Below are positions 1 through 47,420 of a stretch of DNA of 47,420 nt, piece by piece. Every line of letters begins with the position of its first letter. The stretch's first letter is position 1. The stretch covers positions 1 to 47,420 of the forward strand of contig JAGAPX010000028.1 of the NCBI GenBank assembly GCA_017623055.1, given 5' to 3'. The translations under genes and the position numbers were made by a program. The notes under the pieces were generated by a model that saw only the letters and a program-made list of their open reading frames with translations, had not been told where the DNA came from and did not search any database. Source of the DNA: Phascolarctobacterium sp. (GTDB lineage: Bacteria > Bacillota > Negativicutes > Acidaminococcales > Acidaminococcaceae).

Positions 1-231
1 ATAGTGACGGGTTTCGGTTTCATATTCTACGTGAGCGGTGTTGATGGTAATGCCGCGTTCGCGTTCTTCAGGAGCTTTGTCGATCATGGAGTAGTCCATG
101 AATTCTGCGCCGCCGCGTTGTGCCAAAACTTTGGTGATTGCTGCGGTGGTGGTGGTTTTACCATGGTCAACGTGACCGATGGTGCCGATATTAGCATGGG
201 GTTTAGTTCTTTCGTATTTAGCTTTTGCCAT
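1..231 (-). CDS. tuf: Elongation factor Tu (N-terminal part; cut by window edge)
   Basis: EF-Tu carries aminoacyl-tRNA to the ribosomal A site as a GTP complex. Only the first 77 codons are present. The translation starts [20 protein letters not shown] and continues into the P-loop [10 protein letters not shown] (about residues 19-28), then the switch I element RGITIN around residue 60. These are textbook EF-Tu sequences. The start ATG at 231 follows an AAGGAGG ribosome site at 241-247. It is the last visible gene of the str operon, downstream of fusA with a short gap. The stop lies outside the window, so nothing can be said about the C-terminal domains. Confidence 0.97.
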
Positions 232-265
232 TTTGAATTTCCTCCTTAAATGTATCTAGAAGATA

Positions 266-2350
266 TTATGCATTAGTGCCTTTGTTTTTAGCAACAATTG
301 CTTCAGCGATGTTTTTGGGAACATCTTCGTAGTGGTCAACTTCCATAGAGTAGTTGCCACGACCTTGGGTTTTGGAGCGAAGGTCGGTTGCATAACCGAA
401 CATTTCAGCCAGGGGAACGAAAGCTCTGATAACTTGTGCGCCATTGCGAGCTTCCATACCTTCGATGCGACCACGGCGAGAGTTGATGTCGCCGATTACA
501 TCGCCCATGTATTCTTCAGGTACAGTAACTTCAACTTTCATGTACGGTTCGAGAATTACCGGATTAGCTTTTTGAGCACCAGATTTGAAGCCCATGGAAC
601 CAGCAATTTTGAACGCCATTTCAGAGGAGTCAACTTCGTGGTAAGAACCATCATAAACAGTAACTGCTACGTCAACCATGGGGTAACCAGCAACTACGCC
701 GTTTTCCATAGCTTCTTTAACACCTGCTTCGATGGGGCTGATGTATTCTTTAGGAATAGCGCCGCCAACAACTTTGTTTTCAAACTTGAAGCCTTGACCC
801 GGTTCGAGCGGAGTGATTTCCAACCAGCAGTGACCATATTGGCCTTTACCACCGGATTGACGAACGAATTTACCTTCAGATTTAACGGATTTGCGGATGG
901 TTTCACGATAAGCAACTTGCGGGTTACCTACGGTGCAGCCTACTTTGAATTCGCGGAGCAGACGGTCAACGATGATGTCCAAGTGAAGCTCGCCCATACC
1001 GGAGATGATGGTTTGGGAAGTTTCCGGATCAGTGTGAACGCGGAAGGTCGGATCTTCTTCAGCAAGTTTTGCAAGGGCAATGCCCATTTTTTCTTGGTCA
1101 GCTTTAGTTTTGGGTTCTACTGCTACGGAGATTACGGGATCAGGGAATACCATGGATTCCAGGATGATTTCGTTCTTTTCGTCGCAGAGGGTGTCACCAG
1201 TAGTGGTGTCTTTCAGACCTACAGCAGCAGCGATGTCGCCGGAGTAAACCATGTCGATTTCTTCACGGTGGTTAGCATGCATTTGCAGGATACGGCCGAT
1301 ACGTTCGCGTTTGCCTTTAGTAGAGTTGTAAACGTAGGAACCGGAGCCGAGGGTACCGGAGTACACACGGAGGAACGCGAGTTTACCAACGAACGGGTCG
1401 GTCATGATTTTGAATGCCAATGCGGAGAAGGGTTCTTCGTCGCTGGAAGGACGGCAGTCTTCTTCGCCGGTTTCAGGGTTAATGCCTTTGATAGGCGGAA
1501 TATCGGTCGGAGCGGGCATGAATGCAACTACTGCGTCGAGCAGGGGTTGTACGCCTTTGTTCTTGTAAGAAGAACCGCAGCAAACCGGAGTCATTTTGCA
1601 AGCGATGGTTTGTTTACGGATACCAGCCATGATTTCTTCTTCGGTCAGTTCTTCACCTTCCAAATATTTCATCATGAGTTCGTCGTCGCTTTCAGCTACA
1701 GCTTCGAGAAGCATTGCACGGTATTCTTCTGCTTTTTCTTGCATGTCAGCAGGGATTTCAACGAATTGTTCGTCTTTGCCCATTTTATCGTTGTAAACGA
1801 TAGCTTGCATTTTAATCAGGTCTACCATGCCTTCGAAGGTGTCTTCGAAACCGATGGGGAGTTGAATGGGAACTGCATTAGCGCCCAGACGATCTTTCAT
1901 CATTTCAACTACGTTGTAGAAGTTAGCGCCGGTGATATCCATTTTATTTACATATGCCATGCGGGGAACGCCGTATTTGTCAGCTTGACGCCATACGGTT
2001 TCAGATTGAGGTTCTACGCCGCCTTTAGCACAGAATACTGCAACGGAGCCGTCCAGTACACGCAGGGAACGTTCTACTTCTACAGTGAAGTCAACGTGGC
2101 CCGGGGTGTCGATGATGTTCAGACGGTGGCCGTCCCATTGGCAGGTGGTTGCTGCAGAAGTGATGGTAATACCACGTTCTTGTTCTTGAACCATCCAGTC
2201 CATGGTAGCGCCGCCATCATGGGTTTCACCTACTTTATGTACTCTGCCGGTATAGAACAGAATACGTTCGGTGGTGGTAGTTTTACCAGCATCGATGTGA
2301 GCCATGATGCCGATGTTTCTAGTTTTCTCAAGCGGAAATTGTCTGCCCAC
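266..2350 (-). CDS. fusA: Elongation factor G
   Basis: EF-G is the translocase GTPase of protein synthesis and also acts in ribosome recycling. The 694-residue product has normal full length. G1 is AHIDAGKT (residues 17-24), DTPGH is near residue 82 and NKMD near residue 135. Domains II-V follow in order, with domain IV-V sequence such as EVDHYEDVP close to the C-terminus. The start codon is GTG at 2350, placed about 9 bases after a GAGGAGG site; no better ATG lies nearby. It sits between rpsG and tuf in the standard str operon order and is probably co-transcribed from the promoter at 3671-3699. Confidence 0.98.
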
Positions 2351-2385
2351 TTCTTAATCCTCCTCAAACAAACTGAGTCAGGCCA

Positions 2386-2877
<492 letters not shown>

Positions 2878-2922
2878 TTATCATTCTTAGTTTCTTAATG
2901 TTTTGTTCTCGCTACGTTGCTA

Positions 2923-3303
2923 TTATTTTTTAGCTTTTGCTTTTTTAGCGCCGTATTTGGAGCGAGATTGGTTGCGGTTTGCAACGCCTGCAGTATCAAG
3001 AGCACCGCGAATGATGTGGTAACGCACGCCCGGAAGGTCTTTTACCCTTCCGCCTCTGATAAGAACAACACTGTGTTCTTGAAGATTGTGACCGATACCC
3101 GGGATATAAGCAGTAACTTCGATGCCGTTAGTCAAACGTACACGAGCTACTTTACGAAGTGCAGAGTTCGGTTTTTTCGGGGTGGTAGTGTAAACACGGG
3201 TGCACACGCCACGTTTTTGCGGGCATTCTTTCAATGCCGGAGCAGTAGATTTAGCTTTCAAAACCTCTCTGCCTTTACGTACCAATTGGTTAATTGTAGG
3301 CAT
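2923..3303 (-). CDS. rpsL: 30S ribosomal protein S12
   Basis: S12 monitors codon-anticodon pairing at the decoding site. The 126-residue product begins [13 protein letters not shown] and has the conserved loop [17 protein letters not shown]. The lysine in PKKPNS that commonly mutates to streptomycin resistance is in its wild-type form. The C-terminus is the expected basic [15 protein letters not shown]. The start ATG at 3303 follows an AAAGGAGG site. It is the second gene of the str operon after the small L7Ae-like gene. Confidence 0.98.
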
Positions 3304-3371
3304 ATCGGCACCTCCTTTCCAAACAATTAGATTTTAATGATTATAAAAACTCAGCTTTCGCCAAGCCCTTA

Positions 3372-3626
3372 TCAAGAATTAACTATTGCGGCTGCCGCAG
3401 CCTTAACGTGAATTCCGCAAGCCTTGCCAAGCTCGTGCATGGTTTCAACCATAACCACGCTTACAGCTTTTTCTTCGCAAAGCTCCACAAGTTTTTCGGT
3501 AACACGTTCATCAGCATCTTTCGCAACAAAAACCTTCAAAGCAACGCCTTTATTCACGGCTTTTTCGGTCTGTTTTACGCCAACGGTACGTTTCTCAGCT
3601 TGCATCAAATCATCAAGCGTCATCAA
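3372..3626 (-). CDS. L7Ae-family K-turn RNA-binding protein (YbxF-like)
   Basis: An 84-residue member of the L7Ae/L30e/S12e/Gadd45 family, like Bacillus YbxF, which binds kink-turn RNA. Visible features are the N-terminal VGVKQTEKAVNKG, matching the family's RNA-contact segment, a central beta strand (LKVFVAKDAD) and a VKAAAAAI C-terminal helix. Position directly ahead of rpsL is the standard Firmicute context. It is first in the operon, and an almost perfect promoter lies upstream. Its precise RNA target is unknown. Confidence 0.9.
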   Translation of the reverse strand: MMTLDDLMQAEKRTVGVKQTEKAVNKGVALKVFVAKDADERVTEKLVELCEEKAVSVVMVETMHELGKACGIHVKAAAAAIVNS

Positions 3627-3670
3627 GTTACCTCCTTCACGAGAGCATAGTTAGCCCACAACGCTTTCAT

Positions 3671-3699
3671 ATTGTAACATCTCTAACAAACCCTGTCAA
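3671..3699 (-). promoter_or_regulatory. SigA-type promoter of the str operon
   Basis: On the minus strand TTGACA (3694-3699) is separated by exactly 17 bases from TACAAT (3671-3676). This is a near-perfect housekeeping promoter about 45 bases ahead of the L7Ae-like gene. It fits strong growth-rate expression of ribosomal protein and elongation factor genes. Confidence 0.88.
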
Positions 3700-3916
3700 C
3701 AATTTTTTACAATTTTTTTGAGCTCTTAAACAACGTATTTACGTGCGTCTTTCTTTCCACCAATCCGTGTGTTTCATTGGCGTATTTTCTAAGAAAGATT
3801 TATGCTACGTGGACACTCTTTGAAGCTGGTGGACACGTTATTTGGTGTCAAAAACCTAAAAAATACGGGTTTTTCTACAAAATATTTCAAAGTTATTTTA
3901 ATTACTCGATTAAAAA
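3700..3916. other. Intergenic stretch with short direct repeat; no gene seen
   Basis: No convincing coding sequence was found between the str promoter and the galE terminator. The stretch holds two copies of GTGGACAC (3809-3816 and 3829-3836), 20 bases apart, and a weak AAAAACC/GGTTTTT dyad at 3850-3874. It could be a relic of a lost element, but there is no direct proof. Confidence 0.4.
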
Positions 3917-3948
3917 TAAAAGCTTCCCTCGTAAAGAAAGGAAGCTTT
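3917..3948 (-). terminator. Rho-independent terminator after galE
   Basis: AAAGCTTCC (3919-3927) and GGAAGCTTT (3940-3948) form a 9-bp stem with a 12-base loop. On the minus strand it is followed by TTTATTTTTAA. It lies just beyond the galE stop. Confidence 0.75.
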
Positions 3949-3963
3949 AAATAATTCTTTATT

Positions 3964-4977
3964 CTATTTTTTATTGGCTTTTACAAAATTCCAGCTGTCT
4001 CTGCACATATCGACAACATTTTTTTCTGCACGCCAGCCAAGTTCTTCTTTAGCCTTGCTGGCATCAGCATAGCAGGCTGCAATATCGCCATCCCTACGCG
4101 GACTGATAACATAAGGAACGTCAACACCATTTACTTCAATAAAAGTCTTTACCAGTTCCAAAACGCTAAAGCCATTGCCGGTACCAAGATTATAAATGTG
4201 CACACCATTTTCTTTGAGCAGCTTCTTCAACGCGCAAACATGACCCTTTGCCAAATCTACAACGTGAATGTAATCGCGCACGCCAGTACCATCCTTAGTG
4301 GGATAATCGTCACCAAAAACATTCAGCTTGGGCAACTCCCCTACTGCAACCTTCACAATATAAGGCATCAAATTATTGGGGATACCGTTAGGCTCTTCAC
4401 CCAAAAGACCGCTGGCATGACCACCGATAGGATTAAAGTAGCGGAGCAAGCACACGCCCCATTCGTTATCAGAAACGTGTAAATCCTGCAAAATACGTTC
4501 GCACATCAGCTTAGTAGTACCATAGGGATTAGTAGTACCACCAACGGGGAATTTTTCAGTAATGGGCAAGCTTTGGGGATTGCCGTACACAGTAGCGGAA
4601 GAACTGAAGATAATATTCTTGCAACCAAATTCGTGCATCACTTCGCACAAAGTAATAGTGCTGCCCAAATTATTATGGTAGTATTCCAAAGGCTTCGCTA
4701 CAGATTCCCCTACAGCCTTCAAACCTGCAAAGTGAATAGCTGCGCAAATATCATGCTCAGAAAAAATTTTCTTCAATATGATAGCATCATTAACGTCGCC
4801 TTCGTAAAAATCAATTTCCACACCGGTGATGGCTTTAATTTTATTAAGCACTTCCGGTTTAGAATTAGCAAAGTTATCAATACCAACTACCTTATAGCCA
4901 GCTTCGATAAGTTCTACGCAAGTGTGGGAAGCGATAAAGCCGGTAGCACCGGTTACGAGAATTTTTTTATTTTCCAT
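3964..4977 (-). CDS. galE: UDP-glucose 4-epimerase
   Basis: GalE interconverts UDP-glucose and UDP-galactose in the Leloir pathway and supplies UDP-galactose for surface glycans. The 337-residue product is a short-chain dehydrogenase. It has an N-terminal NAD loop TGATGFIAS (the third glycine is alanine), the catalytic serine segment FSSSATVYG and the YxxxK pair in NPYGTTK. The C-terminal substrate-binding half includes GTGNGFSVLE. I chose ATG 4977, six bases after an AAGGTG site, rather than the upstream in-frame GTG at 4986 that overlaps that site. The gene stands alone between its own promoter and terminator, with no other galactose genes nearby. Confidence 0.95.
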   Translation of the reverse strand: MENKKILVTGATGFIASHTCVELIEAGYKVVGIDNFANSKPEVLNKIKAITGVEIDFYEGDVNDAIILKKIFSEHDICAAIHFAGLKAVGESVAKPLEYYHNNLGSTITLCEVMHEFGCKNIIFSSSATVYGNPQSLPITEKFPVGGTTNPYGTTKLMCERILQDLHVSDNEWGVCLLRYFNPIGGHASGLLGEEPNGIPNNLMPYIVKVAVGELPKLNVFGDDYPTKDGTGVRDYIHVVDLAKGHVCALKKLLKENGVHIYNLGTGNGFSVLELVKTFIEVNGVDVPYVISPRRDGDIAACYADASKAKEELGWRAEKNVVDMCRDSWNFVKANKK

Positions 4978-5037
4978 TATAATCACCTTTTACATTTATT
5001 ATTGAAAGAAACTTTTTAAAATAAACTGTTACATTTG

Positions 5038-5046
5038 ATTATAACA
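5038..5046 (-). promoter_or_regulatory. Extended -10 promoter of galE
   Basis: The minus strand shows TGTTATAAT, an extended -10 (TGn-TATAAT), about 60 bases ahead of the galE start. No good -35 hexamer is visible at 17 bases, which is usual for extended -10 promoters. Confidence 0.55.
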
Positions 5047-5078
5047 CAAAGCAAAATCAAGTGCCACTTCACGAAAAG

Positions 5079-5110
5079 AGAGGCTCCCCTCAAAATTGAG
5101 AGAAGCCTCT
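5079..5110 (-). terminator. Terminator after the broken small gene
   Basis: AGAGGCT (5079-5085) pairs with AGCCTCT (5104-5110). On the minus strand the stem is followed by CTCTTTTC. It sits just past the stop of the decayed reading frame at 5121-5393, so that frame was probably once an expressed gene. Confidence 0.6.
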
Positions 5111-5120
5111 GGAAATTAGA

Positions 5121-5393
5121 TTAATGTTTAACCTGTACTACCTTGGAACCATAATCATCACGGTCAATAGCAGTATTCACACGCACACGTTCAATTTTGT
5201 TGGGATCATTATCAGCGCCTTTAACACGGTCAACACGAACACGACCAAGTTCTTTTTCAAACTCTTGACGAATTTTTGAACTCCAAGTGAAACTTTTCAA
5301 AATAGACTTCTTTCTTTTTTGTAGTCTTGTAATCAGTACACTAACGTGCTATATTCTATATACATTTTTAAAACTAATTCTATATTTTTCCAT
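5121..5393 (-). pseudogene. Decayed small gene divergent from the sigma-like regulator
   Basis: A minus-strand frame starts at ATG 5393 with an AGGAG site 6 bases upstream (starting MEKYRISFKNVYRI). It reaches a TAG at codon 15 (5349-5351). The same frame is open again to a TAA at 5121-5123 and ends in a charged, protein-like tail (KIRQEFEKELGRVRVDRVKG, then NDPNKIERVRVNTAIDRDDY). The middle looks more protein-like in another frame (KKKEVYFEKFHLEFKN), with A-rich runs at the points where the frame would change. This suggests a gene of about 90 codons broken by a stop and/or compensating frameshifts. I do not recognise the family. A terminator follows it, and only 40 bases separate its start from the divergent sigma-like gene. 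Confidence 0.5.
5327..5355 (+). promoter_or_regulatory. Promoter of the sigma-like gene
   Basis: TTGTAA (5327-5332), 17-base spacer, TATATT (5350-5355). It would give a leader of about 70 bases before the ATG at 5434. It lies inside the divergent decayed gene. Confidence 0.55.
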
Positions 5394-5433
5394 TGTTAAC
5401 TCCTTTCTGTTATGTAAAAACGAAAGGAACTTA

Positions 5434-6030
5434 ATGCTAACAAAACTAAATAGTAAACTTCATCAAATTACCAACAGTAAAAAACTTACTGCAAATACCC
5501 TTCGTGCGGCTATTAAAGCTTATCAAGAAGGTAATTCCTACGCTGCAGAACGATTACGTCAAGCCTTTGCTCCTTTGGTTTACAAGCTTAGCCATCGCCA
5601 CTGCGTGTATTCTATTTTAGGAGAAGATGCTGAAAATACAGTCTGGATGATTTTTTATGACTTCCTTTCTAAATACAAAGGCAATGATTTTAAGCATCTG
5701 CCTGGTCTTATACGTCGCTTTCTAATTTTTAGACTATTACGTACCATGCAAAAGGAAGGTAAACGTTGGGATATTGAACGTTGTCTAGACGAAGGTGACA
5801 CTTTCTTAGAAACAGCTCATCAAGAAGATTTGCAGGATGTTTTGAACAATCTAGCGTTAGCGCAAGAAATCAACTTGTTGCCACCTACACAGGCACAAGT
5901 TTTAAAAGATGTTTATTTCAAAAAATATACCCAAGAACAAGTTGCCTGTTCCACCAACTATTCTGCTCGTCATATTCGTAGATATAAACGTAAAGCTTTG
6001 AATACGCTACGCACTAAACTTGCAAGTTAA
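5434..6030 (+). CDS. Small sigma-70-family-like transcription factor
   Basis: A 198-residue protein with the layout of a short sigma-70 relative. A region-2-like helical part spans about residues 30-112, with ENTVWMIFYDFLSKYK followed by RRFLIFRLLRTMQKEGKRW. A region-4 helix-turn-helix spans about residues 148-195 (LPPTQAQVLKDVYF, then TQEQVACSTNYSARHIRRYK). I chose ATG 5434, after AAAGGAAC, over upstream in-frame codons that would add a hydrophobic stretch lacking a ribosome site. It is divergent from the decayed gene at 5121-5393 and flanked by its own terminator. The coding DNA is more AT-rich than its neighbours, which hints at acquisition. It may be an ECF-like or TcdR/UviA-like regulator; its target promoters are unknown. 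Confidence 0.7.
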   Translation: MLTKLNSKLHQITNSKKLTANTLRAAIKAYQEGNSYAAERLRQAFAPLVYKLSHRHCVYSILGEDAENTVWMIFYDFLSKYKGNDFKHLPGLIRRFLIFRLLRTMQKEGKRWDIERCLDEGDTFLETAHQEDLQDVLNNLALAQEINLLPPTQAQVLKDVYFKKYTQEQVACSTNYSARHIRRYKRKALNTLRTKLAS

Positions 6031-6040
6031 TATTTTTTCT

Positions 6041-6077
6041 GACACACAGTTTTATTTGCTGTGTGTCTTTTTCTTTT
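6041..6077 (+). terminator. Terminator of the sigma-like gene
   Basis: A perfect 9-bp stem, GACACACAG (6041-6049) with CTGTGTGTC (6059-6067), is followed by TTTTTCTTTT. Confidence 0.85.
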
Positions 6078-6286
6078 GTATGCTTAACCCTGAGCATCTA
6101 ACATTAATTATAAATTGTTCTTTTTGCTCTTTTAGAAAAATCGCAAAAAGTTAGACTTCACCCAAAAAAGAAACTACCAAAGAAAAAAGGTACAAATTTA
6201 AAAATACTTCTCATTATATAAGTTGCCCACGACAAAGCAAAAGCGGACATCTTTTTCTAAAAAATTTTAAATTTTTCTCAACCAAA

Positions 6287-6322
6287 CAAAAAAACAGGCA
6301 CAAGCTTTACGCTCGTACCTGT
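6287..6322 (-). terminator. Terminator of the thioesterase operon
   Basis: An imperfect stem pairs 6294-6304 with 6312-6322 (ACAGG/CCTGT at its base). On the minus strand a run of seven T follows. It sits directly after the gene at 6330-6860. The remaining bases from 6078 to 6286 hold nothing I can identify. Confidence 0.75.
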
Positions 6323-6329
6323 CTAATTT

Positions 6330-6860
6330 TTATTTTTCTACCAGCTTACGCATTTCTTCTGCAGTAAGGGTAAAGTATTTTTTCTCTGTGTATAATGCGC
6401 CCCTACCACGGCATTCCACCAAAAGCGCCACGTCCACGTCGGGAACATTTGCCAGCGCTTCGGCAATGGTCTTACCATTTTTAGCATAAGCTTCAAAACG
6501 CAGCACCATGGTCTTGCCTGTACCCGCAGGTGCCAGCACAGCTTCAAAGTAATCGTCGTCACGCAGTACGCCTTTTAAATTAACCTTACCACGCAAAAGC
6601 ACGTCGTCGTATTGCTCTTGGGGTAAGTAAATGCGCATATAAGCGTCAATCAAAGTAGCTTCCTGCTTGCCAACGTTTTTATAATCAAGCTCTACTTCAA
6701 AATCTAAACGCTCGTCAGTTTCGCTAACCTTCACTGCAGCAGTACGCTTTTTCATATCGAAGAACATCTTGGCATCGCCTTGCAGGCAAATATAAGCAGC
6801 AACCACCGCCACACCAAGCACCACTAAGGCGAGAATGATTTGAATTGCACAAATAAGCAT
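6330..6860 (-). CDS. Membrane-anchored protein of unknown function
   Basis: I do not recognise this 176-residue protein. A single hydrophobic segment (about residues 4-27, IQIILALVVLGVAVVAAYIC) should anchor it in the inner membrane. The rest reads as a soluble beta-rich domain with alternating strands such as RLDFEVELDYKNVGKQ and VALLVECRGRG. The ATG at 6860 follows AGGAGGAAAG. It is the last gene of a three-gene operon, 12 bases after the CofE-like gene, and is followed by a terminator. A function linked to the CofE-like protein is only inferred from position. Confidence 0.7.
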   Translation of the reverse strand: MLICAIQIILALVVLGVAVVAAYICLQGDAKMFFDMKKRTAAVKVSETDERLDFEVELDYKNVGKQEATLIDAYMRIYLPQEQYDDVLLRGKVNLKGVLRDDDYFEAVLAPAGTGKTMVLRFEAYAKNGKTIAEALANVPDVDVALLVECRGRGALYTEKKYFTLTAEEMRKLVEK

Positions 6861-6872
6861 CTTTCTTCCTCC

Positions 6873-7517
6873 TTACGCCTTGTAGTAATCTTTGATAATG
6901 CAAATGGGAGTTTTTTCACTGCCATTGCCAAAGGGGTTATCAATCAAAATTTCTGCAACCTTATCTGCGTCCACGCCTTTAGACACGCCAAGCACAGCAC
7001 TACGTTTTAAATCGTTTACGTCAGCAATAGCAGCACCGTAGCTACCGGTAGCTTTAGTAATTTCTTCTGCAACCTTGGTAGGATTACTGGGACCATACAC
7101 AATATGCTTATCATAAGGAGGCATGGTACCGGTAATATCATCAATCAAACGACCTTGCTCGCCAGCCAAACGATAGAACACACCACTAACGCCTACGCAT
7201 TTTGCAGCAAAGCCTACGATTACCGCCCACAGTACACGAGCACCGCCTTCGGCGTCAATCAAAGCTTGCATGCTGTACCAGCTACTGATGCTTCCCTTGG
7301 ACGGGAACAAACGGCACAAAACCTTTGCCAAAAGGCTGGGCTTAAATTCTTCACAGCGTTTTGCTCTGCCTTGGATAATAGCAACAACGCTTTCTGCGAT
7401 ACAAACAACATCATTAGGACCAATCTTATCCTTGCCGTATTCCAAGATTGCCTCGCACACATCATCGTGATGGGTCAAGATTCTTGTCGGCACAGGCACG
7501 ATAGTATATTTCTCCAT
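6873..7517 (-). CDS. CofE-like (F420-0:gamma-glutamyl ligase family) protein
   Basis: This 214-residue protein resembles the coenzyme F420-0:L-glutamate ligase (CofE-like) fold. The N-terminus PVPTRILTHHDDV aligns with the family's opening strand and loop, and VVCIAESVVAIIQGRA with its next conserved block. Later it has DDITGTMPPYDK and a C-terminal ICIIKDYY. No other F420 genes are in the window and Negativicutes are not known F420 users, so the true substrate is probably a different acid plus amino acid. It starts 3 bases after the thioesterase stop, which implies tight co-expression. Confidence 0.7.
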   Translation of the reverse strand: MEKYTIVPVPTRILTHHDDVCEAILEYGKDKIGPNDVVCIAESVVAIIQGRAKRCEEFKPSLLAKVLCRLFPSKGSISSWYSMQALIDAEGGARVLWAVIVGFAAKCVGVSGVFYRLAGEQGRLIDDITGTMPPYDKHIVYGPSNPTKVAEEITKATGSYGAAIADVNDLKRSAVLGVSKGVDADKVAEILIDNPFGNGSEKTPICIIKDYYKA

Positions 7518-7520
7518 ACC

Positions 7521-7940
7521 TTACTCCTTAGTATTATCTACTTCAGTAATTTGCTTCATACGTTCCAGCCAAACAACGTCAATGCGGGTAGGCTTGCCGT
7601 CTTTATCGGTAAACACGTTGCGCACCTTACCTTCCGCAGCCACAGCACCGTCACGCAGGCGGATAACCTTTTGCTCAAACTCCAGCTTAATTCTGGTAAT
7701 AGCAGTACAAGTAGTTTGCACTTCGTACTCATCATCGTACTTACAGCTGTTTTTATATTTTACATCCACCTCTGCAATGGGAAACAAAATTCCTGCGTCC
7801 ATCAAATCGTTAAGGCTGAGGCCTGCCGCACGCAAAAGTGCTGCCCTGCCCATCTCGAACCAATGCAAATATTTGGAATGATGTACTACGCCCATGGTAT
7901 CAGTTTCCACAAAACGCACTCTATCGCGAATACAAATCAT
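7521..7940 (-). CDS. Acyl-CoA thioesterase, YbgC/4HBT hot-dog family
   Basis: A 139-residue hot-dog thioesterase that should hydrolyse acyl-CoA thioesters in the cytoplasm. The family's active-site signature is clear near the N-terminus: FVETDTMGVVHHSKYLHWFE, with Asp14, Gly17 and His20/21. The length is typical of YbgC/FadM. The ATG at 7940 follows AGAGGTAAG. It leads a three-gene operon with the CofE-like and membrane-anchored proteins. Substrate chain length cannot be told from sequence. Confidence 0.88.
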   Translation of the reverse strand: MICIRDRVRFVETDTMGVVHHSKYLHWFEMGRAALLRAAGLSLNDLMDAGILFPIAEVDVKYKNSCKYDDEYEVQTTCTAITRIKLEFEQKVIRLRDGAVAAEGKVRNVFTDKDGKPTRIDVVWLERMKQITEVDNTKE

Positions 7941-7975
7941 AATAAACTTACCTCTATTCTAAAAACTAACTACTA

Positions 7976-7984
7976 ATTATATCA
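7976..7984 (-). promoter_or_regulatory. Extended -10 promoter of the thioesterase operon
   Basis: The minus strand reads TGATATAAT (TGn-TATAAT) about 36 bases before the thioesterase start. No clear -35 is seen. Confidence 0.5.
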
Positions 7985-8008
7985 CTCAAGCCACTTTTTT
8001 TATAGTGC

Positions 8009-9148
8009 CTATTCTATATCGCCCATATTTTTCTCTTCCAGCTGTTCTTCCACCTTTTCAGAAAGCAGAGTGTAAATTACAGAGCACAAGGGTACGCTCA
8101 TCACCATACCGATAATTCCGGCAACGCTACCACCAATGGTAACTGCCACCAGCACCCACAGCTCACTCAAGCCAACTGCCTTGCCTACAATTTTCGGGTA
8201 CAGAATATCGCCCTCAATACGTTGTAATACAATGAAGAAAACTAAAAAGACCCAAATCTTTTCGGGAGCAGCAACCAAAATTAAGAAGCAACCCACCGCC
8301 GCACTAATAATGGTACCCAAAATGGGAATCAGTCCCAAAACAGCAACTAGTACGGAAATTACCAAAGCATAAGGCAAGCCGATGATGAACATGCCTGCAA
8401 AGCACATACAGCCTAAAATCAAGGCTTCACTAAATTGACCAGCAACATAGCCGTGGAAAACTCTTTGGCTAATCTTGCCTGCTTTTACTAAATAATCAGC
8501 ACGTTCCTTGGTATTGAAAGCGTAAATGGTACGCTTCAAGCTGCGAGCAAGCACGTCCTTTTCCAAAAGCAGATACACCGCCGCCACAATACCAATGGCA
8601 AAATTAGTAACCACATCCACCACAGTAGTGGTAGCAATCCAAGTACGGGACAGGAGCAAACTCTTATTATCCTGAATAAATTTGAAGATGGTTTCGTAAG
8701 CATTATTCCACTGCTTTTGCAGGTAGAGGAAATCATCCTCAAACATATTGAACTGAGTAGCCTTTTCCTGCAGGTAAACGTTCATCTTCTCCACAGCAGG
8801 AGGAATTAGTTTAATGAGGGTTTTAACGCTGCTGTTCAGTTCCGGCAAAACGAGAAGTACCGTAAAGGCAAAGAAGGCAGCGATTAAAGCAATGCTCAAG
8901 ATTAAACAAGCAATGCGTTTCACCTTTTCCAACTTATCCAGCGGTCCCTTGCTAAAGAATTTATCCCAAACCACTTCCAACTTGGTCATCAATACATTGA
9001 CGATAAAGGCAATAAAGCCACCAATCAAGAAGGGCAGGATGATTTTATAAAATTTATCCAACAGTTCCAAGCTCACGCTATAATTCCACAGCGCCCAGCA
9101 CAGCACTATGGTAAAGGCGATAAGCCCGTAAGTATTTTTATTTTTCAT
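8009..9148 (-). CDS. AI-2E family transporter (PerM/YtvI-like permease)
   Basis: This 379-residue integral membrane protein has about eight hydrophobic segments. Two near the N-terminus (around residues 10-55) and one around 72-100 are followed by a long soluble loop and a C-terminal cluster. The C-terminal region has the family-typical LISVLVAVLGLIPILGTIIS and the block VLQRIEGDILYPKIVGKAVG. Members export small molecules such as autoinducer-2 or act as Na+/H+ antiporters; substrate cannot be assigned. The ATG at 9148 follows GAGGAGG. It may also read into the thioesterase operon downstream. Confidence 0.88.
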   Translation of the reverse strand: MKNKNTYGLIAFTIVLCWALWNYSVSLELLDKFYKIILPFLIGGFIAFIVNVLMTKLEVVWDKFFSKGPLDKLEKVKRIACLILSIALIAAFFAFTVLLVLPELNSSVKTLIKLIPPAVEKMNVYLQEKATQFNMFEDDFLYLQKQWNNAYETIFKFIQDNKSLLLSRTWIATTTVVDVVTNFAIGIVAAVYLLLEKDVLARSLKRTIYAFNTKERADYLVKAGKISQRVFHGYVAGQFSEALILGCMCFAGMFIIGLPYALVISVLVAVLGLIPILGTIISAAVGCFLILVAAPEKIWVFLVFFIVLQRIEGDILYPKIVGKAVGLSELWVLVAVTIGGSVAGIIGMVMSVPLCSVIYTLLSEKVEEQLEEKNMGDIE

Positions 9149-9178
9149 AAGGAGTACCTCCTCAAAATATCTTCTTTT

Positions 9179-9207
9179 ATTTTAACATAATAGTTATGGC
9201 AATACAA
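9179..9207 (-). promoter_or_regulatory. Promoter of the AI-2E-type permease
   Basis: TTGTAT (9202-9207), 17-base spacer, TAAAAT (9179-9184) on the minus strand. It interleaves with the divergent tRNA promoter. Confidence 0.7.
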
Positions 9208-9223
9208 AGAACTATGCTATAAT
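9194..9223 (+). promoter_or_regulatory. Promoter of tRNA-Arg
   Basis: A consensus -10 TATAAT lies at 9218-9223, sixteen bases ahead of the tRNA. The -35 is poor (TTATGG at 9194-9199, 18-base spacer). Confidence 0.6.
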
Positions 9224-9238
9224 AGAAGCGTTACTAAT

Positions 9239-9313
9239 GCGCCTGTAGCTCAGTGGATAGAGCAGTGGCCTCCGGAGCCATGTGCGGAGGTTCGATTCCT
9301 CTCAGGCGTACCA
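9239..9313 (+). tRNA. tRNA-Arg (anticodon CCG)
   Basis: The cloverleaf can be drawn by eye. The acceptor arm GCGCCTG pairs with CAGGCGT, ending in a G-U pair. The D-arm is followed by an anticodon loop CTCCGGA with CCG in the middle, a short variable loop, a T-arm with GGTTCGATT, discriminator A and an encoded CCA (9311-9313). It reads the arginine codon CGG. It stands as a single tRNA with its own promoter and terminator. Confidence 0.95.
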
Positions 9314-9322
9314 CCAAAAATT

Positions 9323-9357
9323 AACCGTCCTCAAAATTCTGAGGACGGTTTTTCATT
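9323..9357 (+). terminator. Terminator after tRNA-Arg (probably bidirectional)
   Basis: A perfect 11-bp stem, AACCGTCCTCA (9323-9333) with TGAGGACGGTT (9340-9350), is followed by TTTCATTTT. On the other strand it is followed by AATTTTTGG, so it can also end the convergent TonB-receptor transcript. Confidence 0.88.
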
Positions 9358-9405
9358 TTATACACTATGAATTTTTAACTTTTCCTACCATTAAGATACC
9401 TGTTG

Positions 9406-11313
9406 TTAGAACGTAATCTCTACCCCTGCACGCCACAGTCTGCCGTAGGCGTTAATGTTAGCATTCTCTTTGTCAAAGAGGTTATCAATGGCGATAAAGG
9501 CACGGTAGCCCTTACCCCAATTTTTGTTAACCGCTACGTTAAAGGTATTAATGCTATAAACTCCTTCATTACATTTATAGTCACTGTACCACCTGTTATA
9601 AAGGGCAACGCTCCACGGGTTCACTGCTTCCTCTGCCCACAACAGCTTTGCCGTATAGGTGTTACGTGCGCTGTAGTCAAGGCGTTCCTTTGTTACTTCG
9701 TTCTTGGCATCAAGGTATGCGTAGTCCAAAAGCAAGGCAAAGCCTGCACCCAAGTCCTGCTCGTAGGCAAACTCCACGCCTTTAGTAGAAGCTTCATCTA
9801 TATTTACGAACTGCTTGTCAGGCAACATACCACCTACGCTCTGAATATCCTTGTAGGTTATAGCGTTATCCTTTTCGTTGGCAAAATATGTCAGCTTAAC
9901 CTTCGTCTTATCGCGAAACTCCTGCTCATAGCTAAGCTCGTAGCCAGTAGTTTCTTCCGGTTTCAGATTGGGGTTGCCGTAAAAAGTAAACATGCCCATA
10001 TGGTCAAAGGCGCCGTACAGTTCATCAACGGAGGGTGCTCTATACGCCTTGCCATAATTTGCTTTAATGCGAGAAGTTTCCGTCAAAAAGTAGGTTGCAC
10101 CCACACTAGGCGAGGTTTGCCCACCAAAAGTATCATGGTGGTCGTAACGCAAAGAGGGAATTACTAAAAGCTTGTCACTCACATAAACTTCTTCCTGCAA
10201 ATAGAAAGCGTACTGGTCAGTTTTATCCTTAGCATTTTCCACAAAGGCATCACCATCAAGGGTACGTACTTCCCCGCCCAATGTCAGCTTATTATTTTCA
10301 GCAAGGGTTATGGTATCGCGAGCTTCCACGTTCCACAGCTTATGCTTGCGTTGAAAAACCTTAGGTACTAGCATAGGTCGCATTCCCTGCAAAGAAAACT
10401 CCTTCTCGTTATGGTCAGATTCCAGCTCGCCGTAAGAAGCAGTTACGCTGTAAGCATGCTTCTTATTTTGTCCCTCGTAGGTTAAGCTGGCAAGCTTGCG
10501 CTCGTAGTCGCGATGGTTATCCCAAGTAAGCTTTCTTCCTCCAACTGGATAGATAGCTTCAAAATCATACTTCTGCTTTTGGTAATCAAGGTACAGGTTC
10601 AACTTATTGGCTTCATCAATTTCGTAATCCAAGTCCAAGCTGTAGCTTTGCCCCGGACCGTGGCTAAAGCCCTCTGCCTTACTGTCAAAGTTACGCAGCT
10701 TGCTAAAGTTCACGTCTAAAACCGCACTTACCTTCCCTTGCTTGCCACTATCCCAATGGTAGTAGTTATTCATCTGACGAGTACCGCTATTAAGCCCAAG
10801 TGTAAATCTTTCCTCTGCAGATTTTTTCGTGATAATATTTATAACCCCAGCCTGGGCATCGCTTCCGTACAAAGCACCTGCCTGTCCGCGCACAATCTCA
10901 ATGCGCTCCACATTGCTTAAGTTAAATCTGTCCAGCACTCTTGCGTTACCGCTGTCACGCCCAATGGCGTAAAAGTTTTCTCCTGGAATGCGTCTGCCGT
11001 TGAGCAAGATTAGCACATCATCGGTGCCACTGCCTCGCAGGGAAAAATTATCCCCATGGGAGCCTGTACCATCTGCCAAATAAAAATTGCTAGCGTACTT
11101 GAGCACGTCACGCACGCTGGTTCCACCAATCTTTTTAATTGTTTCGCCAGTGATAACCTCCACGCTTTGGGGAACTTCCTTTTGAGTCAAGGTACTACGG
11201 GTGGCAGCAACAACGTATTCATCCAGTTGGAAGCTTGCCTGCTCCCCTGCGTAAGCGCTGTTTACCAACGCCAACATTATATTCATTACAAGTAAAGACT
11301 TTTTAAAATTCAT
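9406..11313 (-). CDS. TonB-dependent outer-membrane receptor (BtuB/CirA-like)
   Basis: A 635-residue outer-membrane gated channel for a metal complex or vitamin, energised by TonB. It has a signal peptide (residues 1-22, ending NSAYA), then a TonB-box-like stretch DEYVVAATR. The plug domain (about 45-160) shows QSVEVITGETIKKIGG, the ILLNGRRIPG block and VERIEIVRGQAGALYGSDA. A beta-barrel follows with a C-terminal aromatic residue (GVEITF). Barrel strands and loops such as RIKANYGKAYRAPSVDELYG are typical. The substrate cannot be fixed: no TonB/ABC partner, Fur box or cobalamin riboswitch was recognised. It is divergent from the Nim/Crp pair, and an extended -10 lies at 11342-11350. Confidence 0.93.
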   Translation of the reverse strand: MNFKKSLLVMNIMLALVNSAYAGEQASFQLDEYVVAATRSTLTQKEVPQSVEVITGETIKKIGGTSVRDVLKYASNFYLADGTGSHGDNFSLRGSGTDDVLILLNGRRIPGENFYAIGRDSGNARVLDRFNLSNVERIEIVRGQAGALYGSDAQAGVINIITKKSAEERFTLGLNSGTRQMNNYYHWDSGKQGKVSAVLDVNFSKLRNFDSKAEGFSHGPGQSYSLDLDYEIDEANKLNLYLDYQKQKYDFEAIYPVGGRKLTWDNHRDYERKLASLTYEGQNKKHAYSVTASYGELESDHNEKEFSLQGMRPMLVPKVFQRKHKLWNVEARDTITLAENNKLTLGGEVRTLDGDAFVENAKDKTDQYAFYLQEEVYVSDKLLVIPSLRYDHHDTFGGQTSPSVGATYFLTETSRIKANYGKAYRAPSVDELYGAFDHMGMFTFYGNPNLKPEETTGYELSYEQEFRDKTKVKLTYFANEKDNAITYKDIQSVGGMLPDKQFVNIDEASTKGVEFAYEQDLGAGFALLLDYAYLDAKNEVTKERLDYSARNTYTAKLLWAEEAVNPWSVALYNRWYSDYKCNEGVYSINTFNVAVNKNWGKGYRAFIAIDNLFDKENANINAYGRLWRAGVEITF

Positions 11314-11341
11314 CTTGCTTCTCCTAAAAATATCTTTCGTA

Positions 11342-11350
11342 ATTATATCA
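11342..11350 (-). promoter_or_regulatory. Extended -10 promoter of the TonB receptor
   Basis: TGATATAAT on the minus strand, about 30 bases ahead of the ATG. The -35 region is poor. Confidence 0.5.
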
Positions 11351-11374
11351 TAGCAAAATAAAATCTTTCCAGTC

Positions 11375-11392
11375 TTAGTAAACTCCTACTAA
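11375..11392. promoter_or_regulatory. Perfect dyad between divergent TonB receptor and Nim/Crp genes
   Basis: TTAGTA-aactcc-TACTAA is an 18-base perfect inverted repeat with 6-base arms. It lies about 37 bases upstream of the TonB receptor's -10 and 62 bases ahead of the flavoprotein ATG. Its size is right for a Crp/Fnr-family dimer, and a Crp/Fnr gene lies in the divergent operon. Binding is inferred only. Confidence 0.4.
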
Positions 11393-11454
11393 TGGCAGGA
11401 TTTTTTTGTTTCAGCAAGAAATATTCTATAAATGTTTTTTCAGGAGGGGAAATC

Positions 11455-11925
11455 ATGCGTAGAAAAGATAGAGAAGTTACTGACCCTGCAAAAATTCAAG
11501 ATATTATGGAGCGCTGTACCTGCTGTCGCGTAGGCTTTAACGATGGCGGTGAGGTTTACATCGTGCCCCTGAACTTTGGCTACAAAATTTCTGATGATAA
11601 ATACACCCTTTACTTCCACGGAGCAGGCGCTGGTCGTAAGTTTGACCTTGCCCAAGCAAAACCCTACGTTGGTTTTGAAATGGATACCAACTATTTGCTT
11701 CACACCGCTGACGTTGCCTGCGAATTTTCCGCACGCTTCCAAAGCATTATTGGCAACGGCACCTTTAGCCTTGTAGAAGACCCTGCTGAAAAACTGGAAG
11801 GCTTACAGCTGGTAATGTTCCATGCCACCGGTAAAAAGGATTGGGAATTTAACCCAATGATGCTTAAAATGGTAGCAGTCTTTAAATTGGAAGTAAGTAA
11901 ATTGAGCTGTAAGGAACACGCTTAA
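11455..11925 (+). CDS. Nim-like pyridoxamine 5'-phosphate oxidase family flavoprotein
   Basis: A 156-residue split-barrel flavin-binding protein of the PNPOx/NimA family. It opens MRRKDREVTDPAKIQDIM and runs through CTCCRVGFNDGGEVYIVPLN, matching the family start 'MRRKDREI..' and the flavin-contact strand. TLYFHGAGAGRK and PYVGFEMD are further conserved blocks. Some relatives reduce 5-nitroimidazoles; many have unknown natural substrates, and a resistance role is not shown. I chose ATG 11455, after AGGAGGGG, over an upstream in-frame codon without a ribosome site. It is followed 12 bases later by a Crp/Fnr regulator gene. Confidence 0.85.
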   Translation: MRRKDREVTDPAKIQDIMERCTCCRVGFNDGGEVYIVPLNFGYKISDDKYTLYFHGAGAGRKFDLAQAKPYVGFEMDTNYLLHTADVACEFSARFQSIIGNGTFSLVEDPAEKLEGLQLVMFHATGKKDWEFNPMMLKMVAVFKLEVSKLSCKEHA

Positions 11926-11937
11926 AGGAGAATTGTT

Positions 11938-12612
11938 ATGACCACCAACGCATATACTCAAATTTTCTCCAGTCTTTTCCCATTTTGGGACAAGCTTCCT
12001 GCCCACGAGCAAGAGCTTCTGTATAAAAGCACCCTGCCCGTCAACTACAAGAAGGGGCAAATCATCCACGACGGAACGGAATGTACAGGCATGATTCTTG
12101 TACAAAAAGGTTGCCTGCGTGCCTATATGCTTTCTGACGAGGGCAAGGAAGTTACCCTGTACCGCTTACGTGACGGAAATATCTGTATGCTTTCTGCTTC
12201 CTGCGTACTGCAATCCATCACCTTTGACGTTTTCATCGAAGCGGAAGAAGCCAGCGAAGCACTGCTCATCAACGGCAAGGTCTTTGCTGACATGGCGGAG
12301 CGTAACGCTCCCATGAAGATTTATGCTTTGGAAACTGCGGTGGGAAGATTTTCCAACGTAATGTGGATTATGCAGCAGATTCTTTTTATGAGCCTTGATA
12401 AACGCTTGGCACTATACTTATTGGAAGAAAGTGCTGTAAATAATTCTGACACCATCAAAGCAACTCACGACCAAATCGCTCGCCACCTTGGTTCTGCCCG
12501 CGAGGTAATCTCCCGTATGCTCAAATACTTTACCGCGGAAGGCATTATTCAAAGTGCAAGAGGCGAAATCAAAATTTTAGACAAGTCCAGATTAGAACTG
12601 CTCTCCAAATAA
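11938..12612 (+). CDS. Crp/Fnr family transcriptional regulator
   Basis: The 224-residue protein has the two-domain Crp/Fnr plan. A cyclic-nucleotide-binding-like beta-roll spans about residues 20-125 (KKGQIIHDGTECTGMILVQK, then RLRDGNICMLSASC). A long dimer helix follows, then a C-terminal winged helix near residues 165-215 (THDQIARHLGSAREVISRML). There is no N-terminal Fnr iron-sulfur cysteine cluster, although several internal cysteines occur. It is the second gene after the Nim-like flavoprotein, with AAAGGAG overlapping that gene's end. Redox or oxygen sensing is possible but not proven. Confidence 0.88.
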   Translation: MTTNAYTQIFSSLFPFWDKLPAHEQELLYKSTLPVNYKKGQIIHDGTECTGMILVQKGCLRAYMLSDEGKEVTLYRLRDGNICMLSASCVLQSITFDVFIEAEEASEALLINGKVFADMAERNAPMKIYALETAVGRFSNVMWIMQQILFMSLDKRLALYLLEESAVNNSDTIKATHDQIARHLGSAREVISRMLKYFTAEGIIQSARGEIKILDKSRLELLSK

Positions 12613-12619
12613 ACAAAGA

Positions 12620-12652
12620 AGCTGCTGTCACTAGACAGCAGCTCTTTTATTT
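12620..12652 (+). terminator. Terminator of the Nim/Crp operon
   Basis: A perfect 9-bp stem, GCTGCTGTC (12621-12629) with GACAGCAGC (12634-12642), has a 4-base loop and is followed by TCTTTTATTTTA. Confidence 0.85.
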
Positions 12653-12686
12653 TAGGAGTAATCTCATATTTTGACTTACTTGTATT

Positions 12687-13271
12687 TTAATCAAGATATT
12701 CGTGTTCTTCCTTATGACGCCAATGCTTGGGCATAAAGATTGCAGCGATCATCATCAGCACGCCAAGGAAGAAAATGCCACCGTACCCACAGCTCATTAC
12801 CGAAGGAATAAACTCGCTAAGCTGGTACAGGGTAAAATGTCTGATGTTCCACAACTGGTAAATATCTGTTGCGTACCAAAAATCCGCGGTCAAACCGTAC
12901 AACCAATAACCCAGGACACCACCAAGGATGATACCCACTGTTTTGCACTTGTGCTCGTAGGGTAGTGCAGCAAGGCTTGTACCGGGGCAGTTGCCAAGGA
13001 CGCCTAAACCCAAGCCAAAAATCATACCACCAAGAACAACGGCAAAGCTCATACCTTTAATGATAATAGTAGCTTCCTCGTAGCCAACAACGTATTCGCA
13101 AATCGCTAAGAGGAACATGGCGTAACCCAAAGCATAGAGTAAAATTCTCGCAATGGTTAAGTTCTCCAAACGCAGGGAGGAGCGGGCACGTCTGCGGTGT
13201 GCAACGCCTGACCAATACAGGGTAAAACCTAAAAGGAGACCTGTAAAAATAACCATAAATGTGTTATACAT
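12687..13271 (-). CDS. YeeE/YedE family membrane protein (C-terminal partner)
   Basis: A 194-residue membrane protein with five or so hydrophobic segments. The YeeE/YedE (TsuA-like) family motif is present: GGMIFGLGLGVLGNCPGTSL, with the conserved cysteine in NCPGT. Family members pass thiosulfate or other reduced sulfur species across the membrane to sulfur-transfer partners. Here it is the second gene of a pair, 1 base after the 131-residue partner at 13273-13668, so it looks like a split transporter. It is convergent with the Crp/Fnr gene. Confidence 0.8.
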   Translation of the reverse strand: MYNTFMVIFTGLLLGFTLYWSGVAHRRRARSSLRLENLTIARILLYALGYAMFLLAICEYVVGYEEATIIIKGMSFAVVLGGMIFGLGLGVLGNCPGTSLAALPYEHKCKTVGIILGGVLGYWLYGLTADFWYATDIYQLWNIRHFTLYQLSEFIPSVMSCGYGGIFFLGVLMMIAAIFMPKHWRHKEEHEYLD

Positions 13272-13272
13272 A

Positions 13273-13668
13273 CTACTTACCTCCCTCGCAATGTTCTTTC
13301 AATAAAATTGCCACGGGAATAGCGGTCAAAAGGGCAGCTATTACAAATGCGTAACTGCTAAGGCTGGTCAAAAGCAATCCGCTCATAATATTACCTTCAC
13401 CACTACCTTCAGCAAGCATTGCACCGTAGCTCATTACCATTCCACCAACTAAGCCTGTCAAGAACAAACGAGTGTGACACATTTCCTCACGCCCTGGTTT
13501 AGGTTGGTACTCTTCCCTGTAACCGGGAAGCATCAAATAGGCAGCAAAAGCACCGAAGGGAATCATAGCGATAAATTCGCAGCTGTTTTCCGGCTCCACA
13601 AGTAATAATGCCATAAAGAAGACGAAGCCTAAGGTCATTGCCTTAGAAAACCATTTGATTGTTTTCAT
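13273..13668 (-). CDS. YeeE/YedE-like small membrane protein (N-terminal partner)
   Basis: A 131-residue protein with about four hydrophobic segments. The stretch GGMVMSYGAMLAEG aligns with the YeeE/YedE motif 'GG.l.GyGarlA.GCTsG'. The cysteine of that motif is replaced: the sequence reads EGSGEGNIMSG. The downstream partner keeps its own cysteine. The ATG at 13668 follows a TAAAGGAGG site. The two genes lie 1 base apart and surely work together, with loss of one sulfur-relay cysteine as the unusual point. Confidence 0.72.
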   Translation of the reverse strand: MKTIKWFSKAMTLGFVFFMALLLVEPENSCEFIAMIPFGAFAAYLMLPGYREEYQPKPGREEMCHTRLFLTGLVGGMVMSYGAMLAEGSGEGNIMSGLLLTSLSSYAFVIAALLTAIPVAILLKEHCEGGK

Positions 13669-13810
13669 ATTTTAACCTCCTTTACAATTAAGCATCCCAT
13701 CTTCAGCTACAGTATACACCTATGGAAAATTTTATATGTGTCAGCCTGTCAAACACTTACGGCTCTTTGTGAACTCTTTATAAAATCAAGGCGTTTTTCA
13801 CACAATCTTC

Positions 13811-13841
13811 TTGACTTAGACCAAAGTGTAACCCTTATAAT
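13811..13841 (+). promoter_or_regulatory. Promoter of the metallophosphoesterase
   Basis: TTGACT (13811-13816) and TATAAT (13836-13841), with a 19-base spacer that is longer than ideal. It lies about 30 bases before the ATG. Confidence 0.55.
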
Positions 13842-13871
13842 ATTTGTAGAAAGTTTTTGCAAGGAGTCCTT

Positions 13872-14960
13872 ATGAAATTCATTTATTTTTTCATTGTCAT
13901 TGATATTCTGCTAACTTCAATTACATATATTTACTACAGGCAAAACTTTGCCTTCGCTAAAACTTGGAGCTTTTTCTTCGTCTACTTAGCGCTAGCAGTT
14001 AACGCTGTAGGCTCCCGCCTTTTGCCGGAGACTGCTCCCCTATTTATCTTGAAGGCTTCCTCTTGGCTAAGCGGATTATGGATTGCCTTCATGTATTACT
14101 CCCTAATGTTGGCACTCCTCCACACCCTGCTGTGGCTTGGCAGCAATATACTCTCCTTTAGCCTGCCTAATTTTGAAATTGCCTGCGCAGGTCTGCTCCT
14201 CGTAGTAAGCTTGGTAGCTTGGGGAACCTTCCGCGCCTTTAATCCTGTGGTACGCACGGAAGAAATTGTTACTTCCAAACTGCCACCTAATAGTAGCTAC
14301 AAGATTGTTCTCGTCAGCGACATACACCTTGGTAGAATCTTAGGCAACGATTATGCCAAAGACCTTGTTAAAAAAATAAACGCCCAAAATCCTGACCTTG
14401 TCCTTATGGCAGGCGATATATTGGACGAAAAAATTAGTTACGTTGTTGAGCAGGACTCCCTCTCCCAATTGGCAAAGCTTAATACTAAACTTGGAGTGTA
14501 CGCTGCTTACGGCAACCATGATTATTTGGACAAGCCCTTGGTTTGGCAAGGCATGCTGGAAGCTAACAACATCAAAGTACTGCGTGATGCAAGCATTATT
14601 GTAGATAGTAAGCTAAAGATTAGCGGCTTGAACGACTTTAGCCGTAATAGAAGCAATGTTACTTTAGAAAAGCTTGCCTCTGGCAACGAAGATTACTACA
14701 GCATTTTGATTGATCACCAGCCTCGTAAGATAGAACCTGCCAGTGCCGCAGGCTACGACTTGTACGTTGCGGGGCATACCCATACGGGACAGCTCTTCCC
14801 CAATCGCTTGATTACCAAGAAAATGTACAAGCTTGACTACGGACGTAAAGAGTTTGGCAAAATGACAGCAATTACCAGCAATGGCTACGGCTTCTGGGGA
14901 CCGCCAGTGCGAACTGAGCTTGCACCAGAGTTAGTGGTGATTACTGTAAAAGCGTTATAA
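13872..14960 (+). CDS. Membrane-anchored metallophosphoesterase (YkuE-like)
   Basis: A 362-residue protein with about four N-terminal membrane segments (residues 1-120) and a cytoplasmic or peripheral calcineurin-like domain. The metal ligands are all present: SDIH (149-152), GDILDE (181-186), GNHD (214-217), a later DHQP and the C-terminal GHTHTG. Relatives (YkuE, YaeI) hydrolyse phosphodiesters, some acting on lipid substrates. The ATG at 13872 follows AAGGAGTCC. It has its own promoter and shares a terminator with the convergent DUF1508 gene. Confidence 0.88.
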   Translation: MKFIYFFIVIDILLTSITYIYYRQNFAFAKTWSFFFVYLALAVNAVGSRLLPETAPLFILKASSWLSGLWIAFMYYSLMLALLHTLLWLGSNILSFSLPNFEIACAGLLLVVSLVAWGTFRAFNPVVRTEEIVTSKLPPNSSYKIVLVSDIHLGRILGNDYAKDLVKKINAQNPDLVLMAGDILDEKISYVVEQDSLSQLAKLNTKLGVYAAYGNHDYLDKPLVWQGMLEANNIKVLRDASIIVDSKLKISGLNDFSRNRSNVTLEKLASGNEDYYSILIDHQPRKIEPASAAGYDLYVAGHTHTGQLFPNRLITKKMYKLDYGRKEFGKMTAITSNGYGFWGPPVRTELAPELVVITVKAL

Positions 14961-15013
14961 GCTTTTTCCTTGCCTACTGGCACTTCTAACAATTTTAAAC
15001 TTGAATATATAAA

Positions 15014-15053
15014 AACGCTCGCTATCTTTCGATAACGAGCGTTACTTTTTTCT
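15014..15053. terminator. Bidirectional terminator between convergent genes
   Basis: AACGCTCGCTATC (15014-15026) pairs with GATAACGAGCGTT (15031-15043), with one central mismatch. ACTTTTTTCTC follows on the plus strand and TTTATATATTC on the minus strand, so it serves both flanking genes. Confidence 0.8.
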
Positions 15054-15059
15054 CTTAAA

Positions 15060-15431
15060 TTATTCAGCCATTACAACAACTGCGTCAGGAGCATTTTTTC
15101 TGATGGATTCAATGCCGTTTTTGCAGCCAGCCATTGCTTTGTAGCCTTCGCCAGTAGCGATTACTTGACCGTTGGTAGCTTTCAGACGGAAGCGGAATTC
15201 ACCAGCTTTGTCTTTGTAAATTTCAAATTTAGGATGTTTAACAGGCGCATAGCCTTCCACGGTTTGGTCTTGGATACCAGCAACCGGAGCATTTTTCATA
15301 ACACTTGCGATACCTTTACGGCAAGCATTTTCAGAGGAATAAACTTCGGAAGTAGCGATAACTTCGCCATTGCCAGCTTTCAAATCGAATTTAATACCAG
15401 TGTTGGTTTTACGGATAACAAATTTGCCCAT
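15060..15431 (-). CDS. YegP-like protein with two DUF1508 repeats
   Basis: A 123-residue protein of two tandem DUF1508 units. The first reads KFVIRKTNTGIKFDLKAGNG followed by EVIATSEVYSS; the second repeats the pattern as KFEIYKDKAGEFRFRLKATN, then QVIATGEGY. Each unit ends in an NGIESIRKNAP-like helix. The fold is known from YegP structures but the function is unknown. I start at ATG 15431, after AAGGAGGCG, because the upstream in-frame extension has no ribosome site. It is a single gene. Confidence 0.88.
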   Translation of the reverse strand: MGKFVIRKTNTGIKFDLKAGNGEVIATSEVYSSENACRKGIASVMKNAPVAGIQDQTVEGYAPVKHPKFEIYKDKAGEFRFRLKATNGQVIATGEGYKAMAGCKNGIESIRKNAPDAVVVMAE

Positions 15432-15651
15432 AGGGAGCGCCTCCTTTGAAATCAAATGGGTTCTTGGGAATATTTTATTGTATATTTTTGAAAAAAGCAA
15501 CAAAATCTACAATTCCAAGTGATTTTTTTTATTTTCTCGACAAAAGCAATGTTTTTATGTTAAATTGTTACATTCTTGCAAGGTTAATTTTCAATATGCC
15601 TACAAATAAAATACAACATTGCTTATACAAAAGAATTGCTACTAAATAAAA

Positions 15652-16560
15652 TCACTCAACAGTGTTGATAAGCTTGCCAATTTTTTCTACTTCACAGATA
15701 ATTGTATCTCCAGATTTTAAGAAGCAGGGAGGCTTCATACCCATACCAACGCCAGCAGGAGTACCAGTTGCGATAATGGTTCCAGCCTGCAAGGTCATAC
15801 CTTGGGAAAGCTCTGCGATAGCACCGGCAACAGTTTGCATCATCAATTTAGTGTTACTACTTTGACGAACTTCACCGTTTACAGTACAGCTGATGTTAAG
15901 ATTTTGCACATCATCGATTTCATCAGCAGTTACAATGCAGGGTCCCATAGGAGCAAAGCCGTCCAAGCTTTTGCCAAAGTACCATTGCTTGTGACGAGTT
16001 TGCAGATTACGTGCGCTCACGTCGTTGATAACGGTATAGCCAAAAACGTAATCAAGAGCTTCCTCTTTAGTTACATTCTTTGCATCCTTACCAAGTACCA
16101 CGCCAAGTTCTACTTCGTAGTCCAAGCTATCTACCAAGCCTTCGTAAGCAGGGATATTTTCGCCAGTTGCAGTTGCCTTGTTCACACGTTTGGAAAAATA
16201 AATTGTGTAAGGACGTTCACCGCCAAAAGTTTCTTCAGAAAAATGACCAGCTTCTACGCCATGAGCAAAATAGTTAATGCCCAAGCAAATTACGTCTTGA
16301 CGAGGATGCACGATGGGAGCGCACAGCTTAACTTCGTCAAGATTAACTTCTGCTCCACTCAAAACATCTTGGTTCGAAGCAAAGCGTGCCAGTTTTTCCT
16401 TATGCTCCGCAGTAATATTGCAGATTAAGTCATTCATATCTGCAAAGTTCAGAGCAGGCACCAGCTTTTGCAAACGGTTCATTCTGTAAGCAACGTTACC
16501 TTCCGCAAAGGCTACTAAAATTTCTTCCTTATTATTGATTTCCGCAGTATAAAAACGCAT
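15652..16560 (-). CDS. Fumarylacetoacetate hydrolase family protein
   Basis: A 302-residue FAH-family enzyme that splits or decarboxylates acylpyruvate-type compounds with a divalent metal. The N-terminal cap is followed by CLGINYFAH, the metal-ligand region DYEVELGVVLG, the GYTVINDVSARNLQ loop, KSLDGFAPMGP and IATGTPAGVGMGMKPP near the C-terminus. All are standard FAH blocks. It lies 21 bases after the dpaL stop and is probably co-transcribed with it. Substrate is not assigned; acylpyruvase, oxaloacetate decarboxylase and 2-hydroxyhepta-diene isomerase are the family's alternatives. Confidence 0.88.
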   Translation of the reverse strand: MRFYTAEINNKEEILVAFAEGNVAYRMNRLQKLVPALNFADMNDLICNITAEHKEKLARFASNQDVLSGAEVNLDEVKLCAPIVHPRQDVICLGINYFAHGVEAGHFSEETFGGERPYTIYFSKRVNKATATGENIPAYEGLVDSLDYEVELGVVLGKDAKNVTKEEALDYVFGYTVINDVSARNLQTRHKQWYFGKSLDGFAPMGPCIVTADEIDDVQNLNISCTVNGEVRQSSNTKLMMQTVAGAIAELSQGMTLQAGTIIATGTPAGVGMGMKPPCFLKSGDTIICEVEKIGKLINTVE

Positions 16561-16581
16561 TGTAAATCCCTCCGCACTAAA

Positions 16582-17772
16582 TTATTTATAGTACGCACCG
16601 TCCCACACGATGCTTCTGTAATTTGCCTTATCAGTATCGCCCTCAGTGGAGATGCACAAAATCTTAGACTCTGCATTCAAGCCAAGCTGGTCTTTGAGCC
16701 AGGCAAGCTCCTTATCCTGCAAAACTTCTACCACAAGACCGAAGCAGGAAGCGCCACTTTCACCGGAAACAATGGCTTCGTCACCGGGCAAGGGGTTGCC
16801 AAGTACGCGCATACCTTTTGCCGTAACGTAGTCAGGCATGGAAACGAAATGCTTTGCGTAGCTTTCCATAATTTCCCAGGCAATAGTGCAGGGTTCGCCA
16901 CAGCACAAGCCTGCCATGATAGAATCCATCTTCTCCGTTACGAAGTGGAGCTTGCCGTCGTTAGCCTCCGCAGTACGATAAATACAGTCTGCCTTATTAG
17001 GCTCAACAATGGTAATAACGGGGCAATCTTCCTTGTAGTAATCTGCGAGGAAAGCAGCAATTGCTCCAGCCATGGAACCAACGCCTGCTTGCAAGAATAC
17101 GTGAGTAGGCTTGTCATCCCCAATTTGCTGGATAATTTCGTAAGCAATGGTGGTGTAGCCTTGCATAATCCACTTGGGAATTTCTTCGTAGCCTTCCCAA
17201 GCTGTATCTTGGGTAATCACCCAACCGTATTCGTCAGCGCAAGCCTTCGCCTTACGCACGCAATCATCATAGCTCATATCCGTAATGGAAGCGTCACTGC
17301 CCAGCTTGCAGATATTTTCCAAACGCTCGGGAACAGTTCCCTCCGGCATAAAGACTACGCTTTTGTGACCCAAACGGTTAGCAGTCCAAGCTACGCCCCT
17401 GCCGTGGTTGCCATCCGTTGCCGTAACAAAGGTAAGCTCGCCCAGCTGCGCCTTTACTTCATCGCTAACAAGGGTTGTAAAATTAAACTTTTCTTCCGGC
17501 AAAGCTAAACGCTCTGCAATGTATTTGCCAATGCAGTAGCTTCCGCCCAAAACCTTAAAGGCGTTCAAGCCGAAGCGCTTGCTTTCGTCCTTAACCATAA
17601 TCTTGCTCACGCCCAATGCACTTGCCAAATTGTCAAGCTTCACCAGTGGAGTCATGGAATATTCCGGATAACTTTGGTGGTAGGAGCAAACCTCTTTCGC
17701 CTTTGCCACACCATATTCACCAACAGGGTACTTGTCCTGTCTATTACTTTTATTAGAAACAGCTTTTATCAT
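16582..17772 (-). CDS. dpaL: Diaminopropionate ammonia-lyase
   Basis: DpaL (YgeX) is a PLP enzyme that turns 2,3-diaminopropionate into pyruvate and two ammonia. The 396-residue length fits. The PLP lysine is in RFGLNAFKVLGGSY (Lys73). The glycine-rich phosphate-binding site is TATDGNHGRGVAW, and VFLQAGVGSMAGA is the second glycine loop. The ATG at 17772 follows AAGGAGC. It begins 10 bases after the radA stop, so it appears to be the fourth gene of the ctsR series. The neighbouring FAH-family gene may handle a related 2-oxo acid; that is inference. Confidence 0.9.
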   Translation of the reverse strand: MIKAVSNKSNRQDKYPVGEYGVAKAKEVCSYHQSYPEYSMTPLVKLDNLASALGVSKIMVKDESKRFGLNAFKVLGGSYCIGKYIAERLALPEEKFNFTTLVSDEVKAQLGELTFVTATDGNHGRGVAWTANRLGHKSVVFMPEGTVPERLENICKLGSDASITDMSYDDCVRKAKACADEYGWVITQDTAWEGYEEIPKWIMQGYTTIAYEIIQQIGDDKPTHVFLQAGVGSMAGAIAAFLADYYKEDCPVITIVEPNKADCIYRTAEANDGKLHFVTEKMDSIMAGLCCGEPCTIAWEIMESYAKHFVSMPDYVTAKGMRVLGNPLPGDEAIVSGESGASCFGLVVEVLQDKELAWLKDQLGLNAESKILCISTEGDTDKANYRSIVWDGAYYK

Positions 17773-17782
17773 TTTTTGCTCC

Positions 17783-19144
17783 TTACTCGAACATCGCCCT
17801 CAGCGCCTGCTCAAGAGTTTTAACCTTTATAATCTGCACATTAGCATCTGTCTTTAACGGAATGTTACTATCCGGAACGATAAACTTGGTAAACCCAAGG
17901 TTAATGCCATCCATAATGCGACGCTCCGGTGCGCTTACACGACGCACTTCCCCTGTCAAACCAACTTCGCCAAAAGCAAGCACCCCTTTAGGCACAGGCT
18001 TATTGCGATAACTGGAAACAAGTGCCGTCGCCACAGCCAAATCTGCTGCAGGTTCCGTAACACGCATACCACCAACAATATTAATGTAGGCATCGTACAC
18101 GCCAAAGTCAAAACCCATACGACGTTCCAAAATGGCAAGAAGCATATTCACGCGGTTATAGTCAAAGCCAACCGCAGTTCTACGTGGCATACCGTAAGGA
18201 GTTTTCGCCACAAGAGCTTGAAACTCTACCATAATCGGACGGTTACCTTCCATGCACGCGCCAATGACACTACCTGCTGCTTCACCGTCACGGTCTTCAA
18301 GAAACAAGCCTGCCGGATTGGCAACCTCTTGCAAGCCACCAGCTTCCATGGAAAAAATTCCGCTTTCATTCGTACTGCCAAAGCGATTCTTCAAAGCACG
18401 CAGTACACGGAAGGAATAGGAACGGTCGCCCTCAAACTGAAGTACCACGTCAACCATATGCTCCAACAAACGAGGACCAGCAATATTGCCATCCTTGGTT
18501 ACGTGACCAATGAGCAGTACTGCAATGCCCGAAGTTTTAGCAAATTGCAAAAGCTTTGCCGTACACTCCCGCACTTGACCCACGCTACCAGCCGCAGTTT
18601 GCAGCTCTGGATTATACATGGTCTGAATGGAGTCGATGATTAAAAGCTTGGGCGCAACATTCTGCGCCTGCACTAAAATTGCATCTAAATCCGTAGCAGT
18701 CATAATGAGCAGATTATCATTAGCACCACCCAAACGGGTAGCACGCATGGCAGTTTGCTCCTCAGATTCCTCACCGCTAACGTACAAGGTCTTAATACCT
18801 TGCTGCCCAAAGCGCAAGCCTGCGTCCAGCAAGATTGTAGATTTGCCAATGCCGGGAGTTCCACCCAAAAGCACCAAGCTTCCGGGCACAACGCCACCAC
18901 CAAGCACCCTATCAAATTCACGGATGCCTGTTGCCAAACGCTCCACTTTAGTTTGGGCAACGCTGGCAATGGTCTTAGGTTTTATTTTTTCAGCGTTGGT
19001 TGGCAAAAAGCTTTTGCTCCTTGCCGTAACCTCCGCTTCTTCACTAAAGGAATCCCAAGCGCCACACTCCGGGCAACGTCCTAACCATTTACTGGTAGTG
19101 TAGCCACAGCTTTGGCACACAAAATGATACTTAGTCTTCGCCAT
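17783..19144 (-). CDS. radA: DNA repair protein RadA (Sms)
   Basis: RadA is a RecA-like branch-migration ATPase in recombinational repair. The 453-residue product has an N-terminal zinc finger (Cys10, Cys13, Cys24, Cys27), Walker A GGTPGIGKS (94-102), Walker B LLIIDS, the RadA-specific ALKNRFGSTNE motif near 250 and a C-terminal Lon-like domain (GLTGEVRRVSAPERR). I start at ATG 19144, six bases after GGGAG; upstream ATGs lack a proper site. The start overlaps the clpC end by 14 bases, implying translational coupling. ctsR-clpC-radA is the usual Firmicute order. Confidence 0.95.
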   Translation of the reverse strand: MAKTKYHFVCQSCGYTTSKWLGRCPECGAWDSFSEEAEVTARSKSFLPTNAEKIKPKTIASVAQTKVERLATGIREFDRVLGGGVVPGSLVLLGGTPGIGKSTILLDAGLRFGQQGIKTLYVSGEESEEQTAMRATRLGGANDNLLIMTATDLDAILVQAQNVAPKLLIIDSIQTMYNPELQTAAGSVGQVRECTAKLLQFAKTSGIAVLLIGHVTKDGNIAGPRLLEHMVDVVLQFEGDRSYSFRVLRALKNRFGSTNESGIFSMEAGGLQEVANPAGLFLEDRDGEAAGSVIGACMEGNRPIMVEFQALVAKTPYGMPRRTAVGFDYNRVNMLLAILERRMGFDFGVYDAYINIVGGMRVTEPAADLAVATALVSSYRNKPVPKGVLAFGEVGLTGEVRRVSAPERRIMDGINLGFTKFIVPDSNIPLKTDANVQIIKVKTLEQALRAMFE

Positions 19145-21851
19145 AAGCATCTCCCTTTGCTGCGCACACAGGCTCTGCAAAATTCACAGGCATTTCTAAA
19201 ATGAAACGTTCTGCTTCCACAGCTTTATGGAATTGCAGTTCCTTATCCTTGCCCAGCTCTGCGATAATTTTATCGCCCTTGGTAAACTTACCTGCCAAGA
19301 ATAAATCGCTGACAGGGTCTTCTATCAATTTGCGCAATGCCCTACGCAAAGGTCTTGCGCCGTACTTACTGTCACTGCCTTCTTTTAAGAGTAACTCTTT
19401 CGCAGAAGGTACCAGTTCAATTTCCAAACCATTGGCTTTCATTCTATTGTTCAGCTCAGCCAGCATATTATCTGCAATTTGCTCCAACTCTTTTGCACCC
19501 AAGGGGTCGAAAACCAAGATTTCGTCCACGCGGTTTAAAAATTCTGGACGGAACACATGCTTAATTTCAGAAAGCACTTGCTCCTTGCGATTTTTCAACT
19601 CGCTGGCGCTGTCAGAAGCAAAGCCCAAAGGCTTAGACATACTTAATTTTTGCGCACCTGCGTTACTGGTCATAATAATTACTGCGTTACGGAAGTCCAC
19701 GGTTCTGCCTTGACCATCAGTCAGGCGACCATCTTCCATAATTTGCAGCAGTACGTTGAACACATCAGGATGCGCCTTTTCGATTTCGTCAAGCAACACC
19801 ACGCTGTAAGGCTTACGGCGCACTGCGTCAGTCAGTTGACCGCCTTCTTCGTAGCCAACGTAACCCGGAGGCGCACCCAAAAATCGTGCGGTAGTGTGCT
19901 TTTCCATATATTCGCTCATGTCGAAGCGGAGCATAGCTCTTTCGTCACCAAACAAATCCTCTGCCAACGCTTTGGCAAGTTCTGTTTTGCCCACACCGGT
20001 AGGGCCAAGGAAGAGGAAGCTTCCCACAGGTCTGTTTTTATCTTTAAAGCCTGCACGAGCACGACGAATTGCTTTGCTCACTGCAACAACAGCTTCATTC
20101 TGACCGATGATACGTTGGTGAAGCTTAGCTTCCAATTTCAAGAGACGATTGCTTTCGCCTTCGGTTAATTTCTGTACGGGGATACCAGTCCAAGACGCTA
20201 CAACTTCTGCTACGTCTTCTTCGCTAACAGAAAAATCCTGCGCCGCATCTACGAGAGCAGCAGCCAATTTTTCCTGCAACGCATTTTCCTTATCGCGAAG
20301 CTCTGCTGCCAATTCGTACTTTTGCTCTTCAACAGCCTCTTCTTTTTCCAGCTGTACATATTCCAGTTCCTCCTGCAATTTACGTGCAGGCAGGGAAAGC
20401 TTATACAATTTAATACGCACACGGGCACAAGCCTCGTCCATTAGGTCAATCGCCTTGTCAGGCAAATTTCTATCAGTAATATATCTATCGGAAAGCCCTA
20501 CTGCCGCTTTGATGGCAGCTTCTTCAATGCGCAAGCCGTGGAATTTTTCGTAACGTTTACGCAAACCAAGAAGCATTTTTTCGCTAGCTTCCGCAGTAGG
20601 AGTGTTTACCAGTACAGGCTGGAAGCGACGTTCCAAAGCTGCGTCCTTTTCTACGTGCTTACGATATTCAGAAATAGTAGTTGCCCCGATAATTTGAAGT
20701 TCACCGCGAGCAAGGGCAGGCTTCACGATATTGGCAGCGTCAATACTGCCTTCTGCACTGCCTGCACCAATGATGGTGTGCAGTTCGTCGATGAAGAGGA
20801 TAATGCGTTGGTCTTTACGGATAAGCTCCAAAATTTCTTTCAGACGGTCCTCAAATTCGCCACGGTACTTAGCGCCTGCAACCAACATACCCAATTCCAA
20901 GGAAAAGATAATTTTATTTTCCAAGAACTCAGGCACATCATTCTTAATAATCTTTTGGGCAAGTGCTTCTGCAATGGCGGTTTTGCCAACGCCAGCCTCA
21001 CCGATGATGACCGGGTTATTCTTGGTACGACGGCACAAAATTTGAATCAAGCGTTCAACTTCGTCCTCACGTCCAATGACAGGGTCACTTTTACCAAGGC
21101 GCGCCGCCTCGTTCAGATTGCGACCAAAGCCACTCAAAACTTCCAGCACATCTTTAGTTTTTTCGCCCTCTTTGGCACGAGGTCCTTTGCCGGAAATTGC
21201 TTTATGGTGTTCATCTAATTGGCGAATAACCTCCGCCACATTTTCGTAGGTTACACCAAATTTATTCAATACCTTGCAAGCAATGCCTTCGCCTGCCGCA
21301 AGAAGTCCTAACAAAATTTGTTGGCTACCAACGAAGCCTTGACCAATCTCCTTGGCAGCTTCGCCAGCTTTTTCTAAAACCTTGGTTGCCATAGGGGTAT
21401 AAGAGACAAAAACATTGCCTTCTTTCTTTTTACCATTGTCCATCCAGCCTTCCAACTCTTGCAGTAAATCGGAAGCCTTCAAATTAAAGCCTTCAATAAT
21501 TTTCTTGGCAAGGTTTTTCTCCATGGTAAGCAAGCTCCATAAAAGATGCTCCGTCCCCATGTGCTCACAACCGCTATCCACTGCTTTGGCAATGGCGTCG
21601 CTTACAATCTTGGAAGCACGCAGGGAAAAACCGTCCTTGGAAGCTTCAAGCTTTTGAGTTCCCTTTAACATATCTTCAAAAAAGCTCTTTGCCAATTCGG
21701 GAGTTAAAGGCAGCTCACCACCGGCAAAGGGCATAAAATCCTTTGCGCAGTCTTCGCACAACCATTGGTCTACTTTATTTTCACCCATAAGGGCAACAAC
21801 GTGCACTCTGGCAGGTTTCTTGCCACATTTTTCGCACATAATCTCGCTCAT
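19131..21851 (-). CDS. clpC: ClpC-type AAA+ unfoldase with fused McsA-like zinc finger
   Basis: The 906-residue protein unfolds substrates for ClpP. Residues 1-36 are a four-cysteine finger (Cys6-x-x-Cys9, Cys32-x-x-Cys35) resembling the N-terminus of McsA, which is normally a separate gene. Next come a Clp N-domain (about 72-215), AAA-1 with GEAGVGKT (284-291) and FIDE (353-356), a UVR-like middle domain (about 488-525) and AAA-2 with GPTGVGKT (616-623). The ClpB-type long middle coil is absent. ATG 21851 lies 4 bases after the ctsR stop. No mcsA or mcsB gene lies between ctsR and radA, unlike in Bacillus. Confidence 0.93.
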
Positions 21852-21855
21852 ATTT

Positions 21856-22272
21856 TCACCCCTGGCTACTGCCAGTCATCTGCCCAATTGCTTGCTGCAG
21901 GATGACCTTCTTCTGTTCCTCGTCTGTGTCGATAATATTCAAAATAAATTGTAAAAGTTTTGCTTCACGAGCAGTAATCATTCTTTTTTGCGCCAAATGT
22001 TGTACCAGTTCCATAGCGGTAGGTTCTTTCTCAGGCACAACTTCTTTGGGAACAACGCGCACAATTCGCACGAAGCCACCACTGCCACGTCTAGATTCTA
22101 CAATGAAGCCACGCTCGGGAGTGAAGCGGGTGCTTAAAACATAACTAATCTGAGACGGAGCGCAGGAAAGTTTTTCTGCCAGGTCACTTCTTTTAACTAG
22201 CAAAGCGTCGTCACGATCGCGCATAAATTCTTGAATGATAAAGTTTTCAATAGCGTCTGCTAAATTTCTCAT
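21856..22272 (-). CDS. ctsR: Transcriptional repressor CtsR
   Basis: CtsR represses class III heat-shock genes (clp genes) and loses DNA binding at high temperature. The 138-residue product has an N-terminal winged helix (LAEKLSCAPSQISYVLSTRF) and the glycine-rich wing ESRRGSGGFVRIVR, whose arginine-glycine loop is the heat sensor in other species. The C-terminal dimer domain contains RMITAREAKLLQFIL. ATG 22272 follows AAGGTGG; an upstream GTG overlaps that site. As the first gene of its operon it probably represses its own promoter. Confidence 0.93.
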   Translation of the reverse strand: MRNLADAIENFIIQEFMRDRDDALLVKRSDLAEKLSCAPSQISYVLSTRFTPERGFIVESRRGSGGFVRIVRVVPKEVVPEKEPTAMELVQHLAQKRMITAREAKLLQFILNIIDTDEEQKKVILQQAIGQMTGSSQG

Positions 22273-22329
22273 AATATATACCACCTTAAATCGCCACGTA
22301 GGCTGAATAATGTATAGTGTTTTGATTTT

Positions 22330-22358
22330 ATTATATTTGACTTTTCGACTTTCCGCAA
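22330..22358 (-). promoter_or_regulatory. Promoter of the ctsR operon with CtsR-like repeats
   Basis: TTGCGG (22353-22358), 17-base spacer, TATAAT (22330-22335). In the spacer on the minus strand are two heptads, AGTCGAA (22344-22350) and AGTCAAA (22336-22342), like the CtsR heptad GGTCAAA. Their period is 8 bases rather than the usual 10. Confidence 0.7.
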
Positions 22359-22460
22359 GTGAAAAAATTTCAAATACTCTTTACCCAACCGACACTCTAC
22401 TGACGTGAACAGGTTTTACAATTTAGGTGGGTAACAAATTTCCCAATGGAGGTACTTATT

Positions 22461-23015
22461 ATGAAGAAAGTTTATGTAGCAATCATCGCCATCCTGATTT
22501 TGATTGCAGGCGTGGCTTATAACAGTTACAACCGCATGCAAGCATTGAACGAAAATATTGATAGCAAGCTTGCACAAATTGAAACCCAGCTCCACCAAAA
22601 GAGCGAACTTATCCCCGCTCTTACTGATTCCATCAAGGAGCACGCTGCCCATGAAGAAGCAGCCTTTGCCAAAGTAGCGGAAGCACGCGCGAAATTAGCA
22701 GAAGCCAAAACAGTTGCAGAGCTTAGTGCTGCAAATTACGATTTGGACTACGCAGTAGGACGCATCGTTCAACTGGCAGAAACCTATCCCGAGCTGAAAG
22801 CTGACGAAGCCTACAACGCAGTTAAAGCTGAATTGGAAAAGGCTAACGAAAAATTGGAAGCAAGCCGTATGGATTACAATGCTTACGTCCAAAAAATGAA
22901 CACCCGCATTCAATCCATGCCGGACTCCATCTTTGCAGGACCTCTTGGCTACTACAACAAAGAGTATTTCAAGGAAGTTGCAGGCAGCCAAAACCTGCCG
23001 GAAATTAACTACTAA
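22461..23015 (+). CDS. LemA family protein
   Basis: A 184-residue protein with one N-terminal membrane segment (residues 3-20, VYVAIIAILILIAGVAYN) followed by a long helical domain. The family signature is visible: ENIDSKLAQIETQLHQKSEL (LemA's 'v...w..v...l.rR.dLipnl' block) and later LAETYPELKAD. The C-terminus PGSIFAG-type block appears as MPDSIFAGPLGY. LemA proteins form helical bundles with unclear roles, often beside TPM-domain genes, as here. The ATG at 22461 follows GGAGG. It is divergent from ctsR. Confidence 0.88.
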   Translation: MKKVYVAIIAILILIAGVAYNSYNRMQALNENIDSKLAQIETQLHQKSELIPALTDSIKEHAAHEEAAFAKVAEARAKLAEAKTVAELSAANYDLDYAVGRIVQLAETYPELKADEAYNAVKAELEKANEKLEASRMDYNAYVQKMNTRIQSMPDSIFAGPLGYYNKEYFKEVAGSQNLPEINY

Positions 23016-23057
23016 TTTCCCGTTGCAGAGAGTATTAAATTGGTTACGGAGTACATC

Positions 23058-23792
23058 ATGAAAAAATTTTTACTTACCATTTTATTGCTAATTCAGATTC
23101 TAGGCATAAGCATTTCGCACGCTTCCCCTGCAATTCCCCCGAAGCCTGCGGGCGCAGATATGTACGTGCAAGATTACGCAGAAGTAATTGCCCCAATTGA
23201 TAAGGGCAGAATTTTAGACATTGGTTTAGAATTGCAGGATAAGACTTCGGCGCAGGTGGTTGTGCTGACGGTGAAAAACTTGGAGCAAGCACCTATCGAA
23301 GCCTATGCGGAAGATGTAATGCAAAACTGGGAGCTTGGCAGCCGTGAAAGTCACGCTGGTGTGCTAATGGTAGTTGCTACGGATAACAAACAAGCCTACA
23401 TCGAAGTAGGCTCCGGTCTTGAAGGAGTACTGCCCCAACGTTTGGTAAACACCATTCAAAAAGAAAATGTGCAACCCTTTTTTGACCAAGGCAATTATAG
23501 CAAAGGTATTTTACAAGGCTACGCCGCCGTTGCAGGCACTATTGCTCAAGAAGCAGGTGTACAATTAAAAGACGCTACATATAATAATGAAGAAAGTTCT
23601 TTATTCAGCCTCTCCTCCACTGAAAAAATGCTCATTGGTGTTGGGGTGACCGTACTGCTTTTAATTGACAACTTCCTTTTAGGCGGTCTCTTCGCTGAAA
23701 TGATACTGGGTATTTTTATGTGGGGACGCAAGCCTGAGAAGGACAAAGATAAAACCACTGACAACAACCAAAAACACATAGAACAGCATTAA
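23058..23792 (+). CDS. TPM domain (YgcG-like) secreted/membrane protein
   Basis: A 244-residue protein with a signal peptide (about 1-22, ending SISHA) and a TPM_phosphatase domain (about 32-170). The domain contains YVQDYAEVIAPIDKGRI, then TSAQVVVLTVKNL and YIEVGSGLEGVLPQ, all family hallmarks. A hydrophobic segment (about 195-225, KMLIGVGVTVLLLIDNFLLG) is followed by a short charged tail. TPM domains act outside the cytoplasm. It follows lemA on the same strand, a pairing seen widely. Start is ATG 23058, after ACGGAG. Confidence 0.85.
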   Translation: MKKFLLTILLLIQILGISISHASPAIPPKPAGADMYVQDYAEVIAPIDKGRILDIGLELQDKTSAQVVVLTVKNLEQAPIEAYAEDVMQNWELGSRESHAGVLMVVATDNKQAYIEVGSGLEGVLPQRLVNTIQKENVQPFFDQGNYSKGILQGYAAVAGTIAQEAGVQLKDATYNNEESSLFSLSSTEKMLIGVGVTVLLLIDNFLLGGLFAEMILGIFMWGRKPEKDKDKTTDNNQKHIEQH

Positions 23793-23794
23793 AA

Positions 23795-23830
23795 AAAGGA
23801 ACTCCAGTTACGGAGTTCCTTTACTTTTTA
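23795..23830. terminator. Bidirectional terminator between TPM gene and nrdG
   Basis: AAAGGAACTCC (23795-23805) pairs with GGAGTTCCTTT (23812-23822), followed by ACTTTTTA. It separates the convergent lemA-TPM and nrdDG units. Confidence 0.85.
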
Positions 23831-23831
23831 T

Positions 23832-24380
23832 TTAGTTCTTACCTTCAAAGAGACCTTCGTTGTCGTCCCACAGCACAAGCTTATCTTCTTTCAAAGATTC
23901 TTGCACGCGGATAACACGTTGGTTTGCACTTCCACGGAAGCGCAAGTTGGGGTTCTTCAGTTCCAAAACGAACTCGCCGTCAACCAGCACGTCAATGTAG
24001 GAGAGCATTTCTTTAGTAACTTCCCAAGGACCAAGGCTACCGGTCAGCATATCTTTTTCAAAATCGTAACCGCTGTAGCACCACAAGGTTTTTTCTGGAT
24101 ACATTTCCTTAAAGCGACGAATGAGGGGCAACAGCGCTGCTTGGTTTGCAGGTTCAAAGGGTTCACCGCCCAAAAGGGACAAGCCTTTGATGTAAGCAGG
24201 CTTCAATGCTTCCAAAATTTCGTCCTCAACTTCCTTAGTAAAGGGGTTACCATAGTGGAAGTCCCAAGCTTCCGGATTAAAGCAGCCTTTGCAATGGTGG
24301 GTGCAACCGCTAACGAAAAGAGAAACACGGATGCCAGGGCCATTAGCTACATCTATTTTTTTAATGGTTGCATAATTCAT
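23832..24380 (-). CDS. nrdG: Anaerobic ribonucleotide reductase activating protein
   Basis: NrdG is the radical-SAM enzyme that installs the glycyl radical on NrdD. The 182-residue product has the 4Fe-4S motif Cys26-x3-Cys30-x2-Cys33 in GCTHHCKGCFNPEAW, and the SAM glycine block LLGGEPFEP. The N-terminal DVANGPGIRVSLFVSG is typical. It starts 12 bases after the nrdD stop in the same operon and is regulated with it. Confidence 0.95.
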   Translation of the reverse strand: MNYATIKKIDVANGPGIRVSLFVSGCTHHCKGCFNPEAWDFHYGNPFTKEVEDEILEALKPAYIKGLSLLGGEPFEPANQAALLPLIRRFKEMYPEKTLWCYSGYDFEKDMLTGSLGPWEVTKEMLSYIDVLVDGEFVLELKNPNLRFRGSANQRVIRVQESLKEDKLVLWDDNEGLFEGKN

Positions 24381-24392
24381 TCAGCTCACCTC

Positions 24393-26519
24393 TTACAGAT
24401 GCAGTACACGTGCTTTAATTTCTTTGGTTTTGCCTACGTTCCAGAAGTTTTCACCCAAGTAACCGCAAGTACGACGGGTAACGTTCATCAAAGCGTGGTC
24501 TTTGTTACCGCAAGCAGGGCATTCCCATTCGCCATCGTCATTGATGATGATTTCGCCATCAAAACCGCAAACATGGCAGTAGTCGGATTTGGTGTTGAAC
24601 TCTGCGTATTGAATGTTATCGTAAATGAAGCGTACAACATCTTCCAAAGCTTCGGTGTTATGACGCATATTGGGAATTTCTACATAAGAGATTGCGCCAC
24701 CGGAGGAAATTTTTTGGAATTGGCTTTCGAAAGCAAATTTTTGGAAAGCGTCGATGTTTTCTCGTACGTCAATATGGTAGGAGTTGGTGTAGTAACCTTT
24801 ATCAGTAATGTTGGGTACGCTACCAAATTTTTCTTTATCGATACGAGCGAAGCGATAGCACAGGCTTTCTGCCGGAGTACCGTAGAGAGCAAAACCGATG
24901 TTGGTTTTTGCTTTCCATTTATCGCAAGCACCACGCAAGCGTTGCATTACGCGTACTGCGAAGTCTTCGCCTTCAGGTTCGGTGTGGCTGCAGCCTTTAA
25001 CTGCCATGGTAACTTCGTACAAACCAATGTAGCCCAAGGAAATGGAGGAGTAACCACCATAGAGGAAATGTTCAATGGTTTCGCCTTTGCCCAAACGAGC
25101 AATTGCGCCATATTGCCAATGCACAGGACTTACATCACTACGAACTTTTTTCAACGCTTCATGTCTGCACATCAAAGCTTCGTAGCAAAGTTCCAGACGT
25201 TCATCCAACAATTCCCAGAATTTCTTTTCGTCTTGACCGGAAATCAAGCCGATTTGCGGTAAGTTGATAGAAACAACGCCTTGGTTGAAGCGACCTTCAA
25301 ATTGGTATTTGCCTTCTTCATTTTTCCAGGGAGCCAAGAAGCTACGGCAACCCATGGGAGAGAATACGTTACCTTCGTAGTTTTCGCGCATTTTTTTAGC
25401 GCTGATATAGTCAGGATACATACGTTTTGCACTGCATTTTACAGCCAAGCGGGTAATGTAATCGTATTTGCCACCTTTCAGGCAGTTAATTTCGTCGAGA
25501 ACATAAACCAGTTTGGGGAACGCAGGGGTAACGTATACGCCTTTGTCGTTTTTAATACCTTGCAAGCGTTGACGCAGAATTTCTTCTACGATCATAGCAG
25601 TTTCTTTCAGATACGGATCGTCCTCTTTCAAATGGAGGAACAGGGTAACGAAAGGAGATTGACCATTGGTGGTCATCAAAGTGTTGATTTGATATTGAAT
25701 GGTTTGCACGCCACTTTGCAGTTCTGCGCGCAAACGTTCTTGTACCAAGCTTTCCAAGGTTTCTTCGTCAATTTTACCTTGGGATGCTTCCAAAATATTG
25801 CGTTTGAATTTATCGTAGCTACGACGCAGGTATTTACCCAAGTGGCAAATATCTACGGATTGACCGCCGTATTGGCTGGAAGCTACGGAAGCAATGATTT
25901 GGGTCATTACGGTGCAGGCAACTTGGAAGCTCTTGGGGCTTTCAATCATTTTGCCATTCATAACGGTGCCTTTGTCCAGCATATCACTGATGTTGATAAG
26001 GCAACAGTTAAAAATAGGTTGAATGAAATAGTCAGCGTCATGGAAGTGCAGTACGCCTTCGTCATGAGCAGCAGAGATTTTTTCCGGCAGAATGATACGT
26101 CTGGTTAAGTCTTTGGAAACTTCGCCAGCAATCAAGTCACGTTGGGTTGCTGCCATAACAGCGTTTTTATTGGAGTTTTCTTCCATTACATCTTTATTGC
26201 TATTGCGGATCAAGGACAGGATGGATTCGTCAGTGGTGTTGGCTTTACGAACCAAAGCACGTTTGTAGCGGTAAATGATGTATTGTTTTGCCAATTCAAA
26301 TTTACCAGCGTCCATCAAGCTATGTTCCACGATGTCTTGGATATCTTCTACAAGCAAGCGCATTCTGTTGCGGGATTGTACGTTTTTAGCAATCTCCAAA
26401 ATTTTATATTCTTCAATTCTATCTTGCGGTTCAACAACAGCATTTGCCTTTTGAATAGCGACAACAATTTTACTGCCGTCGAAATCAACGGTGGTACCAT
26501 CGCGTTTAATAACTTTCAT
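24393..26519 (-). CDS. nrdD: Anaerobic ribonucleoside-triphosphate reductase
   Basis: Class III NrdD makes dNTPs without oxygen. The 708-residue product has an N-terminal ATP-cone (MKVIKRDGTTVDFDG to about residue 95), which senses dATP. The 10-stranded barrel carries the conserved FNCCLINISDML region. A zinc site near the C-terminus uses CHVCG and CPACG, and the radical glycine lies in RRTCGYLG (Gly686). The ATG at 26519 follows AGAGGAG. Two NrdR boxes overlap its promoter. nrdG follows in the same operon. Confidence 0.97.
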   Translation of the reverse strand: MKVIKRDGTTVDFDGSKIVVAIQKANAVVEPQDRIEEYKILEIAKNVQSRNRMRLLVEDIQDIVEHSLMDAGKFELAKQYIIYRYKRALVRKANTTDESILSLIRNSNKDVMEENSNKNAVMAATQRDLIAGEVSKDLTRRIILPEKISAAHDEGVLHFHDADYFIQPIFNCCLINISDMLDKGTVMNGKMIESPKSFQVACTVMTQIIASVASSQYGGQSVDICHLGKYLRRSYDKFKRNILEASQGKIDEETLESLVQERLRAELQSGVQTIQYQINTLMTTNGQSPFVTLFLHLKEDDPYLKETAMIVEEILRQRLQGIKNDKGVYVTPAFPKLVYVLDEINCLKGGKYDYITRLAVKCSAKRMYPDYISAKKMRENYEGNVFSPMGCRSFLAPWKNEEGKYQFEGRFNQGVVSINLPQIGLISGQDEKKFWELLDERLELCYEALMCRHEALKKVRSDVSPVHWQYGAIARLGKGETIEHFLYGGYSSISLGYIGLYEVTMAVKGCSHTEPEGEDFAVRVMQRLRGACDKWKAKTNIGFALYGTPAESLCYRFARIDKEKFGSVPNITDKGYYTNSYHIDVRENIDAFQKFAFESQFQKISSGGAISYVEIPNMRHNTEALEDVVRFIYDNIQYAEFNTKSDYCHVCGFDGEIIINDDGEWECPACGNKDHALMNVTRRTCGYLGENFWNVGKTKEIKARVLHL

Positions 26520-26593
26520 AATCCAAACTCCTCTTTCCTAAATATATCAAAACACACAAAAACAAAGCATCCTCTGTGCTTTTTACAAATAAA

Positions 26594-26622
26594 ATTTTAT
26601 CACAATATATCGTGTATATCAA
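26594..26622 (-). promoter_or_regulatory. Promoter of nrdDG
   Basis: TTGATA (26617-26622), 17-base spacer, TAAAAT (26594-26599). NrdR box 2 fills the spacer. Confidence 0.75.
26600..26615 (-). promoter_or_regulatory. NrdR box 2 (promoter-proximal)
   Basis: The minus strand reads ACACGATATATTGTGA, a close match to the NrdR consensus acaCwAtATaTwGtgt. It sits between -35 and -10, where bound NrdR would block RNA polymerase. Confidence 0.7.
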
Positions 26623-26631
26623 GAAGTCAGA

Positions 26632-26647
26632 CGACAATATATAGTAA
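26632..26647 (-). promoter_or_regulatory. NrdR box 1 (upstream)
   Basis: The minus strand reads TTACTATATATTGTCG. Its core lies exactly 32 bases from the core of box 2, about three helical turns, as expected for paired NrdR boxes. Confidence 0.68.
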
Positions 26648-26831
26648 AAATTTCCAAAAACTTTGCCTATGTCACTGTTGCAAAAATTCCTAAATTTTAC
26701 AGGAAAATCACTCTTGACTTTACAATTCCGTCTTGCGTTGGAGCATAGTTCCAAAGCACATCGTCCTCAAAATCACAGAAACCCTTTGCACGAAGCGTGT
26801 CTTTCCTGTTTTCTGAAAAAAGCTTCTAATA
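26648..26831. other. Intergenic stretch, no gene recognised
   Basis: Between the NrdR boxes and the DMT gene promoter no supported coding sequence, repeat or RNA structure was seen. Short open frames on both strands have no ribosome sites or recognisable content. Confidence 0.4.
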
Positions 26832-26860
26832 TTTCCACTTCTCCCAAAAAATGGTACAAT
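26832..26860 (+). promoter_or_regulatory. Promoter of the DMT transporter gene
   Basis: TTTCCA (26832-26837), 17-base spacer, TACAAT (26855-26860), 35 bases ahead of the ATG. The -35 is only partly matched. Confidence 0.5.
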
Positions 26861-26895
26861 GTTATTCGTTAATTCACTTAGTCTGGAGAATGCTT

Positions 26896-27804
26896 ATGTA
26901 TAATTTTCGTGGCGTCTTTATGCTTACACTCTGTTCCCTTATTTGGGGTACTGCCTTTATCGCTCAAAGTGTTGGCGCTGAATATTTAGAACCCCTTAGC
27001 TTTAACTGCGCCCGCAGTATTTTGGCAACTATCTTTTTGTTTCCCTGCTTCTTGTTCTTTGACAAGCTTGCCGGTAAAAAGCCAAGCCTTTGGGGAACGG
27101 AAGATCCTTCTGCTCGTAAGAAGCTTTTGCGTGGCGGTATCATCTGTGGTTTGGCGCTGACCATTGCCAGCTTGTTTCAGCAATTGGGCATGGCTTACAC
27201 CACTGTTGGCAAAGCTGGATTTATTACTTCATTATATATAGTTATTGTACCAATTTTAGGCAGTCTTGCTTTTAAGAGCAAAGTAAATATTTTACAATGG
27301 GTCAGCGTGCTAATCGCTACCGTTGGTATGTACTTCATCTGTATCAACGAAGCCTTCACCATTAACAAGGGCGATATGTATATTTTAATCTGCGCCTTTT
27401 GCTTTTCAATACATATCCTGTGCATCGAAAGTGTTATCCAAGGCTTGGATGGTGTACGACTTTCTTTCATTCAATTTGCAGTATGCTCCCTTGTTAACGG
27501 CATCCTGATGTTTATTTTTGAAGATCCCTCTTGGGAAAACCTTTCCTTAGCGTGGGAAGCAGTTGCCTACGCAGGCATCATGAGTAGCGGTGTTGCCTAT
27601 ACCTTGCAGATTGTAGGACAAAAGCACGTCAGCTCTGTCCTCGCTTCCATGCTCATGAGTTTGGAAAGTGTCTTTGCCATGCTCAGTGGTTGGCTGCTCT
27701 TAGGGCAAGTGCTGACTAGTCGTGAGTTTATTGGTTGCCTGCTCGTATTCGCTGCAATCATTTTGGCGCAATTGCCACCAAAAATTTTAGGTTTAAAAGA
27801 ATAA
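26896..27804 (+). CDS. EamA/DMT family transporter
   Basis: A 302-residue inner-membrane transporter with about ten hydrophobic helices in two EamA repeats. The first repeat opens MLTLCSLIWGTAFIAQSVG and ends around residue 140. The second shows SSGVAYTLQIVGQKHVSSV followed by SLESVFAMLSGWLLLGQ, both family signatures. Substrates in this family range from amino acids to metabolites and cannot be assigned. ATG 26896 follows CTGGAGAA. It is a single gene ending in a strong terminator. Confidence 0.9.
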   Translation: MYNFRGVFMLTLCSLIWGTAFIAQSVGAEYLEPLSFNCARSILATIFLFPCFLFFDKLAGKKPSLWGTEDPSARKKLLRGGIICGLALTIASLFQQLGMAYTTVGKAGFITSLYIVIVPILGSLAFKSKVNILQWVSVLIATVGMYFICINEAFTINKGDMYILICAFCFSIHILCIESVIQGLDGVRLSFIQFAVCSLVNGILMFIFEDPSWENLSLAWEAVAYAGIMSSGVAYTLQIVGQKHVSSVLASMLMSLESVFAMLSGWLLLGQVLTSREFIGCLLVFAAIILAQLPPKILGLKE

Positions 27805-27822
27805 AGCTCTAAACACAAAAAT

Positions 27823-27857
27823 GCTGTACTGCATTTCGCAGTACAGCGTTTATTTTT
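27823..27857. terminator. Bidirectional terminator between DMT and rhodanese genes
   Basis: A perfect 10-bp stem, GCTGTACTGC (27823-27832) with GCAGTACAGC (27838-27847), is followed by GTTTATTTTTT on the plus strand and ATTTTTGTG on the minus strand. Confidence 0.85.
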
Positions 27858-27861
27858 TATC

Positions 27862-28239
27862 TTATTTATTTCTTACAAGCTCGCCTTCCCAGCGTTTAAC
27901 ACCGCCGAAGTCAACAACCTTTTGATAGCCCAAGTCTAACAAAGATTTTTTAGCAATGGCACTGCGTCTACCGCTACGGCAGTACAGTACGATTTCCTTT
28001 TCTTTGTCGGGAAGAACGATAGTAGCTTTTGCGTTAATTTCGTCATAAGGAAGCAGGATCGCCCCGGCAATATAGCCTGCGTTATATTCTTCTTGGGTAC
28101 GCACATCAAGGAGTACGAATTTTTCCTTAGCGTTCAATTTGTTTTGCAGTTCTTGAGTAGTCATGGTTTGGTTAGCGCTAACGCTTTGTCCTAACATAAG
28201 CAGACCTCCGATTACTAATGCCATCAATTTATTTCTCAT
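27862..28239 (-). CDS. Exported single-domain rhodanese
   Basis: A 125-residue protein with a signal peptide (about 1-22, ending QSVSA) and one rhodanese domain. The domain has FVLLDVRTQEEYNAGYIAGA and the active loop CRSGRRS with the sulfur-carrying cysteine. It should act in the periplasm in sulfur transfer or thiol chemistry. The substrate is unknown. It is a single gene convergent with the DMT transporter. ATG 28239 follows GAGGTGAG. Confidence 0.9.
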   Translation of the reverse strand: MRNKLMALVIGGLLMLGQSVSANQTMTTQELQNKLNAKEKFVLLDVRTQEEYNAGYIAGAILLPYDEINAKATIVLPDKEKEIVLYCRSGRRSAIAKKSLLDLGYQKVVDFGGVKRWEGELVRNK

Positions 28240-28327
28240 AAGCTCACCTCATTCCTTTCTTTGACTATAATATATCATACCTTTATTGTAAGCTCCGTAA
28301 CTTAGTCACATTACAAAAATAATTACA

Positions 28328-28366
28328 TAAAAATAGCGTGCTACGATTTTTACTCATAGCACGCTA
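28328..28366 (-). terminator. Terminator of the SGNH-Ogt gene
   Basis: TAGCGTGCTA (28334-28343) pairs with TAGCACGCTA (28357-28366). On the minus strand TTTTTATG follows. Confidence 0.8.
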
Positions 28367-28382
28367 AAATTTTCTTCCTATT

Positions 28383-29450
28383 TTATTTACCGCTTTCCAA
28401 ATTCAGCAGATATTCTTTTTTGTCAATGCCTGCTGCGTAACCGGTAAGCTTGTTGTTCTTGCCAACAACGCGATGACAGGGAACAACGATGCAGATAGGG
28501 TTACGGTTATTTGCCATACCAACTGCACGTACAGCCTTGGGATTGCCTAAAGCAGTAGCAATGTCTTGATAAGTACGCACTTCGCCGTAAGGAATTTTTT
28601 GCAGTTCGTTCCAAACACTTACTTGATAGTCAGTACCTTCCACATCCAAGGGAAGGTCAAAGCTGGTACGTTCTTTAGCAAAATATTCTTGCAGCTGCTT
28701 ACAAGCTTCTGCCAAATGTTTATTTTCACTTGCATAAAAGGCAGTTACTTCTTCGTCAGTGAAGGCAACTTCCACAATGCCTTTCTCACTTGCGCTAATA
28801 CGCAAATTGCCAACAGGAGTTTCCATCAGGCAGGAAGCGATGTCTTCAAAACTTTCTTCCAGAACTGCTTCTACTTCTTGAGCTACTTCCTCAAGTTTTG
28901 CCATAGAAGTTTTTTCCAGCCATTCCATTACCAAAGGAGCAGCGTATTTGCCCATGGTTTTATAAGTGGTAGCCTTGGGGTGCACGCCATCTAAATAAGC
29001 AAGTCTGCGTTCAAGAGAGCTCATGCCTACAGCGGGCTGCAAGTTCATCAGGCAAACTTTGTCAGCATATTTTTCTTCAACCGCTCTGCCAATGGCTTGC
29101 AATTGTACGTTAAGCATAGGCTCTGCACTAATCAAAGGCAGAACGATGCACAGTTCGTAATGGTTTTCTTCGCACCATTTAACTAATTTAGCAATGTCTT
29201 CTAAAATATATTTTTCCGGTTTGCCCTGGATAATGTCGTTAGCACCACCCAAGAACAAAATATGACGTACATATTCAGGCAACTTGGTCATTTTCAAACG
29301 AGCAAGAATGTCATCACAGCATTCGCCACATACACCGTAGTTCAGCATTTTTACTTCAGCATATTTTTCTACTTCTGCAATCCAAGAATTTTGATTACTA
29401 TAAGGATAGCCTTGAATCAAGGAATCACCAAAACAAGCAACGTAATTCAT
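28383..29450 (-). CDS. SGNH/GDSL hydrolase fused to O6-alkylguanine-DNA methyltransferase
   Basis: The 355-residue product joins two unrelated enzymes. Residues 1-180 are an SGNH esterase: FGDSLIQGY with Ser10, LGGANDII with Asn71, and DGVH with Asp154/His157. A helical linker (about 183-203) leads to an Ogt-type DNA repair domain. That domain runs from METPVGNLRISASE to the active site PCHRVVG (Cys325), with NPKAVRAVGMANNRNPI before it. Both active sites look intact, and no stop or frameshift separates them. ATG 29450 starts the SGNH part; the Ogt part has no separate ribosome site. The promoter at 29487-29516 is divergent from the dehydrogenase gene. Confidence 0.88.
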   Translation of the reverse strand: MNYVACFGDSLIQGYPYSNQNSWIAEVEKYAEVKMLNYGVCGECCDDILARLKMTKLPEYVRHILFLGGANDIIQGKPEKYILEDIAKLVKWCEENHYELCIVLPLISAEPMLNVQLQAIGRAVEEKYADKVCLMNLQPAVGMSSLERRLAYLDGVHPKATTYKTMGKYAAPLVMEWLEKTSMAKLEEVAQEVEAVLEESFEDIASCLMETPVGNLRISASEKGIVEVAFTDEEVTAFYASENKHLAEACKQLQEYFAKERTSFDLPLDVEGTDYQVSVWNELQKIPYGEVRTYQDIATALGNPKAVRAVGMANNRNPICIVVPCHRVVGKNNKLTGYAAGIDKKEYLLNLESGK

Positions 29451-29486
29451 TACACACCCTACCTCTTCATAAACGATATCCGCTAT

Positions 29487-29516
29487 ATTATAACAAATTA
29501 GTAGTGCTGTTTACAA
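29487..29516 (-). promoter_or_regulatory. Promoter of the SGNH-Ogt gene
   Basis: On the minus strand TTGTAA (29511-29516), 18-base spacer, TATAAT (29487-29492). Its -35 hexamer is also the -35 of the divergent dehydrogenase promoter. Confidence 0.72.
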
Positions 29517-29539
29517 GGTTAGTCTTGCAATGATAAAAT
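29511..29539 (+). promoter_or_regulatory. Promoter of the iron-containing alcohol dehydrogenase
   Basis: TTACAA (29511-29516), 17-base spacer, TAAAAT (29534-29539), with the ATG 48 bases on. The -35 hexamer is shared with the opposite promoter. Confidence 0.68.
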
Positions 29540-29586
29540 AAATTTATCAAACCAACTAAAATAAAATTTTCTAAGGAGTTAAATTT

Positions 29587-30771
29587 ATGGATAATTTTAA
29601 TTTTCAGGCTCCCACCCGTGTAATCTTCGGTAAAAACACCGAATCCCAAGCAGGCGCTCTGTGCAAACAGTACGGCGCTCATAAAGTATTAGTACACTTT
29701 GGCGGTAACAGCGCTAAAAAATCCGGTCTTTTGGACAGAGTATGTGCAAGCCTTCAAGAAGCAGGCTTAGAATACGTACTTCTTGGTGGCGTTGTGCCTA
29801 ACCCGCGCCTTTCCAAAGTTTACGAAGGCATCGAGCTGTGCAAGGCAGAAGGCGTAGACTTCATCCTGGCAGTTGGTGGCGGCAGCACTATCGACAGCTC
29901 CAAGGCTATTGCTTATGGCCTTGCCAACGAAGGCGACGTTTGGGAATATTATGAAGGCAAACGTACTGTCACAGGTAGCATTCCTACCGCAGCAGTTCTT
30001 ACCATTGCGGCAGCAGGTAGCGAAATGAGTACTTCTTCTGTAATCACTAACGAAGAAGGCTGGTTGAAACGTGGGTTGACCTCCACCTACGCTTACTGCA
30101 AATTCTGCATTCTTAATCCGGAACTGACCTACACTCTTCCTGCATACCAAACTGCTAGCGGTTGCGTTGATATTATGATGCACACCTTGGAACGTTTCTT
30201 CACCGCTCCTGAAACCAAGCAATTGGACATCATCGACAGAATCAGCGAAAATATTTTGAGGAACACCATGCGCAACGCTAAGATTGCTTTAGCTGACCCC
30301 ACCAACTACGATGCTCGTGCAGAAATTATGTGGTGCGGTTCCCTTTCTCACAATGACACCACTGGTGAACGTAGCTTTGGCGATTGGGCTTGCCACCAAA
30401 TTGAACATGAATTGAGCGGCATTTGGGACATTGCTCACGGCGCAGGCTTGGCAGCAATTTGGGGCAGCTGGGCTCGCTATGTTTATAAGTACAGTCTCCC
30501 CCGCTTCGTACAATTGGCAGTAAATGTTATGGGCGTTCCTAACGACTTCCGTAATCCGGAAGCTACTGCTCTCGAAGGTATCGCTAAAATGGAAGAGTTC
30601 TTCCGTAGCATTGATATGCCTACCAAAATCAGTGACATAGGCATTGACCTGACCGAAGAAAATATTAAAGAGCTGGCTTACAAATGCAGCTTTATGGGCA
30701 AGCGCACTGTCGGCAAAGTGAAAGCACTGGATATTGCTGACATGGAAGCAATTTACAGAGCAGCTAAATAA
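29587..30771 (+). CDS. Iron-containing alcohol dehydrogenase (butanol dehydrogenase-like)
   Basis: A 394-residue NAD(P)H-dependent dehydrogenase of the BdhA/YqhD group that reduces aldehydes to alcohols in fermentation. It opens with NFQAPTRVIFGKNTE, then the nucleotide-binding GGGSTIDSSKAIAYG (about 97-111). Metal ligands include HTLERFF, HQIEHELSG and the histidine in IAHGAGLAA. Length is normal. ATG 29587 follows AAGGAGTT. It stands alone with its own promoter and terminator, divergent from the SGNH-Ogt fusion. The aldehyde substrate is not known. Confidence 0.93.
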   Translation: MDNFNFQAPTRVIFGKNTESQAGALCKQYGAHKVLVHFGGNSAKKSGLLDRVCASLQEAGLEYVLLGGVVPNPRLSKVYEGIELCKAEGVDFILAVGGGSTIDSSKAIAYGLANEGDVWEYYEGKRTVTGSIPTAAVLTIAAAGSEMSTSSVITNEEGWLKRGLTSTYAYCKFCILNPELTYTLPAYQTASGCVDIMMHTLERFFTAPETKQLDIIDRISENILRNTMRNAKIALADPTNYDARAEIMWCGSLSHNDTTGERSFGDWACHQIEHELSGIWDIAHGAGLAAIWGSWARYVYKYSLPRFVQLAVNVMGVPNDFRNPEATALEGIAKMEEFFRSIDMPTKISDIGIDLTEENIKELAYKCSFMGKRTVGKVKALDIADMEAIYRAAK

Positions 30772-30778
30772 AAACAAA

Positions 30779-30812
30779 AACTCCGCATCTTACGATGCGG
30801 AGTTAATTTTTT
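30779..30812. terminator. Bidirectional terminator between dehydrogenase and rpmA
   Basis: A perfect 9-bp stem, CTCCGCATC (30781-30789) with GATGCGGAG (30794-30802), is flanked by A-runs and T-runs. TTAATTTTTTG follows on the plus strand and TTTTTGTTTTTA on the minus strand. Confidence 0.88.
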
Positions 30813-30825
30813 GCGTAAGCGTTAA

Positions 30826-31119
30826 TTACATAGCTGCTTCTTCAACGGGGTATACGCTGATTTGGCGTTTGTCACGGCCTTTGCGTTCAAATTTTACACG
30901 ACCTTCTACTTTAGCATAGATGGTGTAATCTTTGCCCATACCTACATTGTTACCGGGATGGAATTTGGTACCACGTTGACGAACGATGATGGAGCCAGCG
31001 GTTACCAATTGGGTGTCATGAGCTTTGGTGCCCAAACGTTGAGCGTTAGAGTCACGACCGTTTTTGGAGCTACCGGTACCAACTTTATGTGCGTGCAATT
31101 GCAGAATAAGTTTAAACAT
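30826..31119 (-). CDS. rpmA: 50S ribosomal protein L27
   Basis: L27 sits near the peptidyl-transferase centre. The 97-residue product has [17 protein letters not shown] and [19 protein letters not shown], both diagnostic. An N-terminal extension [12 protein letters not shown] precedes the mature start. In Firmicutes this extension is removed by Prp, whose gene lies just upstream. Here the residue before the expected cut is His, not the usual Phe. I chose ATG 31119, after GAGGTGAAAG. Confidence 0.97.
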
Positions 31120-31124
31120 TACTT

Positions 31125-31454
31125 TCACCTCCTATGTTCTTTGATGCGAACATATTGCGGAAACTGTTGCGCTAATTCTTCCACACCATAGTACATGGTC
31201 ATAAAAAGAAGTTGCGACAATTCGTCCGGTGCACTGTTCAGTGCTACTTCTAAAATACCGTCCTCTTCATCCACACGATAGAACGGTTTACGTTTCAAGT
31301 GTCTTTCGAGTCCAAGAAGCGGAGCCTGCGTAAACATGGAAACTGAATTACAAATCAAATCAATTTCTCCTGCTTTTACAGAACCTGAATGACCACTCAC
31401 CTTGTAGCTGGTAATCATTCCATTCTTGTCCTTGTATAAATCAAGCGTAATCAT
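31125..31454 (-). CDS. prp: Ribosomal-processing cysteine protease Prp
   Basis: Prp cleaves the N-terminal extension of L27. The 109-residue product has the catalytic His22 in [12 protein letters not shown] and Cys35 in IDLICNSVS, matching the family dyad spacing. It lies between rplU and rpmA, the conserved place for this gene, with 5 bases to each neighbour. The usual motif GHAGyaeyGkDIVCA is changed here ([16 protein letters not shown]), but the catalytic residues stay. Confidence 0.92.
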
Positions 31455-31459
31455 AAAAA

Positions 31460-31771
31460 TTAAGCTTCGATTTTAACGATTTCAACCGCAGTGAACGGTT
31501 GACGATGACCTTGACGGATACGGTAGTTGGATTTTGCTTTGTATTTGAAAACGAAGATTTTGTCAGCTTTGCCTTGTTCTACAACTTTAGCAACAACTTT
31601 TGCGCCTTCAACAACGGGTTTGCCGATTTTAACGTCAGCGTCGTTTACTACGGTCAAAACTTCTTCAAAAACAACTTCAGCGCCAACTTCTACGTTCAAT
31701 TTTTCAACTTTCAAAGTTTCGCCTTCGCTAACGCGGTATTGTTTGCCGCCGGTTTTGATAATTGCGTACAT
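31460..31771 (-). CDS. rplU: 50S ribosomal protein L21
   Basis: L21 binds 23S rRNA. The 103-residue product begins [20 protein letters not shown] and ends with [16 protein letters not shown], both standard. The ATG at 31771 follows GGGAGGTG. It is the first gene of rplU-prp-rpmA, with a strong promoter at 31879-31907 and a leader of about 100 bases that may be an L21-binding autoregulatory RNA. Confidence 0.97.
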
Positions 31772-31872
31772 CTATTGCACCTCCCTTATGATAGACTCGC
31801 TAAATACGGTACTCTTATTGAGTTTACGGAACCTCTCTACGCGGTTGGGGACGAACTGATAGCAGTCCATAC
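31772..31872 (-). ncRNA. Candidate L21 leader (5' UTR structure)
   Basis: Firmicute rplU genes often carry an L21-binding leader. On this RNA two hairpins can be drawn: GGAC with GTCC around an inner CTG/CAG, and ACTC-AATAA-GAGT followed by ACCG. The position and length fit such a leader. I could not match it base by base to the known family. Confidence 0.45.
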
Positions 31873-31878
31873 TGGAAT

Positions 31879-31907
31879 ATTTTACCTAATATAATTTTAT
31901 TTGTCAA
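31879..31907 (-). promoter_or_regulatory. Promoter of rplU-prp-rpmA
   Basis: TTGACA (31902-31907), 17-base spacer, TAAAAT (31879-31884). The -35 lies inside the last codons of rng. Confidence 0.85.
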
Positions 31908-33312
31908 TACTGCTGTTGTCCAAAATCATAAAAGATTCGTGGTGCAACCCAGTATCGGCTTCAATTTTAATGGAGCAGGCAAGCTCACGCTCCCATTGGC
32001 GCATATCCTTTTGCTTCAGCCAATCAGCCAGCCACGGATTTGCGGCAACCAAAACATTTTTAGAGCTTCCTCTTTGTCCAAGCAGGCTACGCAAACGACG
32101 CTTAATCTCCAGCGCCAAGGTTTCCCTGCTTTGTACCCTGCCACTACCACTACAAACGGGGCAAGGAGAATATAATACGGAAGATAAATTTTGACGGGAC
32201 TTTTTGCGGGTAATCTCTACCAAATTCAAAACGGTAATGTCCTGAACCTTAGGATGCATCTTATCACCGCTCAAAGCATTTTGCAGAACGCTTAAAATTT
32301 CTGCCTTGTGTTCTTCCGTGTGCATATCTATGAAATCCACCACGATGATACCGCCAATATCGCGCAGGCGCAGTTGACGAGCAATCTCTGCCGCCGCCTG
32401 ACGGTTGATCTCCATAATGGTTTCTTCTAAATTTTCACGACCACTGAACTTGCCACTGTTAACGTCAATGACGGTCATCGCTTCTGTGTAGTCAAAGACG
32501 ATGTAGCCACCATTGGGCAAATCCACCTGCCTATCGGAGATGGAAGCAATAGCTTCCGTTTGTCCGCAATAGGCGAAGATATCTTCCAAACCTTGGTACA
32601 TCTTCAGCTTAATCTTGCTGGCTTGAGGAAGATTTTTCATCAGCTCTTCCACACGTTTGTAGATGGCAAGGTCGTCAATCATAATCTCTGTTAAATCAGG
32701 ACGCAGGTAGTCACGGGCAATGCGAATCGCCAAATCCAGCTCACGTCTTAAAAGTGCAGGAGCCTTTGCCAATTTTTCGCGTGCAATCAGCACACGCCAA
32801 GCTGCAACCAGCTCCATGATATCCGCAGCCAAAAGTTCTTCGCTGACGCCAATCGCCGCAGTACGAATAACAATGCCTACGTTTTCAGGCTTCACTGCCT
32901 CGCAGGCTTTCACCAAGCGCTCACGCTCTGCCTTATCCGTAATTTTGCGGGACACGCCAATGTAAGAAGCGTAGGGCAAAAGCACCACGTACTTACCGGG
33001 CAAAGTTACCTCGCGGGTAGCAGTAGGGCCTTTGGTACCACGAGCATCTTTAGAAATTTGCACCAGTACGCTTTGACCTTCTGTTACGTCCATTTTATCA
33101 CCCAAGTACAAGAAGGCATTTTGTTCCAGCCCAATATCAATGAATGCTGCTTGGATGCCACGCACCACGTTGCACACGCGTCCCTTGAAAATACTGCCAA
33201 CCAAATGGTTTTCTTCCGCGCGCTCTACCAAGTATTCCATTAAGCGTCCGTCTTCCACCAAGCCCATACGAGTTTCGTCTTCCGTTGCGCCAATAATAAT
33301 CTTCGCTGTCAT
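31897..33312 (-). CDS. rng: Ribonuclease E/G family endoribonuclease
   Basis: A 471-residue RNase G/E-type enzyme that cuts single-stranded AU-rich RNA and 16S precursor. It has an N-terminal S1-like domain (HLVGSIFKGRVCNVVRGIQA), a catalytic core with VIDVNSGKF and IIVVDFIDMH giving the two metal-binding aspartates, and the zinc-link CPVCSGSG. It lacks RNase E's long tail, so RNase G length fits. ATG 33312 follows AAGGAGG. It has its own promoter at 33359-33387. It follows the TIGR03960/03936 radical-SAM pair, as in many Firmicutes. Confidence 0.93.
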   Translation of the reverse strand: MTAKIIIGATEDETRMGLVEDGRLMEYLVERAEENHLVGSIFKGRVCNVVRGIQAAFIDIGLEQNAFLYLGDKMDVTEGQSVLVQISKDARGTKGPTATREVTLPGKYVVLLPYASYIGVSRKITDKAERERLVKACEAVKPENVGIVIRTAAIGVSEELLAADIMELVAAWRVLIAREKLAKAPALLRRELDLAIRIARDYLRPDLTEIMIDDLAIYKRVEELMKNLPQASKIKLKMYQGLEDIFAYCGQTEAIASISDRQVDLPNGGYIVFDYTEAMTVIDVNSGKFSGRENLEETIMEINRQAAAEIARQLRLRDIGGIIVVDFIDMHTEEHKAEILSVLQNALSGDKMHPKVQDITVLNLVEITRKKSRQNLSSVLYSPCPVCSGSGRVQSRETLALEIKRRLRSLLGQRGSSKNVLVAANPWLADWLKQKDMRQWERELACSIKIEADTGLHHESFMILDNSSIDK

Positions 33313-33358
33313 CACTGCCTCCTTTCTGCACCTGTGTCGTAAATTTTGAGAACACTTT

Positions 33359-33387
33359 ATTTTAACATATAAACCCTTTTCTGGCAA
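33359..33387 (-). promoter_or_regulatory. Promoter of rng
   Basis: TTGCCA (33382-33387), 17-base spacer, TAAAAT (33359-33364), about 47 bases ahead of the ATG and directly after the upstream terminator. Confidence 0.78.
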
Positions 33388-33397
33388 AAGAGTACAG

Positions 33398-33434
33398 TAA
33401 AAATACCGACCTCGATTTTCAACGAAGTCGGTAT
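33398..33434 (-). terminator. Terminator ending the maf-mre-radical-SAM operon
   Basis: ATACCGAC (33403-33410) pairs with GTCGGTAT (33427-33434), extended by TCG/CGA after a mismatch. On the minus strand the stem is followed by TTTTTAC. Confidence 0.78.
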
Positions 33435-33444
33435 CAAAAAGTTT

Positions 33445-34149
33445 TTACATTTTAAAAGCATCCTTGTTCAACATAGGAAGTTTTTTACCGTACTTATTTA
33501 CCTTGTAAAGAGTATGACGTTCAATATCAGCCATTTCCACAGGTAAATTCAAAGCGTAAGCTTCGTTCAAAGCGTTAAGCAAATCAACAGCCTTCATACT
33601 GCCAGTAGGAGTAATCTTGCATTCAAAGGCGAAGCTGGTCTTGCCGTCCTTTTGTTCCACAGCAATCTTCGGAATGTAGAACTTAACGTCAATTTCTTTG
33701 AACTTCTCTTTACGTTTGGGGGCAGCCTTTTTAAAGAGCAGTTCTTCTGCTTCGTTGTAGCTTGCCACAGCTTCGGAAATATCTTCTGCAAAAGGCAGGG
33801 TAACAACGTAGCTTGCACCAGCAGCTTCTGCCATTAAGGCTGCAGTGTTATTGGCAACTGCATCAGCAGCAAGCACGCGAATGCCACGAGGAAGTGCTTT
33901 GTCCAAAGCTTTTGCTGCCAATTCAACTTCCATAGGCTCAGCCAGTTCGATTTCCACAAATTCAGTGTAGCTAACCACACCAACGCCCAATGCAGAAGCA
34001 AGAGAGAATTTCAGGTGGGGGTTGAAGCCTTCAGAATAAGCAGCAGGCAACTTCGCACGACGGATGGCACGCTCAATAGTACGAACATATTCCAAGTGAG
34101 AGATAAAGCGGATATCACGGTCTTTAGTAATTTGCATGCGTAATTTCAT
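33445..34149 (-). CDS. TIGR03936 family radical-SAM-associated protein (DUF2344)
   Basis: A 234-residue protein of the family that accompanies the TIGR03960 radical-SAM protein. It opens MKLRMQITKDRDIRFISHLE and has RAKLPAAYSEGFNPHLKFSL followed by ALGVGVVS, both signatures. The biochemical role is unknown; an RNA-modifying partnership has been suggested from context. Its start overlaps the radical-SAM stop by one base (TAATG), so the two are coupled. Confidence 0.88.
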   Translation of the reverse strand: MKLRMQITKDRDIRFISHLEYVRTIERAIRRAKLPAAYSEGFNPHLKFSLASALGVGVVSYTEFVEIELAEPMEVELAAKALDKALPRGIRVLAADAVANNTAALMAEAAGASYVVTLPFAEDISEAVASYNEAEELLFKKAAPKRKEKFKEIDVKFYIPKIAVEQKDGKTSFAFECKITPTGSMKAVDLLNALNEAYALNLPVEMADIERHTLYKVNKYGKKLPMLNKDAFKM

Positions 34150-36008
34150 TATGCTTCACCTCTTTTGTAGTCAATAATTTCTACGCCAAGTTTTTGGCAC
34201 ACGCCACAACCGGTACAGGTACTGCGGCGGCAATCGTGGGTAAGCTCTTGCGCTTGAGCTTTTTCCCATTCGCGCCACAGGAACTTTCTGGAAACAGCAG
34301 GCTGTACATGTTCCCAAGGGAACACTTCGTTTTCACCACGGGTGCGAGCTGCGTAGAAGTCTTTATCCAAGCCAACTTCTGCCAAAGCTTCCAGCCAACG
34401 GTCGTAGGAGAAGCAATCGCTCCAGCCATCGAAGCGAGCGCCCATCTTCCACGCCGCAAGGAGTGCTTTGCCTAAACGTCTGTCGCCGCGAGCGAAGATT
34501 GCTTCTACAACGCTGGTCTTAGCATCGTGGTATTGGAAGGTAATGTTTTTAACCTTGAGTGCGTCTTTCAGAAGGAATTGTTTACGACGCAGGGTTTCAA
34601 TGTCGTTTTGGGCAAACCATTGGAAAGCGGTGTAGGGCTTCGGTACAAAACCGGAAGCACTTACAGTTACCTTACAGCCACGTTTGCCGGTGATTTCAAA
34701 ATATTTATATTGAACTTTCTTAGCCAAATCTGCAATGGCAAGAATGTCCTCATCAGTTTCAAAGGGCAAGCCAATCATAAAGTACAGCTTCACACTGTTC
34801 CAACCCGATTTGAAGGCTGCGCTCACAGCGTTCATCAAATCTTCTTCGGTTACGCCTTTGTTAATAACGTCGCGCATTTTTTGACTGCCTGCTTCGGGAG
34901 CGAAGGTCAAACCGCTCTTACGCACTGCTTGTACTTCTTTAGCAATGTCAACAGAGAAGCTGTCGATACGCAGGGAAGGAAGGCTTACACTGACACGCTT
35001 TTCTTTGAACTCTGCAATCAAGTCATGCACTAAGGGAGCAAGGCAGGAATAATCCGCACTGCTCAAGGAAACGAGGGACATTTCGTTATAACCGGTGTTA
35101 TCTACCAATTGACGAGCCAACTCCTTCAAAACTTCCGGCTTACGTTCACGAACGGGGCGATACACCATACCTGCGTGACAGAAACGGCAACCACGGCTAC
35201 AGCCACGGAAAACTTCCAACATAATTCTATCGTGAACAATATCGTTGAAGGGTACAATGGGTGCGTTGGGGAAATCAATGGAGTTCATATCTTTTACAAC
35301 GCGTTTTTCAATAACAGCAGGCACATCATCACGAAGGGGTTTAACTTCTTTTACAGTATTGTCATCGTTATACATAGCTTCATAGAAGCTGGGCACGTAG
35401 ATGCCTTTAATTTTTACAACTTCATTCAAGAAGCCTTTACGACCGCCAACTTTGCCAGCTTTCTTCCAAGCTTTGTAAGAGTCCATCAGCTCAATCATAA
35501 CTTCTTCGCCCTCGCCGATGATGGCAAAGTCAAAGAAATCAGCCAAGGGTTCCGGATTGTAAACGCAGGGACCACCTACGATAACAAAGGGGTCTTCTTC
35601 CCCACGTTCTGCTGCGAGAACAGGCACGCCACCCAATTCCAACATATTCAAAATGTTGGTGTAGGAAAGCTCGTATTGCAGGGTAAAGCCAACGATGTCA
35701 CATTCAGCCAAGGTCTTTTCAGTTTCCAAAGTACGCAGGGGAATGTTACGTTCACGCATTTTGGTTTCCATATCAATCCAAGGAGCGTAAACGCGTTCAG
35801 CTTGTACACCTGCTTCCTTGTTCAAAAGGTGGTACAAAATCTTAAAGCCCAAATAGCTCATGCCCACTTCATACAAGTCGGGGAAAGCAAGGGCAATGGT
35901 TACTTCAGTTTCTTCCGCAGGCTTAATAATGCTGCCGAACTCGCCGCCAGTATAACGGGCAGGCTTTTGCACACTGCTTAATATATCAATGGTCAATTCT
36001 TTTTCCAT
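34149..36008 (-). CDS. TIGR03960 family B12-binding/radical SAM protein
   Basis: A 619-residue radical-SAM protein. The N-terminal B12-binding-like part contains LAFPDLYEVGMSYLGFKILY (about 40-60). The radical-SAM core has the cluster motif CSRGCRFCHAGMVYRP and later TFAPEAGSQKMRD. The C-terminal CTGCGVCQKLG adds another cysteine set. Its substrate is unknown. I chose ATG 36008, five bases after AGGAGG, over a second ATG too close to the site. It is followed by the DUF2344 partner and preceded by rodA. Confidence 0.9.
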   Translation of the reverse strand: MEKELTIDILSSVQKPARYTGGEFGSIIKPAEETEVTIALAFPDLYEVGMSYLGFKILYHLLNKEAGVQAERVYAPWIDMETKMRERNIPLRTLETEKTLAECDIVGFTLQYELSYTNILNMLELGGVPVLAAERGEEDPFVIVGGPCVYNPEPLADFFDFAIIGEGEEVMIELMDSYKAWKKAGKVGGRKGFLNEVVKIKGIYVPSFYEAMYNDDNTVKEVKPLRDDVPAVIEKRVVKDMNSIDFPNAPIVPFNDIVHDRIMLEVFRGCSRGCRFCHAGMVYRPVRERKPEVLKELARQLVDNTGYNEMSLVSLSSADYSCLAPLVHDLIAEFKEKRVSVSLPSLRIDSFSVDIAKEVQAVRKSGLTFAPEAGSQKMRDVINKGVTEEDLMNAVSAAFKSGWNSVKLYFMIGLPFETDEDILAIADLAKKVQYKYFEITGKRGCKVTVSASGFVPKPYTAFQWFAQNDIETLRRKQFLLKDALKVKNITFQYHDAKTSVVEAIFARGDRRLGKALLAAWKMGARFDGWSDCFSYDRWLEALAEVGLDKDFYAARTRGENEVFPWEHVQPAVSRKFLWREWEKAQAQELTHDCRRSTCTGCGVCQKLGVEIIDYKRGEA

Positions 36009-36018
36009 CATATCCTCC

Positions 36019-37128
36019 TTAAAATTGCAGTTTTTGGTCACGTACCCTGATGTTCAACAGCAAGGCAATGAGCATGGTGTTGGTCAGAAGCGAACTGACA
36101 CCGTAGCTCAAAAATGGCAAGGGCACCCCCGTTACAGGAGCAATACCAATGGTCATGCCAATATTTACCATAATGTGGAACATAAACATGGAGGTTACGC
36201 CAACCGCCAACAAAGTACCAAAATCATCTTCAGCGTTCAAAGCAATGGTAATGCCACGCCAAACGATGATGAAATACATTAATATAATGAAGGCTGCACC
36301 AATAAAACCAAACTCCTCACCAACCACTGCAAAGATAAAGTCCGTGTGGTTTTCAGGCAAAAAGTTCAGCTGACTTTGCGTTCCCTCTAACCAGCCTTTA
36401 CCAAACAAGCCACCGCTACCAATGGCAATCTTGGACTGAATTACATGATACCCGCTACCGTAGGGATCAAGTTCCGGATTTAAGAATACCCGGATACGAT
36501 TCTTTTGGTAATCCTTTAAAACAAATTGCCAAATTAGGGGCATAAACGCTACAAAAAGTGCGCTACAATAAGCAAACCATCTATATTTAAAACCGCTGAC
36601 AAAAATCATTCCCAGCAAAATGGCAATGAAGGTTAGGGAAGTTCCCAAGTCCGGTTGCTTTAAAACTAAGACAAAAGGAACGAATATATAAAGGAATACA
36701 GGAATATAATCCTTAAAATCTTCCAACCATTCAATACGCTTTTCCATAAAGGCAGCCAAGCAAATTATTAAGAACACCTTGGCAAATTCTGACGGTTGAA
36801 CAGTAAAGCCACCAATCTGAATCCAACGCTGTGCCCCCAGCTGGGTATGGCCAAAAAGCATTACGGCAACCAAGAGCAACACATTAAAAATATAAAAAGG
36901 TGTTGCGTAATTCTTTAGGATGCGATAATCGAAGCGCAAGGTAAAGATTGCGAAGCCGATGGCAATGAGCATAAAGGTACTTTGACGATTAAAATGCCAA
37001 GATTTACCAGTGCTTACGGCAAAAGAATGGGTCGCACTATCAATCAAGCCCAAACCACAGCCCATTAAAACCAGTACAGCAAAAATAAGCCACCAGTCCA
37101 GATTACGTAAAATACGCTTCAAAACCAT
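36019..37128 (-). CDS. rodA: Rod-shape SEDS glycosyltransferase RodA
   Basis: RodA polymerises glycan strands for cell elongation, paired with PBP2. The 369-residue protein has about ten membrane helices. Family motifs are present: LGAQRWIQIGGFTVQPSEFA, then KQPDLGTSL, the NRIRVFLNPELDP loop and PVTGVPLPFLSYGVSSLLTN near the C-terminus. The ATG at 37128 follows GAAAGGAG. It lies 18 bases after mrdA in the mre operon. Confidence 0.95.
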   Translation of the reverse strand: MVLKRILRNLDWWLIFAVLVLMGCGLGLIDSATHSFAVSTGKSWHFNRQSTFMLIAIGFAIFTLRFDYRILKNYATPFYIFNVLLLVAVMLFGHTQLGAQRWIQIGGFTVQPSEFAKVFLIICLAAFMEKRIEWLEDFKDYIPVFLYIFVPFVLVLKQPDLGTSLTFIAILLGMIFVSGFKYRWFAYCSALFVAFMPLIWQFVLKDYQKNRIRVFLNPELDPYGSGYHVIQSKIAIGSGGLFGKGWLEGTQSQLNFLPENHTDFIFAVVGEEFGFIGAAFIILMYFIIVWRGITIALNAEDDFGTLLAVGVTSMFMFHIMVNIGMTIGIAPVTGVPLPFLSYGVSSLLTNTMLIALLLNIRVRDQKLQF

Positions 37129-37146
37129 CCACTCCTTTCTTCAAAA

Positions 37147-39201
37147 TTAATCTTCGTTATCCTTATCTTTTTTCTTTTTAGACTTCTTCTTTTCTGACTT
37201 GGACTTTTTCTTTGTGTCCTTGCCAGACTTTTTATCGCCTAATTCTTTTTTCAGTTCTTCTTCAGCTTCGGCTTTCGCCTTCGCTAAAGCTTCCTGTGCT
37301 TTCTTGTCAGCAAGAGCTTCCTGCTTCATACGTTCAGTTTTTTCTGCTAAGGCTTTTTGCGCAGCAGCAACACGAGCCATAGCTTCAAGCTCTTCCTTGG
37401 TAGGTTCAGGAGGCATCCAGCCCTTAAGACGATAATATTCCTCAAAGGCTTCATATACGATGGGGCCAGCAGATGAACTGCCATAACCACCTTGTTCAAC
37501 AATAGCAACCACTACCAGTTCCGGGTCTTCCACAGGGCCGTAAGCAACAAACAAACCATGGTCACGACCGTGGGGGTTTTCTGCGGTACCAGTTTTACCA
37601 GCTACCTTGCGAGGCAAGGAAGCAAAATAGGATGCGGTGCCGCCTGCTTCCGTAGTTGCACTCATACCATCGCGCATATAGTCGATAGTACGTTGGGAAA
37701 CATCAATGTGCTTACTTTCGTTACGCTCCGGCTTGCCAGCAACAGAGCCATCAGGATTAAGGAAGCTATCCACCAAATATGGTTGATGCTTGATGCCACC
37801 ATTAGCAACGCAGCTAAGCATTACAGCCAGCTGCAAGGGAGTGGAAAGGTTAAACCCTTGTCCGATGGCAGCGTTAAAGGTATCACCCAAGCGCCAGCCT
37901 TCGTTCCAAATATCCAGCTTAACCTGCTTAGAAGCAACAAGCCCTCCGCTTTCACCTTCTAAGTCAATGCCAGTAGGTTCTCCAAAGCCGTAGATGCGGG
38001 CATATTTGGCAATGGCGTCAATACCAACACGATAACCCAGCTCGTAGAAATATACGTTATCACTCATTGCCAAGCCTTTGATAAAGCTTAACCAGCCAAG
38101 CACTTCACCGCCTGCGTTACCCATTGTGGGAACAAGTGGATGATAACCACCGTCATAGATAAGCTCGTTCAAAGTAACCTTGTTTAATTCAAAGGCAGCA
38201 CTACCGGTTACAATCTTAAAGGTAGAACCAGGAGGATACTCACCGTTAATAGCTTTATTATTCAACGGGTAGTTAGGGTCATTATTGATGGCGTTCCAAT
38301 CCCTGGTAGAAATACCACCAACGAACAGATTAGGATTATAATCGGGACGGCTAATCATTGCCTTAACTGCACCAGTACGCGGGTCGAGGGCAACAACTGC
38401 TGCAGCTCTTGCCTTAGGTGCCAGTTTTGTTTTACGTAAATATTCAAGATGTTGGTCGATAAATTGTTCCAGCTTATGCTGCAAGGTATAATCAATGGTC
38501 AGCTTTAAGCCTTTACCTTGGATGGGGTCAACAGTATCGTAATGCTTCACTACATTGCCAGCAACGTCTACTTCTTCCATCAAGGTTCCATCTTCGCCAC
38601 GCAAAACCTTATCGTAGGTTTTTTCCAAGCCGGATTTACCGACAATACTACCCTGGCTAGCGCCCTTGAACAAACCATTTTCAATTTCGTAGGAGCTTAC
38701 TTCACCTACATAACCCAAGGCGTGTACTGCCAAATCATTATGCAGATAATTGCGGATAGGCTGTACTTGCAAGATAACGTCGGGTAAATCACGACGTTGC
38801 TCTTCTATTTTGGTAATCAGCTCCGCAGATATATTCGTCTTTAAAACAACAGGTTCAGAATAGTACTCGTTGTCCTTAATTTTCTTTTCTATTTTTTCTA
38901 AGGGAATGTCAATCAAAAGGCTTAAGCGCTTTAACATTTCCTTATCATATTCGCTTTGCTTTTGCAGTGCTACTGCATAACCGGGAACATTATTTACCAG
39001 TTCCTTGCCGTTACAGTCATAAATGATGCCACGGGGAGCAAGAATTCTGGACTGACGTAAGCGATTACCATCTGCCTGCTTGGCATAGTAATCCACACGC
39101 CACAACTGCATATAAGCAATGCGTCCCAAAAGCACTAAAAAAAGAAAAACGCACAGCCAAAACATTGTATATAGACGTGCCATATTATGTTTATTAAGCA
39201 T
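37147..39201 (-). CDS. mrdA: Penicillin-binding protein 2 (elongasome transpeptidase)
   Basis: PBP2 cross-links peptidoglycan during elongation with RodA. The 684-residue protein has one N-terminal membrane segment (about 10-30), a pedestal domain, and the transpeptidase motifs PPGSTFK, SDN in LAMSDNVYF, and KTGTAE. The C-terminus has a long Ala/Glu/Lys-rich helical stretch, then a lysine-rich tail (KKKSKSEKKKSKKKKDK), which the family usually lacks. Start is ATG 39201, six bases after GGAGG. Confidence 0.94.
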   Translation of the reverse strand: MLNKHNMARLYTMFWLCVFLFLVLLGRIAYMQLWRVDYYAKQADGNRLRQSRILAPRGIIYDCNGKELVNNVPGYAVALQKQSEYDKEMLKRLSLLIDIPLEKIEKKIKDNEYYSEPVVLKTNISAELITKIEEQRRDLPDVILQVQPIRNYLHNDLAVHALGYVGEVSSYEIENGLFKGASQGSIVGKSGLEKTYDKVLRGEDGTLMEEVDVAGNVVKHYDTVDPIQGKGLKLTIDYTLQHKLEQFIDQHLEYLRKTKLAPKARAAAVVALDPRTGAVKAMISRPDYNPNLFVGGISTRDWNAINNDPNYPLNNKAINGEYPPGSTFKIVTGSAAFELNKVTLNELIYDGGYHPLVPTMGNAGGEVLGWLSFIKGLAMSDNVYFYELGYRVGIDAIAKYARIYGFGEPTGIDLEGESGGLVASKQVKLDIWNEGWRLGDTFNAAIGQGFNLSTPLQLAVMLSCVANGGIKHQPYLVDSFLNPDGSVAGKPERNESKHIDVSQRTIDYMRDGMSATTEAGGTASYFASLPRKVAGKTGTAENPHGRDHGLFVAYGPVEDPELVVVAIVEQGGYGSSSAGPIVYEAFEEYYRLKGWMPPEPTKEELEAMARVAAAQKALAEKTERMKQEALADKKAQEALAKAKAEAEEELKKELGDKKSGKDTKKKSKSEKKKSKKKKDKDNED

Positions 39202-39227
39202 GTGCATCCTCCTTCTTCACTTTAAAA

Positions 39228-39728
39228 CTAATAAGAAATATCTTCCTCGCGTACCCAACCATAGATTTTTTTAACTAATTGCACCATGGGTACCACTAAA
39301 ATAATATTACCTATGCAATAACCAATAGTATCCCACGCAAAATGGGGGAACATACTCCACAAGCCACCGCTACGGATAAGTTCAATCCACCACAGTAGGA
39401 AACGTAAAAGTAAGCTAAAAACACCAATGGCAAACATATGATAGCTAGGGTTATCCTTAAAAACCTTTTCACGGGTAATGCCAATCAAGTAACCCATCAA
39501 GCCACGAGTCATCATATGAAAGCCAAAAATCCCCGGCGTCAAGGCATCCTGTAAAAGACCAATGCCTAAACCTGCCAAAGTACCGGAGCCTTCCTTGCGC
39601 AACATGGAATAACCATACAAAGCCAAAAGCGGCAAATCAAACGCCACCCAGCTTGTGTAAAAAACAGTAAGAGCGCCCTGTAACATCACTAAGAACAGAA
39701 ACAGGACGGGCCAAATCAGTCTCCTCAT
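39228..39728 (-). CDS. mreD: Rod shape-determining protein MreD
   Basis: A 166-residue integral membrane protein with about five hydrophobic helices. It shows family sequence such as GLGIGLLQDALTPGIFGFHM. MreD links MreC to the elongation machinery. Its ATG overlaps the mreC stop (ATGA), so the genes are coupled. Sequence conservation in this family is low, but position between mreC and mrdA is decisive. Confidence 0.9.
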   Translation of the reverse strand: MRRLIWPVLFLFLVMLQGALTVFYTSWVAFDLPLLALYGYSMLRKEGSGTLAGLGIGLLQDALTPGIFGFHMMTRGLMGYLIGITREKVFKDNPSYHMFAIGVFSLLLRFLLWWIELIRSGGLWSMFPHFAWDTIGYCIGNIILVVPMVQLVKKIYGWVREEDISY

Positions 39729-40585
39729 TTTGCCTGTCCTCCCTGTAATTTTCTATCAACTTTTGGTTCCGGAGTAAATTGTGTAATTACAAGCACATGC
39801 TCTACGTCCGCAACGTCAGCAGCAGGAACAATATCAGCTTCCTGCAACAAACCTACATTACTTAAACGTACATCGGCAACAGTACCGATTAAAATATTTT
39901 CCGGGTGACTACCGCTGTAACCGCTTGTTACAACAACATCCCCTTTTTTCACGTTAGCCTCACGGAAGATGTGTTCCATGATCAGAGTATCCCTAATGCC
40001 ACTACGACCATTAACTACGCCAATGGCACGGGAATCTACACGTAAAACTCTTGCACCCACCTTGCAACGGGCAGAAGTTATGAGCAGAACTTTGGCATAA
40101 TCATCATAGACCTCATCGATAACACCAATGAGACCACTGCCGTTAAGCACTGCCATCTCGCGTTTCAAGCCAGCGTCCTTGCCAATGTTGATGTACATAC
40201 TGTCGCGCAAATCACCAAAATTACGAGCAATTACCTTGGCAGCACGAGTAGTCTGAGTTCTGTGCTGTTCCTTATAGTTGAGCAACTCACGTAATTGTTT
40301 GTTTTCTGCATAAATTGCCGCCATCGCCACGTTGGCATTGCGCAAATCAACATTTTCTTTTTTTAATTCTTTGTTCTCGCTTTGCAAAACTGTCAATGCA
40401 CGCCAATAACCACGAATGTTGTCACCGGTGTTACCAATTGCAACAAGTGCATTTTCTATCGGCATCACTACGGTTGCCACTACCTTATTAATTAAAGGAA
40501 AGCGGCTTTTACCGGAAATAGCCAAGGCCAACATCGAGCAAAGAACCAACACGAACAGTGCGCAGAGCATTCCTTTTTTACTCAT
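39725..40585 (-). CDS. mreC: Rod shape-determining protein MreC
   Basis: A 286-residue periplasmic scaffold with one N-terminal membrane helix (about 6-22). A coiled coil spans about 60-100 (ENKELKKENVDLRNANVA), followed by two beta-barrel domains. Motifs include KVIARNFGD, NIGKDAGLKREMAVLNGSGL (aligning with MreC's 'idkG...GV..g..vv...GlvG') and DVVVTSGYSGSHPENILIG. It lies 19 bases after mreB. Confidence 0.94.
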   Translation of the reverse strand: MSKKGMLCALFVLVLCSMLALAISGKSRFPLINKVVATVVMPIENALVAIGNTGDNIRGYWRALTVLQSENKELKKENVDLRNANVAMAAIYAENKQLRELLNYKEQHRTQTTRAAKVIARNFGDLRDSMYINIGKDAGLKREMAVLNGSGLIGVIDEVYDDYAKVLLITSARCKVGARVLRVDSRAIGVVNGRSGIRDTLIMEHIFREANVKKGDVVVTSGYSGSHPENILIGTVADVRLSNVGLLQEADIVPAADVADVEHVLVITQFTPEPKVDRKLQGGQAK

Positions 40586-40604
40586 AGCACTACCTAATCA
40601 ACAA

Positions 40605-41648
40605 TTATTTAGAAGTCATGAAGCCTTTTTTGTAAACGTCAACGTTTTCAACGGCAATACCAGTACCCAACGCTACACAGTTAAGTGCTTCGTCAGAAAC
40701 AAACACGGGCATACCAGTTTCTTGGGAAAGCAATCTATCCAAATTGCGGAGCATGGAGCTACCGCCAGTCATTACGATACCTCTATCAATAATATCAGCA
40801 GAAAGTTCAGGCGGAGTACGTTCCAAAGTATTGCGAACCGCATCAACAATAATGCTTACAGGTTCATCAACCGCTTCGCAAACATGGTTAGCGTTTACGG
40901 TAATATTCTTAGGCAAACCGCTTACCAGGTCACGACCACGCACTTCCATGGTGGGCGGGTTATCTACACGCATAGCAGTACCGATTTCAATCTTAATGCT
41001 TTCAGCAGTACGCTCACCAATGAGCAGATTAAACATTTTACGAATATAACGTACGATGGCAGCATCAATTGCGTCACCGCCAGTACGAACACTTTTACTT
41101 ACAACAATGCCACCCAAGGAGATAACTGCTACTTCGCAGGTGCCACCGCCAATATCTACAACCATGCTGCCAGTTGCTTCTTGCACAGGAAGTCCTGCGC
41201 CGATTGCTGCAGCCATAGGTTCCTCAATCAAATATGCTTCACGTGCACCAGCTTCGATGGTAGCATCGATAACTGCACGTTTTTCAACTTCGGTTACGCC
41301 AGAAGGCACACCTACCAAAATACGGGGACGTACGAAAGAACGGCTACCCATTGCTTTTTTAATAAAGTGCTTCAGCATGGATTGAGTAATTTCGTAATCA
41401 GCAATAACACCATCCTTCATAGGACGGATAGCAACGATATTACCAGGAGTACGACCAATCATACGCTTTGCTTCCGCACCGATAGCAAGCACTTCGTTAG
41501 TATCAACTTCTACTGCCACAACGGAAGGCTCACGAATGATGATGCCTTTTTCCTTGCAATGCACCAAGGTATTAGCAGTACCCAAATCTATACCCATATC
41601 ATCAGACATATTGTTGAAAAAACTAATGTTAGGAAACTTAAATTTCAT
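40605..41648 (-). CDS. mreB: Rod shape-determining actin homologue MreB
   Basis: MreB forms filaments that guide wall synthesis. The 347-residue product has [13 protein letters not shown] (phosphate 1), [33 protein letters not shown] (phosphate 2) and [18 protein letters not shown] (adenosine). The start I prefer is ATG 41648, seven bases after GGAGGA; the upstream ATG overlaps that site. It heads the mreBCD-mrdA-rodA series, downstream of radC. Confidence 0.96.
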
Positions 41649-41665
41649 TTTGTTTTCCTCCATAA

Positions 41666-42352
41666 CTATAATGCTTCATTCTCAAGAAAACTATAATAGG
41701 TACCATCACCGATGATAAGATGATCTATCAGCGGTATGTTCAGCACCTTGCCGGAACGTTCCAACATTTTTGTAATCTCCCTATCCTCATCGCTTGGAGC
41801 AGGGTCACCAGACGGATGATTATGAGCTACCATAATTGCAGCTGCATGTTGTAAAAGCGCAGGTGCATATACCTCACGAGGATGTACCAGAGAATTACTC
41901 AACGTTCCTTCGGAGATAACCTCCGTACCAATAACCTTGTTCTTTCCGTTGAGCAAAATAACGACAAATTGCTCCTTAGCTGCGTAACGCAAGCGTGGCA
42001 TCAAAAACGATGCTGCATCCAGCGGACAGCCAAAATGTATTTTCTCAATGGGTTTGGCAGAAGCAATGCGTCTGCCAATTTCCAGAGCCGCCAAAACAGT
42101 AGCTGCCTTAGCCTGCCCCAACCCCTTTATATTCGTAAGCTCATGTAAATGTGTGATTCCTGCCAGGCGCTTATACAAGCCACCATCAGCAGTCATCTCA
42201 CTAGCGATGTCAATCGCAGATTTTTCGGTAGTACCAGTACGCAACAAAATGGCAATCAGTTCAGCATCCGTTAAGGCTGCTGCCCCATTATTTGCCATTT
42301 TTTCACGTGGTCTGTCATTAAGCGGAATTTCCTTAATGGTTTTGATGTGCAA
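41666..42352 (-). CDS. radC: RadC/JAB domain DNA repair-associated protein
   Basis: A 228-residue RadC-type protein. It has an N-terminal helix-hairpin-helix part (about 70-92, [20 protein letters not shown]) and a JAMM metalloprotease-like motif [14 protein letters not shown] (His177, His179, Asp188). Start is TTG at 42352, about 8 bases after AGGAG and directly after the maf stop; the next ATG would cut conserved sequence. Its role in repair is debated. It is next to mreB, as is frequent. Confidence 0.9.
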
Positions 42353-42916
42353 TCAGCACACTCCTAATTTTGCCAGAATCAACTGCAGACGGGTAAGCGG
42401 CAGACCTACCACGTTATTGTAGCAGCCGTTAATCTTTTCGACTAAAACGGCGCCCATTCCTTGAATACCATATGCTCCGGCTTTATCAAGCGGTTCACCG
42501 GTAGCAACGTATTTTTTTATTTCTTCATCAGTCAGCTCGCGGAACACTACTTCCGTTTCGCAAACCTCTGCAAGCATTTCGCCTGCATAACTCACAGCAA
42601 TCCCGGTCATAACCTTGTGAGTTTTACCGGAAAGCTGCTTTAACATTTCAACGGCATCCTCTTCATTTTGAGGCTTGCCTAAAATCATACCTTCTGCGAC
42701 TACCACCGTATCAGCAGCAATCACAGGTAAAGAATCACCCTTAATTTTTACTACAGCCTTGCATTTACCAATAGCATTGGCAAGCACAACATCTTCTGCC
42801 TGCACCGCGCTACCACTTACCTCGTCAAAATCTGCGGGGCAAACCTTAGCTTCAATGCCAATTTGCTGTAATAACGCCAAACGGCGGGGAGAAGCAGATG
42901 CTAAAATTACCTGCAT
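42353..42916 (-). CDS. maf: Maf-type nucleoside triphosphate pyrophosphatase
   Basis: Maf proteins hydrolyse non-canonical or modified NTPs and are linked to septum control. The 187-residue product has ILASASPRRLALLQQIG at the N-terminus, VIAADTVVV and later EPLDKAGAYGIQGMGAVLVE, all family blocks. It lies between the RseC-like gene and radC, with short gaps, at the front of the mre operon. Confidence 0.95.
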   Translation of the reverse strand: MQVILASASPRRLALLQQIGIEAKVCPADFDEVSGSAVQAEDVVLANAIGKCKAVVKIKGDSLPVIAADTVVVAEGMILGKPQNEEDAVEMLKQLSGKTHKVMTGIAVSYAGEMLAEVCETEVVFRELTDEEIKKYVATGEPLDKAGAYGIQGMGAVLVEKINGCYNNVVGLPLTRLQLILAKLGVC

Positions 42917-42925
42917 ATTCTTCTC

Positions 42926-43375
42926 CTATTCCTCCTTAGCGGGTTCGCTAGGTTTATCGTTTAAATCAATGGTCATTTCCGCAGCTTCGATTTCTACGAC
43001 TACGGGTTGCACACCTTCGCGAACTGCGTCACGTTTAAAAGTGCGAACATAGGTCATTGCCATAAACAGCCACAACGCTACACCGCCAACCATGAACCAC
43101 AGGGGGTCCATATAAAAGAAAGTAGCCAAGCTTCTACCAAATGCTAAGCCAGCCAGCACACCCAAAACAGGGAAGCCATAAATAATCAGTTGGCTTTTGC
43201 TTTTTTCTAATTCTTGGTACTCAACGCCTACCACATCGCCCACTTTAGCGTTAATGGGGCACCAGCAGTCCAAATATTTAGGAATACCGGTAACGGTAGT
43301 TTTAGTTCTATCAACTTTAACTTCAGCACGTTCACCATGCTTTTTTATCAAAAGACCTTTAATCTCAGCAGCCAT
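42926..43375 (-). CDS. RseC/MucC-like two-helix membrane protein
   Basis: This 149-residue protein has the RseC/MucC layout. The N-terminal soluble part has a cysteine pair (Cys37, Cys39, in LDCWCPINAKVGDVVGVEY), followed by two hydrophobic helices (about residues 63-82 and 92-112) and an acidic tail. RseC relatives work with the Rnf/SoxR-reducing system or sigma-E signalling; neither partner is in the window. Start ATG 43375 follows GAGGTTTATTG. Confidence 0.6.
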   Translation of the reverse strand: MAAEIKGLLIKKHGERAEVKVDRTKTTVTGIPKYLDCWCPINAKVGDVVGVEYQELEKSKSQLIIYGFPVLGVLAGLAFGRSLATFFYMDPLWFMVGGVALWLFMAMTYVRTFKRDAVREGVQPVVVEIEAAEMTIDLNDKPSEPAKEE

Positions 43376-43390
43376 CAATAAACCTCTTTC

Positions 43391-43681
43391 TTAATACGCT
43401 TTCATAAAAACATACCAGTAGCCTAAGCCAAAGATTACACCATAAATTGCCAAAAACACAACGCAGCCTTGCCAGCAAACGGGATAACCAAAGTTAATAT
43501 ATTCGCCCAAAATACCACGTTTATTAAAGAAGGTGTATTTAGCACGACGTTTGAACCAGCAAGCCTTGTTTACGGGGCCAATAAGTTTAGCAACAGCAAA
43601 AATATAAAAGAACGCAGCAATAAAAACATGAATTACTCTTGCACCTACAAGGGCAGGCGCTACGTGTTCAATAGCTTCCAT
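43391..43681 (-). CDS. Small membrane protein of unknown function
   Basis: I do not recognise this 96-residue protein. Two hydrophobic helices (about 14-36 and 71-92) flank a basic stretch with KACWFKRRAKYTFFNKRG. There are two further cysteines (around residues 69 and 73, YPVCWQGC). It lies 15 bases upstream of the RseC-like gene on the same strand, so joint function is likely but unknown. The ATG at 43681 follows AAAGGAGAGAA. Confidence 0.7.
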   Translation of the reverse strand: MEAIEHVAPALVGARVIHVFIAAFFYIFAVAKLIGPVNKACWFKRRAKYTFFNKRGILGEYINFGYPVCWQGCVVFLAIYGVIFGLGYWYVFMKAY

Positions 43682-43707
43682 CTTGTGAAATTCTCTCCTT
43701 TAATTTA

Positions 43708-44211
43708 TTACAGTTGGATATATTTATCAGGTAATTGTTTGCGAAGCACTTTAATAAATTGGTCACTGGATTTGAAAAGTAAACCAGCCAATTTATTCTT
43801 TTTGCCTTCGGTGAATACTAACAAACGTTGAGGATTGGGGTCCAAAGAATTGTAGCGATGAATGTAGTGACGGATTTTAGTTTTGCGGAAGAAGCTTTTT
43901 ACATATTTTTGAGTAAAGCTTTCAGTACGGGTCAAATCCACAAAATAGCTACGTCTTAAACCCAAGCCGTGGGTAATAACTTCCAAACGCATATCTTTGT
44001 AAAGAATCAAAGTATAGCCGTAAGACACGCGCCAAACCCACAAGCTAAGTAAGCAAAGGTCGATACCCCAGCCAAGATAATTAATTCTTCCTGTATCCAA
44101 ATAACCGGTTACTTCGTAACCAAACAGAGCTAAAATTGCCAGCAGTGCCAAGCCTGCGAAAACTTTTCTGTCGTTAGCAGTAGTAGATGTTTCACGATAT
44201 AATTCTTCCAA
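43708..44211 (-). CDS. Membrane protein with PH-like C-terminal domain, function unknown
   Basis: The 167-residue protein has two hydrophobic segments (about 18-36 and 43-63). A basic, beta-rich C-terminal region follows (GYTLILYKDMRLEVITHGLG, then RRSYFVDLTRTES), resembling bacterial PH-like membrane domains; that match is by eye only. The start is TTG 44211, after GGAGGGAAC; no ATG fits. It is the first gene of the block leading to maf, radC and mreBCD. Confidence 0.65.
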   Translation of the reverse strand: MEELYRETSTTANDRKVFAGLALLAILALFGYEVTGYLDTGRINYLGWGIDLCLLSLWVWRVSYGYTLILYKDMRLEVITHGLGLRRSYFVDLTRTESFTQKYVKSFFRKTKIRHYIHRYNSLDPNPQRLLVFTEGKKNKLAGLLFKSSDQFIKVLRKQLPDKYIQL

Positions 44212-44271
44212 AATGTTCCCTCCAAGATTAACGATATATTGCGGAAATTCGTTTCCTTCTAAATCTTATTT

Positions 44272-44277
44272 ATTATA
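44272..44277 (-). promoter_or_regulatory. Candidate -10 element of the maf-mre operon
   Basis: TATAAT on the minus strand about 60 bases ahead of the first gene. No good -35 was seen at the right distance. Confidence 0.4.
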
Positions 44278-44361
44278 TCAAAAAAAAGATGGAAAGCATA
44301 TAGTTTTTTCGCCACCTATTGGTAAAAAAAGTTACATATTGCAACTTCCCTTTTCGTATGT

Positions 44362-44393
44362 AAAAAGGCTCCGCAATTTTGCGGAGCCTTTTT
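44362..44393. terminator. Terminator of the autotransporter gene
   Basis: A perfect 14-bp stem, AAAAAGGCTCCGCA (44362-44375) with TGCGGAGCCTTTTT (44380-44393). It ends the autotransporter transcript on the minus strand. Confidence 0.88.
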
Positions 44394-44419
44394 AATTATA
44401 AGAATCACTTTATCAAATT

Positions 44420-46960
44420 TTAGAAGCTGTAGCGTACGCCCAAGTTCCATTGCCAGTTGGTATCTACTTCGCCACCAAAGGTTTTTTCGATATCAGCATA
44501 GATATAGGTTGCTTTGGACAGGTTGATGTTAGCACCTACGCCAACTTCCCACCAGCCGCCACCAAGGTCGTTTTCAAGAACAGCATCATTGTTCAAGGTT
44601 GCTTTGGTTTCGCCGTCGAAGTCATACAAGTAGGAAGCACGTGCATATACGTTGCCCTTTTCGATATCTTTACCCAAGGAGAATCCAATGCGACCAACCA
44701 AGGATTCCATACCGTCTTGTGCTACCTTAACATCATTTTTGGTAACATAGTCAACTGCAGAAACTTTACCATAGGTCAATTCAACTTGAGGTTCAATCCA
44801 CAAGCCTTTGCCTTGTTGGATGCGTTTACCAGCTTCTGCACTGAAGCTGTAAGCATTGGTATCGTAATCAGCATCGCCTTGACCACCTTGAACGGTGAAG
44901 TCATTTTCCAAACGAGCATATTTAGCAATCAAATCAATGAAAGTACCGTCATCATTCAGCTTGCTACCATAAACGGACAATGCTTTGTTAGTGCTTTCGC
45001 CAGTACCTTGTGCAAAGTTGTTTTCTGCATCAGTGTAGCTAAGTGCAACACCAACAGTCCAACGTTTGTCAACGCTGAGTTTTTCGTCATAACCTAATTG
45101 ATATTGGTTGTATTGATTTTTAACGCTGTTGTATTCGCTTTCGCCGCGAACCATACGAACCCAAACGCCGTGCTCACCATTCGCATTACGCAATTCACCC
45201 ATACGTTTATTCATATCGTTCATTTCTGCACGCCAGCTCATTAAGCCGATAGCAGCCATGTCGTTTACGCTTACGTTAGCAGCAGCAACTTCTTTACTAC
45301 CTTCATTTACAGTAACATCACCCAAACCATTTACATCAGCAGTTACATTATCATAAATAGCGTTTTTAAGTTGAACTTTATCTGCTACAACAGAACCATC
45401 ATTAGTTGTTACTACTTTAGATAATGCACTTAATGTTTCATCTGTATTACTGTCTTCTGTAACAGTAGCAACTGTTAAACTACCAATACTATCAGTACCA
45501 ATTGTCACCAATCCAGGTGTGATATCACTTACAACTAATTTACCACTATTACCAGAAAGAGTAGTGACATTACTTTCGCCAGTTACAGTCCAAGTGGAAC
45601 CAGTACCAAGATCTAATTTAACACCAAAATCTTCGGTATTGCCATACTCATTAACAACCGCACCTTTTAAACTACCATCATTACCCAAAGCCACATCAAT
45701 CTTCGGAGTATTATTCGGATAATAATTGTCAACCAAAATATCACCAATAATATTAGCAGAACCACCTGCATTAGGAGTAATTACTGTTTCGCCATTCATA
45801 GCTATAACTGCACATCCGCCATCAGCACCAGAAGGAGTAGCAGTAATATTAATTTTATCAGCATTAGCATTTATGCTTCCGCCTTCATTCACCAAACCAT
45901 TCACACCACCAATAGTCAGTTCGTTTTTAGCAATGAATTTAGTTTCACCAGCTCCATTATACAATGCATTATGACCATTAGTAGTATTAATAGTAACATT
46001 ATTACCTACTATTCTGAGACCTTCAGTTCTGCCAGTAGCTTCACTACCTTTTGCAAAAAGTACACCAACACCATCTTTAATAACAACATCATTTTTCGCT
46101 TCAATGCTTACATATGCTGTGTCTTCAGCACCTTCACCACCTGTAGCATTTACAGCACCAGTTACAGTTACATTATTATCAGCATAAATATCTACCTCGC
46201 CTTTTTTAACTGTAACATTACCATTAATTGTGACAATATCAGTAGCTTCAATATCGACAATTGCTTTTCCAGTATTTAATGTGTCAACATCACCATTAAA
46301 AGTTGCATTACCAACATTAATATCAATCTTACCATCGCCATTGGCAGTAATAGCATTATTAGCTTTCCCTTCAGCAGAACGATCAGAAATTATGGTAAGT
46401 GTAGAAGCAGTAATAGTTGTTTCACCAGCACCATTTAATACTGTTCTTCCATTGGAAGAAAGTAATATTTCATTAGCAATAAGGGTATGTGCATCGTTAG
46501 ATTGTGTACTATAAATGGCATATCCACCACTAGAAGCTACTGATATGTAACTTGCTGTAATACTATCTACTGATTTATGACCAAGACCTACTGCATTTTC
46601 ACTATCTGAATCAGTTCTAACTTCAACGCGAGTATTACCATTCAATTCACCAATAATATTAGTGTTTGCAACAACACCGTGCAAATCACCGCCCTCATCA
46701 GTATCAGTAACTATGGTTAAAGTTTTATTATTAGCTAAAGTAATATTAACCCTTTCAGCATCACTCAAACTGGAATAACTTGCTTTACCAATCATTGTTT
46801 CTTTGCTTCCACTAATAATAACATCACTATTAACTTCATAATCACCAGCAACCACAACATTATCACCAGATGACAATTCTGCCGCCATAGCACTACCAGT
46901 AATAACAAACGCCATCAAAGCGCCCAGTGCCAAGCTTCTTCTCATCATTTTCTTACTCAT
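44420..46960 (-). CDS. Autotransporter with beta-helix passenger
   Basis: An 846-residue type V secretion protein. It has a signal peptide (residues 1-27, ending ITGSAMA) and a passenger (about 28-590) rich in short strands, Asn, Thr and Gly. The passenger carries repeated pieces such as NGAGET (176-181 and 335-340), each followed by an I-x-A-x-x-L-T-I strand. The C-terminal beta-barrel (about 595-846) runs from GVWVRMVRGESEY to a terminal aromatic (WNLGVRYSF). The passenger probably folds as a beta-helix on the cell surface; adhesion is possible but unproven. ATG 46960 lies in a weak ribosome context (AAAGAAGGCG). Confidence 0.9.
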   Translation of the reverse strand: MSKKMMRRSLALGALMAFVITGSAMAAELSSGDNVVVAGDYEVNSDVIISGSKETMIGKASYSSLSDAERVNITLANNKTLTIVTDTDEGGDLHGVVANTNIIGELNGNTRVEVRTDSDSENAVGLGHKSVDSITASYISVASSGGYAIYSTQSNDAHTLIANEILLSSNGRTVLNGAGETTITASTLTIISDRSAEGKANNAITANGDGKIDINVGNATFNGDVDTLNTGKAIVDIEATDIVTINGNVTVKKGEVDIYADNNVTVTGAVNATGGEGAEDTAYVSIEAKNDVVIKDGVGVLFAKGSEATGRTEGLRIVGNNVTINTTNGHNALYNGAGETKFIAKNELTIGGVNGLVNEGGSINANADKINITATPSGADGGCAVIAMNGETVITPNAGGSANIIGDILVDNYYPNNTPKIDVALGNDGSLKGAVVNEYGNTEDFGVKLDLGTGSTWTVTGESNVTTLSGNSGKLVVSDITPGLVTIGTDSIGSLTVATVTEDSNTDETLSALSKVVTTNDGSVVADKVQLKNAIYDNVTADVNGLGDVTVNEGSKEVAAANVSVNDMAAIGLMSWRAEMNDMNKRMGELRNANGEHGVWVRMVRGESEYNSVKNQYNQYQLGYDEKLSVDKRWTVGVALSYTDAENNFAQGTGESTNKALSVYGSKLNDDGTFIDLIAKYARLENDFTVQGGQGDADYDTNAYSFSAEAGKRIQQGKGLWIEPQVELTYGKVSAVDYVTKNDVKVAQDGMESLVGRIGFSLGKDIEKGNVYARASYLYDFDGETKATLNNDAVLENDLGGGWWEVGVGANINLSKATYIYADIEKTFGGEVDTNWQWNLGVRYSF

Positions 46961-47020
46961 AAAAATTCGCCTTCTTTCATAATATTTTTTAGTTCAAAGC
47001 TAAGTAAGAAATAAAAATTT

Positions 47021-47049
47021 ATTATAAGCTACACATCGTAGCTATATAA
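47021..47049 (-). promoter_or_regulatory. Autotransporter promoter with a dyad filling its spacer
   Basis: TATAAT (47021-47026) and TTATAT (47044-47049) are 17 bases apart on the minus strand. The spacer is exactly a perfect inverted repeat, AGCTAC-N5-GTAGCT (47027-47043). It may be a repressor operator; a weak terminator of the upstream XRE gene is the alternative. Confidence 0.5.
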
Positions 47050-47050
47050 C

Positions 47051-47383
47051 CTAAACTCCTTTAATCTCAACCGCTTTAAGCAGTCTCAAAATTTGCACAG
47101 CATCTTCCAGCTCAATGGCTTGCTTCCCAGTACCCTCGCCTTTCGCATTGGTAGCTTCCTCTGCTTCAGCGTCAAAGTCTACGAAAAAGTCCGCCATCTT
47201 GCATTCCAAAATCTCTTTCATTTTGAAAAGGTTTTGCGTGGTAATGGTTGTCCTGCCACTTTCCATGTTACTTAAGTTCGTTTGGGAAAGCCCCAACATT
47301 TCTGCCATCTTCGTTTGAGAAATGCCTTTATCCATTCGCATAAACTTTACCCTACGACCTAGCAGTTTAAAATTTTCTTCCAT
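47051..47383 (-). CDS. XRE family (HTH_3) transcriptional regulator
   Basis: A 110-residue DNA-binding protein with an N-terminal lambda-repressor-like helix-turn-helix (about residues 8-62). The recognition region is SQTKMAEMLGLSQTNLSNME, followed by SGRTTITTQNLFKMKEIL. The C-terminal half is acidic, then a short helix. ATG 47383 follows GAGGTGAGTAGGG. It is just upstream of the autotransporter on the same strand, so it may regulate that gene; nothing beyond 47420 is visible. Confidence 0.88.
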   Translation of the reverse strand: MEENFKLLGRRVKFMRMDKGISQTKMAEMLGLSQTNLSNMESGRTTITTQNLFKMKEILECKMADFFVDFDAEAEEATNAKGEGTGKQAIELEDAVQILRLLKAVEIKGV

Positions 47384-47420
47384 CCCTACTCACCTCAATC
47401 AAAACTTTTCAAACAATGTC

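Follow-up and report, generated by a model that had tools for sequence, protein, structure and literature searches.

A predicted McsA-derived zinc finger at the N-terminus of ClpC in Acidaminococcaceae lacking McsB

The ctsR-clpC-radA locus

The window, i.e., the whole stretch of DNA that was analysed, comprises 47,420 nucleotides of a Phascolarctobacterium genome (family Acidaminococcaceae), and all features described here lie on its minus strand. The central gene is clpC (19131..21851), which encodes a 906-aa protein with an N-terminal McsA-derived segment. It follows directly on ctsR (21856..22272; 138 aa; PF05848, E 6.8e-30), and its end is overlapped by the next gene of the operon, radA (17783..19180), an order found across the class. 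The original prediction had placed a finger-bearing ClpC after ctsR and before radA, and this placement holds; the span assigned to it (19131-22272) covers clpC together with ctsR, the fused gene alone being 19131-21851. The CtsR wing retains its arginine (ESRRGSGGFVRI), as had been claimed. Upstream of ctsR, a predicted promoter (TTGCGG-N17-TATAAT, 22330..22358) carries in its spacer the CtsR half-site AGTCAAA (22342-22336) and a degenerate AGTCGAA, and a half-site directly before the ctsR -10 element recurs in most Acidaminococcaceae members. Within the window, the half-site motif alone is not above chance, scans returned no canonical tandem CtsR box above chance, and no Rfam elements were found.

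Domain searches gave the following order in the clpC product: finger, two Clp_N repeats (residues 70-208, 21228..21644), AAA1, an M-domain stretch with a UVR motif (residues 489-530, 20262..20387; Pfam UVR 495-527, YELAAELRD at 512), and AAA2 (19518..20033). The N-domain has fold matches to the N-terminal domains of ClpC 6ucr and 2y1r. The AAA2 domain retains the LGF loop for contact with ClpP (residue ~742, ~19620-19628), and a ClpP gene is present in the genome. The protein thus shares with the ClpC of the ctsR-mcsA-mcsB-clpC operon of Bacillota the double Clp_N repeat, AAA1, the UVR-type M-domain, AAA2, the LGF loop, the place between ctsR and radA, and the position in the tree. It differs from an ordinary ClpC in the addition of McsA residues 1 to ~62, with mcsA and mcsB gone, and in the second phosphoarginine pocket, which is altered in most members of the family; in the window ClpC, the second Clp_N repeat reads GSQQ in place of GTEH, and the equivalent of E106 of this pocket is Q.

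Origin of the N-terminal segment

The four cysteines predicted at the ClpC N-terminus are present at residues 6, 9, 32 and 35, and form a putative zinc-finger core, C6-X2-C9-X22-C32-X2-C35 (21747..21836), supported by sequence, conservation and fold match. The core belongs to a segment of 62 residues (21666..21851), delimited by profile, by the match to 8wtb and by the structure model, that contains finger 1 of McsA and a helix at residues 51-62. This segment matches the NCBIfam McsA model over McsA residues 2-35 (E 3.7e-5), although the score of the whole protein, 20.9 bits, is below the 210-bit cut-off of that model. A profile of the Acidaminococcaceae finger matches the solved McsA 8wtb over 63 positions (E 1.1e-11) and the solved ClpE 29hb with E 0.003; McsA, followed by ClpE, is the nearest solved sequence (47.6 vs 20.5 bits). 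The best PDB fold match, found with Foldseek, is the N1 domain of ClpG (8p66), a weak match (E 0.03, probability 0.99). Given the matches to the McsA model and to 8wtb, the segment is, as judged from sequence, not a set of chance cysteines. It most likely folds around zinc, a prediction based on the conserved ligands and on homology to the zinc-binding domains of ClpE and ClpG.

The seam between the two parts is sharp. An HMM built from 52 McsA N-termini of the class matches the window protein over residues 1-62 (46.6 bits), and the ClpC profile begins at residue 70; at one locus (L046), McsA residues 1-65 and ClpC from residue 66 abut without a gap, and the native ClpC start MNRFTERA is retained. 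According to the profiles, the McsA-derived part therefore comprises ~62-65 residues, i.e., finger 1 and the hydrophobic helix, followed by a normal ClpC start. The fused protein shares with McsA finger 1, the following DFLKGMF-type helix and the gene position after ctsR, but it is not a free adaptor, and it has neither a separate UVR tail nor finger 2, the McsB contact; domain and profile searches found no finger 2 in the protein or in its genome. The claim that the adaptor's finger had moved onto the unfoldase was accordingly sharpened: it is finger 1 of McsA, at the former place of mcsA.

The finger also invites the reading that a horizontally acquired ClpE or ClpG/ClpK displaced clpC: the finger type is common to both, and the plan of a finger ahead of Clp_N is common to ClpG/ClpK. 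Indeed, ClpE starts with a C-X2-C-X22-C-X2-C finger that is homologous to finger 1 of McsA and precedes a hydrophobic stretch, and the stand-alone disaggregases ClpG/ClpK have a zinc-finger N1 domain ahead of a Clp_N-like N2 domain. However, ClpE lacks the Clp_N domain, of which the fused ClpC has two repeats, is encoded monocistronically and falls into a different clade; ClpG has His as the fourth ligand and belongs to a different lineage; and no ClpP-type loop was found in the ClpK examined, unlike in the fused ClpC. The scores of the window protein against the NCBIfam ClpG and ClpK models, 704.5 and 736.2 bits, are far below the 1900-bit cut-off. In a tree of ClpC bodies, the class ClpC and the Acidaminococcaceae proteins group together (support 98), the latter next to a sister family of the same order (97), away from ClpE and ClpK. 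The tree rejects horizontal acquisition, which we regard as almost certainly wrong. Comparison of the sequences instead shows an origin by joining of McsA and ClpC.

Distribution of the fusion and loss of McsB

The absence of mcsB, as predicted for this operon, extends to the genome: a search with PF00217 gave no match in this draft (98.3% complete). The genome was also searched for an intact mcsA/mcsB pair, which would have contradicted the original prediction; none was found, nor was a free McsA, the sole McsA matches being to the clpC finger and to a UVR region of a 613-aa reading frame. These absences rest on family searches. It should be noted that the PF00217 and PF05848 searches also gave no match in the genome of B. 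subtilis, a control species known to carry both genes; despite this gap in the control, the searches were judged to be working because they match across the class (PF00217 in 188 of 300 genomes).

McsB is absent from each of the 59 genomes of Acidaminococcaceae; 41 of them have the fused ClpC, and searches of the others returned no ClpC. The gene order of the family is ctsR-[finger]clpC, compared to ctsR-mcsA-mcsB-clpC in ~50 operons from other families of the class, three sister families of the same order among them. A fusion spanning the Negativicutes, which the original prediction had named as a point to check, is therefore rejected: among the operons read, only this family of the class has it, and sequence comparison marks the fusion as derived within this single family. 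Elsewhere in the phylum, a second family has 12 fused genomes, all without McsB, and four unfused relatives, all with McsB and free McsA. The ClpC-body tree places the fused proteins in two separate clades (support 99 and 98), both apart from ClpE; on this phylogenetic ground, the second fusion is independent of the first. Several genomes depart from these patterns: two (L107, L111) have lost McsB but have no fusion, and one (G609) has a finger-ClpC alongside an intact mcsB operon, so that a finger can exist without loss of McsB.

The phosphoarginine pocket behaves differently in the two families. E106 is kept in 5/17 Acidaminococcaceae proteins versus 48/51 in the class, and its loss would fit the loss of arginine tagging; it is kept in all 11 fusions of the second family, such that a degenerate pocket holds as a mark of the first family and fails as a general mark of the fusion.

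The simplest reading of the origin is a single deletion. The ancestor of Acidaminococcaceae would have had the usual ctsR-mcsA-mcsB-clpC-radA operon, and the deletion would have run from within mcsA, whose 3' part encodes finger 2 and the UVR tail, through the entire mcsB gene and the interval ahead of clpC, joining McsA residues 1 to ~65 in frame to the ClpC start. Such a deletion would leave a remnant of this kind by accident, and in one Acidaminococcaceae member (G150), an in-frame deletion has removed half of the finger, including its first CxxC; the finger might then be a neutral relic. We consider this very improbable. The four cysteines are invariant in 15 aligned Acidaminococcaceae members, whereas the linker that follows varies at every column, and they are kept even where the N-terminal regions of the fused proteins have diverged to ~30% identity; conservation extends to hydrophobic residues of the strands and to the helix after the finger. 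The graft arose on two occasions, and nearly all members have retained it. Furthermore, the residue two positions before the third cysteine is W in 16/17 fusions of Acidaminococcaceae and Y or F in 11/11 of the second family, compared to His or Asn in 44/52 free McsA of the class.

Possible roles of the grafted finger

We found no description of a finger-bearing ClpC, or of Acidaminococcaceae ClpC, in the literature, nor any role assigned to McsA finger 1. Only finger 2 contacts McsB (PMC7235348, PMC12467219), and it reportedly acts as the redox switch of McsA (PMC7235348); hence, the transferred part is the McsB-independent half of the adaptor. The closest functional parallels, by analogy, are ClpE and ClpG, whose N-terminal fingers bind zinc and act in the targeting of misfolded or aggregated proteins (PMC13125188, PMC10641755). 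Packing of the finger on the Clp N-domain, earlier named as a point to check, is not supported by the structure model, in which the linker has a pLDDT of 56-63, and this low confidence suggests a flexible tether.

Taken together, we think it probable that deletion grafted part of McsA onto ClpC, and that finger 1 with its hydrophobic helix, which together make up the half without the McsB contact, then came to serve as a flexible targeting arm in cis, directing ClpC to misfolded or aggregated proteins in the manner of the ClpE and ClpG fingers. ClpC-ClpP would then be independent of both the McsA/McsB adaptor and arginine phosphorylation, and the two fusions suggest how this machine could recognise damaged proteins that carry no arginine tag. 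The weight of the finger could be small, because deletion of the finger core in ClpE lowers but does not abolish the degradation of aggregates and leaves CtsR unaffected.

The original prediction regarded the relief of CtsR repression without McsB as a puzzle; the literature largely answers it. Heat is sensed intrinsically by the glycine-rich loop of CtsR (PMC12634643, PMC5506225), and bacteria without McsA/McsB, e.g., lactic acid bacteria, use ClpE in CtsR control (PMC3472708, PMC13125188). In the fused system, CtsR would be released through its own heat sensing, and free CtsR would be degraded by the fused ClpC. Alternatively, the finger could dock CtsR and inherit a role of McsA in dimerisation and repression, making ClpC a corepressor and protease of CtsR in one chain. 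McsA reportedly supports both the dimerisation of CtsR and its binding to the operator (PMC12634643), and the fused gene of Acidaminococcaceae still adjoins ctsR; nevertheless, ClpE does not need its N-terminal domain to degrade CtsR (PMC13125188), and two loci (L241, L242) have a finger-ClpC away from ctsR, behind hsp20-like genes, so that we consider docking distinctly improbable.

Along with targeting, oxidation might cause zinc loss and unfolding of the finger, providing, as in ClpE, a possible input from thiol stress, a weaker part of the proposal. It is another matter whether the finger is chiefly a thiol sensor of the CtsR regulon, in which oxidation would eject zinc and unfold the finger, ending the support of CtsR by ClpC or causing ClpC to clip itself, with derepression of the regulon as the outcome, as has been proposed for ClpE in bacteria that lack McsA/McsB. 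The four-cysteine site is of the type found in ClpE, which autoprocesses upon zinc loss and thereby sheds its first 35 residues; a truncated form is present in vivo under oxidative stress (PMC13125188), and ClpE has been put forward as a substitute for the redox switch of McsA (PMC5506225, PMC3472708). Conversely, the redox-active finger 2 of McsA was not kept (PMC7235348), and the retained hydrophobic helix fits targeting better; a primarily redox role thus seems unlikely. Acidaminococcaceae members are anaerobes, which neither favours nor excludes such a role.

More tentatively than the targeting role itself, we suggest that, on at least two occasions, grafting of the same half of McsB's activator onto ClpC made up for loss of the arginine kinase, turning an adaptor-dependent unfoldase gated by phosphoarginine into an autonomous protease gated directly by zinc and aggregates. 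Finger 1 would then be a portable targeting module with an overlooked role of its own in McsA. In both families, McsA was cut between its fingers, the McsB-binding half being lost with McsB and finger 1 being kept on ClpC, and this repeated cut points to finger 1 as the segment of direct use to ClpC. Its function becomes testable within one polypeptide, and a natural ClpC without the arginine kinase is available for comparison with ClpE and ClpG. A search of phages with the finger gave weak matches only, and a search of genome contigs returned mostly ordinary ClpC of other phyla, plus two named Acidaminococcaceae members.

The ClpC fusion and the source of its finger

The clpC gene of the window (19131-21851, minus strand) encodes 906 residues with cysteines at positions 6, 9, 32 and 35, as the original prediction stated, and with two Clp_N repeats, AAA1, an M-domain UVR motif and AAA2 (Pfam). 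It adjoins ctsR upstream, the end of which lies at 21856, and overlaps radA downstream; the reading frame, the domains and the neighbors all confirm the ClpC-type unfoldase predicted between these genes. A ClpP-contact loop (LGF) is found at about residue 742, and ClpP is encoded in the same genome, where a second ClpP-family match is partial (71.6 bits, 408-aa frame, G000:C22:35682-36116). With this ClpC as the query, the only other large Clp ATPase of the genome was a ClpB-like protein of 856 aa.

The prediction that the adaptor's finger now sits on the unfoldase was borne out by profile comparisons. The NCBIfam McsA model matched the first 70 residues over McsA positions 2-35 (E 3.7e-5), an HMM built from 52 McsA N-termini of Negativicutes covered residues 1-62 (46.6 bits), and the match of an HMM from unfused ClpC N-termini begins at residue 70. 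With a profile of 15 members from Acidaminococcaceae, 63 positions matched the McsA structure 8wtb (E 1.1e-11), and a match to the ClpE structure 29hb (E 0.003) was limited to the finger. In a relative (locus L046), the McsA match ends at residue 65 and the ClpC match starts at 66, with the native ClpC start, MNRFTERA, still recognizable. These matches show the graft to be finger 1 and the DFLKGMF-type helix of McsA, joined to a whole ClpC. The four cysteines, A14, W30 and L31 are invariant in the same 15 members, and the linker behind the finger has no invariant residue.

Distribution of the fusion and of McsB

In PF00217 searches, McsB was found in 188 of 300 Negativicutes genomes, but in none of the 59 Acidaminococcaceae genomes included in that sample. 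The whole-genome check proposed with the original prediction recovered no mcsB (PF00217) from the window's own genome, a 98.3% complete draft, and no free mcsA either, the McsA model matching only the ClpC finger and one UVR stretch; given the absence across all 59 genomes, an assembly gap is an unlikely cause of the missing McsB.

Fused ClpC is present in 41 of these 59 genomes (39 full-length matches, one split in G240, and G150); no ClpC match was obtained in the remaining ones. At the G150 locus (L023), an in-frame deletion takes out the first CxxC of the finger, which could be a real loss or an assembly error. Phascolarctobacterium sp. and an uncultured Selenomonadales are the named family members among the matches listed, and seven genera of the family (g5, g12, g13, g14, g16, g17 and g18) yielded no finger-ClpC match. 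In the four operons read from these genera (L045, L052, L053 and L054, in G073, G162, G189 and G195), ctsR is directly followed by radA, so that CtsR is retained with no clpC in its operon.

The original prediction proposed to test whether the finger is fused across Negativicutes; among about 80 ctsR regions read for gene order, fusion within the class is confined to Acidaminococcaceae. Elsewhere in the class, including three sister families within Acidaminococcales, operons with clpC have the order ctsR-mcsA-mcsB-clpC. There are two exceptions (L107 and L111; family f35, genus g80), in which mcsB is lost and a plain clpC is preceded by a separate, shortened mcsA containing finger 1 only, the unfused counterpart of the same McsA cut. 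A tree built on the ATPase body places the fused Acidaminococcaceae proteins in one clade (support 99) beside sister family f2 and inside the class ClpC, so the ClpC body was inherited vertically. As a separate observation, mcsA, mcsB and clpC were repeatedly lost wholesale from the ctsR-radA operon in families f15, f28 and f10 (L072, L078, L079, L080, L081, L095, L112, L113 and L114), and L059 (G120, family f7) has mcsB and an mcsA-like gene, in which one finger was detected by pattern, but no clpC between ctsR and radA.

When 398 genomes of the phylum were searched, finger-ClpC turned up outside Acidaminococcaceae in a second family, f58, and in two further cases. Twelve of 20 f58 genomes encode fused ClpC, none of the 12 with McsB; another four combine plain ClpC with free McsA and McsB; the last four, which are incomplete assemblies, gave no ClpC match. 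The f58 operon is likewise ctsR-[finger]clpC, and several members have a recognizable native ClpC start behind the finger and helix. Fused f58 proteins form a separate clade (98) next to the unfused f58 proteins and far from Acidaminococcaceae. The association with McsB in f58 (12:0 against 0:4, p = 0.0005) and in all operons read (McsB missing in 28 fused, present in 53 of 55 unfused) involves genomes that are not phylogenetically independent and goes back to two actual events. This is a real family-level gene fusion, independently repeated and coupled to disappearance of the arginine kinase. At the second position before the third cysteine, the residue is His or Asn in free McsA of the class (44/52), Trp in the Acidaminococcaceae fusions (16/17) and Tyr or Phe in those of f58 (11/11); since one unfused f58 McsA already has Phe, the aromatic change in f58 may predate fusion.

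The two further cases represent a third, ctsR-independent context, with finger-ClpC downstream of hsp20-like genes. G515 (L241, family f139) is without McsB; G609 (L242) also has a normal McsB-bearing operon elsewhere in its genome, indicating that McsB loss is not required for the finger.

Probable working of the finger and control of CtsR

The half of McsA kept on ClpC is not finger 2, which contacts McsB and serves as a redox switch (PMC7235348; PMC12467219). The N-terminal domains of McsA and ClpE and the N1 domain of ClpG are homologous zinc domains, and N1 directs ClpG to protein aggregates via a hydrophobic strand (PMC10641755). Together with ClpP, ClpE autonomously degrades misfolded and aggregated proteins as well as CtsR. 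The ClpE finger binds zinc, aids casein binding and is clipped off upon zinc loss, and the phenylalanine stretch behind it is required for aggregates (PMC13125188). The best fold match of our modeled finger in the PDB was ClpG N1 (8p66, probability 0.99, E 0.03). The pLDDT is 82-88 in the finger core and 56-63 in the linker to the N-domain; the latter values suggest a mobile arm and lend no support to packing of the finger on the Clp N-domain, for which structure prediction had been proposed as a check.

The inactive resting state of ClpC is broken by adaptors or phosphoarginine via N-domain pockets around E32 and E106 (PMC12583610). E32 is invariant in Acidaminococcaceae; E106 is retained in 5 of 17 proteins there, compared to 48 of 51 from other families of the class. 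It is kept in f58, so the change is lineage-specific. The graft would provide targeting in cis, taking over from the McsA/McsB route. The fused protein is a new ClpC variant that probably works like ClpE and ClpG while belonging to neither.

How CtsR is relieved without McsB had been left open in the original prediction, and known answers would apply here. Upon heating, CtsR loses DNA binding through its own glycine-rich loop (PMC12634643; PMC5506225); lactic acid bacteria, with CtsR but neither McsA nor McsB, rely on ClpE (PMC3472708), which degrades CtsR without needing its own N-terminal domain (PMC13125188). A scan of the window found the canonical tandem CtsR box not above chance. The ctsR promoter (TTGCGG-N17-TATAAT) has a CtsR half-site ahead of the -10 element, a pattern common to most of Acidaminococcaceae.
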